Of a DNA stretch of 64,000 nt, positions 1 to 64,000 are shown piece after piece. Positions within the stretch are counted from its first letter, which is position 1; each line of letters opens with the position of its first letter. This DNA comes from Planctomycetaceae bacterium (GTDB lineage Bacteria; Planctomycetota; Planctomycetia; Planctomycetales; Planctomycetaceae): the NCBI GenBank assembly GCA_020850695.1, contig JADZEF010000094.1, positions 1 through 64,000 of the forward strand. The letters run 5' to 3'. Made by a program: the position numbers and the translations under genes. The notes beneath the pieces are model-generated. The model had not been told where the DNA came from, did not search any database, and saw nothing but the letters and a program-made list of their open reading frames with translations.

Positions 1-1091
1 ATGCCGAGTACGCCGCTTTGCGGGGGATTCACGATCGGCGTCGAGAGCATCGAGCCGTACACGCCGCCGTTGCTGATGGTGAACGTGCCGCCGGTCAGTT
101 CTTCCGGCATGAGGGCGTTGTCCTTCGCCCGCACCGCGAAGTCCGTGATTCGTCGCTCGATCTCGGCGAAGCCCATCGTCTCGGCATTTCGCAGCACCGG
201 GACCACCAGCCCCTTGCCGCCGCCGATCGCCACGCCGATGTCGCAGTAGTGGTGATAGATCATGTCGGTGCCGCGGATCTCGGCGTTGACGCCGGGATAG
301 GCCCGCAGGGCTTCGACGGCAGCCCGCACGAAGAACGACATGAAACCGAGCTTCACGCCGTGCTTCTGCTGGAACGTGTCCTTGAAGCGGTTGCGGAGTT
401 CCATCACGCCCGACATGTCGACTTCGTTGAACGTCGTCAGCAGGGCCGCGTTCTGCTTGGCCATCACCAGGCGCTCGGCGATGCGACGCCGCAGCAGCGT
501 CATCGACACCACCTGGTCCTGACGCGAGCCCGCCGCGGTGGCGGGAGCCGGGACGATCTCGGTCGGGGCCTTGCTCGCCTTCACCGGAACCGAAGCGGGA
601 GCTTCCGGCTTGCTCGGCTTCGAGACTTTCTCGACGTCTTCCTTCGTGATGCGTCCTCCGGGGCCAGTCCCCGTCGCCTGCTGGGCCGAAACCCCGAGGT
701 CATGCGCGACGCGGGCGGCGGACGGCATCACATGGCCGTCCCCCTTTTTGCCCGTGGAGGAAGGGTCGGCGGAGGCAGCGGACGCCGCTGGAGACGCGGC
801 GGACTTTTCACCCGCCGGCTTGCCAGCCGGTTTGGCCGCGCCCGCGGGAACCGCCGCTTCGTCGATGATCGCGATCGCTTCGCCGATGGCGGCCGTGCTT
901 CCCCCTTCCTTCAGAACCTTGAGGAGCACGCCGGCCGACGGGGCGGGAAGGTCGAAAGTCGCCTTCTCCGATTCCAGCTCGATCAACACCTCGTCACTGG
1001 CCACGGCCTCTCCGGGAGACTTGCGCCAGTCTCCCAGGCGGACTTCCGTGATCGACTCGCCGACGCGCGGCACGACGACTTCAATGGGCAT
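1..1091 (-). CDS. odhB: 2-oxoglutarate dehydrogenase E2, dihydrolipoyllysine succinyltransferase (3' end missing)
   Basis: This is the succinyltransferase core of the 2-oxoglutarate dehydrogenase complex of the TCA cycle; it carries succinyl groups from E1 to CoA on a lipoyl arm. The protein begins MPIEVVVPRVGESITE. A lipoyl domain covers about residues 1-76, with the lipoylated lysine at K43 in ELESEKATFDL. An Ala/Pro/Lys-rich linker follows, then a peripheral-subunit-binding domain near residues 118-152 (PSAARVAHDLGVS), and then the catalytic domain starting near residue 175. About 363 codons are visible of the roughly 400-420 usual for the family. The catalytic His/Asp motif lies beyond the window edge. 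The start is the ATG at 1091. odhA lies upstream on the same strand but 628 bp away, which is unusually far. Confidence 0.93.
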   Translation of the reverse strand, partial: MPIEVVVPRVGESITEVRLGDWRKSPGEAVASDEVLIELESEKATFDLPAPSAGVLLKVLKEGGSTAAIGEAIAIIDEAAVPAGAAKPAGKPAGEKSAASPAASAASADPSSTGKKGDGHVMPSAARVAHDLGVSAQQATGTGPGGRITKEDVEKVSKPSKPEAPASVPVKASKAPTEIVPAPATAAGSRQDQVVSMTLLRRRIAERLVMAKQNAALLTTFNEVDMSGVMELRNRFKDTFQQKHGVKLGFMSFFVRAAVEALRAYPGVNAEIRGTDMIYHHYCDIGVAIGGGKGLVVPVLRNAETMGFAEIERRITDFAVRAKDNALMPEELTGGTFTISNGGVYGSMLSTPIVNPPQSGVLG

Positions 1092-1719
1092 GCGAACTCA
1101 CACCGCTGATAATGACTGAAAGCGGCGCTCCAGCGCCGCAGAAAGACTGGTTCGGACACGCAGCCCCGTAGTGTCTCCGCGCCGCGTGCATCATTCAACC
1201 CAAGGGGTCGAATCGGTTGCGCGAAGGTTGCGTCCCGCAATTATTGGCGGTGCGTCTGATCAGGAGTCGTGGCACTCGTCATCTGGGAAAGCGTTTTTCA
1301 CCACGGAGACACGGAGTCACGGAGAAAACCAAGCCAGAAACGCGAAAGGCATCTCACAGCAGCAAGCAGAGGAAGCAGAGAGAAGGCAGGCAAGAGAGGC
1401 CAGAATTCTCTTGCTCCGCCGCATCCCTTTCAGCACCGTTCGACATCCACATTCTCTCTGCTCCCTCGGCTCGCTTATGTCGACTGCTTTTCTTCTCCGT
1501 GACTCCGTGTCTCCGTGGTGGAAATGGTCTTGGATCGCACTTGCCAGGAAATCGCCATGAACAGCTGAATCTCCAGAGATAAAGGATGCCCCTTGCGCGA
1601 CGTCGAAAACTCGGATGTGGGCGATGATTCGTGCCGGAAACGCAGGACGGGCCGCCATTCGCCTCGGAATAGCGGCCCGTCAGTCTGCTAACTCAAGCTG
1701 GAAGTTCAGGCTCCGTCGA
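1092..1719. other. Long spacer between odhA and odhB, no gene
   Basis: No convincing gene is present on either strand; the open frames here lack start signals and protein-like composition. The dominant structure is the long inverted repeat at 1299-1520. The remaining sequence is probably the odhA 3' untranslated region and the odhB promoter. No clear terminator with a U-tract was seen. Confidence 0.6.
1299..1520. repeat. Long nested hairpin element with tandem CACGGAG-type arms
   Basis: Arms at 1299-1326 and 1493-1520 are perfectly complementary over 28 bp. Each arm is itself a near-tandem repeat of an 8-9-bp unit (ACGGAGAC, ACGGAGTC, ACGGAGAA). Inside, a second imperfect inverted repeat pairs AGCAGAGGAAGCAGAGAGAA (near 1366-1385) with a CT-rich stretch near 1451-1477. 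The roughly 165-nt loop has no credible ORF. It resembles four other intergenic hairpins in this window by architecture, not by sequence. Confidence 0.85.
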
Positions 1720-4548
<2,829 letters not shown>

Positions 4549-5187
4549 GTCTGGCAGTTCCTTCCACGCCGGATATCGGTGGGCAAAACCTGCGGGGCGT
4601 CTCCGGGGACGCGGCAGGGGAGATTCGCGGGGGGATGAGTGGGCGAGCGTCTCATGGAATTCTGACAGATTTCGTCTCTCACGCCAACGAGAACTGGCGG
4701 AAAGAAGGGCGAGGCAGGTTGACTTTTCCGAGAAGTCCGGGGGCGATCACCCAGGTGTTCCTTTGTGATGCAGCCCGATCCGGGGCAATTACCGCAGAAG
4801 CATGGGGCGCGAAGGGCTTTGATCGACTTGGATTACTCAGAGAAAGGCGAAGAGAAGAAGGAACCACGGAATACACGAAATACACGGAAAAAGATAAAGG
4901 CAGTTCATGACGGATAACGTTCGGTGGAGAATGTTGTGTCCCGCGAGTTTCCGGCCTGTGGCCTTTCTGCCTTCCTTCCGTGTATTTCCTGTATTCCGTG
5001 GCTCCTTCTTGTCATGTTCTGATGGCCTCGCATGTCACCTGATACCACCATCGAGGTGGTCCCATGTCGTTTCCCTCCGTGGTCCCGATTCTGCCTTGAA
5101 TCGTCGCCTCGGTTGACTGGTTGTCAGGTCTTCGGCGCGGGGATATCTTCACGAAACTTCACCCCGACTCGCCCCGCGGAGCCTCGC
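4549..5187. other. Divergent intergenic region odhA / oxidoreductase, no gene
   Basis: This region separates the divergent odhA and the Gfo/Idh/MocA gene and must hold both promoters. No supportable ORF was seen. The only strong structure is the inverted repeat at 4855-5010. Confidence 0.55.
4855..5010. repeat. Long hairpin element with AATACACGRA-type arms
   Basis: Arms at 4855-4889 and 4976-5010 are complementary over 35 bp with two mismatches by eye. Each arm contains near-tandem units (ACGGAATAC, ACGAAATAC, ACGGAA). The loop has a weaker inner pairing between the AAAGGCAG near 4888 and the CTTTCTGCC near 4963. It is intergenic with no ORF. Confidence 0.8.
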
Positions 5188-6387
5188 ATGGACACCACGA
5201 ACGGAAAGCTGAATCGCAAGCTCAAGATGGCCCTCGTCGGCGGCGGCCAGGGAGCGTTCATCGGTCGCGTCCACGCCACCGCGGCCGTCCTCGATAACCG
5301 GGCGGAGCTGGTCGCGGGGGCTCTGTCATCGAACGCCGAAAAGGCGAAAGCGTCCGCCCCGTCCTACGACATCAAGCCCGATCGGGCCTACGGCTCGTAC
5401 CAGGAGCTGATCGAGAAGGAATCAAAGCGTCCCGAGGGGGACCGCGTCGACTTCATCAGCATCACCACTCCCAACCACATGCACTTCCCGGTGGCCAAGG
5501 CGGCCCTGGAAGCGGGCTTCAACGTCGTCTGCGACAAGCCGATGACCTTCAACTCGCACGAAGCGAAGGAACTGATCGGTCTCGTCGAGAAGTCGGGCGT
5601 GGTCTTCGCCCTGACGCACAACTACACCGGCTACCCGCTGGTGCGGCACGCCCGCGAGATGATCCTCGGCGGCGAGTTGGGCGAGATCCAGGCGATCCGC
5701 TCGAACTACATTCAGGGCTGGCTCCGCAGCCGGCTCGAAGAGTCGGACCAGAAGCAGGCCGCGTGGCGCACCGACCCGACGAAGTCCGGCGCGGCGGGCT
5801 GCTTCGGCGACATCGCCACCCACGCTTGGAACCTCGCCCGCTACATGACCGGCGTGCAATCGTCCGAAATCGCCTGCGTCCTCAAGACGTTCGAAGCGGG
5901 TCGACAGCTCGACGACTATGGAACCGCGATCATCCGCCTGCAGAACGGCGGGCTGGCGACCGTCACCGCCAGCCAGATCTCGCACGGCCGCGAGAACGAC
6001 ATCTTCATCGAGATCGATGGCACGAAGGCCTCGCTCCAGTGGCGGCAGGAAAACCCCAACGAAATGATCGTCCGCCGCAACGGCCAGCCGCACGCCATCC
6101 ACACCCGCGACCCCAACGCCCCGTACCTCAGTGCCACGGGCAAAGCCGCCTGCCGCATTCCTTCGGGACACCCGGAAGGGTATCTCGAAGGCTTCGCCAA
6201 CATTTACCGCTCGGCCTACGACGACATGGTGAAGCGGGCGACCGGCGAGAAGTTCGAGAAGAAGAACACGATCTACCCGAACGTCTACGACGGCCTCGAG
6301 GGGATGATGTTCATCCAGCAGTGTGTCGCCAGCAATGCCAAGGGCGGCGCCTGGGTTCCGCTGAAGGTGGATGAGGCGAGGAAGTAG
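5188..6387 (+). CDS. Gfo/Idh/MocA family oxidoreductase
   Basis: This is a NAD(P)-dependent sugar or cyclitol oxidoreductase of 399 residues; the exact substrate cannot be read from sequence. The N-terminal Rossmann fold has the dinucleotide loop LVGGGQGAFIGRVHA near residues 14-28. The family signature CDKPMTFNSHEA (usually EKP) lies near residue 115. The C-terminal alpha/beta domain has GAAGCFGDIATHAWNLARY, with the histidine expected near the active site. The start is the ATG at 5188, with CGGAG just upstream; the longer in-frame extension reads as non-protein. There is no signal peptide, so it is cytoplasmic, unlike the many Tat-exported planctomycete members of the family. It converges on the small gene at 6528. 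Confidence 0.88.
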   Translation: MDTTNGKLNRKLKMALVGGGQGAFIGRVHATAAVLDNRAELVAGALSSNAEKAKASAPSYDIKPDRAYGSYQELIEKESKRPEGDRVDFISITTPNHMHFPVAKAALEAGFNVVCDKPMTFNSHEAKELIGLVEKSGVVFALTHNYTGYPLVRHAREMILGGELGEIQAIRSNYIQGWLRSRLEESDQKQAAWRTDPTKSGAAGCFGDIATHAWNLARYMTGVQSSEIACVLKTFEAGRQLDDYGTAIIRLQNGGLATVTASQISHGRENDIFIEIDGTKASLQWRQENPNEMIVRRNGQPHAIHTRDPNAPYLSATGKAACRIPSGHPEGYLEGFANIYRSAYDDMVKRATGEKFEKKNTIYPNVYDGLEGMMFIQQCVASNAKGGAWVPLKVDEARK

Positions 6388-6453
6388 TTCAGGCAGGGTG
6401 GGCACTGCCCACCGATTCAATCGCGATGGAAATCAATTCATTCGAAATGCAAA

Positions 6454-6487
6454 GAGGGTGGACCGGCAAATCGCCCGGTTCACCCTC
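6454..6487. terminator. Bidirectional hairpin between convergent genes
   Basis: The arms GAGGGTGGACCGG (6454-6466) and CCGGTTCACCCTC (6475-6487) pair with one mismatch. Only moderately T-rich sequence follows on each strand. The location between converging stops at 6387 and 6528 fits a shared terminator. A second short palindrome, GGTGGGCA/TGCCCACC (6397-6413), sits just after the oxidoreductase stop. Confidence 0.6.
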
Positions 6488-6527
6488 TCATCTTTCATAC
6501 TCGGGGTCGGAGCATCGATCGGCGGGA

Positions 6528-6773
6528 TCACTCCCAGGTCACAAGCAGTCGCAGGCGGTCCTTCGGATCTGTCCCCAGTACTTGCACCTGTCTGGTTTCC
6601 TCGACGCCATCGATCTCGCGAATGAACGTCGCAGTGCCAAGTGCCACCGTTCCCGGACGGGACAGCTCCACAAAACCCGGAGCAAACTGCGCCACGGTAT
6701 ATTTGGCCCCGCCCGACACGAGCCAGCCTTGTGCGATCAGGGAGCACCGTTCGGCAAAGATTTGAACCGTCAT
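6528..6773 (-). CDS. Small hypothetical protein, about 81 aa
   Basis: The function is unknown. The frame encodes a compact, probably beta-rich protein starting MTVQIFAERCSLIAQGWLVSG and ending LGTDPKDRLRLLVTWE, with no signal peptide, TM segment or recognisable motif. An in-frame TTG at 6845 would add 24 residues, but the ATG at 6773 is the better start. The composition looks like real protein, and the frame is bounded by a terminator-like hairpin at 6454-6487. It is divergent from the enoyl-CoA hydratase gene. Confidence 0.5.
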   Translation of the reverse strand: MTVQIFAERCSLIAQGWLVSGGAKYTVAQFAPGFVELSRPGTVALGTATFIREIDGVEETRQVQVLGTDPKDRLRLLVTWE

Positions 6774-6893
6774 AAGGTTTGTCTCGACAGAGCTGGATTC
6801 AAGAGCCGAAGACGGGTTCCAACCTTCCAACGTCCATTCGGACAATACTCGACGTAGCCCTTGAACGCCGCAAGCGTGAAGAATGCCACCGCC

Positions 6894-7682
6894 ATGTCAA
6901 CAAACCTCGTGGAAGTTTCTCTTCAAGCGGGCGTCTTCCGCATCACACTCAAGCGGGCCGACAAGCGGAACGCGCTCAGCCGGGATCTGCTGATGCAACT
7001 CGGTGATGCAGTCGCGAAGGCCGCGGCCGAAAAGGAAACACGAGTCGTTGTGTTGTCCGCGGCCGGAACGGTTTTCTGTGCGGGGATGGATCTGGCCGAA
7101 ATGCAGGAAACGGCGTCGCAGCCCGACGCCAAAGCGATCTGGCAGCGCGATACCGAGGTCTACCACGACCTTCTCACGTCGCTCTTTCGATTGACCGTTC
7201 CAACGCTGGCCGTGGTGCAGGGACCGGTGCTGGCGGGTGGCGTCGGTCTCGTCGCCGCCTGCGACCTCGTCCTGGCGGCCGATACCGCGACCGTCGCGCT
7301 CCCCGAGCCGAAGCGCGGCATCACTGCCGCCGTCGTGCTGCCGCTCCTCGTTCATCGCGTCGGAGCGTCCCCCGCCAGCTGGCTGCTCCTCTCGGGCGAA
7401 CAATGGACGGCGGAGGCCGCCCGCCGGGCGGGGTTCTTTCACGAACTGACCCCGGCCGCCTCGCTCGAATCGCGAGTCAAGGCGCTGATCGCCTCGATCC
7501 TGACAGGAGCGCCGTCGGCCCTCGCCGTCACCAAGCGTCACCTTCAGGCCTGCACGACGTCCGACCTCGACCGTCAACTGTCCGAGGGGATGCAACACTC
7601 TGCCGAAGCTCGCGAGACGGGCGACGCCCGCGAAGGGCTTGCGGCGTTCCTCGAAAAGCGCAAGCCGAAGTGGGCTCCCTGA
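6894..7682 (+). CDS. Enoyl-CoA hydratase/isomerase family protein
   Basis: This is a 262-residue crotonase-fold protein that probably hydrates an enoyl-CoA in fatty- or amino-acid catabolism. The oxyanion-hole segments are FCAGMDLAEM (residues 61-70) and VLAGGVGLVAACD (112-124). Compared with rat mitochondrial hydratase, the second catalytic glutamate is kept (PEPKRG, E138), but the position of the first is occupied by Leu119. This GGxxGL pattern is what I recall from methylglutaconyl-CoA hydratase-like members. The start is the ATG at 6894 with a GAAGAA stretch upstream; a TTG at 6861 would add 11 residues. The next gene begins 116 bp downstream on the same strand. Confidence 0.85.
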   Translation: MSTNLVEVSLQAGVFRITLKRADKRNALSRDLLMQLGDAVAKAAAEKETRVVVLSAAGTVFCAGMDLAEMQETASQPDAKAIWQRDTEVYHDLLTSLFRLTVPTLAVVQGPVLAGGVGLVAACDLVLAADTATVALPEPKRGITAAVVLPLLVHRVGASPASWLLLSGEQWTAEAARRAGFFHELTPAASLESRVKALIASILTGAPSALAVTKRHLQACTTSDLDRQLSEGMQHSAEARETGDAREGLAAFLEKRKPKWAP

Positions 7683-7798
7683 GGCGGTCTCGCCCGGCGC
7701 TTGCCTTTCTGTCGCCTCGTGCGCCAGACTTCGATTGCGGAGCGGGGATTGCCGTTCCGTTGGAACGGTCTGCTCTGCACCGCCGCAGGAGGCTCGCG

Positions 7799-9556
7799 AT
7801 GTTGTCCTCGATGAAACGGCTTTCTCCCCGCCGCAACAGCACCCAGGCCGGCGACCTCCCGGGACTCGTCGCCGAGCAGCTCGACCACTTCGGAATCGAC
7901 GCCAATAGCGACTTCGGCCGTACCCTCGCCCGCATCGCCACGCGGCTCTACGAGAACCAGGGGGACGTCGAGGATCTCTGGAAGATCACGCTCGAAAGCG
8001 TCGACCGCCTCAGCCAGTCGGACCGCATCGCGTGGTTCAACGCCAAGAAGTTTCTCTCGTTTCAGCTCGCCAAAACTCTCGACACCCTGCAGAACCCGAC
8101 GCGCCGCACTTATCAAAGCCTCGGGTTCGCTTCGGGAACGCAATGCGCAAAGGGTCCCTACGCGGTTTTCGACAACGTGACGGCTCTCTTCTCGGCGAAC
8201 CCCGTCATCGCCCGCACCGCTACCTATATCTATGCCTGCGCCGAGTGGATCGAGGATGCCTTCCAGGGGCGCGAGATGCTCCTCGAAATCTACTCGCGGT
8301 TGCTCAACCCGACGTCGATCGCTCTGTCGAACTTCATCGTGGATCTCGAAGCCGGCCCGAATACGTCGGAGTATTTCGCGTGGAACTTCAACAGCGGGAT
8401 GGCCGCCATCGATGCGGTGCTGGCGCACCTGCTGGGACGCGATGACGTCCTGATCACCAGCCGCAACATCTACGGCGGGTCGCACCAGCTGATCCACGAC
8501 TGGTATGCGAAATCCTCCAACCTCGAAATCGCCGTCGAATCGTTCGACGGGTTCGACGTCAGCAGCTTCTCCGCCTGCTGGCAATCGGCCCGGCAGAAGC
8601 ACAAAGATCGTTTCGACCAGGGACGTCGCGCCTACCTCTTCCTCGAATCCCCCTGCAACCCGCACGGCTACATCCTCGACGTCGCCGGAATCTGCCGCGC
8701 GGCCCATGAGGCGGGACTGAAGGTCATCCTCGACGCGACGATCGGCACTCCGTTCCTTACCCGTCCGCTCCAGCGGAACGACCCCGCCGAGCGTCCCGAC
8801 TACGTCATTCACAGTTACACGAAGGATCTGTCGGGAACGGGATCGGTCATCGCAGGCGTCGTCATCGGCCGCAATGAAGACATGTTCCTGCCCAAAGGGG
8901 ACAGTGCGGGGGGACGGTCGTGGCAGGAGACGCTTTTCTGGAACGTCTACTACGTGAAGGGGGCATTTCTCAATTCCGATGCGGCGTTCGAGGTATTGCA
9001 GGGAATCCGGACGCTCGAAGTCCGGATGCTGTCAAAGTGCATCAACACGCGGATCCTCGCGCGGCTTCTCGACTCGCATCCTGATATCACCGTCCATTGC
9101 AACGAACTGGCCGACGATCCGAACCACGAGTTGCGGGAGAGTTCGATGTTCCTCGGGCTCCCCGCCCCGTTGTTCACGGTCGACTTCGAGAAGGCGGGCC
9201 TCCCTCAGGTGGCTTTCCAGCGGTTCTTCGACAATCTCGCGCCCACCTTCGGTCACATGATCAGCCTCGGGCAGTCGAACACGATCGTCAGCTGCCCGGC
9301 GCTGACGACGCACTCGGAGTTGTCTCAGGAGGCGCTGACCGCAGCCGGCATTCCGCGGACGATGATTCGCATTGCGGTGGGAGATGAAGATCCGATGGAC
9401 CTGATCTCGCATCTGGTCGAGACGGCCCGCCTCGCGATCGATCCGGTGGTTCCCGGGTTCTCCGAACGATTCGCTCCACAGGACAGGCAGAAAGAGATTG
9501 TGCGGGAGTGCTATCTGGAGACGCACCGTCGCTACGTTGAGTCGAAGCTCGAGTAA
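7799..9556 (+). CDS. Cys/Met-metabolism PLP-dependent enzyme with N-terminal extension
   Basis: This is a fold-type I PLP enzyme of the cystathionine gamma-synthase/lyase superfamily. The Schiff-base lysine is probably K342 in HSYTKDLSGTGS. The cofactor-contacting region NFNSGMAAIDAVLAHLLG and the aspartate in KVILDATIGTPF fit the family. At 585 residues it is about 150-180 longer than classical members (about 390-430). The excess is mainly an alpha-helical N-terminal segment of about 130 residues before the usual GTQCAKGPYAVF region. The start is the ATG at 7799, preceded by the strong site GCAGGAGG. The substrate cannot be assigned; transsulfuration or a related C-S lyase reaction is the general expectation. 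Confidence 0.8.
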   Translation: MLSSMKRLSPRRNSTQAGDLPGLVAEQLDHFGIDANSDFGRTLARIATRLYENQGDVEDLWKITLESVDRLSQSDRIAWFNAKKFLSFQLAKTLDTLQNPTRRTYQSLGFASGTQCAKGPYAVFDNVTALFSANPVIARTATYIYACAEWIEDAFQGREMLLEIYSRLLNPTSIALSNFIVDLEAGPNTSEYFAWNFNSGMAAIDAVLAHLLGRDDVLITSRNIYGGSHQLIHDWYAKSSNLEIAVESFDGFDVSSFSACWQSARQKHKDRFDQGRRAYLFLESPCNPHGYILDVAGICRAAHEAGLKVILDATIGTPFLTRPLQRNDPAERPDYVIHSYTKDLSGTGSVIAGVVIGRNEDMFLPKGDSAGGRSWQETLFWNVYYVKGAFLNSDAAFEVLQGIRTLEVRMLSKCINTRILARLLDSHPDITVHCNELADDPNHELRESSMFLGLPAPLFTVDFEKAGLPQVAFQRFFDNLAPTFGHMISLGQSNTIVSCPALTTHSELSQEALTAAGIPRTMIRIAVGDEDPMDLISHLVETARLAIDPVVPGFSERFAPQDRQKEIVRECYLETHRRYVESKLE

Positions 9557-9590
9557 TGTAGGCGCGCTGGCCTTCGTGCTCCACCGGCCC

Positions 9591-9707
9591 GCAGAGAGGC
9601 CACGGAAGCGACGGATGGGACGGATTTCACGGACATCAGAAAGCACGCCGCACGATCACAGTCTCTCCGTGCCTTTCCGTCTTATCCGTCGCTCCTGTGG
9701 CCCCTGC
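9591..9707. repeat. Long hairpin element with ACGGAT-type arms
   Basis: Imperfect inverted repeat with arms at about 9591-9638 and 9660-9707, roughly four fifths complementary by eye. The left arm holds units CACGGAAGC, GACGGATGG, GACGGATTT and CACGGACAT. The loop is short, about 20 nt. It sits 34 bp after the PLP-enzyme stop and could act as its transcription end, though no U-tract follows. Confidence 0.7.
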
Positions 9708-9828
9708 ATTTAACGGATCGAATTGAGTTGAAGTGAACGCGATCCCGGGTCACCATGGGGCTCCTGAACCGGTGTTGCGTCCATTGCCCTCTCGCTTCCC
9801 GCATTCGATTCCAGGAAGGATCGGGTTC

Positions 9829-11328
9829 ATGCGTTGTTCGATCGTGAGTGCGTGCCTCTTCGTTGCTGCAGGTCTGAATTTCTCTGCCAGCCAATCCATA
9901 GCTCAGGAACAGCCGAAACCTCCGGTCGAGGCCGATTACTACAAGCTCCTCTCGTACAACCTGCCTGAAAAGCAGGTGCTCGAGATCGGCGCGATGGAGA
10001 AGCTGCCTGACGGACGGATCGTCTTCTGCACGCGGCGCGGCGAGATCTGGATGGTCGAGAACGCGTTCACGGAGAAGCCCGAGGACGCGAAGTTCACGCG
10101 ATTCGCCCACGGCCTGCACGAGACGCTGGGGATCACGTGGAACGACGGCTGGCTGTACGTCACGCAGCGGTGCGAGGTCTCGCGGCTGAAGGATACGAAC
10201 AACGACGGCGTCGCCGACCTGTTCGAGACTGTCAATTCCGATTGGGAGATCAACGGCGACTATCACGAGTACGCCTTCGGGTCGAAGTTCGACAAGAAGG
10301 GGGACATGTGGGTCGTGCTGTGCCTGACGGGGTCGTTCAGCAGCGAAGTGAAGTACCGCGGCTGGTGCCTGCGGGTGAACAAGGACGGCAAGATGACGCC
10401 GACGTGCAGCGGGATCCGCTCGCCGGGCGGGATCGGGATGGATGCGGAGGAGAACGTCTTCTACACCGACAATCAGGGGCCGTGGAACGGGACGTGCGAG
10501 CTGAAACACCTGGCGCCGGGGACGTTTCAGGGGCATCCGGGCGGCAACAAGTGGTACGACCTTCCCGAGGCCAAGGCGGCGATGGGGGCGCGGCCCAGGG
10601 ATCCCGAGAGCGGCAGCCGCTTCATGGTCGAGTCGGACAAGATTCCCGAGTACATGCCGCCGGTCATCCTGTTTCCCTACGGCCGCATGGGGCAATCGGC
10701 GTCGGGCATCGCCTGCGATACGACCGGCGGAAAGTTCGGGCCGTTCGCGAAGCAGCTCTTCGTCGGCGACCAGACCTTCAGCACCGTGATGCGGTGCTGC
10801 CTGGAAAAGGTGGACGGCAAGTTCCAAGGGGCGTGCTTCCCGTTCCGGGCGGGTTTTGGCTCGGGGACGCTGCCGGTCGAGATCACGAAGGACGGGTCGA
10901 TGCTTGTCGGCGGGACGAACCGGGGTTGGGGCTCGCGCGGCCCCAAGCCCTTCGCACTGGAGCGGCTGGTGTGGACGGGGAAGGTTCCTTTCGAAGTGCA
11001 CGAGATGCGGGCGAAGCCCGACGGGTTTGAACTGACATTCACGCACCCCGTTGACCCCGCGACGGCGTCCGATCCGAAGTCGTACACGCTCGACGCCTAC
11101 ACATATATCTTCCAGGCGAGCTACGGCAGCCCGATCGTCGACGAGTCGAAGCCTGCAATCACAAGAATCGACGTCGCCGCGGACGGGAAGTCGGCCCGGC
11201 TGTTCGTGGAGGGCCTCAAGCGCGGCCACATCCACGAACTGCACCTCGACGGCGTGAGGTCGAAGGGCGGACTGCCGGTGCTGCATCCCGCGGCGTACTA
11301 CACGCTGAATAACATTCCGAAGAGTTGA
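9829..11328 (+). CDS. Secreted beta-propeller protein, sorbosone-dehydrogenase-like
   Basis: This is an exported protein of 499 residues with a Sec signal peptide ([16 protein letters not shown]...ASQSIAQ, cut near residue 25). The body has propeller-type segments such as [39 protein letters not shown], a Ca-site-like [12 protein letters not shown] and [13 protein letters not shown]. These recall the PQQ/sorbosone dehydrogenase-like propellers common in planctomycete secretomes. The last 110 residues look like an Ig-like or fibronectin-like add-on ([16 protein letters not shown]). The start is the ATG at 9829, with AGGAAGGA upstream. The substrate is unknown; no cytochrome c motif is present. 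Confidence 0.75.
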
Positions 11329-11490
11329 GCGGCGATCGAGATCTGCAAGGCGTGCCAAGTCCGCCGAGCGGGAACCGAGTCCCTGCGTCTTCGACTCAGG
11401 ACAGTTTCTGCGAACTTTTCAGAACCGGGACCGTCCATGGATGTATGATCATCGCGGCGTCATTCGTCGAACGACCGTCTCCTGATTCTC

Positions 11491-12630
11491 ATGTCGCACG
11501 AAATTCTCATGGAACGTTCGCGGACGCGTTGGGCCTGCGATGTTCTGCGGCTCCCCTTTGACGTCGCGCCCGATGATGCGCAGCGGGCCATGTTCGACCG
11601 GATCCGAGAGCAGGGTTTTGAACCCGAGCCCGCCACACGGGAAGCGATAGAAGTCGTTCAGGGCAGGACTCTGGAGGACGCATCGCTCATGACACGGTCC
11701 GAATGGCAGCGGTCCGTCCATGAGTCGCTTCGGCGCGAAATCGAGCAGTTCGCCGGGCGATTCTTCGGCTTGGACCCGCGGTCAAGGGAGAACGAGTGGC
11801 GGGCTCTGCATGACCGAGCGAAAGACTTTCCGCGACTGCAGGGACGCCTCGAAAGGCTTCAACCCGGACTGGCGATCCCGTCGCAGATTCCGCCCGGCGC
11901 TTCACCGGAAGTCGAGCGCCACATCCGGGGTCTGATGGCTGTCTTCGTGGCGTCGCCCACGAAGCGGCACGAGGCTATCCGCGAGGCGGGGTTCGATCTG
12001 CCTCGCCCGCAGATGAGAAAGCTCGCCCGTTTCGTCCGCCGGACGCTGCCGGAATTCGCGACGGTCGAACCCGCTCTGGTCGATCGCCTCACTCGGGGTG
12101 AGCCCGCCAGAACCGGTCCGGAAATCACTGTGTCGACCTCGTCCGGCGTCACGGGACCGCGCTCGGACTCGCAGAATTACCTTCCCGTCGCCCTGTTCAT
12201 TTCGCTTGCGATCTTGTTCTTCCGCGCCGTCTCGGCATTCAGCCCTGCCAACAGAGCGGAGGAAAGGCCGACAGCTATTGCCGCACCGCCGTTCTCATCG
12301 CCGGAGAGGCTGCCCGGCTATCGAACCGCCGAGTCGGCAAGGGAAACTTCGCAGCGACTGGAAAAATGGCAACAGGAGCAGCGCAGGGAGCGTCAGGCTC
12401 TTCAACAGCGCCGTCTGGATGAATTGAAAAGACGGACCTCGCCCCAACGCAAAGCGGTCGATACCGAGGAGCCAGCGATTGCTGAAATCCCGGAACCGCC
12501 TCGAAAGGACCCCGCACGCGGCGATTCGGTCCTGAGGCAGCTTCTTGAACTGAGGGGCCGGATGGATCAGAACCTGCGACGATTGGAAAAAAAGGAAGCG
12601 AGTGACGAGCAGGGGCGTAGTACGTTTTAG
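11491..12630 (+). CDS. Membrane protein of unknown function, paralog 1
   Basis: This unknown protein has 379 residues. It has an N-terminal helical cytoplasmic domain (about 1-190) that opens with WACDVLRLPFDVAPDDAQRA, recalling helix I-II of J domains without the HPD turn. One TM segment follows near residues 229-249 (LPVALFISLAILFF), then a charged coiled-coil-like C-terminus rich in Glu, Arg and Gln. It is clearly paralogous to the gene at 13073, sharing the FDRIRE motif, the EW..SV segment, DFPR and the KRH motif in the same order. The start is the ATG at 11491. Its last codons and stop are contributed by the inserted element at 12613; before insertion the frame would have ended at a TAA at 12993-12995. 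Confidence 0.75.
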   Translation: MSHEILMERSRTRWACDVLRLPFDVAPDDAQRAMFDRIREQGFEPEPATREAIEVVQGRTLEDASLMTRSEWQRSVHESLRREIEQFAGRFFGLDPRSRENEWRALHDRAKDFPRLQGRLERLQPGLAIPSQIPPGASPEVERHIRGLMAVFVASPTKRHEAIREAGFDLPRPQMRKLARFVRRTLPEFATVEPALVDRLTRGEPARTGPEITVSTSSGVTGPRSDSQNYLPVALFISLAILFFRAVSAFSPANRAEERPTAIAAPPFSSPERLPGYRTAESARETSQRLEKWQQEQRRERQALQQRRLDELKRRTSPQRKAVDTEEPAIAEIPEPPRKDPARGDSVLRQLLELRGRMDQNLRRLEKKEASDEQGRSTF

Positions 12631-12972
12631 TTGCAGGAATTGCCCAGTTTCAGCTTTGAGACACGAGGGGAACGAAAGTGTCCTGTACGCCAAAGGCGTT
12701 CCATCCGATAGCCCAGCGTCGCGAACGGAGTGAGCGCACGCTGGGAATGGCCGGAAAGTTTTCAGATACCCCAACGGGGTTCCATCCGAACGGGCCAGAT
12801 GCTCGTTATGGAACCCCGTTGGGGTACCTGATGAAATAGATGCCCCACCCAGCGTGCGCTCGCCAGGCCTCGCGACGCTGGGCTATCTGATGAAACGCCT
12901 TTGGCGTAGTGGGGCTTGCAACGTCATTCAAGTCTACCACGACAGGCAATGCAGGAATCCGCTCCTACGCCC
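12613..12972 (+). mobile_element. MITE-like palindromic element, copy A (360 bp, 8-bp target duplication)
   Basis: The element runs from GGGCGTAG (12613-12620) to its complement CTACGCCC (12965-12972) and is flanked on both sides by ACGAGCAG (12605-12612 and 12973-12980), a perfect 8-bp target-site duplication. The central 223 bp (12686-12908) is one large nested palindrome: ACGCCAAAGGCGTT with AACGCCTTTGGCGT, GATAGCCCAGCGTCGCGA with TCGCGACGCTGGGCTATC, GCGCACGCTGGG with CCCAGCGTGCGC, and ATACCCCAACGGGGTTCCAT with ATGGAACCCCGTTGGGGTAC. It holds no ORF. It is the reverse complement of the element at 34204-34565, with roughly fifteen differences in the central part by eye. It supplies the stop of the upstream gene and adds about 365 bp between the two paralogs. 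Confidence 0.85.
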
Positions 12973-13072
12973 ACGAGCAGGGCCAGGGGAGATAAGTTTC
13001 GCTCTCGTTGAGAGCTCGCTGCACCTCGAACGATCGGCGGAACATCGAAGTATTGAGTGGCGATCACAGGTC

Positions 13073-14152
13073 ATGTCGCACGAATCCACAACTCCCGGCA
13101 CCGCGGATCAATGGGCCCGCGATGTCCTGATGATTCCCGCAGAGGCGGCTCGCGAGGACGCGGCGCGTGCGTTGTTTGATCGCATTCGGGAAAGCCGCTT
13201 TGCGCCGAGCAAGGCAACGGTCGAAGCCATGTCGGTCGTGATCCATGGGGCCGGGCACTGGGCCACGATGTCGGCGCTGCCGGAGTGGCGGACTTCGGTC
13301 GAAACACGGCTCCAGGAGGACGTCGAGCGGTTCTTCACACACTATTTCTCCCTTGCGCCGGAAACTCGCCGCGAGCACTGGCAGGAACTGGTGAAGCGGG
13401 CGACCGACTTCCCGCGCATCCGGATCCGGCTCGCACGGCTCGAATCGGGCTTGTCGACTCCTGGCCAGCCGCCGCTCACCGCGACGGCCGAAGTGCAGGC
13501 GATGATGCGGCGGCTGATGTCGGTGTATCTCGCGCCGCCCGGAAAGCGTCATGCCGCATTGCAGCAGGCGGATCTGTTGAACGCTCCAGAGCAATCCCGG
13601 CACACGGCTCGGCAGATTCAGCGCAGCTATCCGCTCTGGGGACGGCTCGATCCGACGCTCCTCACGCATCTCGCGGGCAACGCACCGCCGGTTCGTCGCG
13701 TCCGTGCGCCCGAGCCGGTCGCTCCGTCGACGGAAGAAACGGGCAGCTATATGCCGGTGACTCTGATCGTGTTCGTCATCGTCGGAGTGATCCGGCTGGC
13801 GATGTTCGCGTCCGGAAGCTCGAGTTCGCACCACAACACCACGACGAGTTATCCCAAACCGCAAATCTCGATCCCTCCCGTCGGCCATGGGGGATCGGAT
13901 CGAATCCTGCAGGAACTTCGAGCCAGCATCAACGGAGATCGGCGGTTGAGTGAGCACCGGGAACGGCTGGAGCGTGAATTCGACACGATCACCAATGAGC
14001 CGGCCGCGGCGGAGATTCCCGGGGAGCCGCTGGATGACTCTTTGGAGATGCGGAGAAAGGACCTCGCAGCGCAAATCAAGAGCCGGCGGGCAGCCGAAAT
14101 CGGCACGCGCATTCTCTTCGGACTTCCTCCGCAGACGGAGAAGTCTCCGTGA
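13073..14152 (+). CDS. Membrane protein of unknown function, paralog 2
   Basis: This 359-residue paralog of the gene at 11491 has the same architecture: a helical cytoplasmic domain (about 1-195, opening WARDVLMIPAEAAREDAARA), one TM segment at about 225-245 (MPVTLIVFVIVGVIRLAMF), a Ser/His/Thr-rich stretch and a charged helical C-terminus. The start is the ATG at 13073, which repeats the MSHE opening of paralog 1; a longer frame upstream is non-coding in character and runs into the mobile element. Its stop TGA overlaps the GTG start of the J-like gene (GTGA at 14149-14152), which implies translational coupling. The function is unknown; the three genes probably form one functional unit. Confidence 0.75.
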   Translation: MSHESTTPGTADQWARDVLMIPAEAAREDAARALFDRIRESRFAPSKATVEAMSVVIHGAGHWATMSALPEWRTSVETRLQEDVERFFTHYFSLAPETRREHWQELVKRATDFPRIRIRLARLESGLSTPGQPPLTATAEVQAMMRRLMSVYLAPPGKRHAALQQADLLNAPEQSRHTARQIQRSYPLWGRLDPTLLTHLAGNAPPVRRVRAPEPVAPSTEETGSYMPVTLIVFVIVGVIRLAMFASGSSSSHHNTTTSYPKPQISIPPVGHGGSDRILQELRASINGDRRLSEHRERLEREFDTITNEPAAAEIPGEPLDDSLEMRRKDLAAQIKSRRAAEIGTRILFGLPPQTEKSP

Positions 14153-15630
14153 GCACGCTGCCCGACAATCCGGACGATTGGCCGCGCGATCCGTTTCAGT
14201 TGCTGGGAATCACGTCGCAAGCCGAGACGGACGACGTTCGTCGGGCGTATACGCGGCTTGTGCGGCGGTATCGTCCGGACGAGGCCCCGCACGAGTTCCA
14301 GAAGATCCGCGCCGCCTATGAATTGGCGAATCAACTCATCGAACTGCGGTCGACGCACGGCCCCCTGAGCGTCTCGGCCGAGGCGGACGGATCGTTGCGT
14401 GTTCAGACCACGGGGCCGTCGAGCGAGCCGGACGCGGACGCGTCGACGGATGGTCCGCAGTCGCCCCAGGCCGACGTCGATCGCTCCTTCCCGCATTCGC
14501 GGCATGACAGTCGGAACCCAGAATCTCCGGCATCGAGTGCTTCAAACCCATTGGATGCCGCGTGGAACCTCGCCCGCAACGGCGATCCGGACGGAGGACG
14601 CGCGGCCCTGCTCTCGCTGCGCGATGCGGCCCCTCACGATCCCGAGCCGTGGTTGAGACTGTTCTGGCTGCACGTCCTCGTCCCGCAGCTCGACCGGGAG
14701 CGGAATGCCGGGGATTGGCTGCTGGGGGGTCTGCAGGCGACAGCCCTCTCGCCTCGGTTGCTGGACGTCTATTGTGACGAGCTTCGGCGCTCTCCAGTCT
14801 TGGTTCGCAGCGATGCAGGTGACTCGCTGCTGGCGGTCGACGCTCCGCGTGAGCGATTGTTCGAAGCCTCGCGTTCCCGCTGGCGGGCGGCGGCGTACGT
14901 CAACGCCTGGGAGCGGATCGATCGCGACCTGGATCATCTCCGCACGCGGCTGATGATCGACCATCCGGACGACTGGGTCAGCCAGATCTTCGCTGCGCTG
15001 GATCATGCGGTATGGTCGAGCCAGGACGGCGCACAGCGGCTGGCATCACGATGCCGCCACGAATTGGCCGGCTTTCGCGACCGGGAGCTCGCGCTGTCGC
15101 ACGAGTATGAGCGACACGCGTTTCTGCTAGAGCTGGCCAGCGATCCGAACATGTCAGCCAACGAGCCGATGCGGCGGCTCATACGGAATTCGTGGACGAG
15201 CCCGATCGCGGACATTCTTCCGGACTTCGAACGTCTCGTTCAGGAATGGGTTGCTTTTCCTGCGGGGGCGCTACAGACAGTGACGTCTTTCGCCCACGCG
15301 TCGCCCGTGGGGTTCGACCAGCTCTGGCGCGTGATGCGGCAGCTTCCGGTTCGCGAGGAGTTGCGGCCAAGCCAGCAGCGTGTCACGGATCTCGGACCGC
15401 TGATGACGCAGTACTTTTCGACCCTTTCGGGGGTCGACTACATGGCGTGGCGGTCGAGCTTTCTGGAATTCTGCCTGCAAGAGGTGATCTGGCCGGAAGA
15501 GTTCGTCGAGTATCTTTCACGCCGGCCGTCCTGGATGAATGCGGGACCCGCGGCGGAAGAGATTGTGAACGATGCGGTCCTGCGGTGCATCGCGTGCGGG
15601 GGGCTGGTGTTTCTGGCGTCGATGGGTTGA
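14149..15630 (+). CDS. J-domain-like protein with degenerate HPD motif
   Basis: This is a 493-residue protein. Residues 13-62 match a J domain (DPFQLLGITSQAETDDVRRA ... FQKIRAAYELAN), but the invariant HPD of the Hsp70-stimulating loop reads RPD (R42-P43-D44). A low-complexity Ser/Pro/Asp linker follows to about residue 130. The rest is helical, with TPR-like character near WNLARNGDPDGGRAALLSLR; no other domain was recognised. There is no signal peptide or TM. The start is a GTG at 14149 that overlaps the preceding stop. The loss of the His suggests it may not stimulate DnaK ATPase in the normal way. It may instead use the J fold as a scaffold with the two membrane paralogs encoded upstream. 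Confidence 0.75.
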   Translation: MSTLPDNPDDWPRDPFQLLGITSQAETDDVRRAYTRLVRRYRPDEAPHEFQKIRAAYELANQLIELRSTHGPLSVSAEADGSLRVQTTGPSSEPDADASTDGPQSPQADVDRSFPHSRHDSRNPESPASSASNPLDAAWNLARNGDPDGGRAALLSLRDAAPHDPEPWLRLFWLHVLVPQLDRERNAGDWLLGGLQATALSPRLLDVYCDELRRSPVLVRSDAGDSLLAVDAPRERLFEASRSRWRAAAYVNAWERIDRDLDHLRTRLMIDHPDDWVSQIFAALDHAVWSSQDGAQRLASRCRHELAGFRDRELALSHEYERHAFLLELASDPNMSANEPMRRLIRNSWTSPIADILPDFERLVQEWVAFPAGALQTVTSFAHASPVGFDQLWRVMRQLPVREELRPSQQRVTDLGPLMTQYFSTLSGVDYMAWRSSFLEFCLQEVIWPEEFVEYLSRRPSWMNAGPAAEEIVNDAVLRCIACGGLVFLASMG

Positions 15631-15695
15631 GGCGGTCGCCGGCCGCGTCCGCCAGAATCACGTGAAAGTCACCCGGTCTGGGCGCTGAGCTCTCT

Positions 15696-17663
15696 TCACG
15701 GTCGGCGACGCGGCGGAGGGCGATTATTGTTCTGGCCGGGGGGGGCGTGGAGACGGTCGCGATATTTCTTGTAAGCCGCTTCGAGTTCCTTGAACGTCCC
15801 TTTCCCATCTCGGTTCGTGTCGACCTTCTTGAAGACGTGCTCTGGAAGTTCGTCTATGGTCAGCTCGTTGTCTCCATTGAGATCGAACTTCGCGAACTCC
15901 TTCCTGATGTCAGGGGGGCCCATCGGCCCGTTGCCGGGCATGGGGGGGTCGGGGCGTGTAACAGGGGGCTTGGGCTGCGCGGGGGCGGGAGGCTTTGCGG
16001 CGGGCTCGGCCGTCCCCGGTTTCACTTTCTCGGCAGGTGGCGAGAGGGGCTCTTTCTTCTCGCCGCCGCTGGAAGCGACGGAATTTTCGGGCGATGCGGG
16101 AGCTGAAACGGTTGGAACGGAGTCGCCCGCCGGCAGATCGGTCGGCGGGGCTTTCGCGACAGTCTCGGGCGGGGCGTCCGAGGGGGCCGCCGGAGAAGTC
16201 TCGGGCCGGTCGGGTTCTTCGGCCGCGACGGATTCAGGCCCAGACGACTTTAAAAGAGTCGCATCGGATACCGGAGGTTCAACGTCGGTTTGTTCGTCGG
16301 AAGCCGCCGGTGAAACAGAAGCTGCGGAGGCCGGGCTCGCCTGGGCCAGGTTGGTGGATGCCGCGGAACCGGAGGGCAAAGTCGAAGGATTTCCCTGGAA
16401 GAGTCGTGGAAGAAGCAGCACCGCACCGACTCCAATGGCGATGCCGATCCCCATCAACACCAGAGGTTGCGGGCGGCGCTCTTCGGCGCGGAGGTTCGTG
16501 CGTGAGGCCGCACGCCGCCGCGGCGGTTCGGGCAGTTTGTCCTTGCGGCTGGCCAGCAGGGCTTCCCACTCGGTGTCGTCCGCGCCGCCGCGGGTCTGCT
16601 GAGAGGCGTCTTTGGGGTCGGAATGCGGACCGCTCGCCGCGGGACCTGGAGGCAGTTCCATGGTCCCGTTTTCGTTGCCCGGCTTCCCTTTCAAGAAATT
16701 GCTCAGCGCCTGTCCGAGATCGCGCATGCTGGCATAGCGCTGAGCCGGGTCTTTCGCCATCGCCTTGGCGCAGATGGCGGCGATGTCCGGGGACAATTCT
16801 GGTCGCAGTTCGCGAACCGGTTTGGCTTCGACATGCAGGATCTGCCCGAGGATCCCGGCGATGTTTCCTCGGAAGGGCTGCGTGGCGGTCAGCAGTTCGT
16901 AGAGGATGACGCCGAGGCTGTAGATGTCGGTCGCGGGGCCAAGGTCTGCCCTGCCCTGCACCTGCTCGGGGGACATGTAGGCCGGCGTGCCGACGGCGAG
17001 CCCTTCCTGGGTGAGCCGCGCCTGCGAGGCGTCCTGCAGGTTTCGCGCGAGGCCGAAATCCATCAGGATCGGCTCGTTGCGGCGGTCGATCATGATGTTG
17101 CCGGGCTTCAGATCGCGATGGATGATCCCGTGGTCGTGGGCTTCCTGAATCGCGAAGGCGAGCTTGCGGACGACGGCGGCGGCCTGACGCTCGGCCTGGG
17201 GGCGGCCGGGCTTGATGTAGTCGCTGAGGGGGCGGCCTTCGATGTAGCCCATCGCCATGTATCGCACGCCCCCGCTATCCCCCGCGTCATAGACGGGACA
17301 GATATTGGGATGCGTGATGACCGCTGCAGAGCGAGCCTCGCGGAAGAAGCGTTCGACCGCATCGGCCGGGGCGGGATCGCTGAAGCTCGGAATCTTCAGC
17401 GCAACGGGCCGGTCGAGGTCGAGGTCGCGGGCGAGATAGACACTCCCCATGCCGCCGCGGCCGAGAAGTTTCTCGATACGATACCGCCCCAGCGGATACG
17501 CGGGGAGCGCCTCCGTGGCGGGAAGGCTTTGAAACGAGGGGACAGGCTGTGCGCCGGTCGGCGCCGCTTGGGTGGCGTAAACGTCATCGCGCGGCGCTTG
17601 AGCGGAAGACGCGTCTTCGGAAGCGGATCCGGCACGAGCCTCGGCGGCAGAGGAAGTGGTCAT
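15696..17663 (-). CDS. Transmembrane Ser/Thr protein kinase with C-terminal EF-hands
   Basis: This 655-residue Hanks-type kinase has its kinase domain at about residues 60-320: glycine loop GRGGMGSVY (near 68), VALKIPSF, catalytic HRDLKPGNIM (near 184), DFGLA and GTPAYMSPEQ, all intact. One TM helix lies near residues 400-420 (VLMGIGIAIGVGAVLLL). The region beyond is about 165 residues of Ser/Pro/Glu/Ala-rich linker. It ends in two EF-hand loops, DLNGDNELTIDE (about 594-605) and DTNRDGKGTFKE (about 615-626), followed by a Pro/Arg tail. The kinase end is cytoplasmic and the calcium-binding end would lie outside the membrane. The start is the ATG at 17663, with AGGAA upstream. The substrate is unknown. 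Confidence 0.92.
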   Translation of the reverse strand: MTTSSAAEARAGSASEDASSAQAPRDDVYATQAAPTGAQPVPSFQSLPATEALPAYPLGRYRIEKLLGRGGMGSVYLARDLDLDRPVALKIPSFSDPAPADAVERFFREARSAAVITHPNICPVYDAGDSGGVRYMAMGYIEGRPLSDYIKPGRPQAERQAAAVVRKLAFAIQEAHDHGIIHRDLKPGNIMIDRRNEPILMDFGLARNLQDASQARLTQEGLAVGTPAYMSPEQVQGRADLGPATDIYSLGVILYELLTATQPFRGNIAGILGQILHVEAKPVRELRPELSPDIAAICAKAMAKDPAQRYASMRDLGQALSNFLKGKPGNENGTMELPPGPAASGPHSDPKDASQQTRGGADDTEWEALLASRKDKLPEPPRRRAASRTNLRAEERRPQPLVLMGIGIAIGVGAVLLLPRLFQGNPSTLPSGSAASTNLAQASPASAASVSPAASDEQTDVEPPVSDATLLKSSGPESVAAEEPDRPETSPAAPSDAPPETVAKAPPTDLPAGDSVPTVSAPASPENSVASSGGEKKEPLSPPAEKVKPGTAEPAAKPPAPAQPKPPVTRPDPPMPGNGPMGPPDIRKEFAKFDLNGDNELTIDELPEHVFKKVDTNRDGKGTFKELEAAYKKYRDRLHAPPGQNNNRPPPRRRP

Positions 17664-17910
17664 CCAGCGTTCCTGTCGCAGGACAAAGTCCCCTCAACGG
17701 GCGACCGTGGTCAGGGACTCGAATGATGAACCGCTTCGGACGGTTTTCCTGAGAGTCTGTCCTCAGAACGGACTTTGGACCGCACTCTCCACATCAATAC
17801 CCGTGAAATGACCGAACTTTCCGTCGGATCAACGGATCGCGCCCCGCTGAGGGCTCTCTTCGGTTGACCCCAGCCGCCCGAATATTCCCTGGGAGACGAC
17901 TTTGCGGTCT

Positions 17911-18873
17911 TTACGCTTTCGGAAAGGCCTTGTTCATCCGCATCAGGATGTCCTTGAGCCGTTCCGCGTTGCCGCCGCGGACCTCGGCCGTCCCCCAGAT
18001 TTCCGTAAACCCTGCTTCGGTCAATGCTTTCGCGACGGCGGGCCAATCGCAGTCATCCTCGCCAATCTCGGCGTTGAAGCCTTTGTACTTGCCCTCCTTG
18101 TCCGCGATGCTGCGGCTGAAGCCCTTGATGTCGAGCTTGCCGATCCGCTTGCCGAGAGCCTGTACCCAGTGCTGCGGCCAGCCGTAATGGACGATGTTGC
18201 CGACGTCGAAGTAGGCACCGACGACCGGGCTGTCGAACTCGTCGATGTAGCGGGCCATCTCCAGCGGGCTGAGGAGGAAGTTGTTCCAGACGTTCTCGAA
18301 GAGGATCCGGATGCCGAGCTCGCCGGCGAGCGGGATGGCCTTCTTGATTTCGGCCTGTGACCGCTTGTAGGCATCGGCGTAGCTGACGTCGCGATTGACG
18401 ACCGCGGGGACCAGCAGCACCGACGTGCCGCCATACGCTTTGGAGTCGCGAATCGCCTGCTCAAGGGCGGTTACGCCCTGCGCCCGCACGGCTTCGTCCG
18501 GATGCGACAGCGTCTGCTTCCAATGGACCGAATCGACGACGCCGTGGATGGTCAGCCCCGATTTGTCGCGGGCTTCGAGGACTTCGTCGAGCTTGAGCGG
18601 GCTCGGGCTGTCGAGTTCGACCCCGTCGTAGCCGAGTTCTTTCAGCCCTTTGAACTTCTCTGCCAGCGTGCCGGGGATCTGCACCATTCCGATCTTGACC
18701 GCTTTTTTCACGGTGAGCGGGACCTGGCCACCGTTGGCCGCTCCGGTCGTCTCGGACTTCGCGGTTTGTCCGGCCTGGGAATCGCGGGCCGTCAACAGGC
18801 CGGTTGCGGCCACAGCCGCGGCCGAGAGGGCGGAAGCTTCGAGAAAGCTGCGGCGGGAGAGAAAGTCTTGCAT
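17911..18873 (-). CDS. Tat-exported sugar phosphate isomerase/epimerase-like TIM barrel
   Basis: This 320-residue protein opens with the twin-arginine signal LSRRSFLEASALSAAAVAAT, then an Ala-rich h-region and a cut near ARDSQAG. The body is a xylose-isomerase-like TIM barrel: GYDGVELDSPSP, TIHGVVDSVHW, GGTSVLLVPAVV, RILFENVWNNFL (metal-ligand Glu), GAYFDVGNIVHYG (Asp/His) and KLDIKGFSRS. Such proteins typically bind a divalent metal and isomerise or epimerise sugars. Export by Tat fits folding with a metal in the cytoplasm. It lies upstream of the kinase gene on the same strand, 247 bp away. The substrate is not predictable. Confidence 0.85.
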   Translation of the reverse strand: MQDFLSRRSFLEASALSAAAVAATGLLTARDSQAGQTAKSETTGAANGGQVPLTVKKAVKIGMVQIPGTLAEKFKGLKELGYDGVELDSPSPLKLDEVLEARDKSGLTIHGVVDSVHWKQTLSHPDEAVRAQGVTALEQAIRDSKAYGGTSVLLVPAVVNRDVSYADAYKRSQAEIKKAIPLAGELGIRILFENVWNNFLLSPLEMARYIDEFDSPVVGAYFDVGNIVHYGWPQHWVQALGKRIGKLDIKGFSRSIADKEGKYKGFNAEIGEDDCDWPAVAKALTEAGFTEIWGTAEVRGGNAERLKDILMRMNKAFPKA

Positions 18874-19240
18874 GACATCACCACGAAGTTTCGGGGAACA
18901 GTCCGGGGGCCGGGACCAGAATCCGCCGGCACAGAAGTCCGAGAAAACGTTCCCGATCAGGAACTCCGCATCGTACCGGTCCCTTCACACGCCTTCAACA
19001 AGCAGCCGGGCGTGGCGAAAGATCCAGCGACGTCTTCGGAAACCAACCGCATCAATTCGACCGACTCGACCGCTAAAGTCGCTTTTGCTTTGACGACCGC
19101 ATCGAGCGGGGGTACCATCGAAAAGATCAAACGTAACGCATAGGTTATTGCGTCCGAGTGAAAGGCCTCACGTTCGACTCGGACCACCCGCCTTTTCTCC
19201 CCTCGATTTTCCCGCCTTCCGTTCTCCACGGAGACGTCCG
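18874..19240. other. Divergent intergenic region, no gene
   Basis: This region separates the Tat-exported TIM barrel (minus) and the PPC-domain gene (plus). It must contain both promoters. No supportable ORF, strong hairpin or repeat was seen. Confidence 0.5.
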
Positions 19241-21562
19241 ATGCCACGTCCCGCCCGACGCGCGGCTCTGTCGCTTGCTTTTCTCTCCGCTTTCTCGGTG
19301 GCTTCGATCGCTTCGGCCCAGGCGCCGTCGGTCACGACGCTCACTCCGCAAGCGGTGCTTCCCGGACAGAACATCGACGTCACGCTGAGCGGGGCGAATC
19401 TCAAAGGAGCGACCGGACTGGTCACGACGTTCCCGTCGACCTCGGTTCTGTCGCCCGATGTGAAGGACAACGGCACGAACCCGGCGTCGGTCGTGTTTCG
19501 CGTGACGACGCCGGCCGATGCTCCGGTGGGCATCCATGCGTTGCGGGTGGCGACGCCCGGCGGCGTCAGCCCGCTCAAGTTCGTGATCGTCGACGATCTT
19601 CCGTCGGTGGCTCAGGCCGCCAATGGAACGCTCGCCACGGCCCAGGCCCTGACGCTGCCGATCGCCGTTGACGGCTCAGTTGCCTCGCTGGGCAAGCAGT
19701 TCTTCAAGTTCACGGTGGCCGCCAATCAGAAGGTTTCGTTCGAGGTCGTCGCCCGCCGGATGGGGTCGGCTCTCGATCCCTTCCTCCGCATTCTGAACGC
19801 CCAGGGACGCGAGATCGCCAACGCGGACGACTCGCTCGGCCTGACGGGCGATTGCCAGCTGTCCTACACGTTTGCGGCGGCCGGCGAGTACTTCGTCGAA
19901 GTCCGCGATGTGCAGAACCGCGGCGGTGGCAATTTTAACTTCCGTCTTCGCGTCGGCGACTTCCCGCTGCTCAACGTTCCCTATCCGATGGCCGTCAAGC
20001 GCGGCGCCGATGCGACCGTCAATGTGGCGGGTCCGGATCTCGACGGAGTCCAACCGGTCGTCCTGAAAGCGCCGGCGACTCCGGGGGCGGTGGCGACGAC
20101 GGCCGGCGTGAAGCGGGCCGGTGGCAAGTCGAGCGGGTTTGTTTCGCTCGCGCTGGTCGATGGTGAGGAGGCCCTGGAAGTCGAGCCGAACAACACGGCT
20201 GATAAGGCGACCCGCGTCAATCTTGGGGCCGGCCTCAATGGCCGCCTCGAACTGCCGGGCGATGTCGACCGCTTCGTTTTTACGGCGAAAGCCAATCAGA
20301 AGATGACCTTCAAGGCCATCACCCGACAGCAGGGTTCGCCGGTCGACCTGACGCTGAAGGTGTTCAAGCCCGATGGAGCGCTGCTGGTCGAGGCAGAAGA
20401 TGTCGGGACCGAGGACGCCCTGGTCAATGCCGTGTTCCCCGCGGATGGAGATTATCAACTTCAGTGCTCGGATCTGCTGAACCGCGGAGGTCCGCAGTTC
20501 GCGTATCGCGTCGAGGTGTATCCGACTCCGGTCGCGGGTTTCTCGGTCGCCGTGAATGCCGATTCGCTGAATATTCCCGCGGGAGGAACGGTCAACGTGC
20601 CGATCGTCGCCGCGCGAGCCGGCTACACAGGGCCGATCCAGATTGCCGCGGTCGACCTTCCGCCGGGGGTGACGAGTGTTCCGACGGTGATTGGCATGAA
20701 TCTGACGACCGCCATGCTGACGGTGAAGGCCAACCCCGATGCGGCGAGCGGCAAGCCGTTCCCGATTCGTGTCGTCGGCACGGCGAAGGTGGGCGAGGCG
20801 ACAGTTGAAGTTCCGGGAACGGTGGATGCCGCGATCAAGACCGCCAATGCCGCCATGCCATTCGCTCCCGCCGTGGTCTCGCGTGACATGGCGCTGGCCG
20901 TGGCCCCTGCGATTCCGATCGCCCTTCGAGCGGAGCCGGCCGAGATCATTCTCGGCCAGAGCCTCGCGGCCTCGGTGAAGGTCATCGCCACGCGGCAGCC
21001 GATGTACGACGAAGACATCACGCTCGCCCTCGCGACGTTCGGCACGCCCCCGCAGACGGGACTTCCGCCGGGCCTCACGGCGGCGGTGAAGCCGATTGCC
21101 AAGGGGACGAATGAAGTTGAGATCGTCTTCACGGCCACGGCCCAGGCGCCGTTGAGCGAATACACGGCCGTTCTGATCGGGACGCTGAAGCACGGCAACG
21201 AGACGCACACCGTCGCCGTTCCGGGTGTCATGCTGAAGATGCAGGCTCCCATGACGATCGCGGCGGCCGCGGTCGAGCCGAAGGTCGCCAAAGGGGGGAT
21301 GCTGAAGGTGAAAGTGACCGTCCAGCGCAACCCGGCCTTCAAGGGCCCCGTGACGCTGACGTTCCAGAACCTGCCGAAGGGCGTGACGGCGGCCGCCGCC
21401 ATGCTCACCCCCGAGCAGAAAGAAGTGGAAGTGGTCCTCACCGCGGCAGCTGATGCCGCCGTGGGAGCCGCCGCCAATGTGACAGTGAAGGCCGATGGAC
21501 AGGGTGTGGGCAATGCCGCGTTGTCGGTGACTTCGGCGGCCGTGCCGTTCACGGTCGAGTGA
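19241..21562 (+). CDS. Secreted multi-domain protein with two PPC domains
   Basis: This 773-residue exported protein has a Sec signal peptide (RRAALSLAFLSAFSVASIAS, cut near AQA). An IPT/TIG-like Ig domain comes first (PSVTTLTPQAVLPGQNIDVTL). Two bacterial pre-peptidase C-terminal (PPC) domains follow, recognisable by KQFFKFTVAANQKVSFEV and by VEPNNTADKATRV plus GDVDRFVFTAKANQKM, each ending in a GEYFVEV/GDYQLQC-type strand. Further Ig-like beta domains make up the last 300 residues. There is no catalytic domain, so it is probably an adhesive or structural partner. The start is the ATG at 19241, with CGGAGA upstream. The DUF1549/DUF1553 gene follows 123 bp later, a pairing I recall from other planctomycetes. 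Confidence 0.8.
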   Translation: MPRPARRAALSLAFLSAFSVASIASAQAPSVTTLTPQAVLPGQNIDVTLSGANLKGATGLVTTFPSTSVLSPDVKDNGTNPASVVFRVTTPADAPVGIHALRVATPGGVSPLKFVIVDDLPSVAQAANGTLATAQALTLPIAVDGSVASLGKQFFKFTVAANQKVSFEVVARRMGSALDPFLRILNAQGREIANADDSLGLTGDCQLSYTFAAAGEYFVEVRDVQNRGGGNFNFRLRVGDFPLLNVPYPMAVKRGADATVNVAGPDLDGVQPVVLKAPATPGAVATTAGVKRAGGKSSGFVSLALVDGEEALEVEPNNTADKATRVNLGAGLNGRLELPGDVDRFVFTAKANQKMTFKAITRQQGSPVDLTLKVFKPDGALLVEAEDVGTEDALVNAVFPADGDYQLQCSDLLNRGGPQFAYRVEVYPTPVAGFSVAVNADSLNIPAGGTVNVPIVAARAGYTGPIQIAAVDLPPGVTSVPTVIGMNLTTAMLTVKANPDAASGKPFPIRVVGTAKVGEATVEVPGTVDAAIKTANAAMPFAPAVVSRDMALAVAPAIPIALRAEPAEIILGQSLAASVKVIATRQPMYDEDITLALATFGTPPQTGLPPGLTAAVKPIAKGTNEVEIVFTATAQAPLSEYTAVLIGTLKHGNETHTVAVPGVMLKMQAPMTIAAAAVEPKVAKGGMLKVKVTVQRNPAFKGPVTLTFQNLPKGVTAAAAMLTPEQKEVEVVLTAAADAAVGAAANVTVKADGQGVGNAALSVTSAAVPFTVE

Positions 21563-21685
21563 CATTCGGTGACATGCAAGGTGGCATGTTCAATGCGGGC
21601 CCGGTAGCTTGGTTCAACGTTTTCTACGCTCGATACTTCCCGCGGGAAAATTCTCGCTTCCCCCGACGGTTTGATGGAGGTTTGC

Positions 21686-24202
21686 ATGTCTCATCCGGAA
21701 GTCGCACTGTTCGGCAGGCAAGGTCGGGGACGGCGCCTCGTCGCTGCGCTGGCCGCGCTGCTGGTGTTTCCCCTCGCGGCGCGTGCGGAAGGGCCCCCGG
21801 TTGACAAGGACGGGCGACTGACGGTCGTCGTCGGCACGCCGACGGCTCTCTCGCTCCAACCGAAGGCGTTCGAACTGAAAGGACCGCGGGCTCGGCAGCA
21901 GCTGGTCCTCACGGGAGATTACGGCTCAACCGAGTCGCGCGACCTGACGAACGTCGTCGCCTATGCGTCGTCGGCTCCTAGCGTCGTTGTCGTCGAAGGC
22001 TCGCTCATCAAGCCGATGGCGAATGGCACCGCAAAGATTTCGGTGAAGGTCGGCAACCTGGAAGCGGTGGCGGACGTCACTGTCACCGGGATGGACATGC
22101 CGTCGCCGGTCAGCTTCAAGAACCATACGCTTGCCGCCCTCACCAAGGCGGGCTGCAACATGGGGGCCTGCCATGGTTCTCCCTCGGGCAAAGGGGGGTT
22201 CCGTCTGTCGCTCCGCGGATTCGATGCCCCGCTCGACATCCTCACCCTGCGGACCGAGTTCTTCGGCCGCCGCGTCAACATCGTTGAGCCGGCGGAGAGC
22301 CTGCTTTTGAAGAAGCCGCTCATGGAAGTCGCCCACGGCGGCGGCCGCCGGCTGAAGAAGACGGACGAGTCGTACCAGGTGCTGCATGACTGGATCAGCG
22401 AAGGGATGAAGCTCGACGAACCGACCGTCCCCGACCTCGTGAAAGTCGAGATTTTCCCGAACAAGCGCACGCTCCGCGAAGGGAGCCCGATGCAGCAGGT
22501 CATGCTGATGGGCACCTTCTCGGACGGCTCGATCCGCGACCTGACCGCCCTCGCGGTCTTCAGCTCGTCCAACGAGCAGGTGGCGACCGTCGGCGACAAG
22601 GGTCTGGTCGAGAAGGTGGGCCGCGGCGAAACCGCGATCCTCGCCCGCTACCTCGACAAGATGGACACGTCCTACATCAGCTTCCTTGAAGAGGTGAAGG
22701 GCTTCGCCTGGAACAACCCGCCCGCCTCCAACTTCGTCGACACCCTGTCGTTCGAGAAGCTGCAGCAGCTTCAGATCCTGCCGTCGGAACTCTGCACCGA
22801 TGAAGAGTTCCTCCGCCGGGCCTACCTCGATACGACCGGCCGTCTGCCAACCATTGACGAGACGAAGCTGTTCCTGGGCGACGCCTCGGCCGACAAGCGG
22901 GCCAAGCTCGTCGACCGCCTGATCGACACCGACGACTTCGCCTCGTACTGGTCGCTCAAGTGGTGCGACATCCTCCGCTCGAACAGCAAGAAGCTCACCG
23001 CGTCGGGCGTGCAGAAGTTCCGCCGCTTCGTCTTCGACGCCATCCGCACCGACAAGCCGTTCGACCAGTTCGCCCGCGAGCTGATCACCGCGGACGGCAG
23101 CACGTTCGAGAACCCGGCCGCCAATTACTGGCGGGCCAGCCGCGATCCGAACGATGCGGTCGAGACGACCGCGCAGCTCTTCCTCGGCATCCGCATCCAG
23201 TGTGCCAAGTGCCACAACCACCCGTTCGAGCGGTGGAGCCAGGACAACTATTACGGCATTGCGGCGGCCTTCACCCGCATCGGCCGCAAGAAGGGGGCGA
23301 CGACCGCCGACGAAGAGATCATCTTCCCGATGGCCTCCGGCGAAGTCACCCAGCCCCGCACCAACAAGCAGATGAAGGTCCACCTGCTGCTGAAGGGGGA
23401 CGTCGACGACGCTCCGGGTCAGGATCGCCGGGCGGTGTTCGCCAACTGGCTGACGACTCCGGAGAACCCGTTCTTCGCCAAGTGTGCGGTCAACCGCGTG
23501 TGGGGGCACCTGATGGGCCGCGGCATCGTCGAGCCGGTCGACGACTTCCGCGACTCGAACCCGCCGTCGAACGCCAAGCTGCTCGACGAGCTGGCGAAGC
23601 AGTTCGCCGCGAACAAGTTCAGCACGAAGTGGGCCGTTCGCACGATCATGAACAGCCGCATCTACCAGCTGAGCTCGCGGAAGAACCAGTTCAACAAGGA
23701 CGACGAGATCTACAGCTCGCACGCCAATACCCGCCTGCTGACGGCCGAGCAGCTGCTCGACGCGATCTGTGCGGTGACGGGCGTGGCGGAGCCGTTCGCG
23801 GGCGTCCCGGCCGGCACCCGCGCCACCGAACTGGCCGATCCGCCGACCGATCACTACTTCCTCAAGATCTTCGGCCAGCCGCAGCGCGAAATGGCCTGCC
23901 AGTGCGAGCGTTCGAACGAATCGAACCTCTCACAGGCTCTCCAGATGATCAACGGCCCGACGGTCCACAACAAGCTGCGGGACGGGAATGGCCGCATCGC
24001 CCTGATGATCAAGGAGAACAAGCCGGACGACGAGATCATCACGACGCTGTACCTGGCGGCCCTGTCGCGTCAGCCGGCCGCCGAAGAGATGGAAGCGGCG
24101 AAGAAGCACATCGCCACGGTCGGGGCGGCGTCCCGCCAGCAAGCCCTTGAGGACGTGGGTTGGGCGATCCTGAACTCGAAGGAGTTCCTGTTCCAGCACT
24201 GA
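21686..24202 (+). CDS. DUF1549/DUF1553 domain protein with Ig-like domains
   Basis: This 838-residue exported protein has a signal peptide near residues 8-30 (RRLVAALAALLVFPLAARA). Early BIG2-like domains surround a cysteine motif, GCNMGACHGSPSGKGGF (near residue 155), and a second BIG2-like domain lies near residue 260 (VEIFPNKRTLREGS). DUF1549 follows (CTDEEFLRRAYLDTTGRLP) with the CxxCH-type site CAKCHNHPFERWSQ. DUF1553 closes the protein (NPFFAKCAVNRVWGHLMGRG ... MACQCERSNESNLSQALQM). The cysteine motifs suggest heme or metal binding, but this is not proven. The start is the ATG at 21686, with GGAGG five bases upstream; earlier ATG/TTG codons lie inside that site. A strong terminator follows. 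A DUF1501 partner, often adjacent, is absent. Confidence 0.88.
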   Translation: MSHPEVALFGRQGRGRRLVAALAALLVFPLAARAEGPPVDKDGRLTVVVGTPTALSLQPKAFELKGPRARQQLVLTGDYGSTESRDLTNVVAYASSAPSVVVVEGSLIKPMANGTAKISVKVGNLEAVADVTVTGMDMPSPVSFKNHTLAALTKAGCNMGACHGSPSGKGGFRLSLRGFDAPLDILTLRTEFFGRRVNIVEPAESLLLKKPLMEVAHGGGRRLKKTDESYQVLHDWISEGMKLDEPTVPDLVKVEIFPNKRTLREGSPMQQVMLMGTFSDGSIRDLTALAVFSSSNEQVATVGDKGLVEKVGRGETAILARYLDKMDTSYISFLEEVKGFAWNNPPASNFVDTLSFEKLQQLQILPSELCTDEEFLRRAYLDTTGRLPTIDETKLFLGDASADKRAKLVDRLIDTDDFASYWSLKWCDILRSNSKKLTASGVQKFRRFVFDAIRTDKPFDQFARELITADGSTFENPAANYWRASRDPNDAVETTAQLFLGIRIQCAKCHNHPFERWSQDNYYGIAAAFTRIGRKKGATTADEEIIFPMASGEVTQPRTNKQMKVHLLLKGDVDDAPGQDRRAVFANWLTTPENPFFAKCAVNRVWGHLMGRGIVEPVDDFRDSNPPSNAKLLDELAKQFAANKFSTKWAVRTIMNSRIYQLSSRKNQFNKDDEIYSSHANTRLLTAEQLLDAICAVTGVAEPFAGVPAGTRATELADPPTDHYFLKIFGQPQREMACQCERSNESNLSQALQMINGPTVHNKLRDGNGRIALMIKENKPDDEIITTLYLAALSRQPAAEEMEAAKKHIATVGAASRQQALEDVGWAILNSKEFLFQH

Positions 24203-24238
24203 CCGATTTTCGGCCGGTGAGAACCCGATGAAAATCGA

Positions 24239-24269
24239 GCGGGAGGCCGAAAGGTCTCCCGCTTTTTTT
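24239..24269 (+). terminator. Rho-independent terminator
   Basis: The stem GCGGGAGGCC/GGTCTCCCGC (one G-T pair) closes a GAAA tetraloop and is followed by seven T. It lies 36 bp after the DUF1549/DUF1553 stop. Confidence 0.92.
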
Positions 24270-24293
24270 GTCTGTACATCGGACGAGACAACG

Positions 24294-24821
24294 TCATTCG
24301 ACGGGTTGATCCGACCACTCCGGCGGGCCGAACTCGCGGACGGTCATCCGCACGTCTTTGGCGGAATGATCTCGTGCATTGACGAGGCAGGTCCGGACTT
24401 CCCCGGCCGCCGTCGCGATGGCCTCGTCGAACAAGGGCCGGCATTTGATCCCGGCCCTCTCCGCCCCATGGCGCAGGATGACCAGCGAAACGATCAGATC
24501 GCGAAAGTCGTCGCGGGCATTCTCGATGAGTGCGATGGCCAGACCGGCACGGACCCGCTGGGCATCGGCTTCCGCTGCAACCATGACTGCGATTCGCCGG
24601 ATGAAAGCGATCAGGCACCACGAGTCGACTGCTCCGACCGCGTCGACGATGCGCTGCCGCTGTCGAGGATTCGACTCCCAGTAAAGTCGACCCACTTCGG
24701 CCAGTTGCAGATCGATCGGACGCTGGCCCGCCTTGGTCCAAAGCGACCGAGAGCGGTACGGCTTGGTTTCTGTCAACGGCAGGCAGGCGTCGAAACGGCG
24801 TTTGAAGGTCGTCGCGTCCAT
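24294..24821 (-). CDS. Hypothetical helical protein downstream of a DUF433-like gene
   Basis: This 175-residue protein of unknown function starts MDATTFKRRFDACLPLTETK. It appears mainly alpha-helical (LYWESNPRQRQRIVDAVGAV, AGLAIALIENARDDFRDLIV) with no signal peptide, TM segment or recognised motif. It begins 12 nt after the stop of the DUF433-like frame on the same strand, so the two are probably cotranscribed. DUF433 proteins are usually antitoxins paired with a short DUF5615/PIN-like toxin. This protein is longer and lacks the LLDEN opening of that family. A GTG two codons upstream (24827) is an alternative start. Confidence 0.6.
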   Translation of the reverse strand: MDATTFKRRFDACLPLTETKPYRSRSLWTKAGQRPIDLQLAEVGRLYWESNPRQRQRIVDAVGAVDSWCLIAFIRRIAVMVAAEADAQRVRAGLAIALIENARDDFRDLIVSLVILRHGAERAGIKCRPLFDEAIATAAGEVRTCLVNARDHSAKDVRMTVREFGPPEWSDQPVE

Positions 24822-24833
24822 GGACACGGTGCA

Positions 24834-25085
24834 TCAACGGGTTCGCTCTCCGCTGCGGCGGATTTTGTCGCGAATCGTGTACGGTCCCGCGTTTTGCCGG
24901 AAGTCGTCAAGGATCGCGCGCCTTCGTTCGATCTCGGAAGAGATTTCATCCAGGTGATCGTAATAGTACGCCAGGGCCGAATGAATCTTTGCAAGCGATA
25001 GATACGGATACTGTCGATGGATGGTCAACCGCGGAGCGACTCGAAATTGCTCGAAGGGTCTGAAACGATCTCGAGTCTCAACCAC
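24834..25085 (-). CDS. DUF433-like antitoxin protein, possibly N-terminally truncated
   Basis: The C-terminal 60 residues of this frame, YPYLSLAKIHSALAYYYDH followed by LDEISSEIERRR, match the conserved end of DUF433 proteins, DNA-binding antitoxins of type II systems. The N-terminal part does not show the usual family pattern with a GTRI-type motif, and no ATG is present. The GTG at 25085 is the best of weak starts and would give 83 residues. It may be a decayed or frameshifted gene, or a divergent subfamily with a short N-terminus. The stop lies 12 nt before the next gene, which supports an operon. Confidence 0.45.
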   Translation of the reverse strand: MVETRDRFRPFEQFRVAPRLTIHRQYPYLSLAKIHSALAYYYDHLDEISSEIERRRAILDDFRQNAGPYTIRDKIRRSGERTR

Positions 25086-25129
25086 GGTCGGAAGACCCCT
25101 GTGCCGTGCGGCCGGGAGCTCGGGGACCG

Positions 25130-25576
25130 CTATTCCTTCAGATCGAAATCGATGACGTTCTCTTTCCCGGATTCGACATTCGCCTGAAGAGTGCTCGAGC
25201 CGAGGATCGAGTATTTCTCGGGGATTGCGCTCTTGGCCGGCGGGACCATCGTCCCGGCCCCGGCCGACTGCTGGAGTTTCGCATAGGCCTCGGCCGTCAT
25301 CCCGTTCGGCGGGACCATCTTGCTGACCGTCACGTCGTGCTTTCCGACGGCCGCCCCGTCTCCGGCCGTTTCCGTCGTGAGAGTGTAAACTCCGTTGCTG
25401 TCGGTCTTGCCGGTGGCCGCGCGTCCCTTGGCGGGGGCGAAGACGACGGCGGCGTCGGCCAGCGGTTCGCCTTTGAACTTGATTGTTCCCTTCACCTTGG
25501 CGATGGGGACGACTTCGGGACCGCACCCCAGACAGATCATCGTCAGAACGGCGACAGCAAAGCAGCGGACAGGCAT
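25130..25576 (-). CDS. Small lipoprotein with carboxypeptidase-regulatory-like domain
   Basis: This 148-residue protein has a lipoprotein signal (MPVRCFAVAVLTMICLGCG, lipobox LGC near C18). The rest is one beta-sandwich of the carboxypeptidase regulatory type: KVKGTIKFKGEPLADAAVVF, GKTDSNGVYTL and a C-terminal strand. In planctomycetes such proteins often lie next to DUF1559 genes, as here (the DUF1559 gene is 97 bp upstream on the same strand). The hairpin at 25592-25629 separates them. It is probably anchored in the inner or outer membrane facing the periplasm; its ligand is unknown. Confidence 0.8.
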   Translation of the reverse strand: MPVRCFAVAVLTMICLGCGPEVVPIAKVKGTIKFKGEPLADAAVVFAPAKGRAATGKTDSNGVYTLTTETAGDGAAVGKHDVTVSKMVPPNGMTAEAYAKLQQSAGAGTMVPPAKSAIPEKYSILGSSTLQANVESGKENVIDFDLKE

Positions 25577-25591
25577 GGCGCGACGGCTCCC

Positions 25592-25629
25592 AAAAGGAAC
25601 GCCAGAGAGTCGAATTCGCTCTCTGGCGT
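25592..25629 (-). terminator. Hairpin terminator or attenuator after DUF1559 gene 1
   Basis: Perfect 11-bp stem ACGCCAGAGAG/CTCTCTGGCGT at 25599-25609 and 25619-25629, followed on the minus strand by TCCTTTTG. The weak U-tract could let some transcription pass into the lipoprotein gene. Confidence 0.65.
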
Positions 25630-25673
25630 GATCGATACGGATTGAGGACAGGCAGAAACGCCGTGCGGGTCGA

Positions 25674-26624
<951 letters not shown>

Positions 26625-26797
26625 GAGATGACTCCTGAAGGCAGGGCAACCATTCAGACAAACAAAGGCGAAGAAATCTTGAAGCATTCGTAACGATTTA
26701 CGGACGGCAATTCAATGAGATTCTGACAGGCGTCGAGCTTTTCGACGACGCACGGCAGTCCTTCTGGCATCGGGTCGCGAACTTGCAGCCGCACAAT

Positions 26798-26830
26798 GAA
26801 AAAAGACGCCGCCGCAAGTGCGGTGGCGTC
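26798..26830 (-). terminator. Rho-independent terminator of DUF1559 gene 2
   Basis: The stem GACGCCGCCGC/GCGGTGGCGTC with an AAGT loop (26805-26830) is followed on the minus strand by a run of T (26799-26804 read as A on plus). It lies 44 bp past the stop of the gene at 26874-27953. Confidence 0.88.
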
Positions 26831-26873
26831 CCGTGGAACCGAGTTGTGCAGTCGAAGGCGACAGAGTTCGGGC

Positions 26874-27953
26874 TCAATCAATCGTGACGACTTCGCCGCC
26901 GGAGATTGTCCCCATGGCGCCCCAGACGCCGTACGGGCTCGCGCCCGTTGTCACCTCGGCGCTTCCGTTACTGCCGGAGTTGATGTTTTCGCTGATGAAC
27001 TTGACGGCTCCGTCGCCCATCAGCGCGTGGACTCCCCCCGTGTGATTGCTGGTCGCGCTGTAGACGCCCCAGGTCTTGTCGCTGTTGGTGGGGGCGCACG
27101 ACGGGCTGTTCGGAGGCAGCACGGTGTTGAACGAATTGTAGTAAGGAAGGCCGCACGGCCAGAGCATCCCGGCAGGGAAAGCATAAACCGTCGTGCCGGT
27201 CGTGTACTGCTTTCCGGCCACGGTGGCCAGGCACGACGACGGGTTGGTGTTGACCGAGGCGATGCTCACCGCGGTGCGGCCGAGAACCGCGCGGTTGCCG
27301 TTCGTGGTCGTTCCCGTTCCGCCGAGTTCCCGTTCGCTCATGGCGATCGTGTTGCTCGTGCCATCGCTGATATCGGCCATGCGAACGCGGGAGAAGGTGG
27401 CGAACATTCCGCGCGAGCGATAGATGGACGCGCTGCCGGCGATGTTGTTGATCGAGTCCCCGAGGCAGAAGCGATAGCTGCGGGGGCCGACAGCGGGGGA
27501 TCCGCTGTACGGATCGCAATCGGGCGACGAGGGGCAGACGAATCCGGGGATTTTCGCGTCCCATTTCACGCTGCCGGTCCAGGGATTGGGCCAGGGCATC
27601 GTCATCGATGAGATCGCGCTGTAGAGCGGGGCCTGGTCGATGTACGGAAGAAGGGCGACGACACCCGAGTGGCCAGAGTTCGATCCCGACAGGGCACTTC
27701 CCTGAGTGTCAACCGTCGCCGGCGCGGAACCGAAATGGGCCGCGGGAAATGTGTTGAACGCGTCGTGGTAGTTGTGCAGTGCGAGTCCGAATTGCTTCAG
27801 ACTATTCTTGCATTGAGTCCGCCGGGCCGCTTCACGGGCCTGCTGGACGGCAGGAAGCAGGAGGGCGATCAGGATGGCGATGATGGCGATGACCACCAGC
27901 AACTCGATCAACGTGAAACCCCGGCTTCGCACTCGACTGGTCTGACCCGGCAT
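26874..27953 (-). CDS. DUF1559 domain protein with pilin-type N-terminus (2)
   Basis: This 359-residue paralog of the previous gene has the same prepilin segment ([17 protein letters not shown]), then [30 protein letters not shown] and the C-terminal [18 protein letters not shown] signature. The middle part differs substantially (Ser/Gly/Asn-rich, [13 protein letters not shown]), so the two are not recent duplicates. The start is the ATG at 27953, with AAGGGAG upstream. It ends in its own strong terminator, so it is transcribed apart from the DUF1559 gene at 25674. Confidence 0.92.
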
Positions 27954-28453
27954 CACAACTCCCTTAAAGTTCGACGACAAGGAATCGACACAAGACGTTT
28001 GAAAGAGGACAGGAAACGTGCGTTCTGCAATCGTGATGAGACACCCACCAATCATGACTCTCTAACGCGAGGAATGTCAAACTGACCACCGTGGATCTGA
28101 GAAATAGTTCAGAATGGCGTTGAACGGAGAGGTGGAATGTACACAGATCGTCTGGTTGCGATTGTTTGACCTCGATCTGCTCAAGTTTCGTGTTCGCATG
28201 TGTTCATGTGATCCGATTCAAGCCCGGTCGACAGAATTGTTTGTTCCTTCTTGCGAAGGAGAGCAGCACTTCCCTCACGCTGGAGAGTCGGAACGTCACC
28301 CGCCGTCGGGGATTGGCAAGAACCACTGGCGTTCGTGGTCGCCGGCGACGCTTCGCGATACAGTCCTGTCGACGTGGATCATTGATCCGTCTCGGTCGCA
28401 GGTTGCGAGAGTTTCGCACCACATTCCCTGAAGCGTTGGCCGGAGTTCCTTTC
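27954..28453. other. Divergent intergenic region, no gene
   Basis: This is a 500-bp region between DUF1559 gene 2 (minus) and the esterase gene (plus). An open frame at 28114-28431 has no ribosome-binding site and unlikely composition. The part around 27990-28230 is noticeably richer in A and T than the surroundings and is the likely promoter area. Confidence 0.5.
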
Positions 28454-29344
28454 ATGTCCCGAGTTTTTGCGATCGTTCGGGCCGCGATCCCAGCGGCGAT
28501 GATTGTCCTGGTGTGCGGATTCTCCGCCCGGGCCGCGGATGACTACCCATTGGGACCGGACTCGCAGAAGCAGGACGGCGTGCCCGAGGGGAAGGTGACG
28601 CAGGGGAAGTGGGAAGGGAGCAAAGTCTTCCCGAATACGGTGCGGGATTATTGGGTGTACGTGCCGGCGCAATACGACGGGTCGAAGCCGGCGGCCGTGA
28701 TGGTGTTCCAGGATGGCGGATCTTATGTGAACCCCACCGGACAGTTTCGCGTGCCGATCGTGTTCGACAACCTGATTCACAAAAAGGAGATGCCGGTGAC
28801 GATCGGCATCTTCCTGCAGCCTGGGTCGATTCCGGCCGAGACCGAAGGGGGCAAGCCGCGGTCCAACCGGAGCTTCGAGTACGACACCCTCAGCGACCAG
28901 TACGCCCGCTTCGTGATTGAGGAAGTCCTGCCGGGGGTTGCCGAGAAGCACAGCCTCAAGCTGACCGAGAACCCGGAAGAGCGGGCTATCTGCGGCATCA
29001 GCTCGGGCGGCATCTGTGCGTGGACTGTCGCCTGGGAACGCCCGGACCAGTTCCGCAAGGTTCTAAGCCACGTCGGCAGCTTCACCAACATCCGCGGCGG
29101 GCACGTGTATCACGCGCTCATCCGCAAGACGGAAAAGAAGCCGATCCGCGTCTTCCTGCAGGACGGCTCGGGAGACCTCGACAACCTGCATGGAAACTGG
29201 CCGCTGGCCAACCAGGAGATGGCGGCGGCGCTGAAATTCGCCCAGTACGATTTCAAGTTCGAGTTCGGCGACGGCGGCCACAACGGCAAGCACGGCGGCG
29301 CGATTCTGCCGGACTCGCTGCGGTGGCTGTGGCGCACCAAGTAA
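28454..29344 (+). CDS. Secreted esterase, enterochelin-esterase/esterase-D-like
   Basis: This 296-residue alpha/beta hydrolase has a Sec signal peptide (VFAIVRAAIPAAMIVLVCGF, cut near ARA-AD). The nucleophile elbow is GISSGGICA (Ser near residue 182) after the ENPEERAIC strand. A late Asp (FLQDGSGDLDN) and His (GDGGHNGKHGG) complete the probable triad. The opening DYWVYVPAQYDGSKPAAVMV is typical of esterase-D/enterochelin-esterase-like proteins. It probably hydrolyses acyl esters on carbohydrates or siderophore-like compounds outside the cytoplasm; the substrate cannot be assigned. The start is the ATG at 28454, with CGGAG upstream. Confidence 0.85.
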   Translation: MSRVFAIVRAAIPAAMIVLVCGFSARAADDYPLGPDSQKQDGVPEGKVTQGKWEGSKVFPNTVRDYWVYVPAQYDGSKPAAVMVFQDGGSYVNPTGQFRVPIVFDNLIHKKEMPVTIGIFLQPGSIPAETEGGKPRSNRSFEYDTLSDQYARFVIEEVLPGVAEKHSLKLTENPEERAICGISSGGICAWTVAWERPDQFRKVLSHVGSFTNIRGGHVYHALIRKTEKKPIRVFLQDGSGDLDNLHGNWPLANQEMAAALKFAQYDFKFEFGDGGHNGKHGGAILPDSLRWLWRTK

Positions 29345-29410
29345 GTTTCGGTGCGTCAAAGTTCTGCGGGGAACGAACGGCGCGGGAGCGTTGGTTGAGT
29401 TCGCGAGAGA

Positions 29411-29583
29411 AGAGTTTTGTCCGCGAATGGCGCGAATATCCGCGAATCAAGGCAGGATCAGGATCGGACGCGGTCGGGCCTGCAGCGCATCCCATCTGGC
29501 AATCTGTCTTAGTCCTTGGCGGCTCTGATTCTGGATGGCTTTGATTTCGCGTCGATTCGCGCTATTCGTGGGCCTGTTTTTCT
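29411..29583. repeat. Long hairpin element with CGCGAAT-type arms
   Basis: Imperfect inverted repeat with arms at about 29411-29442 and 29539-29583. The left arm holds CCGCGAATGG, CGCGAATAT and CCGCGAATC; the right arm holds the complementary units ATTTCGCGTC, GATTCGCGC and TATTCGTGG. It lies within the 401-bp gap between the esterase stop and the convergent TIGR03009-type gene. No gene was seen in that gap. Confidence 0.65.
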
Positions 29584-29745
29584 GCGGCGATTTTTCGTGA
29601 ATCGTTGGAATTCAGACGAGCAGAAGTGCGAAATCCTGGTGGCATGAAGACGGCCAGCGCGTTCTTGAGGACGCGCTGGCCGTTCGTGCTGAAGCGTGAG
29701 TCGGACGCGGCGACCACCGTTGATCACTGCCGACGCCGCGTGGGT

Positions 29746-31083
29746 TCACTTCCTGTTCGTGCCGTCGCCGCCGCCAGCGACCGCCTGCTCATCGTAAAGC
29801 GTGAGATAGACGGTGTCTCCCTTCTCGGCCGGGGTGCGGGGCTTGGGGTTCTGGTCGTAGACGACGAACACCAGCTTGTCGGCCGCGGCGGGCTGACCGC
29901 GGCGGAACTTGACGACGTAACCTTCGGCCTTGAGGGCCGCTTCGGCGTTCTTCCAGTGGAAGCCGACGACTGAGGGAAGCTGACCAGTTCCAGCCGTCCG
30001 GTCAGCTCCCTTCGCCGGAAGCTTTTCGTGCGGGAGCGGGTCGTTCGCCTTTGGCGGATTCATATTGCGAGCGCCCGCGGGGGCCGGAGCGGCGATGCCG
30101 TTGCCGGGTCCTGCCGGAGCGGGGTTGTTGATAACGGGCTTGTAGTCCTTCGGAATTTTCGGCTTGAGCGGGTCCTCACCGATGCCCAACCAGTTCTTGT
30201 AGGGTTTGTTGACGTCGATCTGGCGGAACGTGTAGACGGTTTCGAGGTTGCCCGACGGGTCGATCAGGCGGACCGCTTTCGGCAGGTAACGTTCGGCCGT
30301 CTTGTCGAGGATGATTTCGGCTTCACGATAGTTGTTGAAGTCGGATTGCCATCGCGGAATGGCCTTCAGGCGGACATCCGATGCGGTCTCGCTCATCAGT
30401 GTCAGGGCGAAGCGTTTCTTGGCTTTCTCGGCCGGCATCCCGAAGAGGAAGGGCATCGGCCCTTCCATGATGTTCGCCCCCTGGTGCTGTGGGGGGATCG
30501 GGAAGAGCTCGTAGTTCTTCTCCGTGTCGTTCAGCTGAATGATCTCGCGGCCGGTGCAGACCCAGCGCTGCTGCAGGTCGGGATCAAGCTTGAACGGCTT
30601 GCCATTTTTCTTGTTGACACGCTTTGCGACTTCGCCTTTCGCGATCTTCGTCGGAGTGATGTCGATGCGGCCCTTGTCCGGGGCCTCGTAGAAGAACTTG
30701 CCGTCGGCCCGCTTTTCGGTGTCGAACACGAGGTCGTAGACGAACCGCTGGTGCTCTCCCTGCAGGCGGGTCACCTTCGAGGATGCGCGTTCCCAAGCTT
30801 CGAGCACCGCCTGGAGTTCGGGGGACACCTCCTCGATCTTCATTTCGGCCGGACCGGGCCGGTCGAGCCGCCCGTCTTCCGCGGCGGCGTTCCCGGCCGG
30901 CGTGACCCGTTCCCCGGGTTGACGCCGGGCGGGGGATGCACGGTCAGGAGCGCCGCGTTCGACGGCCCCGCCGGCGTTGGCGCTGCGGGTTCGACTTTCC
31001 TGTGCGGGAAGAATCGACGCGGATTGTGCGAGGACGGGGAAGACCAGAACACCTTTAGCCACGGTGCGAAGCATCCGGCTCAT
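29746..31083 (-). CDS. TIGR03009-type secreted protein with C-terminal PASTA-like domain
   Basis: This 445-residue exported protein has a signal peptide near residues 4-28 (LRTVAKGVLVFPVLAQSAS). A low-complexity region follows. The main domain at about residues 85-300 matches the planctomycete-specific TIGR03009 family, whose fold resembles lipoprotein carriers (VLEAWERASSKVTRLQGEHQ, FDTEKRADGKFFYEAPDKGR, WVCTGREIIQLNDTEKNYEL). The last 70 residues look like a PASTA domain (LPSVVGFHWKNAEAALKAEG ... GDTVYLTLYDE), normally found on cell-wall kinases and penicillin-binding proteins. Role unknown; an envelope lipid- or glycan-binding function is plausible. The start is the ATG at 31083 with AAGGA upstream; an ATG at 31095 is possible. 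Confidence 0.82.
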   Translation of the reverse strand: MSRMLRTVAKGVLVFPVLAQSASILPAQESRTRSANAGGAVERGAPDRASPARRQPGERVTPAGNAAAEDGRLDRPGPAEMKIEEVSPELQAVLEAWERASSKVTRLQGEHQRFVYDLVFDTEKRADGKFFYEAPDKGRIDITPTKIAKGEVAKRVNKKNGKPFKLDPDLQQRWVCTGREIIQLNDTEKNYELFPIPPQHQGANIMEGPMPFLFGMPAEKAKKRFALTLMSETASDVRLKAIPRWQSDFNNYREAEIILDKTAERYLPKAVRLIDPSGNLETVYTFRQIDVNKPYKNWLGIGEDPLKPKIPKDYKPVINNPAPAGPGNGIAAPAPAGARNMNPPKANDPLPHEKLPAKGADRTAGTGQLPSVVGFHWKNAEAALKAEGYVVKFRRGQPAAADKLVFVVYDQNPKPRTPAEKGDTVYLTLYDEQAVAGGGDGTNRK

Positions 31084-31313
31084 AGGCGGCGACATCCTTG
31101 TGCGATACGTCGGTTCCACCGACGGCGAAAGAGAGTCTTTCGCGGCCCGAAGACAGGCTCCGGCCGGGGCCGGAGTGAGTGGGGTCTGTACACGTTCCCC
31201 GAGAGGGGGCGGAATTCTATCAATCGACCTGAAATGGATCTATGCCGGTTTCGACGCTCTAGTATTCGGCCGTAACCCACGACAGATGCGTCGCTTCCGG
31301 CAAGTTTCCGGCG

Positions 31314-34091
31314 TTACTGAGCTTCGGCGGGGAGATCCAGGAGGTAGACCTTGTTGTCGTTCGCCGTGGCGCCGATCGTCTTTCCGTCGGTCAGATAGCC
31401 GGCGCTGTAGACGACGACCGGCAGGTCGTTGGCGTAGACAGCTTTGCCCGACGCGAGGTCCCACACGTTGAGAATGCCCGAGTAGCCCGCACTCAGCAGC
31501 CGGGTCCCCTTAGGGCTGAACTGGACGCGATAGATGTCGTCTTTGTGTCCATCGAGGACCTTCACCGGCTCGGGGGCTCCGATGTTCCAGACGTAGACCT
31601 TGCGGCCGGCGCCGAGACCGACGCCCCCTGCGGCGATCGTCTGTCCATCGGGGCTGACGGCGACGTTATAGACCGCGAACTCGGGTCCGTTGAAGCGGCG
31701 GACTTCGGCCCCCGTCTCGATGTTCAGCAGGCGGACCGTCTTGTCGCCGCCGGCCGTGACGATGTGCTTGCCGTCCGGAGTGAACGCGACGCCGTAGACG
31801 CCCTGCTCCTGGGTCGAGAGGACCTTGGTGGCTTGTCCGGTCGTCGTATCCCAGAGGCGGACGGTTTTGTCGTTGGAGGCCGAGGCGAGCAGCTTGCCGT
31901 CGGGGCTGAAGGCGACGCCGTAGACCTGGGCAGCCAGTCCGGTCAGGTTGTGGGTGAAGGTCGCGGCGGCGACGCCCCACTTCTTGATGCTTCCATCGGC
32001 CGAGGAAGAAAAGAGGGTGCGGTTATCGTTGAGCAGGGCCAGGCCCGTGACGGCGGCCGTGTGACCGGCCATCGCCTGCGCCGGTTCCTGGGTGGGGGGT
32101 TGAGGCGGTTGCGGGTTGAGCGGGGTGGGGTCGTAGCTGCGGATGATGTTGTCTGAACCCGCCGCGACGAGCTTCTTGTTATCGATGGTGGCCGCCACCG
32201 CTTTGACCTCGGAAGGGGTCGAGATGCGATATTGCGGCTGACCATTCTGGAAGTTCCAGACAATGAGGGTCTTGTCGCTGCCGCCCGAGACGAGTTGCTG
32301 GTTGTTCCGCAGAATGGCGACCGACAGCACCGGCCCCTGGTGGCCAGTCGGGCCGGCCAATGCCTTCACAGGAGCTCCGTTCGCGGCGTTCCAAAGCTTC
32401 ACACTGCCATCGGCGCCGGCCGTCGCATGGATGTCGCTTCCCGGCGTGATGGCCAGGTCGTTCACGCGCTTCTCATCGGCGACGTGAATCATCTGCATCG
32501 TCACGACATCGGCCACGGCCTGCATGTCGGCGCCGACCGAGAGGACCGTCTTGTTGTCCGGAGCGAAGGCGGCTCCGTTGACGGCTCCGGTGTGATGGAC
32601 GAAGTGTTGCAGGTGCCGCACCGTGGCGACGTCCCACACCCGCAGCGTTCCGTCTGCACTCGACGAGACGAGCTTCGTCATATCGCGGCTGAAATCGACG
32701 CCGGTCACTTTGTCGGCATGACCGCTGAACGTGGCGACGGCCTTGCCGTCCGCCAGCGTGAAGGTGCGGATCGCCTTGTCATCGCCGCCGAGCGCCACCT
32801 GGGCTCCGTTGGCGCTCAATGCGAGGGACGTCGCGCCGGCGGGGAGGTCGATCTTGCTGACCGCCGCACCGTCCGCGGCGTTCCAGACGCGGAACGACTT
32901 GTCGAGGCTCGCGGTGAGGATCTGAGCTCCATTCGGCGTCCACATCAGGCCGGTGATGCCTCCGGTGTGTCCCGCGAGTGCCCGGACTTCGGTTCCGTCT
33001 GCGACCTTGTAGACCTTGATGACGCCGGTCGCGTCACCGGCCGCGACTTCCTGTCCGTCGGGTTTGACGGCGACGGCGGTCACCGCGCCGGCCTGGGCGG
33101 GGAAGGCCTTGACCAGCGTACCCGCGTTGGCATCGAAGAGCCGCGCGATCTTGTCGGCGCCGCCGGTCGCGACCTGGGCACTGTTGGGGCTGAAGGCGAT
33201 GGCTGTCACGGCTTCGGGATGTCCGTCAAAATTGCGGACCGCTTGCCCGTTGGCGAGATTCCACAGCCGGGCCGTCTTGTCGGCCGAGGCGGTTGCGAAA
33301 AAGGCCCCATTCGGCGCCACGCTCAGCGAATTGATGGGTCCCGTGTGGCCGGGTGAAGGCCGCGGAGGAGTGACCTGCGTGGGCCAGCGCTTCACAATGC
33401 CGTCTGCGCCGGCCGTCAGAAGGAACTGGGCATTCAGGGCATAAACGAGTGCGGTGATCTCTCCAGGATGCGCCCCGATCACTCCCTGCGCCGCTCCATC
33501 CGCCGGATTGAACAACCGCACGACACCCGACGCGTCGGCCGACGCCACCTGGTTCTTGTCGACCCGGATATCGACCCGCACGACGGGAGCGGCATGCCCG
33601 GCGAGGTCGCGGACGACCTTTCCATCGACCGGATTCCAGAGCTTCACGAGCTTGTCGGCGCCGCCGGTGGCGATCAGCGTTCCATCGGCGTTGGCGGCTA
33701 CCGCATTCACCGCTCCCGTATGTCCGGCGAGGCTGGCGAGGGGCGTGTTGACGGGCACGTCCCACAGCTTGATCGTGTTGTCCAGCGAGCCCGAGGCGAT
33801 GCGCGTCCCGTCCCTGGTAAAGGCGACCGTCAGGACGAGGCCGGTGTGCCCGGTCATCGTGCGGATGGGGGTGCGGGTGGCGGCGTCCCAGAGCTTCACG
33901 GTCTTGTCGAAGCTTCCCGTGGCCAGTAGCTTTCCGTCCGGCGAGGCGTCGAACGCATAGACTGGATCGGTATGGCCGACCAACTCCTTCGGCGGCATGG
34001 CCTGCCCCCAGGCCCTTCCGGTGGTCGAAGCCAGCATGAAGGCAAAGCTGACGGACTGCACCGCAACAGCGATTGACCGACGGAAGGACAT
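31314..34091 (-). CDS. Secreted WD40-repeat protein, about 21 repeats
   Basis: This 925-residue exported protein has a signal peptide (SIAVAVQSVSFAFMLASTTG, cut near WGQA). Everything after residue 35 is WD40 repeats. By eye I count 21, from ELVGHTDPVYAFDASPDGK to the final YLTDGKTIGATANDNKVYLL. Most carry the GH...WD pattern, a few are degenerate (repeats 8, 10, 12, 13 and 15). Twenty-one repeats would make three seven-bladed propellers in one chain. There is no enzymatic or membrane domain. It is probably an extracytoplasmic protein-binding scaffold. The start is the ATG at 34091, with GAGGAAG upstream. The MITE-like element begins 113 bp upstream of the start. Confidence 0.9.
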   Translation of the reverse strand: MSFRRSIAVAVQSVSFAFMLASTTGRAWGQAMPPKELVGHTDPVYAFDASPDGKLLATGSFDKTVKLWDAATRTPIRTMTGHTGLVLTVAFTRDGTRIASGSLDNTIKLWDVPVNTPLASLAGHTGAVNAVAANADGTLIATGGADKLVKLWNPVDGKVVRDLAGHAAPVVRVDIRVDKNQVASADASGVVRLFNPADGAAQGVIGAHPGEITALVYALNAQFLLTAGADGIVKRWPTQVTPPRPSPGHTGPINSLSVAPNGAFFATASADKTARLWNLANGQAVRNFDGHPEAVTAIAFSPNSAQVATGGADKIARLFDANAGTLVKAFPAQAGAVTAVAVKPDGQEVAAGDATGVIKVYKVADGTEVRALAGHTGGITGLMWTPNGAQILTASLDKSFRVWNAADGAAVSKIDLPAGATSLALSANGAQVALGGDDKAIRTFTLADGKAVATFSGHADKVTGVDFSRDMTKLVSSSADGTLRVWDVATVRHLQHFVHHTGAVNGAAFAPDNKTVLSVGADMQAVADVVTMQMIHVADEKRVNDLAITPGSDIHATAGADGSVKLWNAANGAPVKALAGPTGHQGPVLSVAILRNNQQLVSGGSDKTLIVWNFQNGQPQYRISTPSEVKAVAATIDNKKLVAAGSDNIIRSYDPTPLNPQPPQPPTQEPAQAMAGHTAAVTGLALLNDNRTLFSSSADGSIKKWGVAAATFTHNLTGLAAQVYGVAFSPDGKLLASASNDKTVRLWDTTTGQATKVLSTQEQGVYGVAFTPDGKHIVTAGGDKTVRLLNIETGAEVRRFNGPEFAVYNVAVSPDGQTIAAGGVGLGAGRKVYVWNIGAPEPVKVLDGHKDDIYRVQFSPKGTRLLSAGYSGILNVWDLASGKAVYANDLPVVVYSAGYLTDGKTIGATANDNKVYLLDLPAEAQ

Positions 34092-34203
34092 GAGCGGCTT
34101 CCTCAGCGGGCGAAGGAGGGACGTGGCGGGATCATCGGGCGGAAACGCCAGTGTCCCGGTGTCGAGGGGCGGCGTCAATCTTCCCCTGCCGCTTCACAGT
34201 CGC

Positions 34204-34565
34204 GGGCGTAGGAGCGGATTTCCGCATTGCATACGTGGTGGAGTTGAGTGACGCCGCGAGCATCACTGCGCCAAAGGCGTTTCGTCAGATAGCCCAGCGT
34301 CGCGAGGCCTGGCGAGCGCACGCTGGGTGGGGCATCGATCTCATCAGGTATCCCAACGGGGTTCCATAACGAGCATCTGGCACGTTCTTATGGAACCCCG
34401 TAGGGGTACCTGAAACCTTCCGGCCATTCCCAGCGTGCGCTCACTCCGTTCGCGACGCTGGGCTATCGGATGGAACGCCTTCGGGCGTACGGAGAATTCA
34501 CGTTCCCCCTCTCGCTTCTCACCGCAGAGACTGGGCAATTCCTGCAACCAGAACTTATTACGCCC
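34204..34565 (-). mobile_element. MITE-like palindromic element, copy B (362 bp, 8-bp target duplication)
   Basis: Reverse-complement copy of the element at 12613-12972. The ends are GGGCGTAG (34204-34211) and TTACGCCC (34558-34565). Flanks are ACAGTCGC (34196-34203) and AGAGTCGC (34566-34573), a target duplication with one mismatch. The nested palindrome spans 34267-34489. It holds no ORF. It lies between the WD40 gene and the TIM-barrel gene at 34597, both on the minus strand, and would transcribe into a strong multi-stem RNA if read through. Confidence 0.82.
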
Positions 34566-34596
34566 AGAGTCGCCCTGTCACACGCGGGGTGATTTC

Positions 34597-35385
34597 TCAT
34601 CCCCCGAGTGCGATTGTCTGGATGTACGAGAGGGCCCGCGCAACGTCTCCTCCCCGGTCGTCCCCCTGCGTGCGGTCGATCGACCACCAGCCGCGATAGG
34701 CCGATTCCTCGGCCAACGCCAGCAGTTCGTCCCAGCGCGTCTCGCCGCGGCCGACGGGGACTTCGATCCCGGCGCCATCGATGTCCTGCAAGGCGTCTCG
34801 AACGGTGAGATGTCCGATGCGATCGTGCAACACGCGAAACGCCGCCTCAGGCTTTTCGCCGCTCAGCAGGAACGGAACGGGATCGAAATTGACGGCAATC
34901 GGTCCGGATGTCACCGCATCCATCAGAGTGCGCAGCGCCGCGCTCGAATCGCGGGAGGGAGTGATCGTGAGCGTGACACCGACGTGATTTCCGTACGCGG
35001 CCAGATCGTTCAGGACTTCGCGGAGCACTCCGTATTCTTTCGCGTTCGCATCCTCAGGGAGACGTCCGACTCTCAGGACGACGACCTTCGAGCGCACCTG
35101 CCAGGCGAACTGCATCACCTGCCGGCAGGCCGCAATGCGGGCCTCGAGCTCATCCTGATCGTAAAAGGCCCTCCGCGTCGGAAAGACCAGCGATGAGACG
35201 CTCAGGCCATGCTCGTCCATTTCGTGCAGAAATTGACGGCGTCCGGTCTCCGAAAACTGGTTCGGCCGGAGTTCGGTTTTCGAATTGAATTGGAGGCCTT
35301 TGGCTCCGAGCGATCCCGCAATCCGCAGCAGTTCGCGGAGGGAGCGGTCGAACGGAGCGGCGGCCAGGGCGAATTTCGGCAACAT
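34597..35385 (-). CDS. Sugar phosphate isomerase/epimerase (xylose-isomerase-like TIM barrel)
   Basis: This 262-residue cytoplasmic TIM barrel starts MLPKFALAAAPFDRSLRELL. It shows the expected strand ends: SLGAKGLQFNSKTELRP, SSLVFPTRRAF, SKVVVLRVGRLPED, VGVTLTITPSRDS, IAVNFDPVPFL (metal-ligand Asp), RIGHLTVRDALQD and GWWSIDRTQGD. The usual EN or EP glutamate after the fifth strand is replaced by TP, so the metal site may be changed. The start is the ATG at 35385; a longer frame begins with a basic, unlikely stretch. The downstream boundary is 31 bp from the mobile element. The substrate is unknown. Confidence 0.78.
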   Translation of the reverse strand: MLPKFALAAAPFDRSLRELLRIAGSLGAKGLQFNSKTELRPNQFSETGRRQFLHEMDEHGLSVSSLVFPTRRAFYDQDELEARIAACRQVMQFAWQVRSKVVVLRVGRLPEDANAKEYGVLREVLNDLAAYGNHVGVTLTITPSRDSSAALRTLMDAVTSGPIAVNFDPVPFLLSGEKPEAAFRVLHDRIGHLTVRDALQDIDGAGIEVPVGRGETRWDELLALAEESAYRGWWSIDRTQGDDRGGDVARALSYIQTIALGG

Positions 35386-35652
35386 AAGGTCGCAGGCGGT
35401 GAACGGAGGACGAAGCAGTTTCGTGTCTGCGGAGACGGGGAAGGCGACCGACTTTCGCGACACGTTCAAGTCGCGGCAAGACCGGCGGCGCCGTCTCATG
35501 ACATTGTTCCATCGTACCGCATTTCACAAGTCGACCGGGTACGATCGGTTTGAGGGGATTGCATGTCGCGCCCTCAAGCGACAGAATTCCCGGTCTGACT
35601 GCCGTCGGCCGCACTGAACCGGGACGCAACTATTTTCGGGACGAGCATCGTC

Positions 35653-36525
35653 ATGGCCACGTCGATTCTGCGGCTCCTGGTCGTTGGACGCGATGGCAGC
35701 GCCACCATCCAGAACATGATGTCGACGCTGCGCACGTTCCTCGCTTCGCAGCCGGCGGTCACGGCGCGTTTCGAAGAACTCGCCGACAATCTCGACCTGC
35801 ACGAAGGAGACCCGGACCTGGTCGTCGTCGTGGGGGGCGACGGAACGATTTTGCGGGCCTGCCGCCAGATGAAGCATTACCAGCGCCCGATCCTCGGCGT
35901 GAACCTGGGACGGCTCGGTTTTCTGGCGGACCTTTCTCCGGATGAATTTCAGGAGCACTTCCCGAAGATTCTGCAGCGCGAGCATTACGTCACCAAGCAC
36001 CTGATGTTCGAGTGCACCATCCAGCGACGAAACGGACACTGCGAAACCCACCTCGGATTGAACGAGGTGACGCTGTCTTCGGCGGTCTGCATGTCGATGT
36101 TCGATGTCAATCTGCGGATCGACGACACCCCCGTGACGACCTATAGCGGGGATGGCGTGATCGTCAGCACGCCGGTCGGGTCGACTGCCCATAGCCTCTC
36201 AGCAGGGGGGCCGATTCTGCGGCAGGATCTGCAGGCGTTCGTCATCACGCCCATTTGCCCGCACACGTTGACCAACCGGCCGCTGGTCGATCGGGCCGAG
36301 TGCGTCTATTCGCTCGAAATTGGCAGAGCGGCTTCCGGGGCCATCGCGGTGATCGATGGGCAGATCCGCGTGGCCGTGGCGGAAGGGGATTTCATCGAGA
36401 TCCGCCGGGCCGAGTGCTCGTTCAAGCTTGCCCGCATTCCCGGGTCGAGCTTCTATGCCACGCTGCATCGGAAGCTGGGCTGGGCCGGACAACCGCGCTA
36501 CCAGCCGACCTGGGTGCCGCACTGA
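35653..36525 (+). CDS. nadK: NAD kinase
   Basis: NAD kinase phosphorylates NAD+ to NADP+ using ATP or polyphosphate and is essential in most bacteria. The protein has 290 residues, the normal length. The signature GGDGTILRA lies at residues 61-69, then NLGRLGFLADL, LNEVTLSSA and the NAD-binding GDGVIVSTPVGSTAHSLSAGG. The C-terminal part has PICPHTL and GQIRVAVAEGDFIEIRRAE. The start is the ATG at 35653. It is monocistronic and converges on the M50 protease gene. Confidence 0.96.
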   Translation: MATSILRLLVVGRDGSATIQNMMSTLRTFLASQPAVTARFEELADNLDLHEGDPDLVVVVGGDGTILRACRQMKHYQRPILGVNLGRLGFLADLSPDEFQEHFPKILQREHYVTKHLMFECTIQRRNGHCETHLGLNEVTLSSAVCMSMFDVNLRIDDTPVTTYSGDGVIVSTPVGSTAHSLSAGGPILRQDLQAFVITPICPHTLTNRPLVDRAECVYSLEIGRAASGAIAVIDGQIRVAVAEGDFIEIRRAECSFKLARIPGSSFYATLHRKLGWAGQPRYQPTWVPH

Positions 36526-36609
36526 AGACGTGAATGTCTCACTGAAATCGGCAGGCCGCACGATCCACCGCGGAAATCCGTCGCAAGCGCCTTCTTGAAG
36601 GCGGAAGCT

Positions 36610-37611
36610 TCAGCTCTCGTCTTTTCCCTTGTCGCGGTAGCGCGTTCCCGCCTGTTGCAGCAATGCCTTCTCGGCCGGCGTGAGCGATTGCACGCCGTGC
36701 TCATGGATTTTGTTGAGCAGCACATCGACCTGCTGCTCGAGCCATTCGGCACGCTCGCGCTCGCGGCGTTCACGTTCGCGCCGACGATTTTCCTTCCAGC
36801 GGGCCAGCCAGCCCTGCCGAGGCGGCGCCTTTTCCTGATGCGTCTTTTCGAGGCTGGTATAGCCCTGCGAGAAGTCGTATCCCATGAACGAGTCGTCGTA
36901 GGAATCTCCGTGACGGTGCTGCCAGAACTCCTGCATCGTCAGCACGATCACCACGGTGCCAAGGAAGACCACCGCCGCGCTGTCGGCCAGCAACCCTGCG
37001 AACACCAGCACCACCGCCGAGAGGAAACCAAACACGAAATACCATTCGGTCCCGAGTTCGTTCCCCCAGAAGTGGTGCGTCAGCGCCTTGACGATTCGGC
37101 CGCCGTCGAGCGGGTACGCGGGAATCATGCTGATCAGGAAGAGTGTCCAGTTGGCGGAAAATCCGAGCAGCATCAGGGCGAAGACCGGATCGTTCGCCAG
37201 GTCCACCGCGGGAATCCTGAGGGGATTGAACAGCACGGCCCCCTGCCCGGACTTGAGCGCTGCGGGGAGCAGCGCCACAAAGATCACCAGGTTGACCAGC
37301 GGTCCGAAGAACGTCGAGACGAGCTGCGAGGTGAGCGTATTGGCGGGCTGAACCATCGCCAGGCCGCCGAGCGGCCACATCAGGATTTCCTCCGCCGAGC
37401 CGCCGGTCGCCCGCGTCCCGATGACGTGCCCGAACTCATGCAGCAGCACGCTCACCAGCACAATCGCCCCATAGGCGAGTCCGACGTCCCAACCCAGCCG
37501 CACGCACCACAGCAGGAATGCCGCAAAGAACCAGACGCTGAGCCGGACCTGGACTCCAATCCACGTCCCGAGCGAAAACGACCAGAAGAGGGGATTGTCT
37601 CGATGATTCAT
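36610..37611 (-). CDS. Site-2-protease-type M50 zinc metalloprotease
   Basis: This 333-residue intramembrane metalloprotease has the zinc motif HEFGH at residues 58-62 inside a TM helix, and the third ligand in IPAYPLDGGRIVKAL near residue 170. Five or six TM helices precede a cytoplasmic C-terminal tail of about 90 residues. The tail has a strongly charged coiled coil (ENRRRERERRERERAEWLEQ) and a terminal KIHEHGVQSLTPAEKALLQQ segment, as in rhomboid/S2P-like proteins with a tail. No PDZ or CBS domain is present. It probably cleaves membrane-bound regulators. The start is the ATG at 37611; a longer in-frame extension is unlikely. Confidence 0.88.
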   Translation of the reverse strand: MNHRDNPLFWSFSLGTWIGVQVRLSVWFFAAFLLWCVRLGWDVGLAYGAIVLVSVLLHEFGHVIGTRATGGSAEEILMWPLGGLAMVQPANTLTSQLVSTFFGPLVNLVIFVALLPAALKSGQGAVLFNPLRIPAVDLANDPVFALMLLGFSANWTLFLISMIPAYPLDGGRIVKALTHHFWGNELGTEWYFVFGFLSAVVLVFAGLLADSAAVVFLGTVVIVLTMQEFWQHRHGDSYDDSFMGYDFSQGYTSLEKTHQEKAPPRQGWLARWKENRRRERERRERERAEWLEQQVDVLLNKIHEHGVQSLTPAEKALLQQAGTRYRDKGKDES

Positions 37612-37752
37612 ACGGCCGACGCGGGTGAGAGCGGCGCAATGGTTGACCAGCGGACGAAATCGCCGCTCAGGGAATCTTAGTGTGCGGCATCCCCCTGTCG
37701 CAATTCGAGTCGTCGCGGGCCGCGCGTCAGGGACAGGCGGCCGCCCCATGTC

Positions 37753-37787
37753 AAAAAAAGCGAGCCCCTTCGTCAGAAGGGGCTCGC
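37753..37787 (-). terminator. Rho-independent terminator of the cytochrome gene
   Basis: Perfect 12-bp stem GCGAGCCCCTTC/GAAGGGGCTCGC with a GTCA loop (37760-37787), followed on the minus strand by seven T. It lies 52 bp past the cytochrome stop. Confidence 0.93.
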
Positions 37788-37839
37788 CTGTTGGTTTCCA
37801 ATTCCGTCATCTCGACGGTGACTTCTGCCGGCCGATCGC

Positions 37840-38193
37840 TCAGCCCTTGCCGGGGAGCTTGCCGTCCTTCAGCAGGTCGCCGAACGTCTTGCCTTCGGTT
37901 CCGCTCTTCTCGCCTTCGATCTTCTTCAGGGCGGCGGTCGCTTCGTCGGCGGAGGCCTTTTCCTTGCCGAGCGCCTTCTTCATCGCGGTGCCGTAGTCGT
38001 TCCACTTCTTATCCGCCGGCTTGCCGATGTGGCACACCGCGCAGTTCGCGTTGTTCTCGATCTTCACGTTCGGGTACGCACCCTTGAACGCGCCGACGTA
38101 CGGCGGGCGGGCGCTGGCGGTGCCGCCGAGAACCGCGACCACCAGGGCGGCGACCGCAAGGCCGCACACCACGCGAGACATCCCCTTCACCAT
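37840..38193 (-). CDS. Small periplasmic c-type cytochrome-like protein
   Basis: This 117-residue exported protein has a signal peptide (RVVCGLAVAALVVAVLGG, cut near ASA-RP). One heme-binding CAVCH motif lies at residues 51-55 in NNANCAVCHIGKPADKKWND. No clear distal methionine ligand was identified; the C-terminus is Lys-rich and helical (ALKKIEGEKSGTEGK). It may be a mono-heme electron carrier or a planctomycete variant with another sixth ligand. The start is the ATG at 38193, with GGGAGAG upstream, and it ends in a strong terminator. Confidence 0.82.
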   Translation of the reverse strand: MVKGMSRVVCGLAVAALVVAVLGGTASARPPYVGAFKGAYPNVKIENNANCAVCHIGKPADKKWNDYGTAMKKALGKEKASADEATAALKKIEGEKSGTEGKTFGDLLKDGKLPGKG

Positions 38194-38544
38194 AGTAACT
38201 CTCCCGTTGGAATTTCTTGGACCATCTGCACGTGGCAGCTACCGCAATCACCTGCCGCTCACAAGCGCGGTGCGCAACAGGCCCCAAGCGGTCTTACCTC
38301 ACTGATGCACCCACAACAGCTAAGACCGCCACGTGCAAAAGTTGGTTTATTAGATCGGCGACCCCCAGAAGTGTCAACCTTGCAGTTTTCCTGTCTTCGC
38401 AATGCTTTACCTCGCTTCGCGCGCGAATTCTACTTGTCACGCGGTTCCAATTGCCGTGCTCGCAAGAGAAGATCGTCGATTCCGCCGCGCGCAAGTTCTC
38501 ATCATCCGGCGACCGCAACCCTTCCCACAAACCGAGAGCTCCCC
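38194..38544. other. Divergent intergenic region, no gene
   Basis: This region lies between the cytochrome gene (minus) and the TPR gene (plus). The stretch near 38330-38400 is AT-richer than its surroundings and suits a promoter. No convincing ORF or repeat was seen. Confidence 0.5.
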
Positions 38545-39330
38545 ATGCGGACAGTCCTGATGGCTGGCCTCGTCCTTCTCCACGGCACTCTGGCGATGGC
38601 AGCAGAACCGCTGGAAGAACATCCCCTGTCGATCGAGAAGCGGGCGATGTTGACGGCTTCGTTCCAGGACCGGATCGACCGCACCACAAAGTTGATCGCC
38701 GCCGAGCCGGACATCGTCGAGCATTACTCGTCGCGCGGGGACGCCCGCTTCTTCCTCGCCCGGTTCGATGAGGCGGTCGCCGACTACGAACAAATGGTCA
38801 AACTGAAGCCGGAACTGGCGACTTCGCACTGGCGGCGCGGCATCGCCTATTTCTATGCCAACCGTCCAAAGGATGCCGCACACCAGTTCGAGATCTACCA
38901 TACGTTTGACGACGTCGATCGCGAGAACGGCATCTGGCGATTCTTCTCGCAAGTCCGGGCAACCGGAATCGAAAAGGCCCGCGAAGGACTGCTCAAGTAC
39001 CGCAAGGACGATCGCGAGCCGTTCCCGGCGGTCTACCGGCTGTTCGAAGGGAAGACGAAACCCGCGGAGATTCTGGATGGCATCCGCCAGGCGGAAATCA
39101 CGAAGGATCAGAGGGAGATGCGACTGTTCTTTGCGCAGCTCTACATCGGGCTGAATTACGCCGTCGAAGACAAGCCGGAAGACGCCCGCGCTCACTTGAA
39201 GGAAGCGGTCGCCAACACTTGGGGCCCAGTGGCCGGATACGGACCGGCCTACATGTGGCACGTCGGACGCGTCCACTACGATCTGCTGCGACAGAAGGTG
39301 GAGAAGGACGCGAAAAACCGCGAAAAATGA
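38545..39330 (+). CDS. Secreted TPR-repeat protein
   Basis: This 261-residue protein has a Sec signal peptide (MRTVLMAGLVLLHGTLAMAA). It is built from TPR-like helices, including EHYSSRGDARFFLARFDEAV, ADYEQMVKLKPELATSHWRR and AYFYANRPKDAAHQFE. The C-terminal half adds helical repeats (EDKPEDARAHLKEAVANTWG). TPR arrays bind partner proteins; no partner can be named from the neighbourhood. The start is the ATG at 38545. It converges with tsaE, the two stops being 13 bp apart. Confidence 0.75.
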   Translation: MRTVLMAGLVLLHGTLAMAAEPLEEHPLSIEKRAMLTASFQDRIDRTTKLIAAEPDIVEHYSSRGDARFFLARFDEAVADYEQMVKLKPELATSHWRRGIAYFYANRPKDAAHQFEIYHTFDDVDRENGIWRFFSQVRATGIEKAREGLLKYRKDDREPFPAVYRLFEGKTKPAEILDGIRQAEITKDQREMRLFFAQLYIGLNYAVEDKPEDARAHLKEAVANTWGPVAGYGPAYMWHVGRVHYDLLRQKVEKDAKNREK

Positions 39331-39343
39331 GCCCAGCCGCGCG

Positions 39344-39835
39344 CTACTCGTCCATTCCTCGTCCCAGTTTTGCGATCAACCGCTCCAGGCAACGCGATGC
39401 GGCAATGCCCGAGGCCGTGATGTGGAACTCTCGGGCCGTCTCCCCGCACGCAACAATCTCGATACGGAGGCAATCCGCGGGGAGGCTCGACGCGACCCGG
39501 TCCGCCCATTCGATCAGACAGACGCCGTCCCCGCTCATCAGCTCATCTGCTCCCAGCTCGAGGAACTCGGCCTCGTTCCGCAACCGGTAGGCGTCGAAGT
39601 GGTAGAGGGGAATCCGGCCGTCGTACTCGTGAATGAGTACGAACGTGGGGCTGGAGACGGTTCTCGGATCGACGTCCAGGGCCGCCGCAATCCCCCGCAC
39701 CAGGCGTGTCTTGCCGGCGCCAAGGTTGCCGACCAGCGCCACGACGAGTCCCGGTTCGACCGCAGCCGCAAGCGCCCGCCCGAGCCGGTCGGTCTCCGTT
39801 TCATCATCAGCTACAAATCGGACTTCGGACGTCAT
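39344..39835 (-). CDS. tsaE: tRNA N6-threonylcarbamoyladenosine biosynthesis ATPase TsaE
   Basis: TsaE is the ATPase that drives the TsaB-TsaD complex in making t6A37 of ANN-decoding tRNAs. The protein has 163 residues, normal for the family. Walker A is GNLGAGKT (36-43). It also shows FVLIHEYDGRIPLYHFDAYR, LGADELMSGDGVCLIEWADR and the short C-terminal tail. The start is the ATG at 39835. tsaB and tsaD are not in the window, and no operon partner is visible. Confidence 0.95.
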   Translation of the reverse strand: MTSEVRFVADDETETDRLGRALAAAVEPGLVVALVGNLGAGKTRLVRGIAAALDVDPRTVSSPTFVLIHEYDGRIPLYHFDAYRLRNEAEFLELGADELMSGDGVCLIEWADRVASSLPADCLRIEIVACGETAREFHITASGIAASRCLERLIAKLGRGMDE

Positions 39836-40420
39836 TGGTGGATCGACAGGAATTCGACGACGCGTTCGGGAACGCCGGGGCGTGATCGCTCCGTACCGGC
39901 ACGATCGATCATAGTGAGGACCGACGACTCGTCGCAGCCGGCAGGCCCCCGTCACGCTCGGGTCAGCGTTGCAATCATTGCTTTCAGAAAATGCACCGCA
40001 ACTTCTTCGGGACTTCATCAACGGAAACTACCGTCGTTACCCGACGCCACAAAACCTGACAACGGACGCCCAGGGAAACTTCGGGTTGCACAATCGAGCA
40101 TCCATAACTCTCCTCAGGTCGTTCCCTGACAATTCGTGGATGACTGGTTTTTAGGCACAAATTGCAAGGTATCTCGTCATTTCTGCAATCCTTCGGGCGA
40201 TCGCTGGAACGAACGCGCAGCGACCGCAATGCCTTGCGGAGTGAGACTCGCCGACGAATTCCCGGAGAAGACCGCGATCGCGCGACGGCGCCGCGGCAGG
40301 CCCCACGGCTCTCGCTGGATCCGGCATGCTTGTTGCTAATCGAAATGATCGCCACGGACGCCGGAACCCGTCTTTCTCTGGTTCCCCATGACGGGATCAC
40401 CTCCCGCGACAGGAACATCA
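39836..40420. other. Divergent intergenic region, no gene
   Basis: This 585-bp gap between tsaE (minus) and the small BON-like gene (plus) is one of the longest without a gene in the window. No ORF, strong hairpin or repeat can be supported. Part of it (39960-40160) is AT-rich relative to the surroundings. Confidence 0.5.
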
Positions 40421-40654
40421 ATGCCGACCACGCTTCCCGCCTCGCTGCTCCGCTCCGCCGAAGACCTGACGATGAGCATTCAGACCGCCACCAACCGGCA
40501 GGTCCATGGCCTCCAGGTCAATCTGACCGGCGACGACGTCACAGTGACCGGCCACAGCCGCACCTTTTACGTGAAGCAGCTCGTCACGCAGGCGATCAAG
40601 AGCCATCTGCCCGCCGCCCGCCTGCAGAATCGGATCTGCGTGCAGACGCACTGA
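40421..40654 (+). CDS. Small BON-like domain protein
   Basis: This 77-residue protein consists mostly of a BON-like core, VHGLQVNLTGDDVTVTGHSR and FYVKQLVTQAIKSH. I recall similar stand-alone proteins with a VxG-(S/T/R)-xxYVKQL pattern in planctomycetes. There is no signal peptide. BON domains are generally proposed to bind membranes or phospholipids. The start is the ATG at 40421, with AGGAAC upstream; an ATG 33 bp earlier would prepend a less likely segment. It stands alone, with a convergent gene 106 bp away. Confidence 0.65.
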   Translation: MPTTLPASLLRSAEDLTMSIQTATNRQVHGLQVNLTGDDVTVTGHSRTFYVKQLVTQAIKSHLPAARLQNRICVQTH

Positions 40655-40760
40655 GCGACAGTTGGCCGATGGTTGCGACAATGCGAGATACAAGCGACCA
40701 TGTGCGACCCAACTTGGGCGGCGCAAACATCCTCGGTTCCGCACGCACCGCTGGCCGGAC

Positions 40761-42065
40761 TCACGACCGCAGGAACTGCGATTCCTTTGACGCGGCATAC
40801 TTCACCGCGGCGAGCTGCGGAGTGTCGAGCCGCTGACCGTCCTTCAGTGAGTGAAGGGCCGCCTCGACCATGCCGCTCGTCAGCAACGTCCGCTCGACGG
40901 GATAGGGCGCTTTCCCCGTGACGAACATTTCGTCCGCTTTCCGCATCAGCCCCGCCGAGTAGTAGACGTTCGGGTTCGGAGGCAGGTGGAGCAGCGTCGA
41001 CAGCGGTTCGCTTTGCCCTTTCTGACGCACGGCAACGAGGAAGTCTTCCGTCAAGCCGTTCAGAAGCAGCATCGTGCCCCGCGTGCCGTCGACATATTCG
41101 AAGCGGTAGGCGATGGGGTCTTTCACCCATTCCCTCATCTGCGCGTCGGTCGGATATCGGTGGCTGTTGGTCGGCGCCTGCTTCAACGTATGGCTGCGGG
41201 AGAGGCACGCCTCGAAGAGCTGAGGATCCCAGCCCCCTTTGGCCCAACTTCCCGACTTCATGGCGTCCCACACCGCGGGTCCGCGCTGGGCGTGAATCCA
41301 CTTCACGCCGGTCTCGCCCCCCTTCCGCCGTTCGGCGAAGCATTGGAGCGACTCGAGCGCATGGAAGTCGTAGATGTCGAGCGCGCCATGGGCGACGCAC
41401 AGGATCTCTTCAACTTCCGCCCCCAGCGGCAGTTCGACCGATGGCATCCGCCACGTGTTCGGCAGCGAGGACCCGGCGAGGAACGGAAACTTCATCTCGC
41501 GCGAGATGTCGACCATCTCTTTGGCCCACTCGAACTTCCACGACAGGTGCTTGTCGTTGAAGACCGGCGTCGTGCGGCCATCCTTGCGGAACACCTCGAC
41601 GATTTTCTGAAAGAGTTCATACCGCGGATACTGCTTCTGCCCGTACTCGTTGATCGGATAGCTGCCGTGTTCGCCGATCAGCAGCACCGCATCGACATCC
41701 AGCTTGCTCCCTCCGCACCGCAGCGCCTCGGCGACTGTCGGATAGATCTTGAAGCCGAACTCCTCCGCCCGCTGGCCGCTCAGGTCTCCTTCGGGCCGCT
41801 GGTCGACGTAGGCCGAGACGACGTGGAACGGCGAGCGATGCCAGTGGCCGTTGTGCGGGTAGCCGGCGAGAAACCGCTCGGCCATGTGCCAGGCGTGCGA
41901 CTTGTAGTTCCAGAGGGTGGTGACGACTGCCAATCGCTTGGGAGCGGATGATTTTGAGGGGGCCGGCTTCGCGTCGTCAGCGGCCGAAGCTGCGTGTGCC
42001 GAGAGGAGAGGAGCGGCGGCGAGGGTGGCTCCGAAGGCCTGCAGGAAGTCGCGGCGATTGGGCAT
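40761..42065 (-). CDS. Tat-exported protein of unknown function
   Basis: This 434-residue protein has a twin-arginine signal (NRRDFLQAFGATLAAAPLLS, cut near AASA). I recall the body from planctomycete genomes as a conserved protein without a characterised function: APKRLAVVTTLWNYKSHAWH, GEHGSYPINEYGQKQYPRYE, PVFNDKHLSW and FLAGSSLPNTWR, with histidines that could bind metal. The middle part recalls Gfo/Idh/MocA-type folds, but no dinucleotide loop is evident. Tat export suggests a cofactor or a need to fold in the cytoplasm. The start is the ATG at 42065. Confidence 0.7.
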   Translation of the reverse strand: MPNRRDFLQAFGATLAAAPLLSAHAASAADDAKPAPSKSSAPKRLAVVTTLWNYKSHAWHMAERFLAGYPHNGHWHRSPFHVVSAYVDQRPEGDLSGQRAEEFGFKIYPTVAEALRCGGSKLDVDAVLLIGEHGSYPINEYGQKQYPRYELFQKIVEVFRKDGRTTPVFNDKHLSWKFEWAKEMVDISREMKFPFLAGSSLPNTWRMPSVELPLGAEVEEILCVAHGALDIYDFHALESLQCFAERRKGGETGVKWIHAQRGPAVWDAMKSGSWAKGGWDPQLFEACLSRSHTLKQAPTNSHRYPTDAQMREWVKDPIAYRFEYVDGTRGTMLLLNGLTEDFLVAVRQKGQSEPLSTLLHLPPNPNVYYSAGLMRKADEMFVTGKAPYPVERTLLTSGMVEAALHSLKDGQRLDTPQLAAVKYAASKESQFLRS

Positions 42066-42172
42066 GGTGGAGTGCTCGTGAAGTGGGTGGGATTTCGAGC
42101 GGGATTGCCAGAGTACCTTGGCTGCCAGTCGATCGAAAGCGCTGCCGCTCGCTTTGGGCCCACCGGGCTTGG

Positions 42173-42736
42173 TCAGCTGGTTTTCAACCTGGCCTCGGCA
42201 ATCGGAGTGTAGACCGGGCCGCCGCGTCCGGAGTCGGAGCGATAAAGATGAATGCGGTCGACATCCACTGTCTGAAATTCCGTCGACGCATACCGTTCAA
42301 AGAGTGCCGGGAGTGAGTCGGGGGGGCGGAACTTCACGCGGGCCAGCGTGAGGTGTGGCGAATACGGACGGCCTTCCGGAGCGAAGCCTTGGGTAACTAA
42401 GGACGTCTCAAGCCTCTCCGCCAGCCGCCCCAGGGGTTCTGCGTCCGTGACCCCCGCCCACAGCACCGACGGGCGAGCCGCCGAGGGAAACGCTCCGAAC
42501 CCCCGCACGCTGAATCGGAACGGGCCTTCGTTTGCGGCGGCTTCCCGCATGGTGCGAGCGATGGTGTCGAGTTGGCCCGGTGGCACGTCGCCGAGGAACT
42601 TCAGCGTGATGTGCAGATTTGATGGGGACACCGCCTTGATGGCGTTGCCCATCTGAGCGAGTTCGTCGATCACTCGCTCAAGGGCGCGGCTGCTCGGAAC
42701 TTTGACGGCGAGGAACGTGCGGATGGAATCGGACAT
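42173..42736 (-). CDS. thpR: RNA 2',3'-cyclic phosphodiesterase (2H family)
   Basis: This 187-residue 2H phosphoesterase (LigT/ThpR) has both HxTx motifs: LHITLKFLG (H42) and PHLTLARVK (H128). It opens with RTFLAVKVPSSRALERVI, as the family does. These enzymes open 2',3'-cyclic phosphates at RNA ends and can ligate tRNA half-molecules in vitro. The start is the ATG at 42736, with GGAG upstream. The small membrane gene at 42762-43055 ends 25 bp upstream on the same strand, so the two may be cotranscribed. Confidence 0.92.
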   Translation of the reverse strand: MSDSIRTFLAVKVPSSRALERVIDELAQMGNAIKAVSPSNLHITLKFLGDVPPGQLDTIARTMREAAANEGPFRFSVRGFGAFPSAARPSVLWAGVTDAEPLGRLAERLETSLVTQGFAPEGRPYSPHLTLARVKFRPPDSLPALFERYASTEFQTVDVDRIHLYRSDSGRGGPVYTPIAEARLKTS

Positions 42737-42761
42737 CCATTGAACTCCGGGCGGCAGCGTT

Positions 42762-43055
42762 TCAATGCTCTTGCCAGGTTTCGCGGTGGACGCGTCGATC
42801 AGCCCAGTGAGCGGGCAGGAGAAGCGAATCGGCCCATCGCACAAACTCGGGAGACAACTGCTGCTGAGGGCGAAACGGAACATGGTAATGCGCCGTCGGC
42901 ACGATTCGGGACGGCCAGCACCACTGCACCATTTCGACGCGTTCGACCATGGCGGCGTAACAGCCGAAATACAGGACGACCACCAACATGAATCCGATGG
43001 CGCCGGTGAGAGGGCCGACTGGCATACGCTTCATCTCGACGACGGAATCCGACAT
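42762..43055 (-). CDS. Small single-TM protein of unknown function
   Basis: This 97-residue protein has one TM segment near residues 16-36 (GAIGFMLVVVLYFGCYAAM), a short N-terminus (MSDSVVEMKRM) and a C-terminal domain with Pro, Trp and Arg (VPFRPQQQLSPEFVRWADSL). No family was recognised. The start is the ATG at 43055; a frame extending upstream to 43172 exists but overlaps the likely promoter of the divergent gene. It ends 25 bp before thpR. Confidence 0.6.
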   Translation of the reverse strand: MSDSVVEMKRMPVGPLTGAIGFMLVVVLYFGCYAAMVERVEMVQWCWPSRIVPTAHYHVPFRPQQQLSPEFVRWADSLLLPAHWADRRVHRETWQEH

Positions 43056-43217
43056 GGCAGGCTTCTCGCGCGACGTAGTCGACCAGAACCGAACTTCGTC
43101 GCGGCGCAGTTTATCCCGAATCTCGGTATCATGCGTCGCCAAATCGGTTCTCAAGAAACGGCGTCCCCGCACACGATCCTCCGCGCGATTTCGAGCCCCT
43201 CACCCGGAAAATGCATC

Positions 43218-44801
43218 ATGCTGATTGGCTACGTGAGCGACGAACGGTACGTGGTTCTCAACGATGTCCAGCTCGAGTTCGTCAACCCGCAGGGTTCGTG
43301 GGAGGCCCGCTCGCGGGCGACCGGCTCGGTCTACGCCGATATCCCTCCCGGGCGCTACACCGTCACCCTCGCCCATCGCGGATATGGCTTCAAGCGGACC
43401 GAGCTCGACATCTTCCCCGGCATGCCCCCGCACCAGTTCCGTCTGCTGAAAGACGGCCTGCTGGGCTACGCCTGGCCCAAGTGGGTGAAGTCCGGCGAAA
43501 AGGCCGAGTTCCGCGTCCACTCGGATGAGCAGTACAAGCTCTCGCTCTGGCGATACGGCTGGAAGAAAGAACTGGTCATGCCGATCGGCTGGTTCGACGA
43601 GCACGGCCCGCGAGCCACCGTGCAACTCACCCCCGATGGCGACTACACGCAAACGGGCGTCACTTGGAACAAGTACGGATACAGCAGCCCTCACCACAAG
43701 CAGTATGTCGTCGCCCCCGAGCGCAGCGGGCTGTACTACTTCCATGCGAAGGGGGAGTCTGGAAGGTTCTTCTCGTTTCCTTGGATTGTCGCGCCCGCTA
43801 CGCCGCAATCGGCAATTGCGGTGCTGGCGTCGAACATCTCGTGGAACGCCTACAACAACTTTGGCGGCCGCTCGAACTACATCCACCCGGACAAGCTTCC
43901 GCCGGCGCCGGCCGCCAACGCCCGGCTCGAACTGAAGCGGTATACCGATCCCGAGCATCTCAACTACGACACGGCCGACTACGCCCCGCTCAGTTTCGAC
44001 CGCCCTGAACCGATCCTGCACATCCCGGAAGACGAAGAGCCCCTCAGCCCGATCGAAGGCCGCGCCCCCTGCCATCTCGCCCCGGCCGAGTGGCGGCTCC
44101 TCGCCTGGATGGAGCGCGAAGGCTTCGACTACGACTACTACGCCGAAACGCAGCTCCACTTCGGCACGCTCAACCTCGACCACTACAAGGTGCTGGTGAC
44201 GGCTGTGCACCCCGAGTACTGGTCGAGCGAGATGTACTACAAGCTCAAGGACTGGGTCTTCAAGAAGGGGGGACGGCTAGTCTACCTCGGCGGCAACGGG
44301 CTCAACTGCGACGTCGAGTTCCTCGACGAACAGACTTGCATCTACCGCAACGAGGACAACCGCCGGCTCCGCGATCCGAAGTGGGAAAGCCGCTTCCACC
44401 TGCGGCAGGAATCCGAGGCCAACCTGCTCGGGGTCGTCTACGATGCCCGGGGGATCATGACGGCGGCCCCCTACCAGGTGATCGAGCCGGGGCACTGGGT
44501 GTTCGCCGGGACCGGCCTCAAGAAGGGAGACATTTTCGGCCGCGAGAGCCAGCACCAGCGGATCCCGGGCGGGGCGAGCGGTCACGAGACCGACAAGATC
44601 TCCCCCAGTTCGCCGAAGAACGTGCAGCTCCTTGCCCAGGGCCTCAACGGTGACGGAGGCGGCGCCGACATGGTGGTGCACGAGCCGGGGAACGGCGCGT
44701 CGGTCTTCTCCGCCGGCTCGATCAACTGGGTCAGCTCGCTCCTGGTCGACTCGGCCGTCAGCCGCATCACGGCCAACGTCCTGCGGAAGTTCTCGAGCTG
44801 A
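43218..44801 (+). CDS. DUF6605 / dimethylformamidase-large-subunit-like protein
   Basis: This 527-residue protein's central and C-terminal part recalls the N,N-dimethylformamidase large-subunit-like family: VLASNISWNAYNNFGGRSNY, CHLAPAEWRLLAWMEREGFD, YKVLVTAVHPEYWSSEMY, GGRLVYLGGNGLNCDVEF and the end GASVFSAGSINWVSSLLVDS. The first 90 residues form a small beta domain with IPPGRYTVTLAHRGYGFKR, like carboxypeptidase-regulatory domains. No signal peptide was seen. The reaction is unknown; amidohydrolase activity is only a family-level guess. The start is the ATG at 43218; an ATG at 43211 is in another frame. Confidence 0.72.
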   Translation: MLIGYVSDERYVVLNDVQLEFVNPQGSWEARSRATGSVYADIPPGRYTVTLAHRGYGFKRTELDIFPGMPPHQFRLLKDGLLGYAWPKWVKSGEKAEFRVHSDEQYKLSLWRYGWKKELVMPIGWFDEHGPRATVQLTPDGDYTQTGVTWNKYGYSSPHHKQYVVAPERSGLYYFHAKGESGRFFSFPWIVAPATPQSAIAVLASNISWNAYNNFGGRSNYIHPDKLPPAPAANARLELKRYTDPEHLNYDTADYAPLSFDRPEPILHIPEDEEPLSPIEGRAPCHLAPAEWRLLAWMEREGFDYDYYAETQLHFGTLNLDHYKVLVTAVHPEYWSSEMYYKLKDWVFKKGGRLVYLGGNGLNCDVEFLDEQTCIYRNEDNRRLRDPKWESRFHLRQESEANLLGVVYDARGIMTAAPYQVIEPGHWVFAGTGLKKGDIFGRESQHQRIPGGASGHETDKISPSSPKNVQLLAQGLNGDGGGADMVVHEPGNGASVFSAGSINWVSSLLVDSAVSRITANVLRKFSS

Positions 44802-44826
44802 GTATCCCGCAAAAGGCGAAAGCGAT

Positions 44827-44946
44827 TTAACGCAAAGGCGCGAAGGTCGCAAAGAGTCGCAAGGAAAGAAGGGCCGGTTCGCGGTCATGCCAGCTCAACA
44901 TGGCTTTCCTTTGCGTTTCTTTGCGCCCCTTGCGCCTTTGCGTTGA
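44827..44946. repeat. Long hairpin element with CGCAAAG-type arms
   Basis: Imperfect inverted repeat with arms at about 44827-44872 and 44901-44946. The left arm reads TTAACGCAAAGGCGCGAAGG then TCGCAAAGAG and TCGCAAGGAAAG; the right arm is its complement with scattered mismatches. The loop is about 28 nt. It begins 26 bp after the DUF6605-like stop, in a 341-bp gap that holds no other feature. Confidence 0.75.
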
Positions 44947-45142
44947 GTGCCTTTTTCTTCCGACTTTGGTCACAGTTTCAAAGCCAATCTCCTCATCTCC
45001 GCTACGATCCTTACAGATCGCCCTGCTTTGTTGCCTTCGCGCATCCGGATCTTCGGCGTGTTGCCAAAACGCAACGTATGTTGCTTTCAGGCAGCATTCG
45101 AATGCGGCCCCAATACTCGCCCTTCGAGCCGGAGTTCCGAAG

Positions 45143-45649
45143 ATGACGCTTCGCGTGCAGGATCTGATGTCTTGGCATCCCACCGCCGTCCCCACGACGG
45201 CGACGATCGACGAAGGGGTGTCCGTCATGCTTCGCGATGAGGCCCCCGAGATCTACGTCGTCCATGGCGACGGCCAGCTCGCGGGCGTCGTCCCTGACTA
45301 TGCCTTCCTCAAGGCCCGCGTCATGCAGTCGCCGGGCAACATGGCCATTACCACCATCATGAGCTGCAGCGTCGCGTCCGTGACCCCCGACCTGACGGTC
45401 GGCGAGATCCTCCCGCTGTTCCGCGAAGGCCGTTTCGCCCGTGTCGCCGTCGAAGAGCGGGGCCGCCTCGTCGGACAAATCAGCCGCAGCGAAGTCCTGC
45501 GGATCCTCGTCGTCGCCGACCAGTTGGGACTGGATCTGGGGCAACTCGGCGAAGTTGACACCCGAGTGCCGAAGGTTGCCGTCCCGGCTCCGCGGTTCCT
45601 GTCGCGTCGCGTTCGGACGGAGGCGAGAGCCGAGACTGTGGGTCAGTAA
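45143..45649 (+). CDS. CBS domain-pair protein
   Basis: This 168-residue protein is made of two CBS motifs. The first is VQDLMSWHPTAVPTTATIDE ... PEIYVVHGDGQLAGVV; the second is ITTIMSCSVASVTPDLTVGE ... VAVEERGRLVGQISRSEVLR. CBS pairs bind adenosyl ligands such as AMP, ATP or SAM and act as regulatory modules; here it stands alone. The C-terminus ends in a basic tail. The start is the ATG at 45143, with GGAG upstream. No partner enzyme is adjacent. Confidence 0.88.
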   Translation: MTLRVQDLMSWHPTAVPTTATIDEGVSVMLRDEAPEIYVVHGDGQLAGVVPDYAFLKARVMQSPGNMAITTIMSCSVASVTPDLTVGEILPLFREGRFARVAVEERGRLVGQISRSEVLRILVVADQLGLDLGQLGEVDTRVPKVAVPAPRFLSRRVRTEARAETVGQ

Positions 45650-45962
45650 GCGAATATCCGGTGCGAGCCTCCGCAACTCGGGCTGCCCGAGTCCCGCCTC
45701 GGGAAGTCCGGACGACGACGCGAACCATGCGTCATCGCCGCCGCCCGACACCACCCGACTTCCCCAAAAATTCGCGAAATCCGCTACGGTTTGGGACGAT
45801 TCATCCCGGTGTTGGCCTATTCGTACCATCCGGTCAGTCTTATGATTGACGCGGCAGGTTGCTCGCGGAGGTTCGCAGCCTGCCGGCAGGAGACTCGCAG
45901 GATTGAGTCCATCTGCCCCGCTCCCTCGCATGCGATCGGAGTGCAGGTCGGGAATGATAGCG
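45650..45962. other. Intergenic region with two palindromes, no gene
   Basis: No supportable gene is present. A 7-bp stem ACTCGGG/CCCGAGT (45676-45692) just after the CBS gene could be a weak terminator, although no U-tract follows. A perfect 12-bp palindrome CCTGCCGGCAGG lies at 45879-45890, about 75 bp before the next gene, and could be an operator. Confidence 0.45.
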
Positions 45963-46295
45963 ATGTATAAGCGTGGTGAACCTGTCATTTACCGTGTCAC
46001 CAAGGCCAGCGTGAAGCCGGGGCCTCGGGCACATCATGTTGCTCCCGCCCCCCAGGGTGAGCTTTACAGCTACCTCATCGACAAGTTCTGGGTCGTGGCC
46101 GAAGTCCTTGACGGCGGCCGTCTTCTTCTGAGGACGCGCCGCGGCAAGGAGCACGTGATCTCGCAGGACGATCCGAACCTGCGGACCGCCCGCTGGTGGG
46201 AGCGGCTCCTTTATCGCGGCCGGTTCCCCCAGTCCCTCGCTTCGGTGACGAACGACGACAGCGTGCTGCGTCCCAAGCATAGGGCAACGGGCTGA
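45963..46295 (+). CDS. Small hypothetical protein, about 110 aa
   Basis: This 110-residue protein of unknown function is probably a small beta-barrel: RGEPVIYRVTKASVKPGPRA, KFWVVAEVLDGGRLLLRTRR, GKEHVISQDDPNL and RTARWWERLLYRGRFP. The pattern of a basic strand pair followed by GKEH recalls SH3-like folds, but no named family was recognised. Starts at 45954 and 45963 are both possible; 45963 has GGAA eight bases upstream. The next gene starts 21 bp downstream, so the two are probably one operon. Confidence 0.6.
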   Translation: MYKRGEPVIYRVTKASVKPGPRAHHVAPAPQGELYSYLIDKFWVVAEVLDGGRLLLRTRRGKEHVISQDDPNLRTARWWERLLYRGRFPQSLASVTNDDSVLRPKHRATG

Positions 46296-46316
46296 GCCAT
46301 CTGCGGGGGCGTTCCG

Positions 46317-47051
46317 ATGGAATCGACCTCAACCAACCCGCAGGGTTCGCGCCGCCGCTGTCCCGTCTGCCGCAACCTCGTGAGGGCGTCCCCGTCATTC
46401 GCGGGCGACGCCCTTTGCCCGCGCTGCGGGAGCCTGATGTGGCTCCCCCAGCCTCCTTCGCTTTCGGCTCACGTGCGGAGACAGCTGGAAGCCCTCGGGG
46501 CCGTCATCCGCTTCGATCCCGATTTCGAGTCGTGGGAAGTTGACCTTCGCGGCGCTCCTGTCACTCGTGACGACCTGGCGTTCCTGCGCGACATGCGTCC
46601 GGTGACCGAACTGCTCCTGAACGGCACGCCGGTGGACGACGCGGCGGCGGTGCCGATTGCCGATCTCCGCGAACTCGAAGTTCTCGATCTCGCACAAACC
46701 CGCTTGACCGACCGCGGTGTCGCCGCACTCGCGCCCTTGTGGCGGCTCGATGTCCTCTCGCTAGCCGAGACGGCCATCACCGAGGACGGGATCCGTCTGC
46801 TGACGGAACATGTTCGGCTCTGGAGCCTCGACCTATCAGGAACCGCCATTCGTGGATTCGGCCTCGAAGACCTGCGGCGATCCACACTGGAAGATCTCAT
46901 CCTCGACGACACACTCATCGACGATTCCACGGTCAACCTGCTTGCCAGTTTCCATCGTCTGGAAACCCTCTCCGTGCGGCGGACACGCCTCACTCCGGAC
47001 GGCGTCAACCAATTGCGAGAAGCACTCCCCGCGTGCAGAATAAGCCATTAG
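46317..47051 (+). CDS. Zinc-ribbon plus leucine-rich-repeat protein
   Basis: This 244-residue cytoplasmic protein has a four-cysteine zinc ribbon near residues 15-37 (CPVCRNLV ... CPRCG). About six leucine-rich repeats fill residues 80-240, such as VTELLLNGTPVDDAAAVPIA, LEVLDLAQTRLTDRGVAAL, LDVLSLAETAITEDGIRLL, LWSLDLSGTAIRGFGLEDL and LETLSVRRTRLTPDGVNQL. There is no signal peptide or TM. LRR proteins are common in planctomycetes, but the N-terminal zinc ribbon is unusual. It is probably cotranscribed with the preceding small gene. The start is the ATG at 46317. Its partner is unknown. Confidence 0.78.
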   Translation: MESTSTNPQGSRRRCPVCRNLVRASPSFAGDALCPRCGSLMWLPQPPSLSAHVRRQLEALGAVIRFDPDFESWEVDLRGAPVTRDDLAFLRDMRPVTELLLNGTPVDDAAAVPIADLRELEVLDLAQTRLTDRGVAALAPLWRLDVLSLAETAITEDGIRLLTEHVRLWSLDLSGTAIRGFGLEDLRRSTLEDLILDDTLIDDSTVNLLASFHRLETLSVRRTRLTPDGVNQLREALPACRISH

Positions 47052-47134
47052 GCAGTTCCGCATGTTCAAGCAGCTTCATGGACGTTTCCCGCCCGTTTGA
47101 GACGAGCCTCATCCGTCATGCCAGGAAAGACGAC

Positions 47135-47383
47135 ATGACCGTCACCGTCGAACTCACTCCGCAACAGCAGACTGAATTGGAGCGACTCGCCGCGAGCAGC
47201 GGCGTCACGATTTCAGAGTTCGTTCGCGGGCTTGTCGAGGACCAGCTTCAAGGGGACGAGGGAACAGCGGCATGGCACGACCTGCCATACCACCAGTGGC
47301 GAGAGAATTTCCGGGCGTGGCTTTCGAGTCAGCAGTCCCGCAATCCGAATGTCGACGATAGTCGTGAAAGCATCTACGACTGA
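47135..47383 (+). CDS. VapB-type antitoxin
   Basis: This 82-residue protein starts MTVTVELTPQQQTELERLAA and continues SSGVTISEFVRGLVEDQL, a ribbon-helix-helix DNA-binding pattern. The acidic, Trp-rich C-terminus (WHDLPYHQWRENFRAWLSSQ) is the likely toxin-neutralising part. The stop overlaps the toxin start (TGATG at 47381-47385), which enforces coupled translation. Like other VapB proteins it probably represses its own promoter with the toxin as co-repressor. Confidence 0.82.
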   Translation: MTVTVELTPQQQTELERLAASSGVTISEFVRGLVEDQLQGDEGTAAWHDLPYHQWRENFRAWLSSQQSRNPNVDDSRESIYD

Positions 47384-47853
47384 TGCAAATCCTTCTGGAC
47401 ACCAACATCCTGCTGCGACTTGCAGAAACTGGCCATCCCCATTTCTCCCAGACTTCAGCAGCGGTTGAGACACTGACGCAGCGGAGACACGAACTGCTGA
47501 TCGTCCCTCAGGTTTTGTGCGAGTTCTGGGTCGTGGCAACGCGACCGGTTGAAAGCAATGGTCTCGGGATGTCCCCCGCCGAAGCGAGACGAGAACTTGA
47601 CGCCTTCAAAAGTCTTTTCCGGTTGCTCAGGGACGAGCGAAGAGTCTTCGCCGTGTGGGAGCAACTGGTGACGACCCTCGATGTCAAAGGGAAGCAGGCA
47701 CATGACGCCCGGTTGGTGGCGGCCATGACCCGCTTCTCAATTCCGCATCTGTTGACTCACAACTATCGCGATTTCCTGCGATACTTGTCGATCACCGCTC
47801 ACTCGCCCGCCGACGTTCTCAACGGGTCATTCCCGGTTGAAGAATCCCTCTGA
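47383..47853 (+). CDS. PIN-domain toxin, VapC-type
   Basis: This 156-residue PIN-domain ribonuclease has the acidic residues expected for Mg-dependent RNA cleavage: LLDTNILLRL (D6), VPQVLCEFWVVA (Glu) and QAHDARLVAAM (Asp), plus LLTHNYRDF near the end. VapC toxins cut tRNA or rRNA when the antitoxin is lost. The reading frame is complete, so the pair looks functional. The start is the ATG at 47383. Confidence 0.88.
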   Translation: MQILLDTNILLRLAETGHPHFSQTSAAVETLTQRRHELLIVPQVLCEFWVVATRPVESNGLGMSPAEARRELDAFKSLFRLLRDERRVFAVWEQLVTTLDVKGKQAHDARLVAAMTRFSIPHLLTHNYRDFLRYLSITAHSPADVLNGSFPVEESL

Positions 47854-47888
47854 TCGATACTTGAATCCTGCATCCCGGGGATCGTCTC

Positions 47889-49988
47889 ATGTTGCGTCCT
47901 GTTCTCGCGGTGGCAGCCTTTGGACTGCTGCTGGCTCACGTCTCATCGTCGGCCCACGCGCAGACTTCCTACCCGATGCTCATGAGCATCAAGCCGGTGG
48001 CGGCTCAGGTGGGGACGGCGTCCGAGCATGAGATTCATTCGCGCTACGACATGTTCGGCGCGTACAAGGTCATGGTCACCGGCGAAGGGGTGACGGGCGA
48101 GGTGACGACCCCCATGACGGTGAAGCCGGGCGAGAAGAAGCCCGTTCTCACCAAGATCATGGTGAAGTTCACCGTCACGCCCGAGGCGCTGCCCGGCGTG
48201 CGGGACGTGAAGATCGCCACGCCGAACGGTGTCAGCACGGTGGCCCAGCTGGTCATTGCGGGCGATCCCATCGTGTCCGAAGCCGCGATGAACGACACGC
48301 TCGACAAGGCCCAGGTCATCCCGGTTCCCGCCACCCTGTGCGGGTGCATCGAGAAGGCCGAGGACGTCGACTTCTTCAAGTTCAAGGTCGAGGCGGGGAC
48401 GGCCCTCAGCTTCCACGTCCGTTCGCAGCGACTGCAGAACCGCATTCATGACCTGCAAACTCACTCCGATCCGCTGATGACGATTCGCACCGCGACCGGT
48501 TCGACGCTTGCCCAGTCGGACAACGTCTACGCGGGCGACCCCTTCCTCAACCACAAGTTCGAGCAGGCGGGGGAGTACATCCTCGAAGTCCGCGATGTGC
48601 GGTACCAGGGGAACATCTATTGGGAGTACAGCGTCGAAATTTCGAACCGCCCGTTCGTGGCAAGCGTCTTTCCGATGGGCGTGACCCGCGGCCAGGAGAC
48701 GAAACTGCGGATGATCGGCTATCAGCTTCCGGCCGATCCGATGGCCTCGCTGACGTTGCCGATGGAGACGAAGCCCGGGCCGCAGACGATCAAGCTGCCG
48801 ATGGGAAGCGGAACCGCCGCGGTGCCGGTCGTTGTCAGTGACCATCCGCAGGTGATCGAAGCGGACGGGGACAACAACACGGTCGAAAAGGGGCAGCTCG
48901 TCACCATCCCGTGCGGAATCAACGGCCGGATCGAGACCGACAGCGACGTCGACTACTACACCTTCGAAGCGAAGAAGGGTGAGTTGGTCGCGGTCGAGGT
49001 CATCGCCCGTCGGCAGGGTTCGCCGCTGGACCCGACGGTGCGGATCACAAATGACAAGAACGGCACGTTCGCGGAGAACGACGACGGCCGCTTCGGCCGG
49101 CTGACGCTTCCCGACTCGTGGATCGAAACCTGGACCTGTCCGGCGGACGGCAAGTACGCAGTCGAAATCCGCGACCTGCATCTGCGCGGCGGCGACGGTT
49201 TCGTCTATTACATCAAGGTGACGCGTCCCGAACCCTACTTCCTGCTCGAGACCGACACCGACAAAACGCTCATCACTCCGGGCACCTGCGCCCCGTTGTT
49301 CGTCCGCGTCACCCGCAAGAATGGCTTCACGGGCGAAGTGCAACTGAAGGTCGACGGCCTGCCTCCGGGCGTCACCGCGACGTGCGGGCGCATTCTTGCC
49401 GGGAAGAGCATCGATGGCTGCATCGTCCTCGAGGCGGCCCCCGACGCCCCGCAAGGCGCCGTCAATATCACGGTGAGCGGGACGGGCACGCACAAGGTCG
49501 CCGAAGACAAGACGGTCGAACTCTCGGCCGTGGCCAACGCGCTCCAGGAGATTTACATGCCGGGGGGCGGCCGCGCCCACTACCCCGTCGAAGACTGCAC
49601 GCTGTCGGTCGGCGCGCCGGGGGACATCCGCAAGCTGACCCTCAGCAGCTACGAAATCAATCTGAAGCCGGGGGAGTCGCAGGCGATCGATGTGACGATC
49701 GAACGCGCTCCCGAGTACACCCAGAACATCACGCTCGACGTTGTCTACCAGCACCTGGGGTCGATTTTCGGCAATTCCCTTCCCGAAGGAGTGACCATCG
49801 ACGGAAAGCAGAGCAAAACGCTCCTCACGGGAAAGGAATCGACGGCGAAAATTGTCTTCACGGCTGCGAAGGAAGCCCCGCCGGTCGAAAAGCAGCAGAT
49901 CTGCATGATGGCCCACATCTCGCTCAACTTCGTCATGAAAGCGACCTATGGCAGCAAGCCGCTCCTGGTGACGGTGCAGAAGCCGTGA
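47889..49988 (+). CDS. Secreted PPC-domain protein (second)
   Basis: This 699-residue exported protein has a signal peptide (MLRPVLAVAAFGLLLAHVSS, cut near HAQ). It has at least two PPC domains, EDVDFFKFKVEAGTALSFHV and SDVDYYTFEAKKGELVAVEV, each closing with YILEVRDVRY or YAVEIRDLHL. Ig-like beta domains make up the rest. It is homologous in plan to the protein at 19241 (compare the RQGSP and VEVxxRRxGSxLDP motifs), but no DUF1549/DUF1553 gene follows it. Structural or adhesive role is likely. The start is the ATG at 47889. A G-rich tract lies directly after the stop. Confidence 0.8.
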   Translation: MLRPVLAVAAFGLLLAHVSSSAHAQTSYPMLMSIKPVAAQVGTASEHEIHSRYDMFGAYKVMVTGEGVTGEVTTPMTVKPGEKKPVLTKIMVKFTVTPEALPGVRDVKIATPNGVSTVAQLVIAGDPIVSEAAMNDTLDKAQVIPVPATLCGCIEKAEDVDFFKFKVEAGTALSFHVRSQRLQNRIHDLQTHSDPLMTIRTATGSTLAQSDNVYAGDPFLNHKFEQAGEYILEVRDVRYQGNIYWEYSVEISNRPFVASVFPMGVTRGQETKLRMIGYQLPADPMASLTLPMETKPGPQTIKLPMGSGTAAVPVVVSDHPQVIEADGDNNTVEKGQLVTIPCGINGRIETDSDVDYYTFEAKKGELVAVEVIARRQGSPLDPTVRITNDKNGTFAENDDGRFGRLTLPDSWIETWTCPADGKYAVEIRDLHLRGGDGFVYYIKVTRPEPYFLLETDTDKTLITPGTCAPLFVRVTRKNGFTGEVQLKVDGLPPGVTATCGRILAGKSIDGCIVLEAAPDAPQGAVNITVSGTGTHKVAEDKTVELSAVANALQEIYMPGGGRAHYPVEDCTLSVGAPGDIRKLTLSSYEINLKPGESQAIDVTIERAPEYTQNITLDVVYQHLGSIFGNSLPEGVTIDGKQSKTLLTGKESTAKIVFTAAKEAPPVEKQQICMMAHISLNFVMKATYGSKPLLVTVQKP

Positions 49989-49997
49989 GTCGAGGAT

Positions 49998-50038
49998 GGG
50001 GGGCGGAGCGAGGGGGAGATGGGGGGACAGAGGCTGGG
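49998..50038 (+). other. G-rich tract with possible G-quadruplex
   Basis: Four runs of at least three G (49998-50003, 50012-50016, 50021-50026 and 50036-50038), separated by loops of 4-9 nt, begin 10 bp after the stop of the PPC gene on the coding strand. The runs fit a quadruplex pattern. The rest of the 309-bp gap to 50297 shows nothing supportable. Confidence 0.5.
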
Positions 50039-50297
50039 TTTGCCATGCACTCCGTCTTTGACGGGAAGCTCTGAATCGTCCACCGGGTCGACAACGCCCG
50101 CTCCTGGCCAGCTCTGGACTTCCTGAGATTCGCATGGTATCTCCATCAAGTCGGTGACGGACGAACGATCAGCGTTCGTGGTCCGGTTCTCGGACGTCGC
50201 CGGATGGCTTCCCTCAGCGCACGACGGCGCAGAGACACTCCCCTCACGGGAACGGCACGGACGTCGTCAATCCTCGTTTCCTCCCCGGCCGGCTCCG

Positions 50298-51497
50298 ATG
50301 GCTGACCCTGCGGTCTCGGTCGATTCTCCTGCGTTGGCGCGCCCCGCGGCTCGGTTCGCTTTCCTCGACGGTTTGCGGGCGATCGGAGCGCTGGGCGTCG
50401 CGGCGTATCACATCGAACGGTACGACCCGCTGGCCACCGCCGCCCGCCGCATCGTGCCGGAATGGCTGCAGGCCATCCCACAGCACGGTTGGATGGGGGT
50501 GCAGGTTTTTTTTGTCATCAGCGGGTTCATCATCGCCCACAGCCTGCGGAACGTGCGGATCGACTGGAAGTCGGGCCCATTGTTCGTGCTGCGGCGGTAC
50601 CTGCGGCTCAGTCCGCCGTACTGGGTGACCATCGTCTTCGTCACGGCCCTGACCATCGACGCGGTCAAGCAGCTCGACGATAACTCCCTCGGCCCCATTC
50701 CGAGTCCGGGCGTCTACCTCTCCCATCTCCTCTACTTTCAAGAGATCGTCGGCGACGAAAACATCTCGACCGGCTTCTGGATGCTGTGCATCGAGATGCA
50801 GTTCTACGCTCTCTATGCCCTGCTCCTCTGGGCCGCTCAGCGGCTCTCGGGCGTCGGAACGATTCCGAAAGCCTGGCCGATGATTCTCTGCTTCTGGCTG
50901 CCGGGCCTGATGCTGCTCTACTGCTATCACCCCAACCCGTTCGTCGAAACGCTGATGCCCGACATCGAACATTCGGTGTGGGCCCCGTACTTCTTCGGGA
51001 TCATCGCATTCGGCATCGTGACCTACGCGGTCCTCGAACGCTGGATGCCCGAATGGACCTTCTGGTCCTATGCGGCGATGATGCTCGCCCGGCTCGTGAT
51101 CGAGACGGCGAAGTATCAGACCTTCAGCAAAGAGATCTGCGTGGGGCTGCTGGCGGGACTGGCGATCTACGCCTGCACGAAGGCGAACGCCATGCACCGC
51201 TGGCTGAATGTCCGCTGGCTGCAGCACATCGGCCGGATTTCCTACAGTCTCTTCCTCATTCACTACGGGGTGAGCTGGATTGTCAAAGTGATGGGGCGCG
51301 AGATCACCGGCGACAACCCGGTCGCCGCGGTCGCGTGGCTCGTCCTCTCGCTCGGCCTGAGCCTGATCGCCGCCCACTTCCTTTGCCTGACCGTCGAAGA
51401 GCCCAGCGCTCGCTTCGCCCGCCGTTTCGGAGAAGGGAAGCCACAGTCGGCCGGCGCAGCCGCACCTCGGATCGGCGAAGCGGCCGCCACGCGATGA
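50298..51497 (+). CDS. Acyltransferase 3 family membrane protein
   Basis: This 399-residue polytopic protein is an O-acyltransferase of the acyltransferase-3 family. The N-terminal helix carries the signature RFAFLDGLRAIGALGVAAYH (Arg and His conserved for catalysis), followed by VQVFFVISGFIIAHSLRN, RRYLRLSPPYWVTIVF and the C-terminal RISYSLFLIHYGVSWIVK. About ten TM helices are apparent. These enzymes O-acetylate or acylate surface polysaccharides or antibiotics. The start is the ATG at 50298; the in-frame extension to 50154 looks non-coding. Confidence 0.9.
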   Translation: MADPAVSVDSPALARPAARFAFLDGLRAIGALGVAAYHIERYDPLATAARRIVPEWLQAIPQHGWMGVQVFFVISGFIIAHSLRNVRIDWKSGPLFVLRRYLRLSPPYWVTIVFVTALTIDAVKQLDDNSLGPIPSPGVYLSHLLYFQEIVGDENISTGFWMLCIEMQFYALYALLLWAAQRLSGVGTIPKAWPMILCFWLPGLMLLYCYHPNPFVETLMPDIEHSVWAPYFFGIIAFGIVTYAVLERWMPEWTFWSYAAMMLARLVIETAKYQTFSKEICVGLLAGLAIYACTKANAMHRWLNVRWLQHIGRISYSLFLIHYGVSWIVKVMGREITGDNPVAAVAWLVLSLGLSLIAAHFLCLTVEEPSARFARRFGEGKPQSAGAAAPRIGEAAATR

Positions 51498-51587
51498 CGA
51501 CTCGACATCGTCGATGCATCGCGCGCGGAGAGTTACCGGCCTCTCTCGAATCACCCGTTGCGCGCACTCCGAACGTCCGGCGACGGT

Positions 51588-51893
51588 TCAAAGCGTGTCG
51601 AGGAAACCGGACATTTCCGACTGAGCATGCTGGTCGCCGACCTTCGCTGCCACATCGATTCCGGTCGTTAGCACGGCTCGGGCTTCCTCGACCGCTCCCG
51701 TCTTCGCCAGCGACTGGCCCAGCTGGAAATATCCGGCGACATGGTTCGCGTCGATCTCCAGCAACCGACGGAACTGAGCGATCGCGTCGTCCGACCGTCC
51801 TTCCGATTCGAGCGCCATCGCCAGGGCGTAGTTGAGGAAGGGATCCTGTGGATCGTCCTTCAGCATCCGCTCGACCTGTTCACGCTTCGGCAT
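51588..51893 (-). CDS. Small TPR protein
   Basis: This 101-residue protein contains two or three TPR helices pairs: DPFLNYALAMALESEGRSDD, AIAQFRRLLEIDANHVAGYF and QLGQSLAKTGAVEEARAVLT. There is no signal peptide. The start is the ATG at 51893, with GAGGAA upstream. It converges with the acyltransferase gene. It is probably a protein-protein adaptor; its partner is unknown. Confidence 0.75.
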   Translation of the reverse strand: MPKREQVERMLKDDPQDPFLNYALAMALESEGRSDDAIAQFRRLLEIDANHVAGYFQLGQSLAKTGAVEEARAVLTTGIDVAAKVGDQHAQSEMSGFLDTL

Positions 51894-52312
51894 CGGTTCC
51901 TCAGGGTTGGAAAGGCTGTCTGACCGCGCAGATTTGTGAGAGCTGGCAAAGTTTTCCGGCGCGGCGGAAAGCTCTCTCTGACGGGCAGAGTTTATGCAGC
52001 TTCCCCGTCTGAATGCCATTGGGGCCGATGGACCGGTCGCCGGCCGCAGGATCCGGATCGTCCGCGCCCGGAGCTTCAGCGCAATCCCCGAAACGCCGTC
52101 ATTCCGCCGAAGAAAACGTCTTGCCGATCGATAGAACCCGCAAACTCAACTTCCTGCGGGTGAGGTAAGTTGTGCGCGTTCCGGTCCCGGTTTTCAAGAC
52201 CCGATTCCGGCCTTGACGATGCTGCCGTGCGGAGACCCGATGGATCGACCCTCCGGTCGGCAAGGATGCCGCCCCAAGGACGAACGGAACCAGCGACGAA
52301 CACCCCCCGCCT
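51894..52312. other. Divergent intergenic region, no gene
   Basis: This 419-bp region separates the small TPR gene (minus) and htrA (plus). No ORF with supportable features, repeat or strong hairpin was seen. It must carry both promoters, including whatever stress control htrA has. Confidence 0.5.
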
Positions 52313-53698
52313 ATGACGCAGCGCATCGCCCCCTACGGGCTGACCATCGCCGTCCTGTTTGCCTGGGTGCCGTCGGGCGCCTGGGCAGAGAACCCTCGTG
52401 AGACTCCCGAAGTGCGGGCAGTCAATCGGGTGGTGGCGGCCGTAGTCAACCTCAATAGTGAAAAGACGACGTACTCCGGAGACGCGGCCTTCGGGTCGGG
52501 CTCCGGCCGCGGCCGCAAGGTCAACGGGATGGGCACGGGCATCCTTATCGATGAACGTGGCTACATCGTGACGAACCACCACGTGGTCGACGGCGTCGAT
52601 ACGCTGACCGCCACGCTGGAAGACAAGAGCACGTACAACGCCGAAGTGGTGGCCTTCGACAAGCAGCAGGACCTCGCGGTCATCAAGATCCGCGCCTCCC
52701 GCCCGCTGCCGGTCATGCCGCTCGGCACCTCGTCCGACATCATGCTCGGCGAGACGGTCCTCGCGATCGGAAACGCCTTCGGCTACCACATGACGGTCAC
52801 CAAGGGCATCGTCAGCGCCCTTGGCCGCGACGTCGAAGTGAACGAGAAGCAGGGCTACCGCAACCTCGTCCAGACCGACGCCAGCATCAACCCCGGCAAC
52901 AGCGGCGGACCGCTCATCAACCTCGACGGCGAGGTGGTGGGGATCAACGTCGCCATCCGGGCGGGGGCTCAGCGCATCGGCTTCGCGATTCCGATCGACG
53001 ATGCCCGCAAGATCATCGCCAAGATGATCAGCGTCGAGCACATCGACCAGAACTGGCACGGCATCACGGTGCACGACGTCAAGTCGGGCAAGAAGCGTGA
53101 ACTGCTGGTCGATGGGGCGGCTCCCGAGAGCCCGGCGGCGGCGGCCGGCCTTCAGCCCAAGGACGTCATCGTGAAGGCCGGAAACGTCGACGTCGTCGAC
53201 GGAGCCGACCTGGAGCGGGCGCTGCTGGGGCGGGCTCCGGGCGACAAGGTCGAAGTGACGGTTCGCCGCGAGAACAAGCTTGAGAAGCTCACGATTGCCC
53301 TGGCCTCGCGTCGCGGTGCGGTCACGGCCGACGCTTCGCGGCAGGACGTTTCGATCCGGGCTCAGTCGGGCGATGACGACGTCAGCCAGAAGATGTGGAA
53401 GTCGCTCGGCGTGAAGCTGGCTCCGGTCGGCTCGAACGAGCGGTTGTTCGCCGGTTCGAAGTACCGGGGCGGGATGCGGGTGACCGACGTTCGCCGCGAC
53501 GGCCCGGCGGCCGCCCAGGGGATTCAGCCCGGCGACATCCTCGTCGGCTTGCACGTGTGGGAAACGATCAACGTCGACAACGTGACCTACGTCATCGACC
53601 ACCCGCAACTCGGCACGTTCAGCCCGCTGAAATTCTACATTCTCCGCGGACGGGAAACGCTGTTCGGCCACTTCCAGCTCGCTTCGAGCACGAAGTGA
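52313..53698 (+). CDS. HtrA/DegP-type periplasmic serine protease with two PDZ domains
   Basis: This 461-residue protease has a signal peptide (RIAPYGLTIAVLFAWVPSGA, cut near WAE). The trypsin-like domain has a complete triad: His90 in VTNHHVVDG, Asp120 in DLAVIKI and Ser197 in PGNSGGPL. Two PDZ domains follow, one near 290-330 (PAAAAGLQPKDVIVKAGNVD) and one near 395-450 (GPAAAQGIQPGDILVGLHVW). A Gly/Ser/Arg-rich insert precedes the catalytic His. HtrA proteins degrade or refold misfolded envelope proteins. The start is the ATG at 52313. A terminator follows. Confidence 0.94.
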   Translation: MTQRIAPYGLTIAVLFAWVPSGAWAENPRETPEVRAVNRVVAAVVNLNSEKTTYSGDAAFGSGSGRGRKVNGMGTGILIDERGYIVTNHHVVDGVDTLTATLEDKSTYNAEVVAFDKQQDLAVIKIRASRPLPVMPLGTSSDIMLGETVLAIGNAFGYHMTVTKGIVSALGRDVEVNEKQGYRNLVQTDASINPGNSGGPLINLDGEVVGINVAIRAGAQRIGFAIPIDDARKIIAKMISVEHIDQNWHGITVHDVKSGKKRELLVDGAAPESPAAAAGLQPKDVIVKAGNVDVVDGADLERALLGRAPGDKVEVTVRRENKLEKLTIALASRRGAVTADASRQDVSIRAQSGDDDVSQKMWKSLGVKLAPVGSNERLFAGSKYRGGMRVTDVRRDGPAAAQGIQPGDILVGLHVWETINVDNVTYVIDHPQLGTFSPLKFYILRGRETLFGHFQLASSTK

Positions 53699-53732
53699 GA
53701 CGGTTGCGGCGAACGCGAAGACGATGAATCAA

Positions 53733-53774
53733 CGAAGGCGGGCCCGTGGCGACACGAGCCCGCCTTCGGTCTTT
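53733..53774 (+). terminator. Rho-independent terminator after htrA
   Basis: The stem CGAAGGCGGGC/GCCCGCCTTCG (53733-53743 with 53758-53768) continues inward as CGTG/CACG around a GCGA loop, followed by GTCTTT. It starts 34 bp after the htrA stop. A second short palindrome, CACGAGAC/GTCTCGTG, lies just downstream near 53783-53801. Confidence 0.85.
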
Positions 53775-53987
53775 AAGAGTGGCACGAGACTCCGTCTCGT
53801 GAAGCGATCTGGCGAGCCGAACAGGCAACGAGGCGTCAGCGGTCAGGGGGAATAAGCTCCTCCTCGCCGTTGGCGCATCGAGTGGCACGCCCCGACGAGC
53901 ATGGCGCCGAATGTTCCCCGAGCCGTCCGCAACAACTACGATGAACTGGTCCTGGAGTTCGCTGCCTGTTCCTTCGTTGATCAACGA

Positions 53988-56027
53988 ATGGCTTTGACGC
54001 CCGAGACCGCTCCGCACCCTCCGCGAACCTCCCGCAAGCTGGCGTGGACGTGCGGGCTGGCATGGCTGGCCGCGATGGCGATCGTTCTTCCGGTGGAATG
54101 GGCTCGCTGGTCGGAAGCGGAACGTCAGCAGGTTCCGGTGTCACGCCGACTGCTCACGGAGTGGAATCTCGACTCGACTCCCTACTTCTGGCTGCTGCTG
54201 GCCGCACCAGCCTGCTGGTTCTGGACGACGTCGCGAAGACTCATCACACCGCTCTCGCCGCCAGGTCGGAACGAGGCTGCGGAATCTCCCGGGAGGGCCC
54301 TGCATCCTTCGCGGAGGAAGCGTGTTGCCGGCTCGGTTCTCGTGGCCTGTGCCGCATGGGCTTCGAGCGCATGGATCGCGTCGCTGCCGGTAAATGCCAA
54401 GGGAACTGTCCGCTTTGGCGACCTGCCGCCCGCGTATCACGACGAGTTCAGCTACCTGCTTCAGGCGCGGACGTTCCTCGCGGGACGATGGTGGCTGCCT
54501 GCGAATACCGACGTGCCGGAAGTCTTCAATCAGGTGCATGTGCTGAATGAGGGCCGGTTCGCGAGCCGCTATTTCCCCGGAACTGGCGCCTGGCTGGCAC
54601 CGTTCGTCGCGGTCGACCGCCCGTACTGGGGACAACGGATCGCGGGGTGCGTTGCTGCGGCGTGCCTGTTTCTCGCCGGGTGTGAACTCGCGGGGATGCG
54701 TGTCGGACTCGTTGCGGGATTGCGGACGGCGGTTTCTCCGGGGATTGCCCTCGGCAGCAATCTGGTCCTCGCGCATCATCCCACGCTCGTCGGACTCGGC
54801 ATCTTCCTTGCAGCGATGTTGAGATTCCTGCGCGTCCACACCTGGGAGGCGGCGCTCGTCGCGGGTATCGGCCTGAGTCTCGCGATGCTGTGTCGTCCAA
54901 TGACGGCTGCGGGGTTTGCTTTCCCTTTTGGTCTCTGGATGGCCTGGTGGCTGGTTCGTCGGACGGGGGCCTCTTGGAGAGTACGGAGTACTGTGGTCGC
55001 CGCCATCGGCTTGCCCCTCGTGGCCGGATTCGTCGTGTTGCTCGTTCAGAACCACGCCATCACCGGCGACTGGCGGACCTCCCCTTATCAGCAATACACC
55101 GACATCTACACGCCGCGGCATGTCTACGGGTTCAACAATGTCGTGCGAGGCGAAAAGCGATTGGGACCGAAGGTCCTCGACAATTACGACCGCTGGGCTG
55201 AAAACCTCACGCCCGCGCTCGCCGCACGAAATGTCTTTCGCAGAGCCGTGGCCAGCGCGCAATGGACGCTGGGACTTGTCCCGCTCGTGATGAGCCTCGT
55301 CGCCTTCTGCGGACTGACGCTGCACGAAGACCCGCGCTGGAAGTGGGTCGCCGCGTTGGTGGTCTCGCTGCACGTCGCCCACATCCCCTACTGGTTCGTG
55401 GGCATCATGGAGTGGCACTACGTCTTCGAGACCGCTCCGCTCCTGCTCCTCATCACGGCGGGGGCCACTGGAAGCCTGCTGCGGGCGTGGCGCGACGAGG
55501 GAAGAACCGCAATGGGAATCTGGTGGGGAGTCGTGCTGTTATCGGCCCTTGCGACGGCCTACCTCTCGGTCGATTTCTTCGTGCTCTCTGCCGTCACGGG
55601 GACCGTCGCCGTCATCGCCGCTGTCGCCGCATGGCGCGGGCTGCTCGAACGTCGACTCGTCGTGGCGATCGCCGTGCTCTCCGCTACGTCTCTCGGAAGT
55701 TCGCTGATGTGGCCGGCGCCGTTCTGGCCGGTTTCGCGTCTGGACGCGGGCGTTTCACAGGTCGCATTCTCGCGAAACAAATACGCGGCGTTTCGCGAGC
55801 GGGTGAGACAGGCGGCAGGCGAACGGCCGACGCTCGTCCTGGTCGTCGCGGATCCCGCCGACCGGCACATCGATTACGTCACGAACGAACGAGGACTTGA
55901 GGAGACAATCGTGGTCGGCCGCTACCCGCGGGACGGAGACCTCGAGCGAATCCGCCGCGCGTTTCCGCAACGAAGGATCATCGTATTCGACGCGGCCAGC
56001 GGAGCGCTACAGACGGTCGTGCGGTAG
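53988..56027 (+). CDS. Polytopic glycosyltransferase-like membrane protein (GT39/RgtA-like)
   Basis: This 679-residue protein has about 10-12 TM helices and a C-terminal soluble domain of about 110 residues. The first large extracytoplasmic loop has YHDEFSYLLQARTFLAGRWW, the Asp-Glu signature of GT39/PMT-type and ArnT-like enzymes that use polyprenyl-phosphate sugars. Later segments (LAMLCRPMTAAGFAFPFGLW, NHAITGDWRTSPYQQYTDIY) fit the same superfamily. The C-terminal part (RERVRQAAGERPTLVLVVAD) is predicted soluble. The start is probably the ATG at 53988; an ATG at 53901 would add 29 residues. The acceptor is unknown. Confidence 0.82.
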   Translation: MALTPETAPHPPRTSRKLAWTCGLAWLAAMAIVLPVEWARWSEAERQQVPVSRRLLTEWNLDSTPYFWLLLAAPACWFWTTSRRLITPLSPPGRNEAAESPGRALHPSRRKRVAGSVLVACAAWASSAWIASLPVNAKGTVRFGDLPPAYHDEFSYLLQARTFLAGRWWLPANTDVPEVFNQVHVLNEGRFASRYFPGTGAWLAPFVAVDRPYWGQRIAGCVAAACLFLAGCELAGMRVGLVAGLRTAVSPGIALGSNLVLAHHPTLVGLGIFLAAMLRFLRVHTWEAALVAGIGLSLAMLCRPMTAAGFAFPFGLWMAWWLVRRTGASWRVRSTVVAAIGLPLVAGFVVLLVQNHAITGDWRTSPYQQYTDIYTPRHVYGFNNVVRGEKRLGPKVLDNYDRWAENLTPALAARNVFRRAVASAQWTLGLVPLVMSLVAFCGLTLHEDPRWKWVAALVVSLHVAHIPYWFVGIMEWHYVFETAPLLLLITAGATGSLLRAWRDEGRTAMGIWWGVVLLSALATAYLSVDFFVLSAVTGTVAVIAAVAAWRGLLERRLVVAIAVLSATSLGSSLMWPAPFWPVSRLDAGVSQVAFSRNKYAAFRERVRQAAGERPTLVLVVADPADRHIDYVTNERGLEETIVVGRYPRDGDLERIRRAFPQRRIIVFDAASGALQTVVR

Positions 56028-56145
56028 CTCGCTGACGGCGTACGAGAAGGTGCAAACCGCCCCCCCGGGAATTGACGTCCAGAGTCTGGAATCCTGCCTC
56101 TTCGCACCTTTCACACTTTTCGCACCGCTTCGCCCGCCGCCTCTC

Positions 56146-56520
56146 TCAGTCGACACTGTTCGTCCCGATTGTCGTGCGTTTCAGCCGGATCTTGTGCGTC
56201 TTCCCTTCGCGGTCGACTTCGAAGCCGCCTCCCCATCCTTTTTCCATCGCGTACGGACCCGTCTTCCACACGATGACCTTCCCCGCGGCGTCGTAGGCGT
56301 ACGTCCCTTCGCCTGCGGGTTTGTCTCCCGGAAGAAAGACTTTGTAGACGTTGCCCTTCTGAAGTTCGAAATGCCCCAGGACCAGCGGTGGTTTTCCGAC
56401 GGCTCCGTACGAAAGGATGCGATACTTCCCCAACCGCGGTTCGCCAACATCGGCCGCGAAGGCCATGGAGCTTGCGACGCCAAGCAGAGTCAGCGTCAGA
56501 GTGACGATTCGATGTTTCAT
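56146..56520 (-). CDS. Small secreted hypothetical protein
   Basis: This 124-residue exported protein has a signal peptide (MKHRIVTLTLTLLGVASSMA, cut near AFA-AD). The mature part is a beta-rich domain (GKYRILSYGAVGKPPLVLGH, QKGNVYKVFLPGDKPAGEGT, KVIVWKTGPYAMEKGWGGGF) that reads like a repeated-strand barrel measuring text-like patterns seen in planctomycete small secreted proteins. No named family was recognised. The start is the ATG at 56520. The dtxR-type gene ends 84 bp upstream on the same strand. Confidence 0.7.
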   Translation of the reverse strand: MKHRIVTLTLTLLGVASSMAFAADVGEPRLGKYRILSYGAVGKPPLVLGHFELQKGNVYKVFLPGDKPAGEGTYAYDAAGKVIVWKTGPYAMEKGWGGGFEVDREGKTHKIRLKRTTIGTNSVD

Positions 56521-56604
56521 GGCCCGATTCCTCTTCGTGATGCCGCGAACGGCGACAGCAAACGTTGTGCGCGGATGAAGACTTCCACGTTGGCAATCAA
56601 TGCC

Positions 56605-57273
56605 TCATCGCGGATTCTCCTGGACCAGGAGTTTCTCCGCGGCCGGATGTCCGAGCGAGATGGTCTTGTCGCCGAAGCGGGCGGTGACAATCTCCGCTTC
56701 GGGGTTGTTTTCGACGACTTCCCCCTCCATTCCGATCTGCAATCCGGTCTCGCTCAGGTAGCGGAGGAACTCGGGCCCCTGATTGAGAACCCGCGCGAAT
56801 CGAATTCGCGATCCCGCCGTACACGAGGAAAGAGGGATCCCCGATTCGCCGCCGCGCATCTCTCCATCGGCTGCGGGAATCGGATCGCCGTGCGGGTCGG
56901 AGACGGGATGGCCGAGGAATGCGTCGATGCGGTCGATCAGGTCGTCCGAGACGGCGTGCTCGAGATTCTCTGCTTCCGGATGGACCTGATCCCAGGTCAG
57001 CTTCAATGTCTGCACGAGGAAGAGCTCAAGCAGGCGATGGCGACGGATGATTCGCAGGGCGAGTTTTCGCCCGGAAGGGGTCAGCCGCACTCCTTCGTAA
57101 GGCTTGTACGTCGCGAGCCCGGTCGACGAGAGCGTCTTCAGCATGCTGGTGACGGTGCCGGGCGAAACCCGCATCGTCTCGGCCAGTCCCCCGGTCGAAA
57201 CCCAGTCGGTGCCGGAGACAAGCGAGATTTGATGGATGGCTTTCAGGTAGTTTTCGACAGTGAGCGTGGCCAT
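56605..57273 (-). CDS. DtxR/MntR-family metal-dependent repressor
   Basis: This 222-residue regulator has a winged-helix DNA-binding domain (ENYLKAIHQISLVSGTDWVS, GGLAETMRVSPGTVTSMLKT), a dimerisation/metal-binding domain with RRHRLLELFL and HPEAENLEHAVSD, and a C-terminal FeoA/SH3-like domain (GLQIGMEGEVVENNPEAEIV). It is thus the long, DtxR/IdeR-type arrangement. Metal-ligand His and Glu residues of the second domain are kept, while the DtxR Met10 position is Asn8 here. Such proteins repress metal uptake genes when Fe or Mn is sufficient. The start is the ATG at 57273. No metal transporter gene is adjacent. Confidence 0.9.
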   Translation of the reverse strand: MATLTVENYLKAIHQISLVSGTDWVSTGGLAETMRVSPGTVTSMLKTLSSTGLATYKPYEGVRLTPSGRKLALRIIRRHRLLELFLVQTLKLTWDQVHPEAENLEHAVSDDLIDRIDAFLGHPVSDPHGDPIPAADGEMRGGESGIPLSSCTAGSRIRFARVLNQGPEFLRYLSETGLQIGMEGEVVENNPEAEIVTARFGDKTISLGHPAAEKLLVQENPR

Positions 57274-57396
57274 GCCGCGATCATCCCCGAAGGACCGGCG
57301 ACATCGCAAGGTGGATGCCGAAAACCTGTCGCATCCCTCGCCGAACCCCGTCGGGCGACCGGGCCGCGGCGGCAGCGAATCCGGTCCCAAAGAATG

Positions 57397-57434
57397 TGAT
57401 TAGCCCGCCAGCGTCTCCGCTGCCGGGCCAATCA
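57397..57434 (-). terminator. Hairpin downstream of the outer-membrane gene
   Basis: The arms TGATTAGCCCGCCAGCG and CGCTGCCGGGCCAATCA pair over 17 bp with two mismatches around a short loop. On the minus strand it follows the outer-membrane gene stop by 88 bp, with CATTCTTT after it, so a terminator is likely. It also lies about 125 bp upstream of the dtxR-type start, so an operator role cannot be excluded. Confidence 0.5.
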
Positions 57435-57521
57435 CCCCCATCCTCTCGCTGCCCAATGATCGCTGACGATGCCTTCAGCAGACCGGACGCCGCGGGCCTC
57501 GGCTGCCGGAGTCAATTCGGA

Positions 57522-58973
57522 TCAGTACAGCCAATCGACGCCGATGCTGTAGACCGAAGTGTGCCATTCCCCGCGTGAGGTTCTCAACTCGGGAACGCCC
57601 GGGAAACCGTTGTAGATGATGTTGCTTTCCGGCCGCGAAACTTCGCCCACCGAAAGGTAGGTGTAGGCCGCCCGCACCTTGGCCTCCTTCAGGATGTTCC
57701 ACTTGTTGAGGTACGGAACCAGCCGGAACAGCGGAGCTTCCGCATAGAAGTGCTGTTCGAAAGCCGGCGAGACGTGCGAGTTACGAAGCTTCTGGGAGAA
57801 GAAGGTGTCGACAAACCGGAAGTCGGTGTTGAAGCCATCCCCCAGGTTGCGGCCCTTGAGGCTGAGATTCTCGATGTTCCCGAGGAGAGCCCCTTGGGTG
57901 TAGCCTCCCAGCTTCAAGTACTCGCCGCCGATGTTGTACTTCAGACCGAGGTGCGGACCGAAGAGGTGTGTCTCGACTTCGGACCGGAAAAAAGCCTCAT
58001 AGGCGGGGATTCCGTTAGGATTGGGACCCTGGGATCCGACAGTAATCGGCCCGTATTCCGTATAGAGATACGTCAGGTTGCTGTCCGAACCGTTGAACGC
58101 GAACTTCTCGTTGACGAACAGGTACCGGGCACCCCACATCGGAGCGACCGAGTAGAACTCCCCCTTGAACCATGGCGTCCGCGAGAAGTCGAACGCCCCT
58201 TGCGCCATCTGCTGGTTGTACGTCAGATTGAAGTACCGGTCGTACGCGGCCCGGCGACCGGTGCCGTTCCATGCAATGCCACCGTTGTCGAACAGGAACT
58301 GGGGATTGTTGAAGTCACCCGCGCCGGTTCCCTTGTGATGGTTTGTCTTCACGTCGGTCAGCCACAAGGCCCGCAATCCGAATCCCGAATCGTCCGGATT
58401 CTCATAGCCCCATCGCATGTCGATGCCGCCTGTATTCGCATCAGAACGGAAGAGCTCGCCGGTGGTCTTCGGACTGAATCCTTGCGGCAGGGTCGGAGTG
58501 ACAGGCGGAATGGTGGGATCGGGCGAACTCACCAACTCGTCGTTGGGACGCTTCAGCTTGCCGTACGCATACGACATGCTGAAGTGATACTTGATGCCGC
58601 GGCTGTTCGAGTCCTCGAACCAGAGCCCCCGCTCATTCCGGTGCTGGTTGAACTGCCCCTCCATGAACGGGGAGATCCCCGGCCAGGGCTGGGCGCCCGG
58701 CGGCATGTTCTGCGCATCGATCGGGCTGTTGTAGCCTGGCCCCGACAACCCCGGCGGATACCCCGCCCCGGCGTATGGATCGTATTGCGGCGGACCGTAC
58801 TCGTCCGGGACGCGATAGCCGCCATACTCATAGGGGTTCGGCTGGGCCTGGGCCGCCAGGCGGATGCGGCCCCCGTCTTCGTCCTCGTCCGCGTACTGAG
58901 CGTACGCGTTGCGTCCCCCCGCAAGGACTGCGAGGAGAGTCAGGACCATTGCCGCCCAAGGATGTCGCCGCAT
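57522..58973 (-). CDS. Outer-membrane beta-barrel protein, BBP7-like
   Basis: This 483-residue exported protein has a signal peptide (HPWAAMVLTLLAVLAGGRNA, cut near YAQ). A Pro/Tyr/Gly-rich segment (PNPYEYGGYRVPDEYGPPQY) precedes the barrel. The rest has alternating amphipathic strands with many aromatic residues (GIKYHFSMSYAYGKLKR, GIDMRWGYENPDDSGFGLRA, MWGARYLFVNEKFAFNG, HLGLKYNIGGEYLKLGGYTQ) and ends in the aromatic GVDWLY, typical of outer-membrane proteins. It resembles the planctomycete BBP7 family. The start is the ATG at 58973, with AAGG upstream. Ligand or pore specificity is unknown. Confidence 0.78.
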   Translation of the reverse strand: MRRHPWAAMVLTLLAVLAGGRNAYAQYADEDEDGGRIRLAAQAQPNPYEYGGYRVPDEYGPPQYDPYAGAGYPPGLSGPGYNSPIDAQNMPPGAQPWPGISPFMEGQFNQHRNERGLWFEDSNSRGIKYHFSMSYAYGKLKRPNDELVSSPDPTIPPVTPTLPQGFSPKTTGELFRSDANTGGIDMRWGYENPDDSGFGLRALWLTDVKTNHHKGTGAGDFNNPQFLFDNGGIAWNGTGRRAAYDRYFNLTYNQQMAQGAFDFSRTPWFKGEFYSVAPMWGARYLFVNEKFAFNGSDSNLTYLYTEYGPITVGSQGPNPNGIPAYEAFFRSEVETHLFGPHLGLKYNIGGEYLKLGGYTQGALLGNIENLSLKGRNLGDGFNTDFRFVDTFFSQKLRNSHVSPAFEQHFYAEAPLFRLVPYLNKWNILKEAKVRAAYTYLSVGEVSRPESNIIYNGFPGVPELRTSRGEWHTSVYSIGVDWLY

Positions 58974-59600
58974 CAGAGTGCCCTTGCGTTGTCCGCGTCG
59001 ATCGCCGGACCGTCTGTCACGTTGGCAACGCCCCCCAACGGGGGCGCACAGAGTGACGAACCTGCCGTTAGGTATCGGACCGCGGGATTGGCAATCTGTA
59101 GCGGTTGTTCGGAATCTCCCGGATTTCTGGCTTGAACCGCTTCTGCCGGACGTGACGATCGTGCCGCAGGTATAGGCAACACGAAAGGGTTGCAGCGGCA
59201 AGCCGACCGACTGGCGACAATGTGAGGGGTATGGGGTGGATGGGTTTGGCGCGTTTTGAGACGACAAGCTGGCGGTCGGACCATGGGAGCTTCGCGTCAA
59301 AAACGTGAACGAAAATTCACATGGGGTGTCTGGGTCGAGCCACTACAAGCCGCAAGCACAAACTGACACATACTTTCTGGCGGATCGCCTTGGTCGACCC
59401 CCAGCCCCTGGGCGGTTTTCCCGCACCTTGTCTCCCGCCTGGGTTTCTGACGCGCCCACCGAACCCTGGGTGATGGGGGGCCCGACTGTGAGCACCGCTT
59501 CAAAGCTCCTATGATGAATGATCCGCGTTGTTCGGAGGGGACGATCTCAACCGCCGGAAAAACGCTCGTAAGAATCGACCGTTCCGACAGGAGGTTGACT
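58974..59600. other. Divergent intergenic region, no gene
   Basis: This 627-bp region separates the outer-membrane gene (minus) and the helicase gene (plus). An in-frame extension of the helicase begins at 59511, but its codons look non-coding. The only clear signal is the AGGAGG at 59589-59594 that serves the helicase start. No repeat or strong hairpin was found. Confidence 0.5.
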
Positions 59601-62051
59601 GTGCCGCGTTCCGGACCGCCGTCCGTTCCCCACCCGCATGATGAGATGTCGTCTTTCGACGCGTCTTCCGAAAGCGGGATCTCGGAAGCGGACGCCGACA
59701 CACTGACGGCGGGCCTCACTCTCCCTCAACGGCAGGCGGTCGAGCATTTTGACGGGCCAATGCTGGTGCTGGCGGGGCCCGGGTCGGGCAAGACCCGCGT
59801 CATCACCCGCCGCATCGCGCGGCTTGTCCAGCGCGGCGTCGCCCCCTGGAATATCCTGGCGATCACGTTCACCAACAAGGCCGCTCGCGAAATGGCCGAG
59901 CGGATCGAAACGCTGCTGCCGGGGCAGCGGGTCTGGGTCAGCACGTTTCACCGCTTCTGCGCCCGCATCCTTCGGCAGTACGGGAACGCCCTCGGGCTGC
60001 AGCCGGGCTTCAGCATCTATGACACGTCGGACCAGCACCAGGTCCTGCGGCAGGTGATGGAAGACCTCGACATCGCCAGCGTGCATTACCCGCCCGCCCG
60101 CATCGGCGGGATGATCAGTCGGGAAAAAAACAACCTCGTGAGCGCCGAGGACTATGTCCGCGGCTTCCAGGAGACAATCGGCGACCACACGCAGGCGGTC
60201 GTGGCGAAGGTCTATCCGGCCTATCAGAAGGCGCTGCTGAGCGCCAATGCGGTCGACTTCGACGACCTGTTGCTGCACGTGGTGGCACTGCTCCGCGAGA
60301 ACCCCGACCTGCGGGCCACACTCGACGAGCGGTTCCGATATGTCCTGGTCGACGAGTACCAGGATACGAACATCGCGCAGTACGAGATTGTGGCGGGGTT
60401 GTCGCAGGACTATCCGAACCTGTGCGTCACGGGGGATCCGGACCAGTCGATTTACAGTTGGCGCGGGGCGCAGATCGCCAACATCCTGCGGTTCGAGCGC
60501 GATTACCCGCAGGCGAAGGTGGTGCGGCTCGAGCAGAATTTCCGCAGCACGCGACTGATCCTTCAGGCGGCCGACCGGCTGATCGCCCACAATAAGCAGC
60601 GGAAGCCGAAGGTCCTGCTGACGGACAACTTCGACGGCGAACCGGTGGAAGCTCTGTGCTTCGGTGACGGCACGCAGGAAGCCGACTGGATCGCACAGGA
60701 GATCCGCCGGCAGGTGGCCGACGAAGGCCGCCGCTGGTCGGACTTTGCCGTCTTCTACCGCGTGAACGCCCTCTCGCGCGAACTGGAGTCGGCGCTGGGA
60801 CGGCAGCGCGTCAATTACCAGGTGGCGGGAGGCGTGGCGTTCTACGAGCGGGCGGAGGTCCGCGATGTGCTGGCGTATCTGCGGCTCGTCGCCAACCCGC
60901 AGGACGACGTGGCGTTTCGCCGCGTTGTGAACGTTCCGGTCCGAGGAATCGGCAAGTCGTCGCTTTCGAAGCTGGGGGGCTGGGCGGCGCGGGAAGGGGT
61001 CGCGCTGCTCGATGCGGCCGCCAAGGCGCGGACGATTGCCGGCCTGCCGAAGAAGGCATCGGTCTCGCTGGAATACTTCGCGCGGATGATCAGCGATTTC
61101 ACGCTGGCCGATGCGGGCTCTGTTGCCGATCTGCTTCGACACGTCCTCGACCGAACCGGGTACACCACAGACCTCCGCGAGAGCCAGGCCGAGCAGGACC
61201 TGCAACGGCTGGCGAACGTCCAGGAGTTGATCAACGCGGCCGCGCAGTACGACGCGGCCGCGGGGGACGAACGCTCGCTGAATGGATTCCTCGAGACGGT
61301 GGCGCTGGTGAGCGAGACCGACAACATCGCCGAGGACGCCGGACAGGTGACCTTGATGACGCTGCATGCGGCGAAGGGGCTCGAGTTCCCGGTGGTGTTC
61401 ATCGTGGGGGTCGAGAACGGTCTCATCCCGCACGAGCGCTCCTTGAAATCGGAGAATCCGCGCGATTACGAAGAAGAGCGGCGACTGCTATTCGTCGGCG
61501 TAACCAGGGCAAAGGAGCGGCTGGCGCTCACGCAGACGGTACAGCGTGCGGTGCGGGGGAAGCTGACGCGAACCATTCCAAGCGATTTCCTCAGCGAAAT
61601 GCCGCTCGAATACCGCAACCTGATCGACCCCTATGCGATCGTGCCCGGCATGGTGGTTGTGCCGCGCGACGTCGATCCGTTCGACTTCCCGACGCCGCCG
61701 TCTCAGGATGAACATCCCATCGAGCAGCGGAACGCTGCCGCTCCGGCCGCTGATTCGGACCCTGACCCGTTCGGGCCTGCCTCGGGGGCGCGTCCTTCCA
61801 GGTCGCCAACGCGGCCCGCGGCGAAGCTGATGACGGGAGCCGAGTTGCTGGCCCGCCACGAGTCCGAACCGGTCGGACCGACATTCACCGTGGGAATGAC
61901 CGTGCGGCACCCGCGGTATGGCATCGGGAAGGTGATGACGGTCAGCGGAGCGGGGCGACGGCAGACCGTGTCGGTCCGTTTCGATCAGGACGACCGCGAG
62001 GAATCGTTCGTCGCTTCACGCTCGCCGCTGCAGCCGGTGGGAATCGGATAG
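59601..62051 (+). CDS. UvrD/PcrA-type superfamily 1 DNA helicase
   Basis: This 816-residue 3'-5' DNA helicase has all SF1A motifs: I AGPGSGKT (58-65), Ia TFTNKAAREM, II VDEYQDTN, III VTGDPDQSIYSWRGA, IV RLEQNFRST, V LMTLHAAKGLEFPVVF and VI RRLLFVGVTRAKERL. The C-terminus ends in the small Tudor-like domain of PcrA (VGMTVRHPRYGIGKVMTVSG), which binds RNA polymerase in other bacteria. An acidic, Pro-rich linker precedes it. It acts in repair and removal of replication or transcription blocks. The start is GTG at 59601, with a perfect AGGAGG six bases upstream; the in-frame ATG codons at 59511 and 59646 lack such a site. Confidence 0.94.
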   Translation: MPRSGPPSVPHPHDEMSSFDASSESGISEADADTLTAGLTLPQRQAVEHFDGPMLVLAGPGSGKTRVITRRIARLVQRGVAPWNILAITFTNKAAREMAERIETLLPGQRVWVSTFHRFCARILRQYGNALGLQPGFSIYDTSDQHQVLRQVMEDLDIASVHYPPARIGGMISREKNNLVSAEDYVRGFQETIGDHTQAVVAKVYPAYQKALLSANAVDFDDLLLHVVALLRENPDLRATLDERFRYVLVDEYQDTNIAQYEIVAGLSQDYPNLCVTGDPDQSIYSWRGAQIANILRFERDYPQAKVVRLEQNFRSTRLILQAADRLIAHNKQRKPKVLLTDNFDGEPVEALCFGDGTQEADWIAQEIRRQVADEGRRWSDFAVFYRVNALSRELESALGRQRVNYQVAGGVAFYERAEVRDVLAYLRLVANPQDDVAFRRVVNVPVRGIGKSSLSKLGGWAAREGVALLDAAAKARTIAGLPKKASVSLEYFARMISDFTLADAGSVADLLRHVLDRTGYTTDLRESQAEQDLQRLANVQELINAAAQYDAAAGDERSLNGFLETVALVSETDNIAEDAGQVTLMTLHAAKGLEFPVVFIVGVENGLIPHERSLKSENPRDYEEERRLLFVGVTRAKERLALTQTVQRAVRGKLTRTIPSDFLSEMPLEYRNLIDPYAIVPGMVVVPRDVDPFDFPTPPSQDEHPIEQRNAAAPAADSDPDPFGPASGARPSRSPTRPAAKLMTGAELLARHESEPVGPTFTVGMTVRHPRYGIGKVMTVSGAGRRQTVSVRFDQDDREESFVASRSPLQPVGIG

Positions 62052-62064
62052 CCTCCGCAGCGAT

Positions 62065-63333
62065 TCAGCTCTCGAAAGCCGCAATCGTTTCCTGCGCGAG
62101 GGCCGTCGGTCCGTACTTCGTGCGGACGGCCGCTTGACCCGTCTCGGCAAGGTGGAAGCGCCGGGCGGGATCGAGCATCAGCTCTTCGAGAGCGTCAGCC
62201 AGCTCGGCCGCACTGCCGGGAGTGACGAGCAGCCCTCCGCCGGTCGATTCAAGGATTTCGGAGAACGCCCCGTGGCGCGGCTGGACCACTGGCACGCCAT
62301 TCGCCATCGCTTCGAGAACGGGAAGTCCCTTCGGCTCGTGGTAGGTCGTGGGAACCGACAGGACATCGAGCGACTTGAGAAAGGTCACCTTGTCGGCATG
62401 AGAGGCGGGGCTGCCGATGAACTCGAAGGCGTCGCCGAGGTTTCGAGCGTCCCGCGCCAGGTCGTTGAAGTAGTTGTGGTCGCGCGGACCCAGATAGCCC
62501 CCTGCCCGCAATCGGACCGAGGGATGGCGCTGATGGAGCAGCCGGAATCCGGCAAGGAGTTCGTGCAGCCCTTTCTCGGGGCAGACTCGGGCAAAGTATC
62601 CGACGGTGAAGCGGTCGTTCTTGGATGTCGACGGCGCGCCATCGTGGCCGGTGAGATCGATGCCCAGGGGGACGATGTGGAACTTTTCGACAGGCAGCCT
62701 CAAGTAGCTCGACATGAAGTCGCGATAGTAACGGCTGTGTGTAATGAAGCCGTCGAACTCGGAGGCCCGCTCGCTGATGCGGTCGATGGCCTGGCGGCGG
62801 TAAGGCTCTGATAGACCTTCCAGGAAAATGTCGTCCCCCTGGAGAGTGCAGAAGACCTTTCCGGGAAACGAAGCCCGGATGCCGCGGAGCGCCCCGCACA
62901 AGAGGGCATTGCTGAAGCAGACGACATCCGGCTTGAGCTGCCCGATGAAGCCCGCCAGTTCATCGACGTCGCGGCGGTGCGGTCCAGCCTCGCCTTCGAG
63001 CATCGCCAGCGTCAATTCGCCCAGAAGGCGGGCGTCGTTGCTCACGCCGAATCGCGTCGCCAGCTGGATGACCCACGGAGCGTCGAGCCACCGCGTCATG
63101 AATCGCGGCAACGATCGCCATAGACGCGACTTGGCCTCGAGGTAGACGTTGATGCCGCCGAAGAAGACCCGCGAGCTGGCCAGGTTTCCTTCATCGACTC
63201 GGATTGGCGTGTACGTCGGAAGGAGGGAAACCTCGACGCCCTGCGCCATCAACGCGCGGGCCCACGTGTTGTCGTGCATGCACGACCCGCAGAACATCCC
63301 CGCACCGCCGGCGGTGACGATCACCACGTGCAT
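62065..63333 (-). CDS. GT4-type glycosyltransferase
   Basis: This 422-residue retaining glycosyltransferase of the GT-B fold starts MHVVIVTAGGAGMFCGSCMH. The C-terminal nucleotide-sugar domain shows RFTVGYFARVCPEKGLHELL, VRLRAGGYLGPRDHNY, FEFIGSPASHADKVTFLKSL and the signature EPKGLPVLEAMANGVPVVQP (E-x7-E motif). Cys residues in the N-terminal FCGSCMHD are unusual for the family. The donor and acceptor are not predictable. It stops 13 bp from the convergent helicase gene and lies 24 bp downstream of riboflavin synthase, so the two may be cotranscribed. Confidence 0.9.
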   Translation of the reverse strand: MHVVIVTAGGAGMFCGSCMHDNTWARALMAQGVEVSLLPTYTPIRVDEGNLASSRVFFGGINVYLEAKSRLWRSLPRFMTRWLDAPWVIQLATRFGVSNDARLLGELTLAMLEGEAGPHRRDVDELAGFIGQLKPDVVCFSNALLCGALRGIRASFPGKVFCTLQGDDIFLEGLSEPYRRQAIDRISERASEFDGFITHSRYYRDFMSSYLRLPVEKFHIVPLGIDLTGHDGAPSTSKNDRFTVGYFARVCPEKGLHELLAGFRLLHQRHPSVRLRAGGYLGPRDHNYFNDLARDARNLGDAFEFIGSPASHADKVTFLKSLDVLSVPTTYHEPKGLPVLEAMANGVPVVQPRHGAFSEILESTGGGLLVTPGSAAELADALEELMLDPARRFHLAETGQAAVRTKYGPTALAQETIAAFES

Positions 63334-63357
63334 GAAGGCATCTCTTTCACCGCACTC

Positions 63358-63975
63358 TCACGACCCCTGGCCTGCGGGGTTCCACGCCGCCAGAAACCGC
63401 CGCACGTACTTTCCGAGGATGTCGACTTCGATGTTGACTGCATCGCCGGTTCGCCGCCGCCCCAGCGTGGTCACCGCCAGCGTATGCGGAATGAGGGCCA
63501 CGGTGAAGCGGTCGCGGGTGACGGTGACGACCGTGAGGCTGACGCCGTCGACCGTCACCGACCCCTTCGGCACCATCATCTCGGCGAGCTCGACAGGGAC
63601 GGTGAACTCCATCGTCGTCCACTCGCCATCCTGGTCGACGCGTGACACCGTACCGACTCCGTCGACGTGTCCCTGGACGATGTGCCCCCCCAGGCGTCCA
63701 TTGGCCGCAAGCGAGCGCTCTATGTTGACCGGGCTGCCGACGACGAGCGTGCCGAGATTGGTCTTGGAGAGCGTCTCGGCCCCCGCCTGAAACACCCAAT
63801 GCGCCCCCTCGATCGCAATGACCGTCAGACAGCAGCCGTTGAGACAGATGCTATCGCCGAGGCGGCACGTTCCATCCTGGAGAGCAACCGGGGCATCAAT
63901 GACGATCCGTCGGCCGGAGCCTTCGACGGAAGTCTCCACCACGCTGCCGCACGCTTCAACGAGGCCGGTAAACAT
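63358..63975 (-). CDS. ribE: Riboflavin synthase alpha subunit
   Basis: This enzyme converts two 6,7-dimethyl-8-ribityllumazines to riboflavin and the pyrimidinedione. The 205-residue protein has the two tandem lumazine-binding barrels typical of the family: MFTGLVEACGSVVE, GDSICLNGCCLTVIAIEG and LSKTNLGTL in the first, and GGHIVQGHVDGVGTV, KGSVTVDGVSLTVVTV and LIPHTLAVTTLG in the second. The N-terminal MFTGLVE is the invariant start of the family, so the ATG at 63975 is chosen. The upstream region is cut by the window edge. Confidence 0.96.
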   Translation of the reverse strand: MFTGLVEACGSVVETSVEGSGRRIVIDAPVALQDGTCRLGDSICLNGCCLTVIAIEGAHWVFQAGAETLSKTNLGTLVVGSPVNIERSLAANGRLGGHIVQGHVDGVGTVSRVDQDGEWTTMEFTVPVELAEMMVPKGSVTVDGVSLTVVTVTRDRFTVALIPHTLAVTTLGRRRTGDAVNIEVDILGKYVRRFLAAWNPAGQGS

Positions 63976-64000
63976 GAGCAACGACCGTGGGATAGCCTTC

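Follow-up and report, generated by a model that had tools for sequence, protein, structure and literature searches.

Genes and features of the locus

The window, by which we mean the entire stretch of 64,000 nucleotides that was analysed, carries three open reading frames in tandem on the + strand, encoding two paralogous membrane proteins (A, then B) and a J protein. Paralog A (11491-12630, 379 aa) and paralog B (13073-14152, 359 aa, ATG start) each possess a helical N-terminal domain and one hydrophobic segment, a single transmembrane segment (TM) at residues 231-249 in A and 229-247 in B; the C-terminal tail is charged in A, helical and charged in B. The two sequences are 34% identical over 340 aa (E 3e-44). 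The J protein (14149-15630, 493 aa, GTG start) consists of an N-terminal J domain, a linker and a TPR-like helical region. The longest frame of paralog B opens at 12854; because translation from 11491 and 13073 gives both paralogs the same first residues, MSHE, the ATG at 13073 was preferred. The GTG of the J gene lies inside the end of paralog B, giving a 4-base overlap (GTGA). Both features, the two single-TM paralogs preceding a J-domain protein and the overlap of its start with the second stop, had been described in the first-pass annotation and were seen here. The codon-position GC content of the trio is coding-like (GC3 0.69-0.76 vs GC2 0.49-0.52). All three frames (493, 379 and 359 aa) exceed what chance would give: when the region was shuffled 200 times, no ORF was longer than 351 aa.

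Paralogs A and B are separated by a dispersed imperfect palindromic element of about 240 bp (12672-12920, + strand; MITE/REP-like), whose arms are 95% complementary. A second copy occupies positions 34256-34490 of the window, and dozens of copies exist in the same genome, a dozen of them at 90-97% identity. The element is an insertion between the paralogs and no part of the machinery. The - strand (15696-17663) encodes, convergent with the J gene, a Ser/Thr protein kinase that has a TM and, C-terminally, a pair of EF hands; this gene does not stand beside the module in those loci of relatives that were read. A comparison with defence-system models gave no match for the trio and a single weak match, which concerned the Hsp70 only, and no phage relatives of the J protein were found.

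The J protein and its altered motif

The J protein scored 30.5 bits against the Pfam DnaJ model (cut-off 27.8). In the AF2 model, the J domain (about residues 12-70) is composed of helices 15-18, 27-40 and 47-70, and VIA-align superimposed residues 4-72 onto 6jmg (xRbj) with a Z-score of 9.0 and an rmsd of 2.7 Å for 69 aligned residues. Judged by profile and predicted structure, this is a real J domain. It is followed by a low-confidence linker and the TPR-like helical region, which spans about residues 130-335 and continues beyond; a domain search revealed neither a G/F region nor a zinc or client-binding beta domain. The C-terminus (residues 472-490) is weakly hydrophobic and modeled as a helix by AF2, and it is absent in most near relatives. 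Most J proteins of the second clade of the family (clade II) possess two TMs at the C-terminus, whereas most of clade I have none.

At the HPD position, the J domain of the window carries RPD. HPD is absent in 60/60 J domains of the family, a number to be read with the sampling in mind: the pattern of the GTDB scan did not cover the motif position, but the profile models were built from non-HPD J proteins, so that HPD-bearing members could be under-sampled. The most frequent motif is KPE (37 of the 60), followed by RPE (5), RPD (4) and KPD (3); RAE, PAH, SPD and PPE occur twice each, SPE, TPE and GPD once each. The module is thus a large natural set of Hsp70-linked, HPD-less J domains. According to a 2026 review (PMC13254874), HPE is the only change of HPD that seems to be tolerated, and whether altered-HPD J domains arose by accident or were selected is enigmatic. 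As all 60 are non-HPD and most adjoin HscC, the family makes it possible to ask directly if an HscC is stimulated by a KPE or RPD J domain of its own system.

The TM paralogs and the anchor family

Neither paralog has a match in Pfam or NCBIfam, and no Pfam family fits the members of the TM family that were searched. DUF1266 proteins were considered as candidate relatives: 20 members of the family showed no match to DUF1266, and hhalign found no homology to YbeU/YbeR (probability 0.1-0.3%, with two YbeU/YbeR rows only). The AF2 model of paralog B has a mean pLDDT of 78. Foldseek gave no fold match with E below 0.001 for the TM-protein model, and the best VIA-align hit (Z 6.3, residues 77-131) consists of ordinary helical repeats.

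Within the family, hhalign identifies the TM proteins of clades I and II as homologs across the N-domain (97%, E 1e-11), and paralog B is homologous to the TM genes which sit between HscC and J in relatives. In the TM tree, A and B are sisters (support 0.97), and the TM pair of locus L132 are sisters of their own (0.90); the two duplications therefore look separate. The second TM paralog appears to have arisen by duplication of the anchor gene within this lineage. Many clade II TM proteins end at most 12 residues (0-12) after the TM, and such tail-anchoring in many members argues for a cytosolic N-domain. Since most J proteins of clade I lack a TM, membrane anchoring in this clade probably falls to the TM protein alone.

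It had been proposed in the first-pass annotation that the paralog N-termini resemble helices I-II of a J domain. If so, they could be pseudo-J domains pairing with the real J domain in the manner of Pam16 and Pam18, which would add to the main reading given below and not exclude it. The best hhalign match between the TM1 family and the J-domain family indeed places helix I-II in register, with a score of 20.1, but it spans 29 columns at a probability of 3-4%. None of 300 column-permuted controls reached this score; however, column permutation destroys helical periodicity, and helical controls scored 14.6-16.4 vs 20.1. The AF2 helices of the paralog N-terminus (8-18, 27-40, 47-56) are spaced like those of the J domain. 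Among clade I members, 5/21 matched J in that register, compared with at most 2 in 200 shuffled sets, whose shuffles do not keep relatedness; most TM members and clade II gave no J-like match in hhalign. The fold matches listed for the TM-protein model include no J domain, although this comparison barely probed the N-terminus. The signal is weak overall, and we consider pseudo-J N-termini unlikely. The stronger version, in which pseudo-J anchors and an HPD-less J domain would jointly form a membrane Hsp70-activating unit for a co-evolved HscC, is quite unlikely; were it true, it would be a bacterial Pam16-Pam18-like arrangement with the H replaced mostly by K/R throughout the family.

Gene neighbourhood in relatives

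In the set of relatives searched, homologs of paralog B adjoin a J homolog in 5/5 other genomes. This is the co-occurrence of homologs for which the first-pass annotation had proposed a neighbourhood survey, and it supports its notion of a membrane-anchored, chaperone-like module. The usual order in Planctomycetota is HscC-type Hsp70, single-TM protein, J protein; the ends of these genes often overlap, and an Hsp70 lies upstream in nearly all loci read (those of the paralog B homologs and of second-clade homologs). A scan of GTDB genomes with a model derived from a four-row J alignment yielded 31 loci; in addition, 393 genomes of the phylum were scanned, and the order Hsp70-TM-J recurred in both. 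After removal of known duplicates, 60 J genes were left, 55 of which had enough flanking sequence and five of which were too near a contig end. An Hsp70 is in the same cluster for 53/55 judgeable J genes, a count which covers related sequences and thus events that are not independent. For 48 J genes the Hsp70 lies within 2 kb on the same strand; five further ones are clustered with an Hsp70 behind a tandem copy or insert (two at L071, one each at L128, L132 and L047). The only Hsp70-less loci among the 55 are the window and L043. Locus L132 has the order Hsp70-TM-TM-J, i.e. that of the window plus an Hsp70, and TM-J pairs are repeated at L128 and L071; these arrangements may illustrate a route by which the trio of the window originated.

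Several loci deviate from the usual scheme. In a Gimesia MAG (L071, 1440-8641), the Hsp70 is followed by three tandem TM-J pairs. In Candidatus Uabimicrobium amorphum (L077), an HscC-type Hsp70 directly precedes a J protein of 984 aa, which carries the KPE motif and four predicted TMs and possibly combines anchor and J in a single chain. Simpler two-gene pairs were observed outside the planctomycetes (L089, L090, L097; L087, L091; L078, L079): Firmicutes have Hsp70-J with a TPE/PPE motif, and the order J-Hsp70 occurs in Cyanobium (motif PAH) and in Deltaproteobacteria MAGs (motif SPD). The Hsp70s of these pairs do not belong to the clade of HscC and the planctomycete proteins. The idea that the complex is planctomycete-specific may hold for the TM protein, but not for the Hsp70-J pair.

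The probable Hsp70 partner

The linked planctomycete Hsp70s are about 39-41% identical to E. coli HscC vs about 35-38% to DnaK, and they group with E. coli HscC in trees. HscC is characterized by a deletion in the NBD at DnaK residues 76-101, an insertion in loop L1,2 of the SBD-beta and a helix-B deletion (PMC8215388). All linked Hsp70s exhibit the NBD deletion and a longer L1,2 loop, and those of the first alignment the helix-B deletion; the full set of hallmarks, including a length of about 550-580 aa, is present in the linked Hsp70s of the relatives and in an Hsp70 on contig C235 of the genome to which the window belongs. In nearly all linked Hsp70s, the linker has a T at the position of DnaK L392. 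Residues R167 and N170 (DnaK numbering), the first of which contacts the J-domain aspartate in DnaK (PMC8215388), are conserved in nearly all linked HscCs; exceptions at R167 are the copies from Cyanobium and Deltaproteobacteria.

No Hsp70 gene adjoins the trio in the window. The C235 protein, which has no TM or J neighbour, is the genome's single HscC-type Hsp70 of the matching clade and is 58% identical to the Hsp70 of the L042 operon, a member of the same clade. The search of this genome revealed no non-HPD J protein apart from that of the window. With one matching HscC and one non-HPD J protein, the two are probably partners in trans, which is the simplest reading of the gene content; as the genes are not adjacent, we infer the partnership. 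At the other Hsp70-less locus (L043, genome G001), there is likewise no clade I HscC beside the TM-J pair, and the best HscC match lies in that genome's own second, clade II operon. On contig C78 of the window's genome (L063, 6247-8998), a divergent Hsp70 is followed by a 344-aa single-TM protein starting MDVYKEWLGIPEGPRPPDHYTLL, possibly a further Hsp70-membrane pair.

The first-pass annotation had suggested predicting the structure of a complex with DnaK. DnaK is the most common partner of J proteins, and a canonical DnaK-like Hsp70 is encoded at C357 of the same genome. The J protein might serve DnaK, and the TM proteins would then act as recruiters at the membrane. However, the same genome holds two other proteins with strong DnaJ-domain matches, and in the loci read the family is tied genetically to HscC-type or HscC-like Hsp70s and not to DnaK. 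Moreover, E. coli HscC accepts DjlC but refuses DnaJ, CbpA and HscB (PMC8215388). We therefore regard service to DnaK as very unlikely; the linkage in relatives points to an HscC-type Hsp70.

A more radical view is that the J protein activates no Hsp70 at all: after the Hsp70 had left the operon, the trio would have become a relic or repurposed scaffold, in which J only binds or inhibits. The missing Hsp70 neighbour and the RPD motif fit this view, as does the current opinion that altered HPD motifs abolish stimulation (PMC13254874). Yet a non-HPD motif is the rule in all 60 members, including those beside an Hsp70, and RPD is thus no mark of decay; in addition, the frames are intact, their codon use is coding-like, and a matching HscC has been kept on another contig. 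For these reasons, loss of function appears decidedly improbable.

Interpretation of the trio

The reading we prefer, with a probability of roughly 0.8, is that the trio constitutes the membrane-anchor and co-chaperone part of an HscC-type Hsp70 system tethered at the inner membrane. It is supported by the clustering of 53/55 J genes with an Hsp70 and the Hsp70-TM-J order in nearly all relatives, by the L132 arrangement, the HscC hallmarks of the linked Hsp70s and the C235 Hsp70, and by the DjlB/DjlC-like J domain and the retention of R167 and N170 in linked HscCs. Against it count the distant Hsp70 gene, the replaced H of HPD and the failure to detect homology to DjlB/DjlC outside the J domain.

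J domains act by inducing the Hsp70 to hydrolyse ATP. In the proposed HscC-type system, the TM proteins would keep the complex attached to the inner membrane on its cytoplasmic side, a separate anchor protein thereby recruiting both J protein and Hsp70. The RPD J domain would trigger ATP hydrolysis by the diverged HscC, which would then act on membrane or membrane-proximal clients, and the TPR-like region of the J protein may bind clients or the anchor. The second TM paralog could provide heteromeric anchors or a second client range. Part of the family may have been described by Barriot et al. 2020.

Comparison with known systems

With the canonical DnaK-DnaJ-GrpE machinery, the trio shares the J-domain fold and the Hsp70 logic; it differs in that the family lacks HPD and the partner Hsp70 in relatives is HscC-type. 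The window J protein lacks the HPD, G/F and beta-sandwich features of class A and B J proteins. The mitochondrial import motor, which was compared via PMC13254874 alone, resembles the trio in that a J protein (Pam18) acts at a membrane together with a second protein (Pam16); in the trio, a degenerate J domain in the second protein is a possibility of low probability.

The closest counterpart is E. coli HscC with DjlC (HscD) and DjlB. DjlC, a tail-anchored inner-membrane protein, stimulates the ATPase of HscC (PMC8215388). Common to both systems are an HscC-type Hsp70, adjoining genes (in the relatives) and membrane attachment, and DjlB/DjlC share with the J family of the window a non-HPD motif and a short helix II-III loop before a helix III of the type F-x-x-L/I-R-x-A-Y-E (FxxLRxAYE in DjlB/DjlC and the window J protein). 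Outside the J domain, hhalign detected no homology between the J protein and DjlB/DjlC (probability 0.1-0.2%, with two E. coli rows only). In E. coli, the J proteins carry their own tail anchor and an HPE motif, and DUF1266 proteins precede the J genes; here, a single-TM protein takes that place. The window differs further in its two TM genes and in the location of the Hsp70 gene elsewhere in the genome; because of this distant Hsp70 gene, we count the trio as a variant of the HscC-type system. The first-pass annotation had recognised the trio in no described system; with an HscC-type Hsp70 as partner in relatives and a J domain resembling those of DjlB and DjlC, this view had to be revised. 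The module would also give HscC a conserved membrane-anchor partner outside the proteobacteria.
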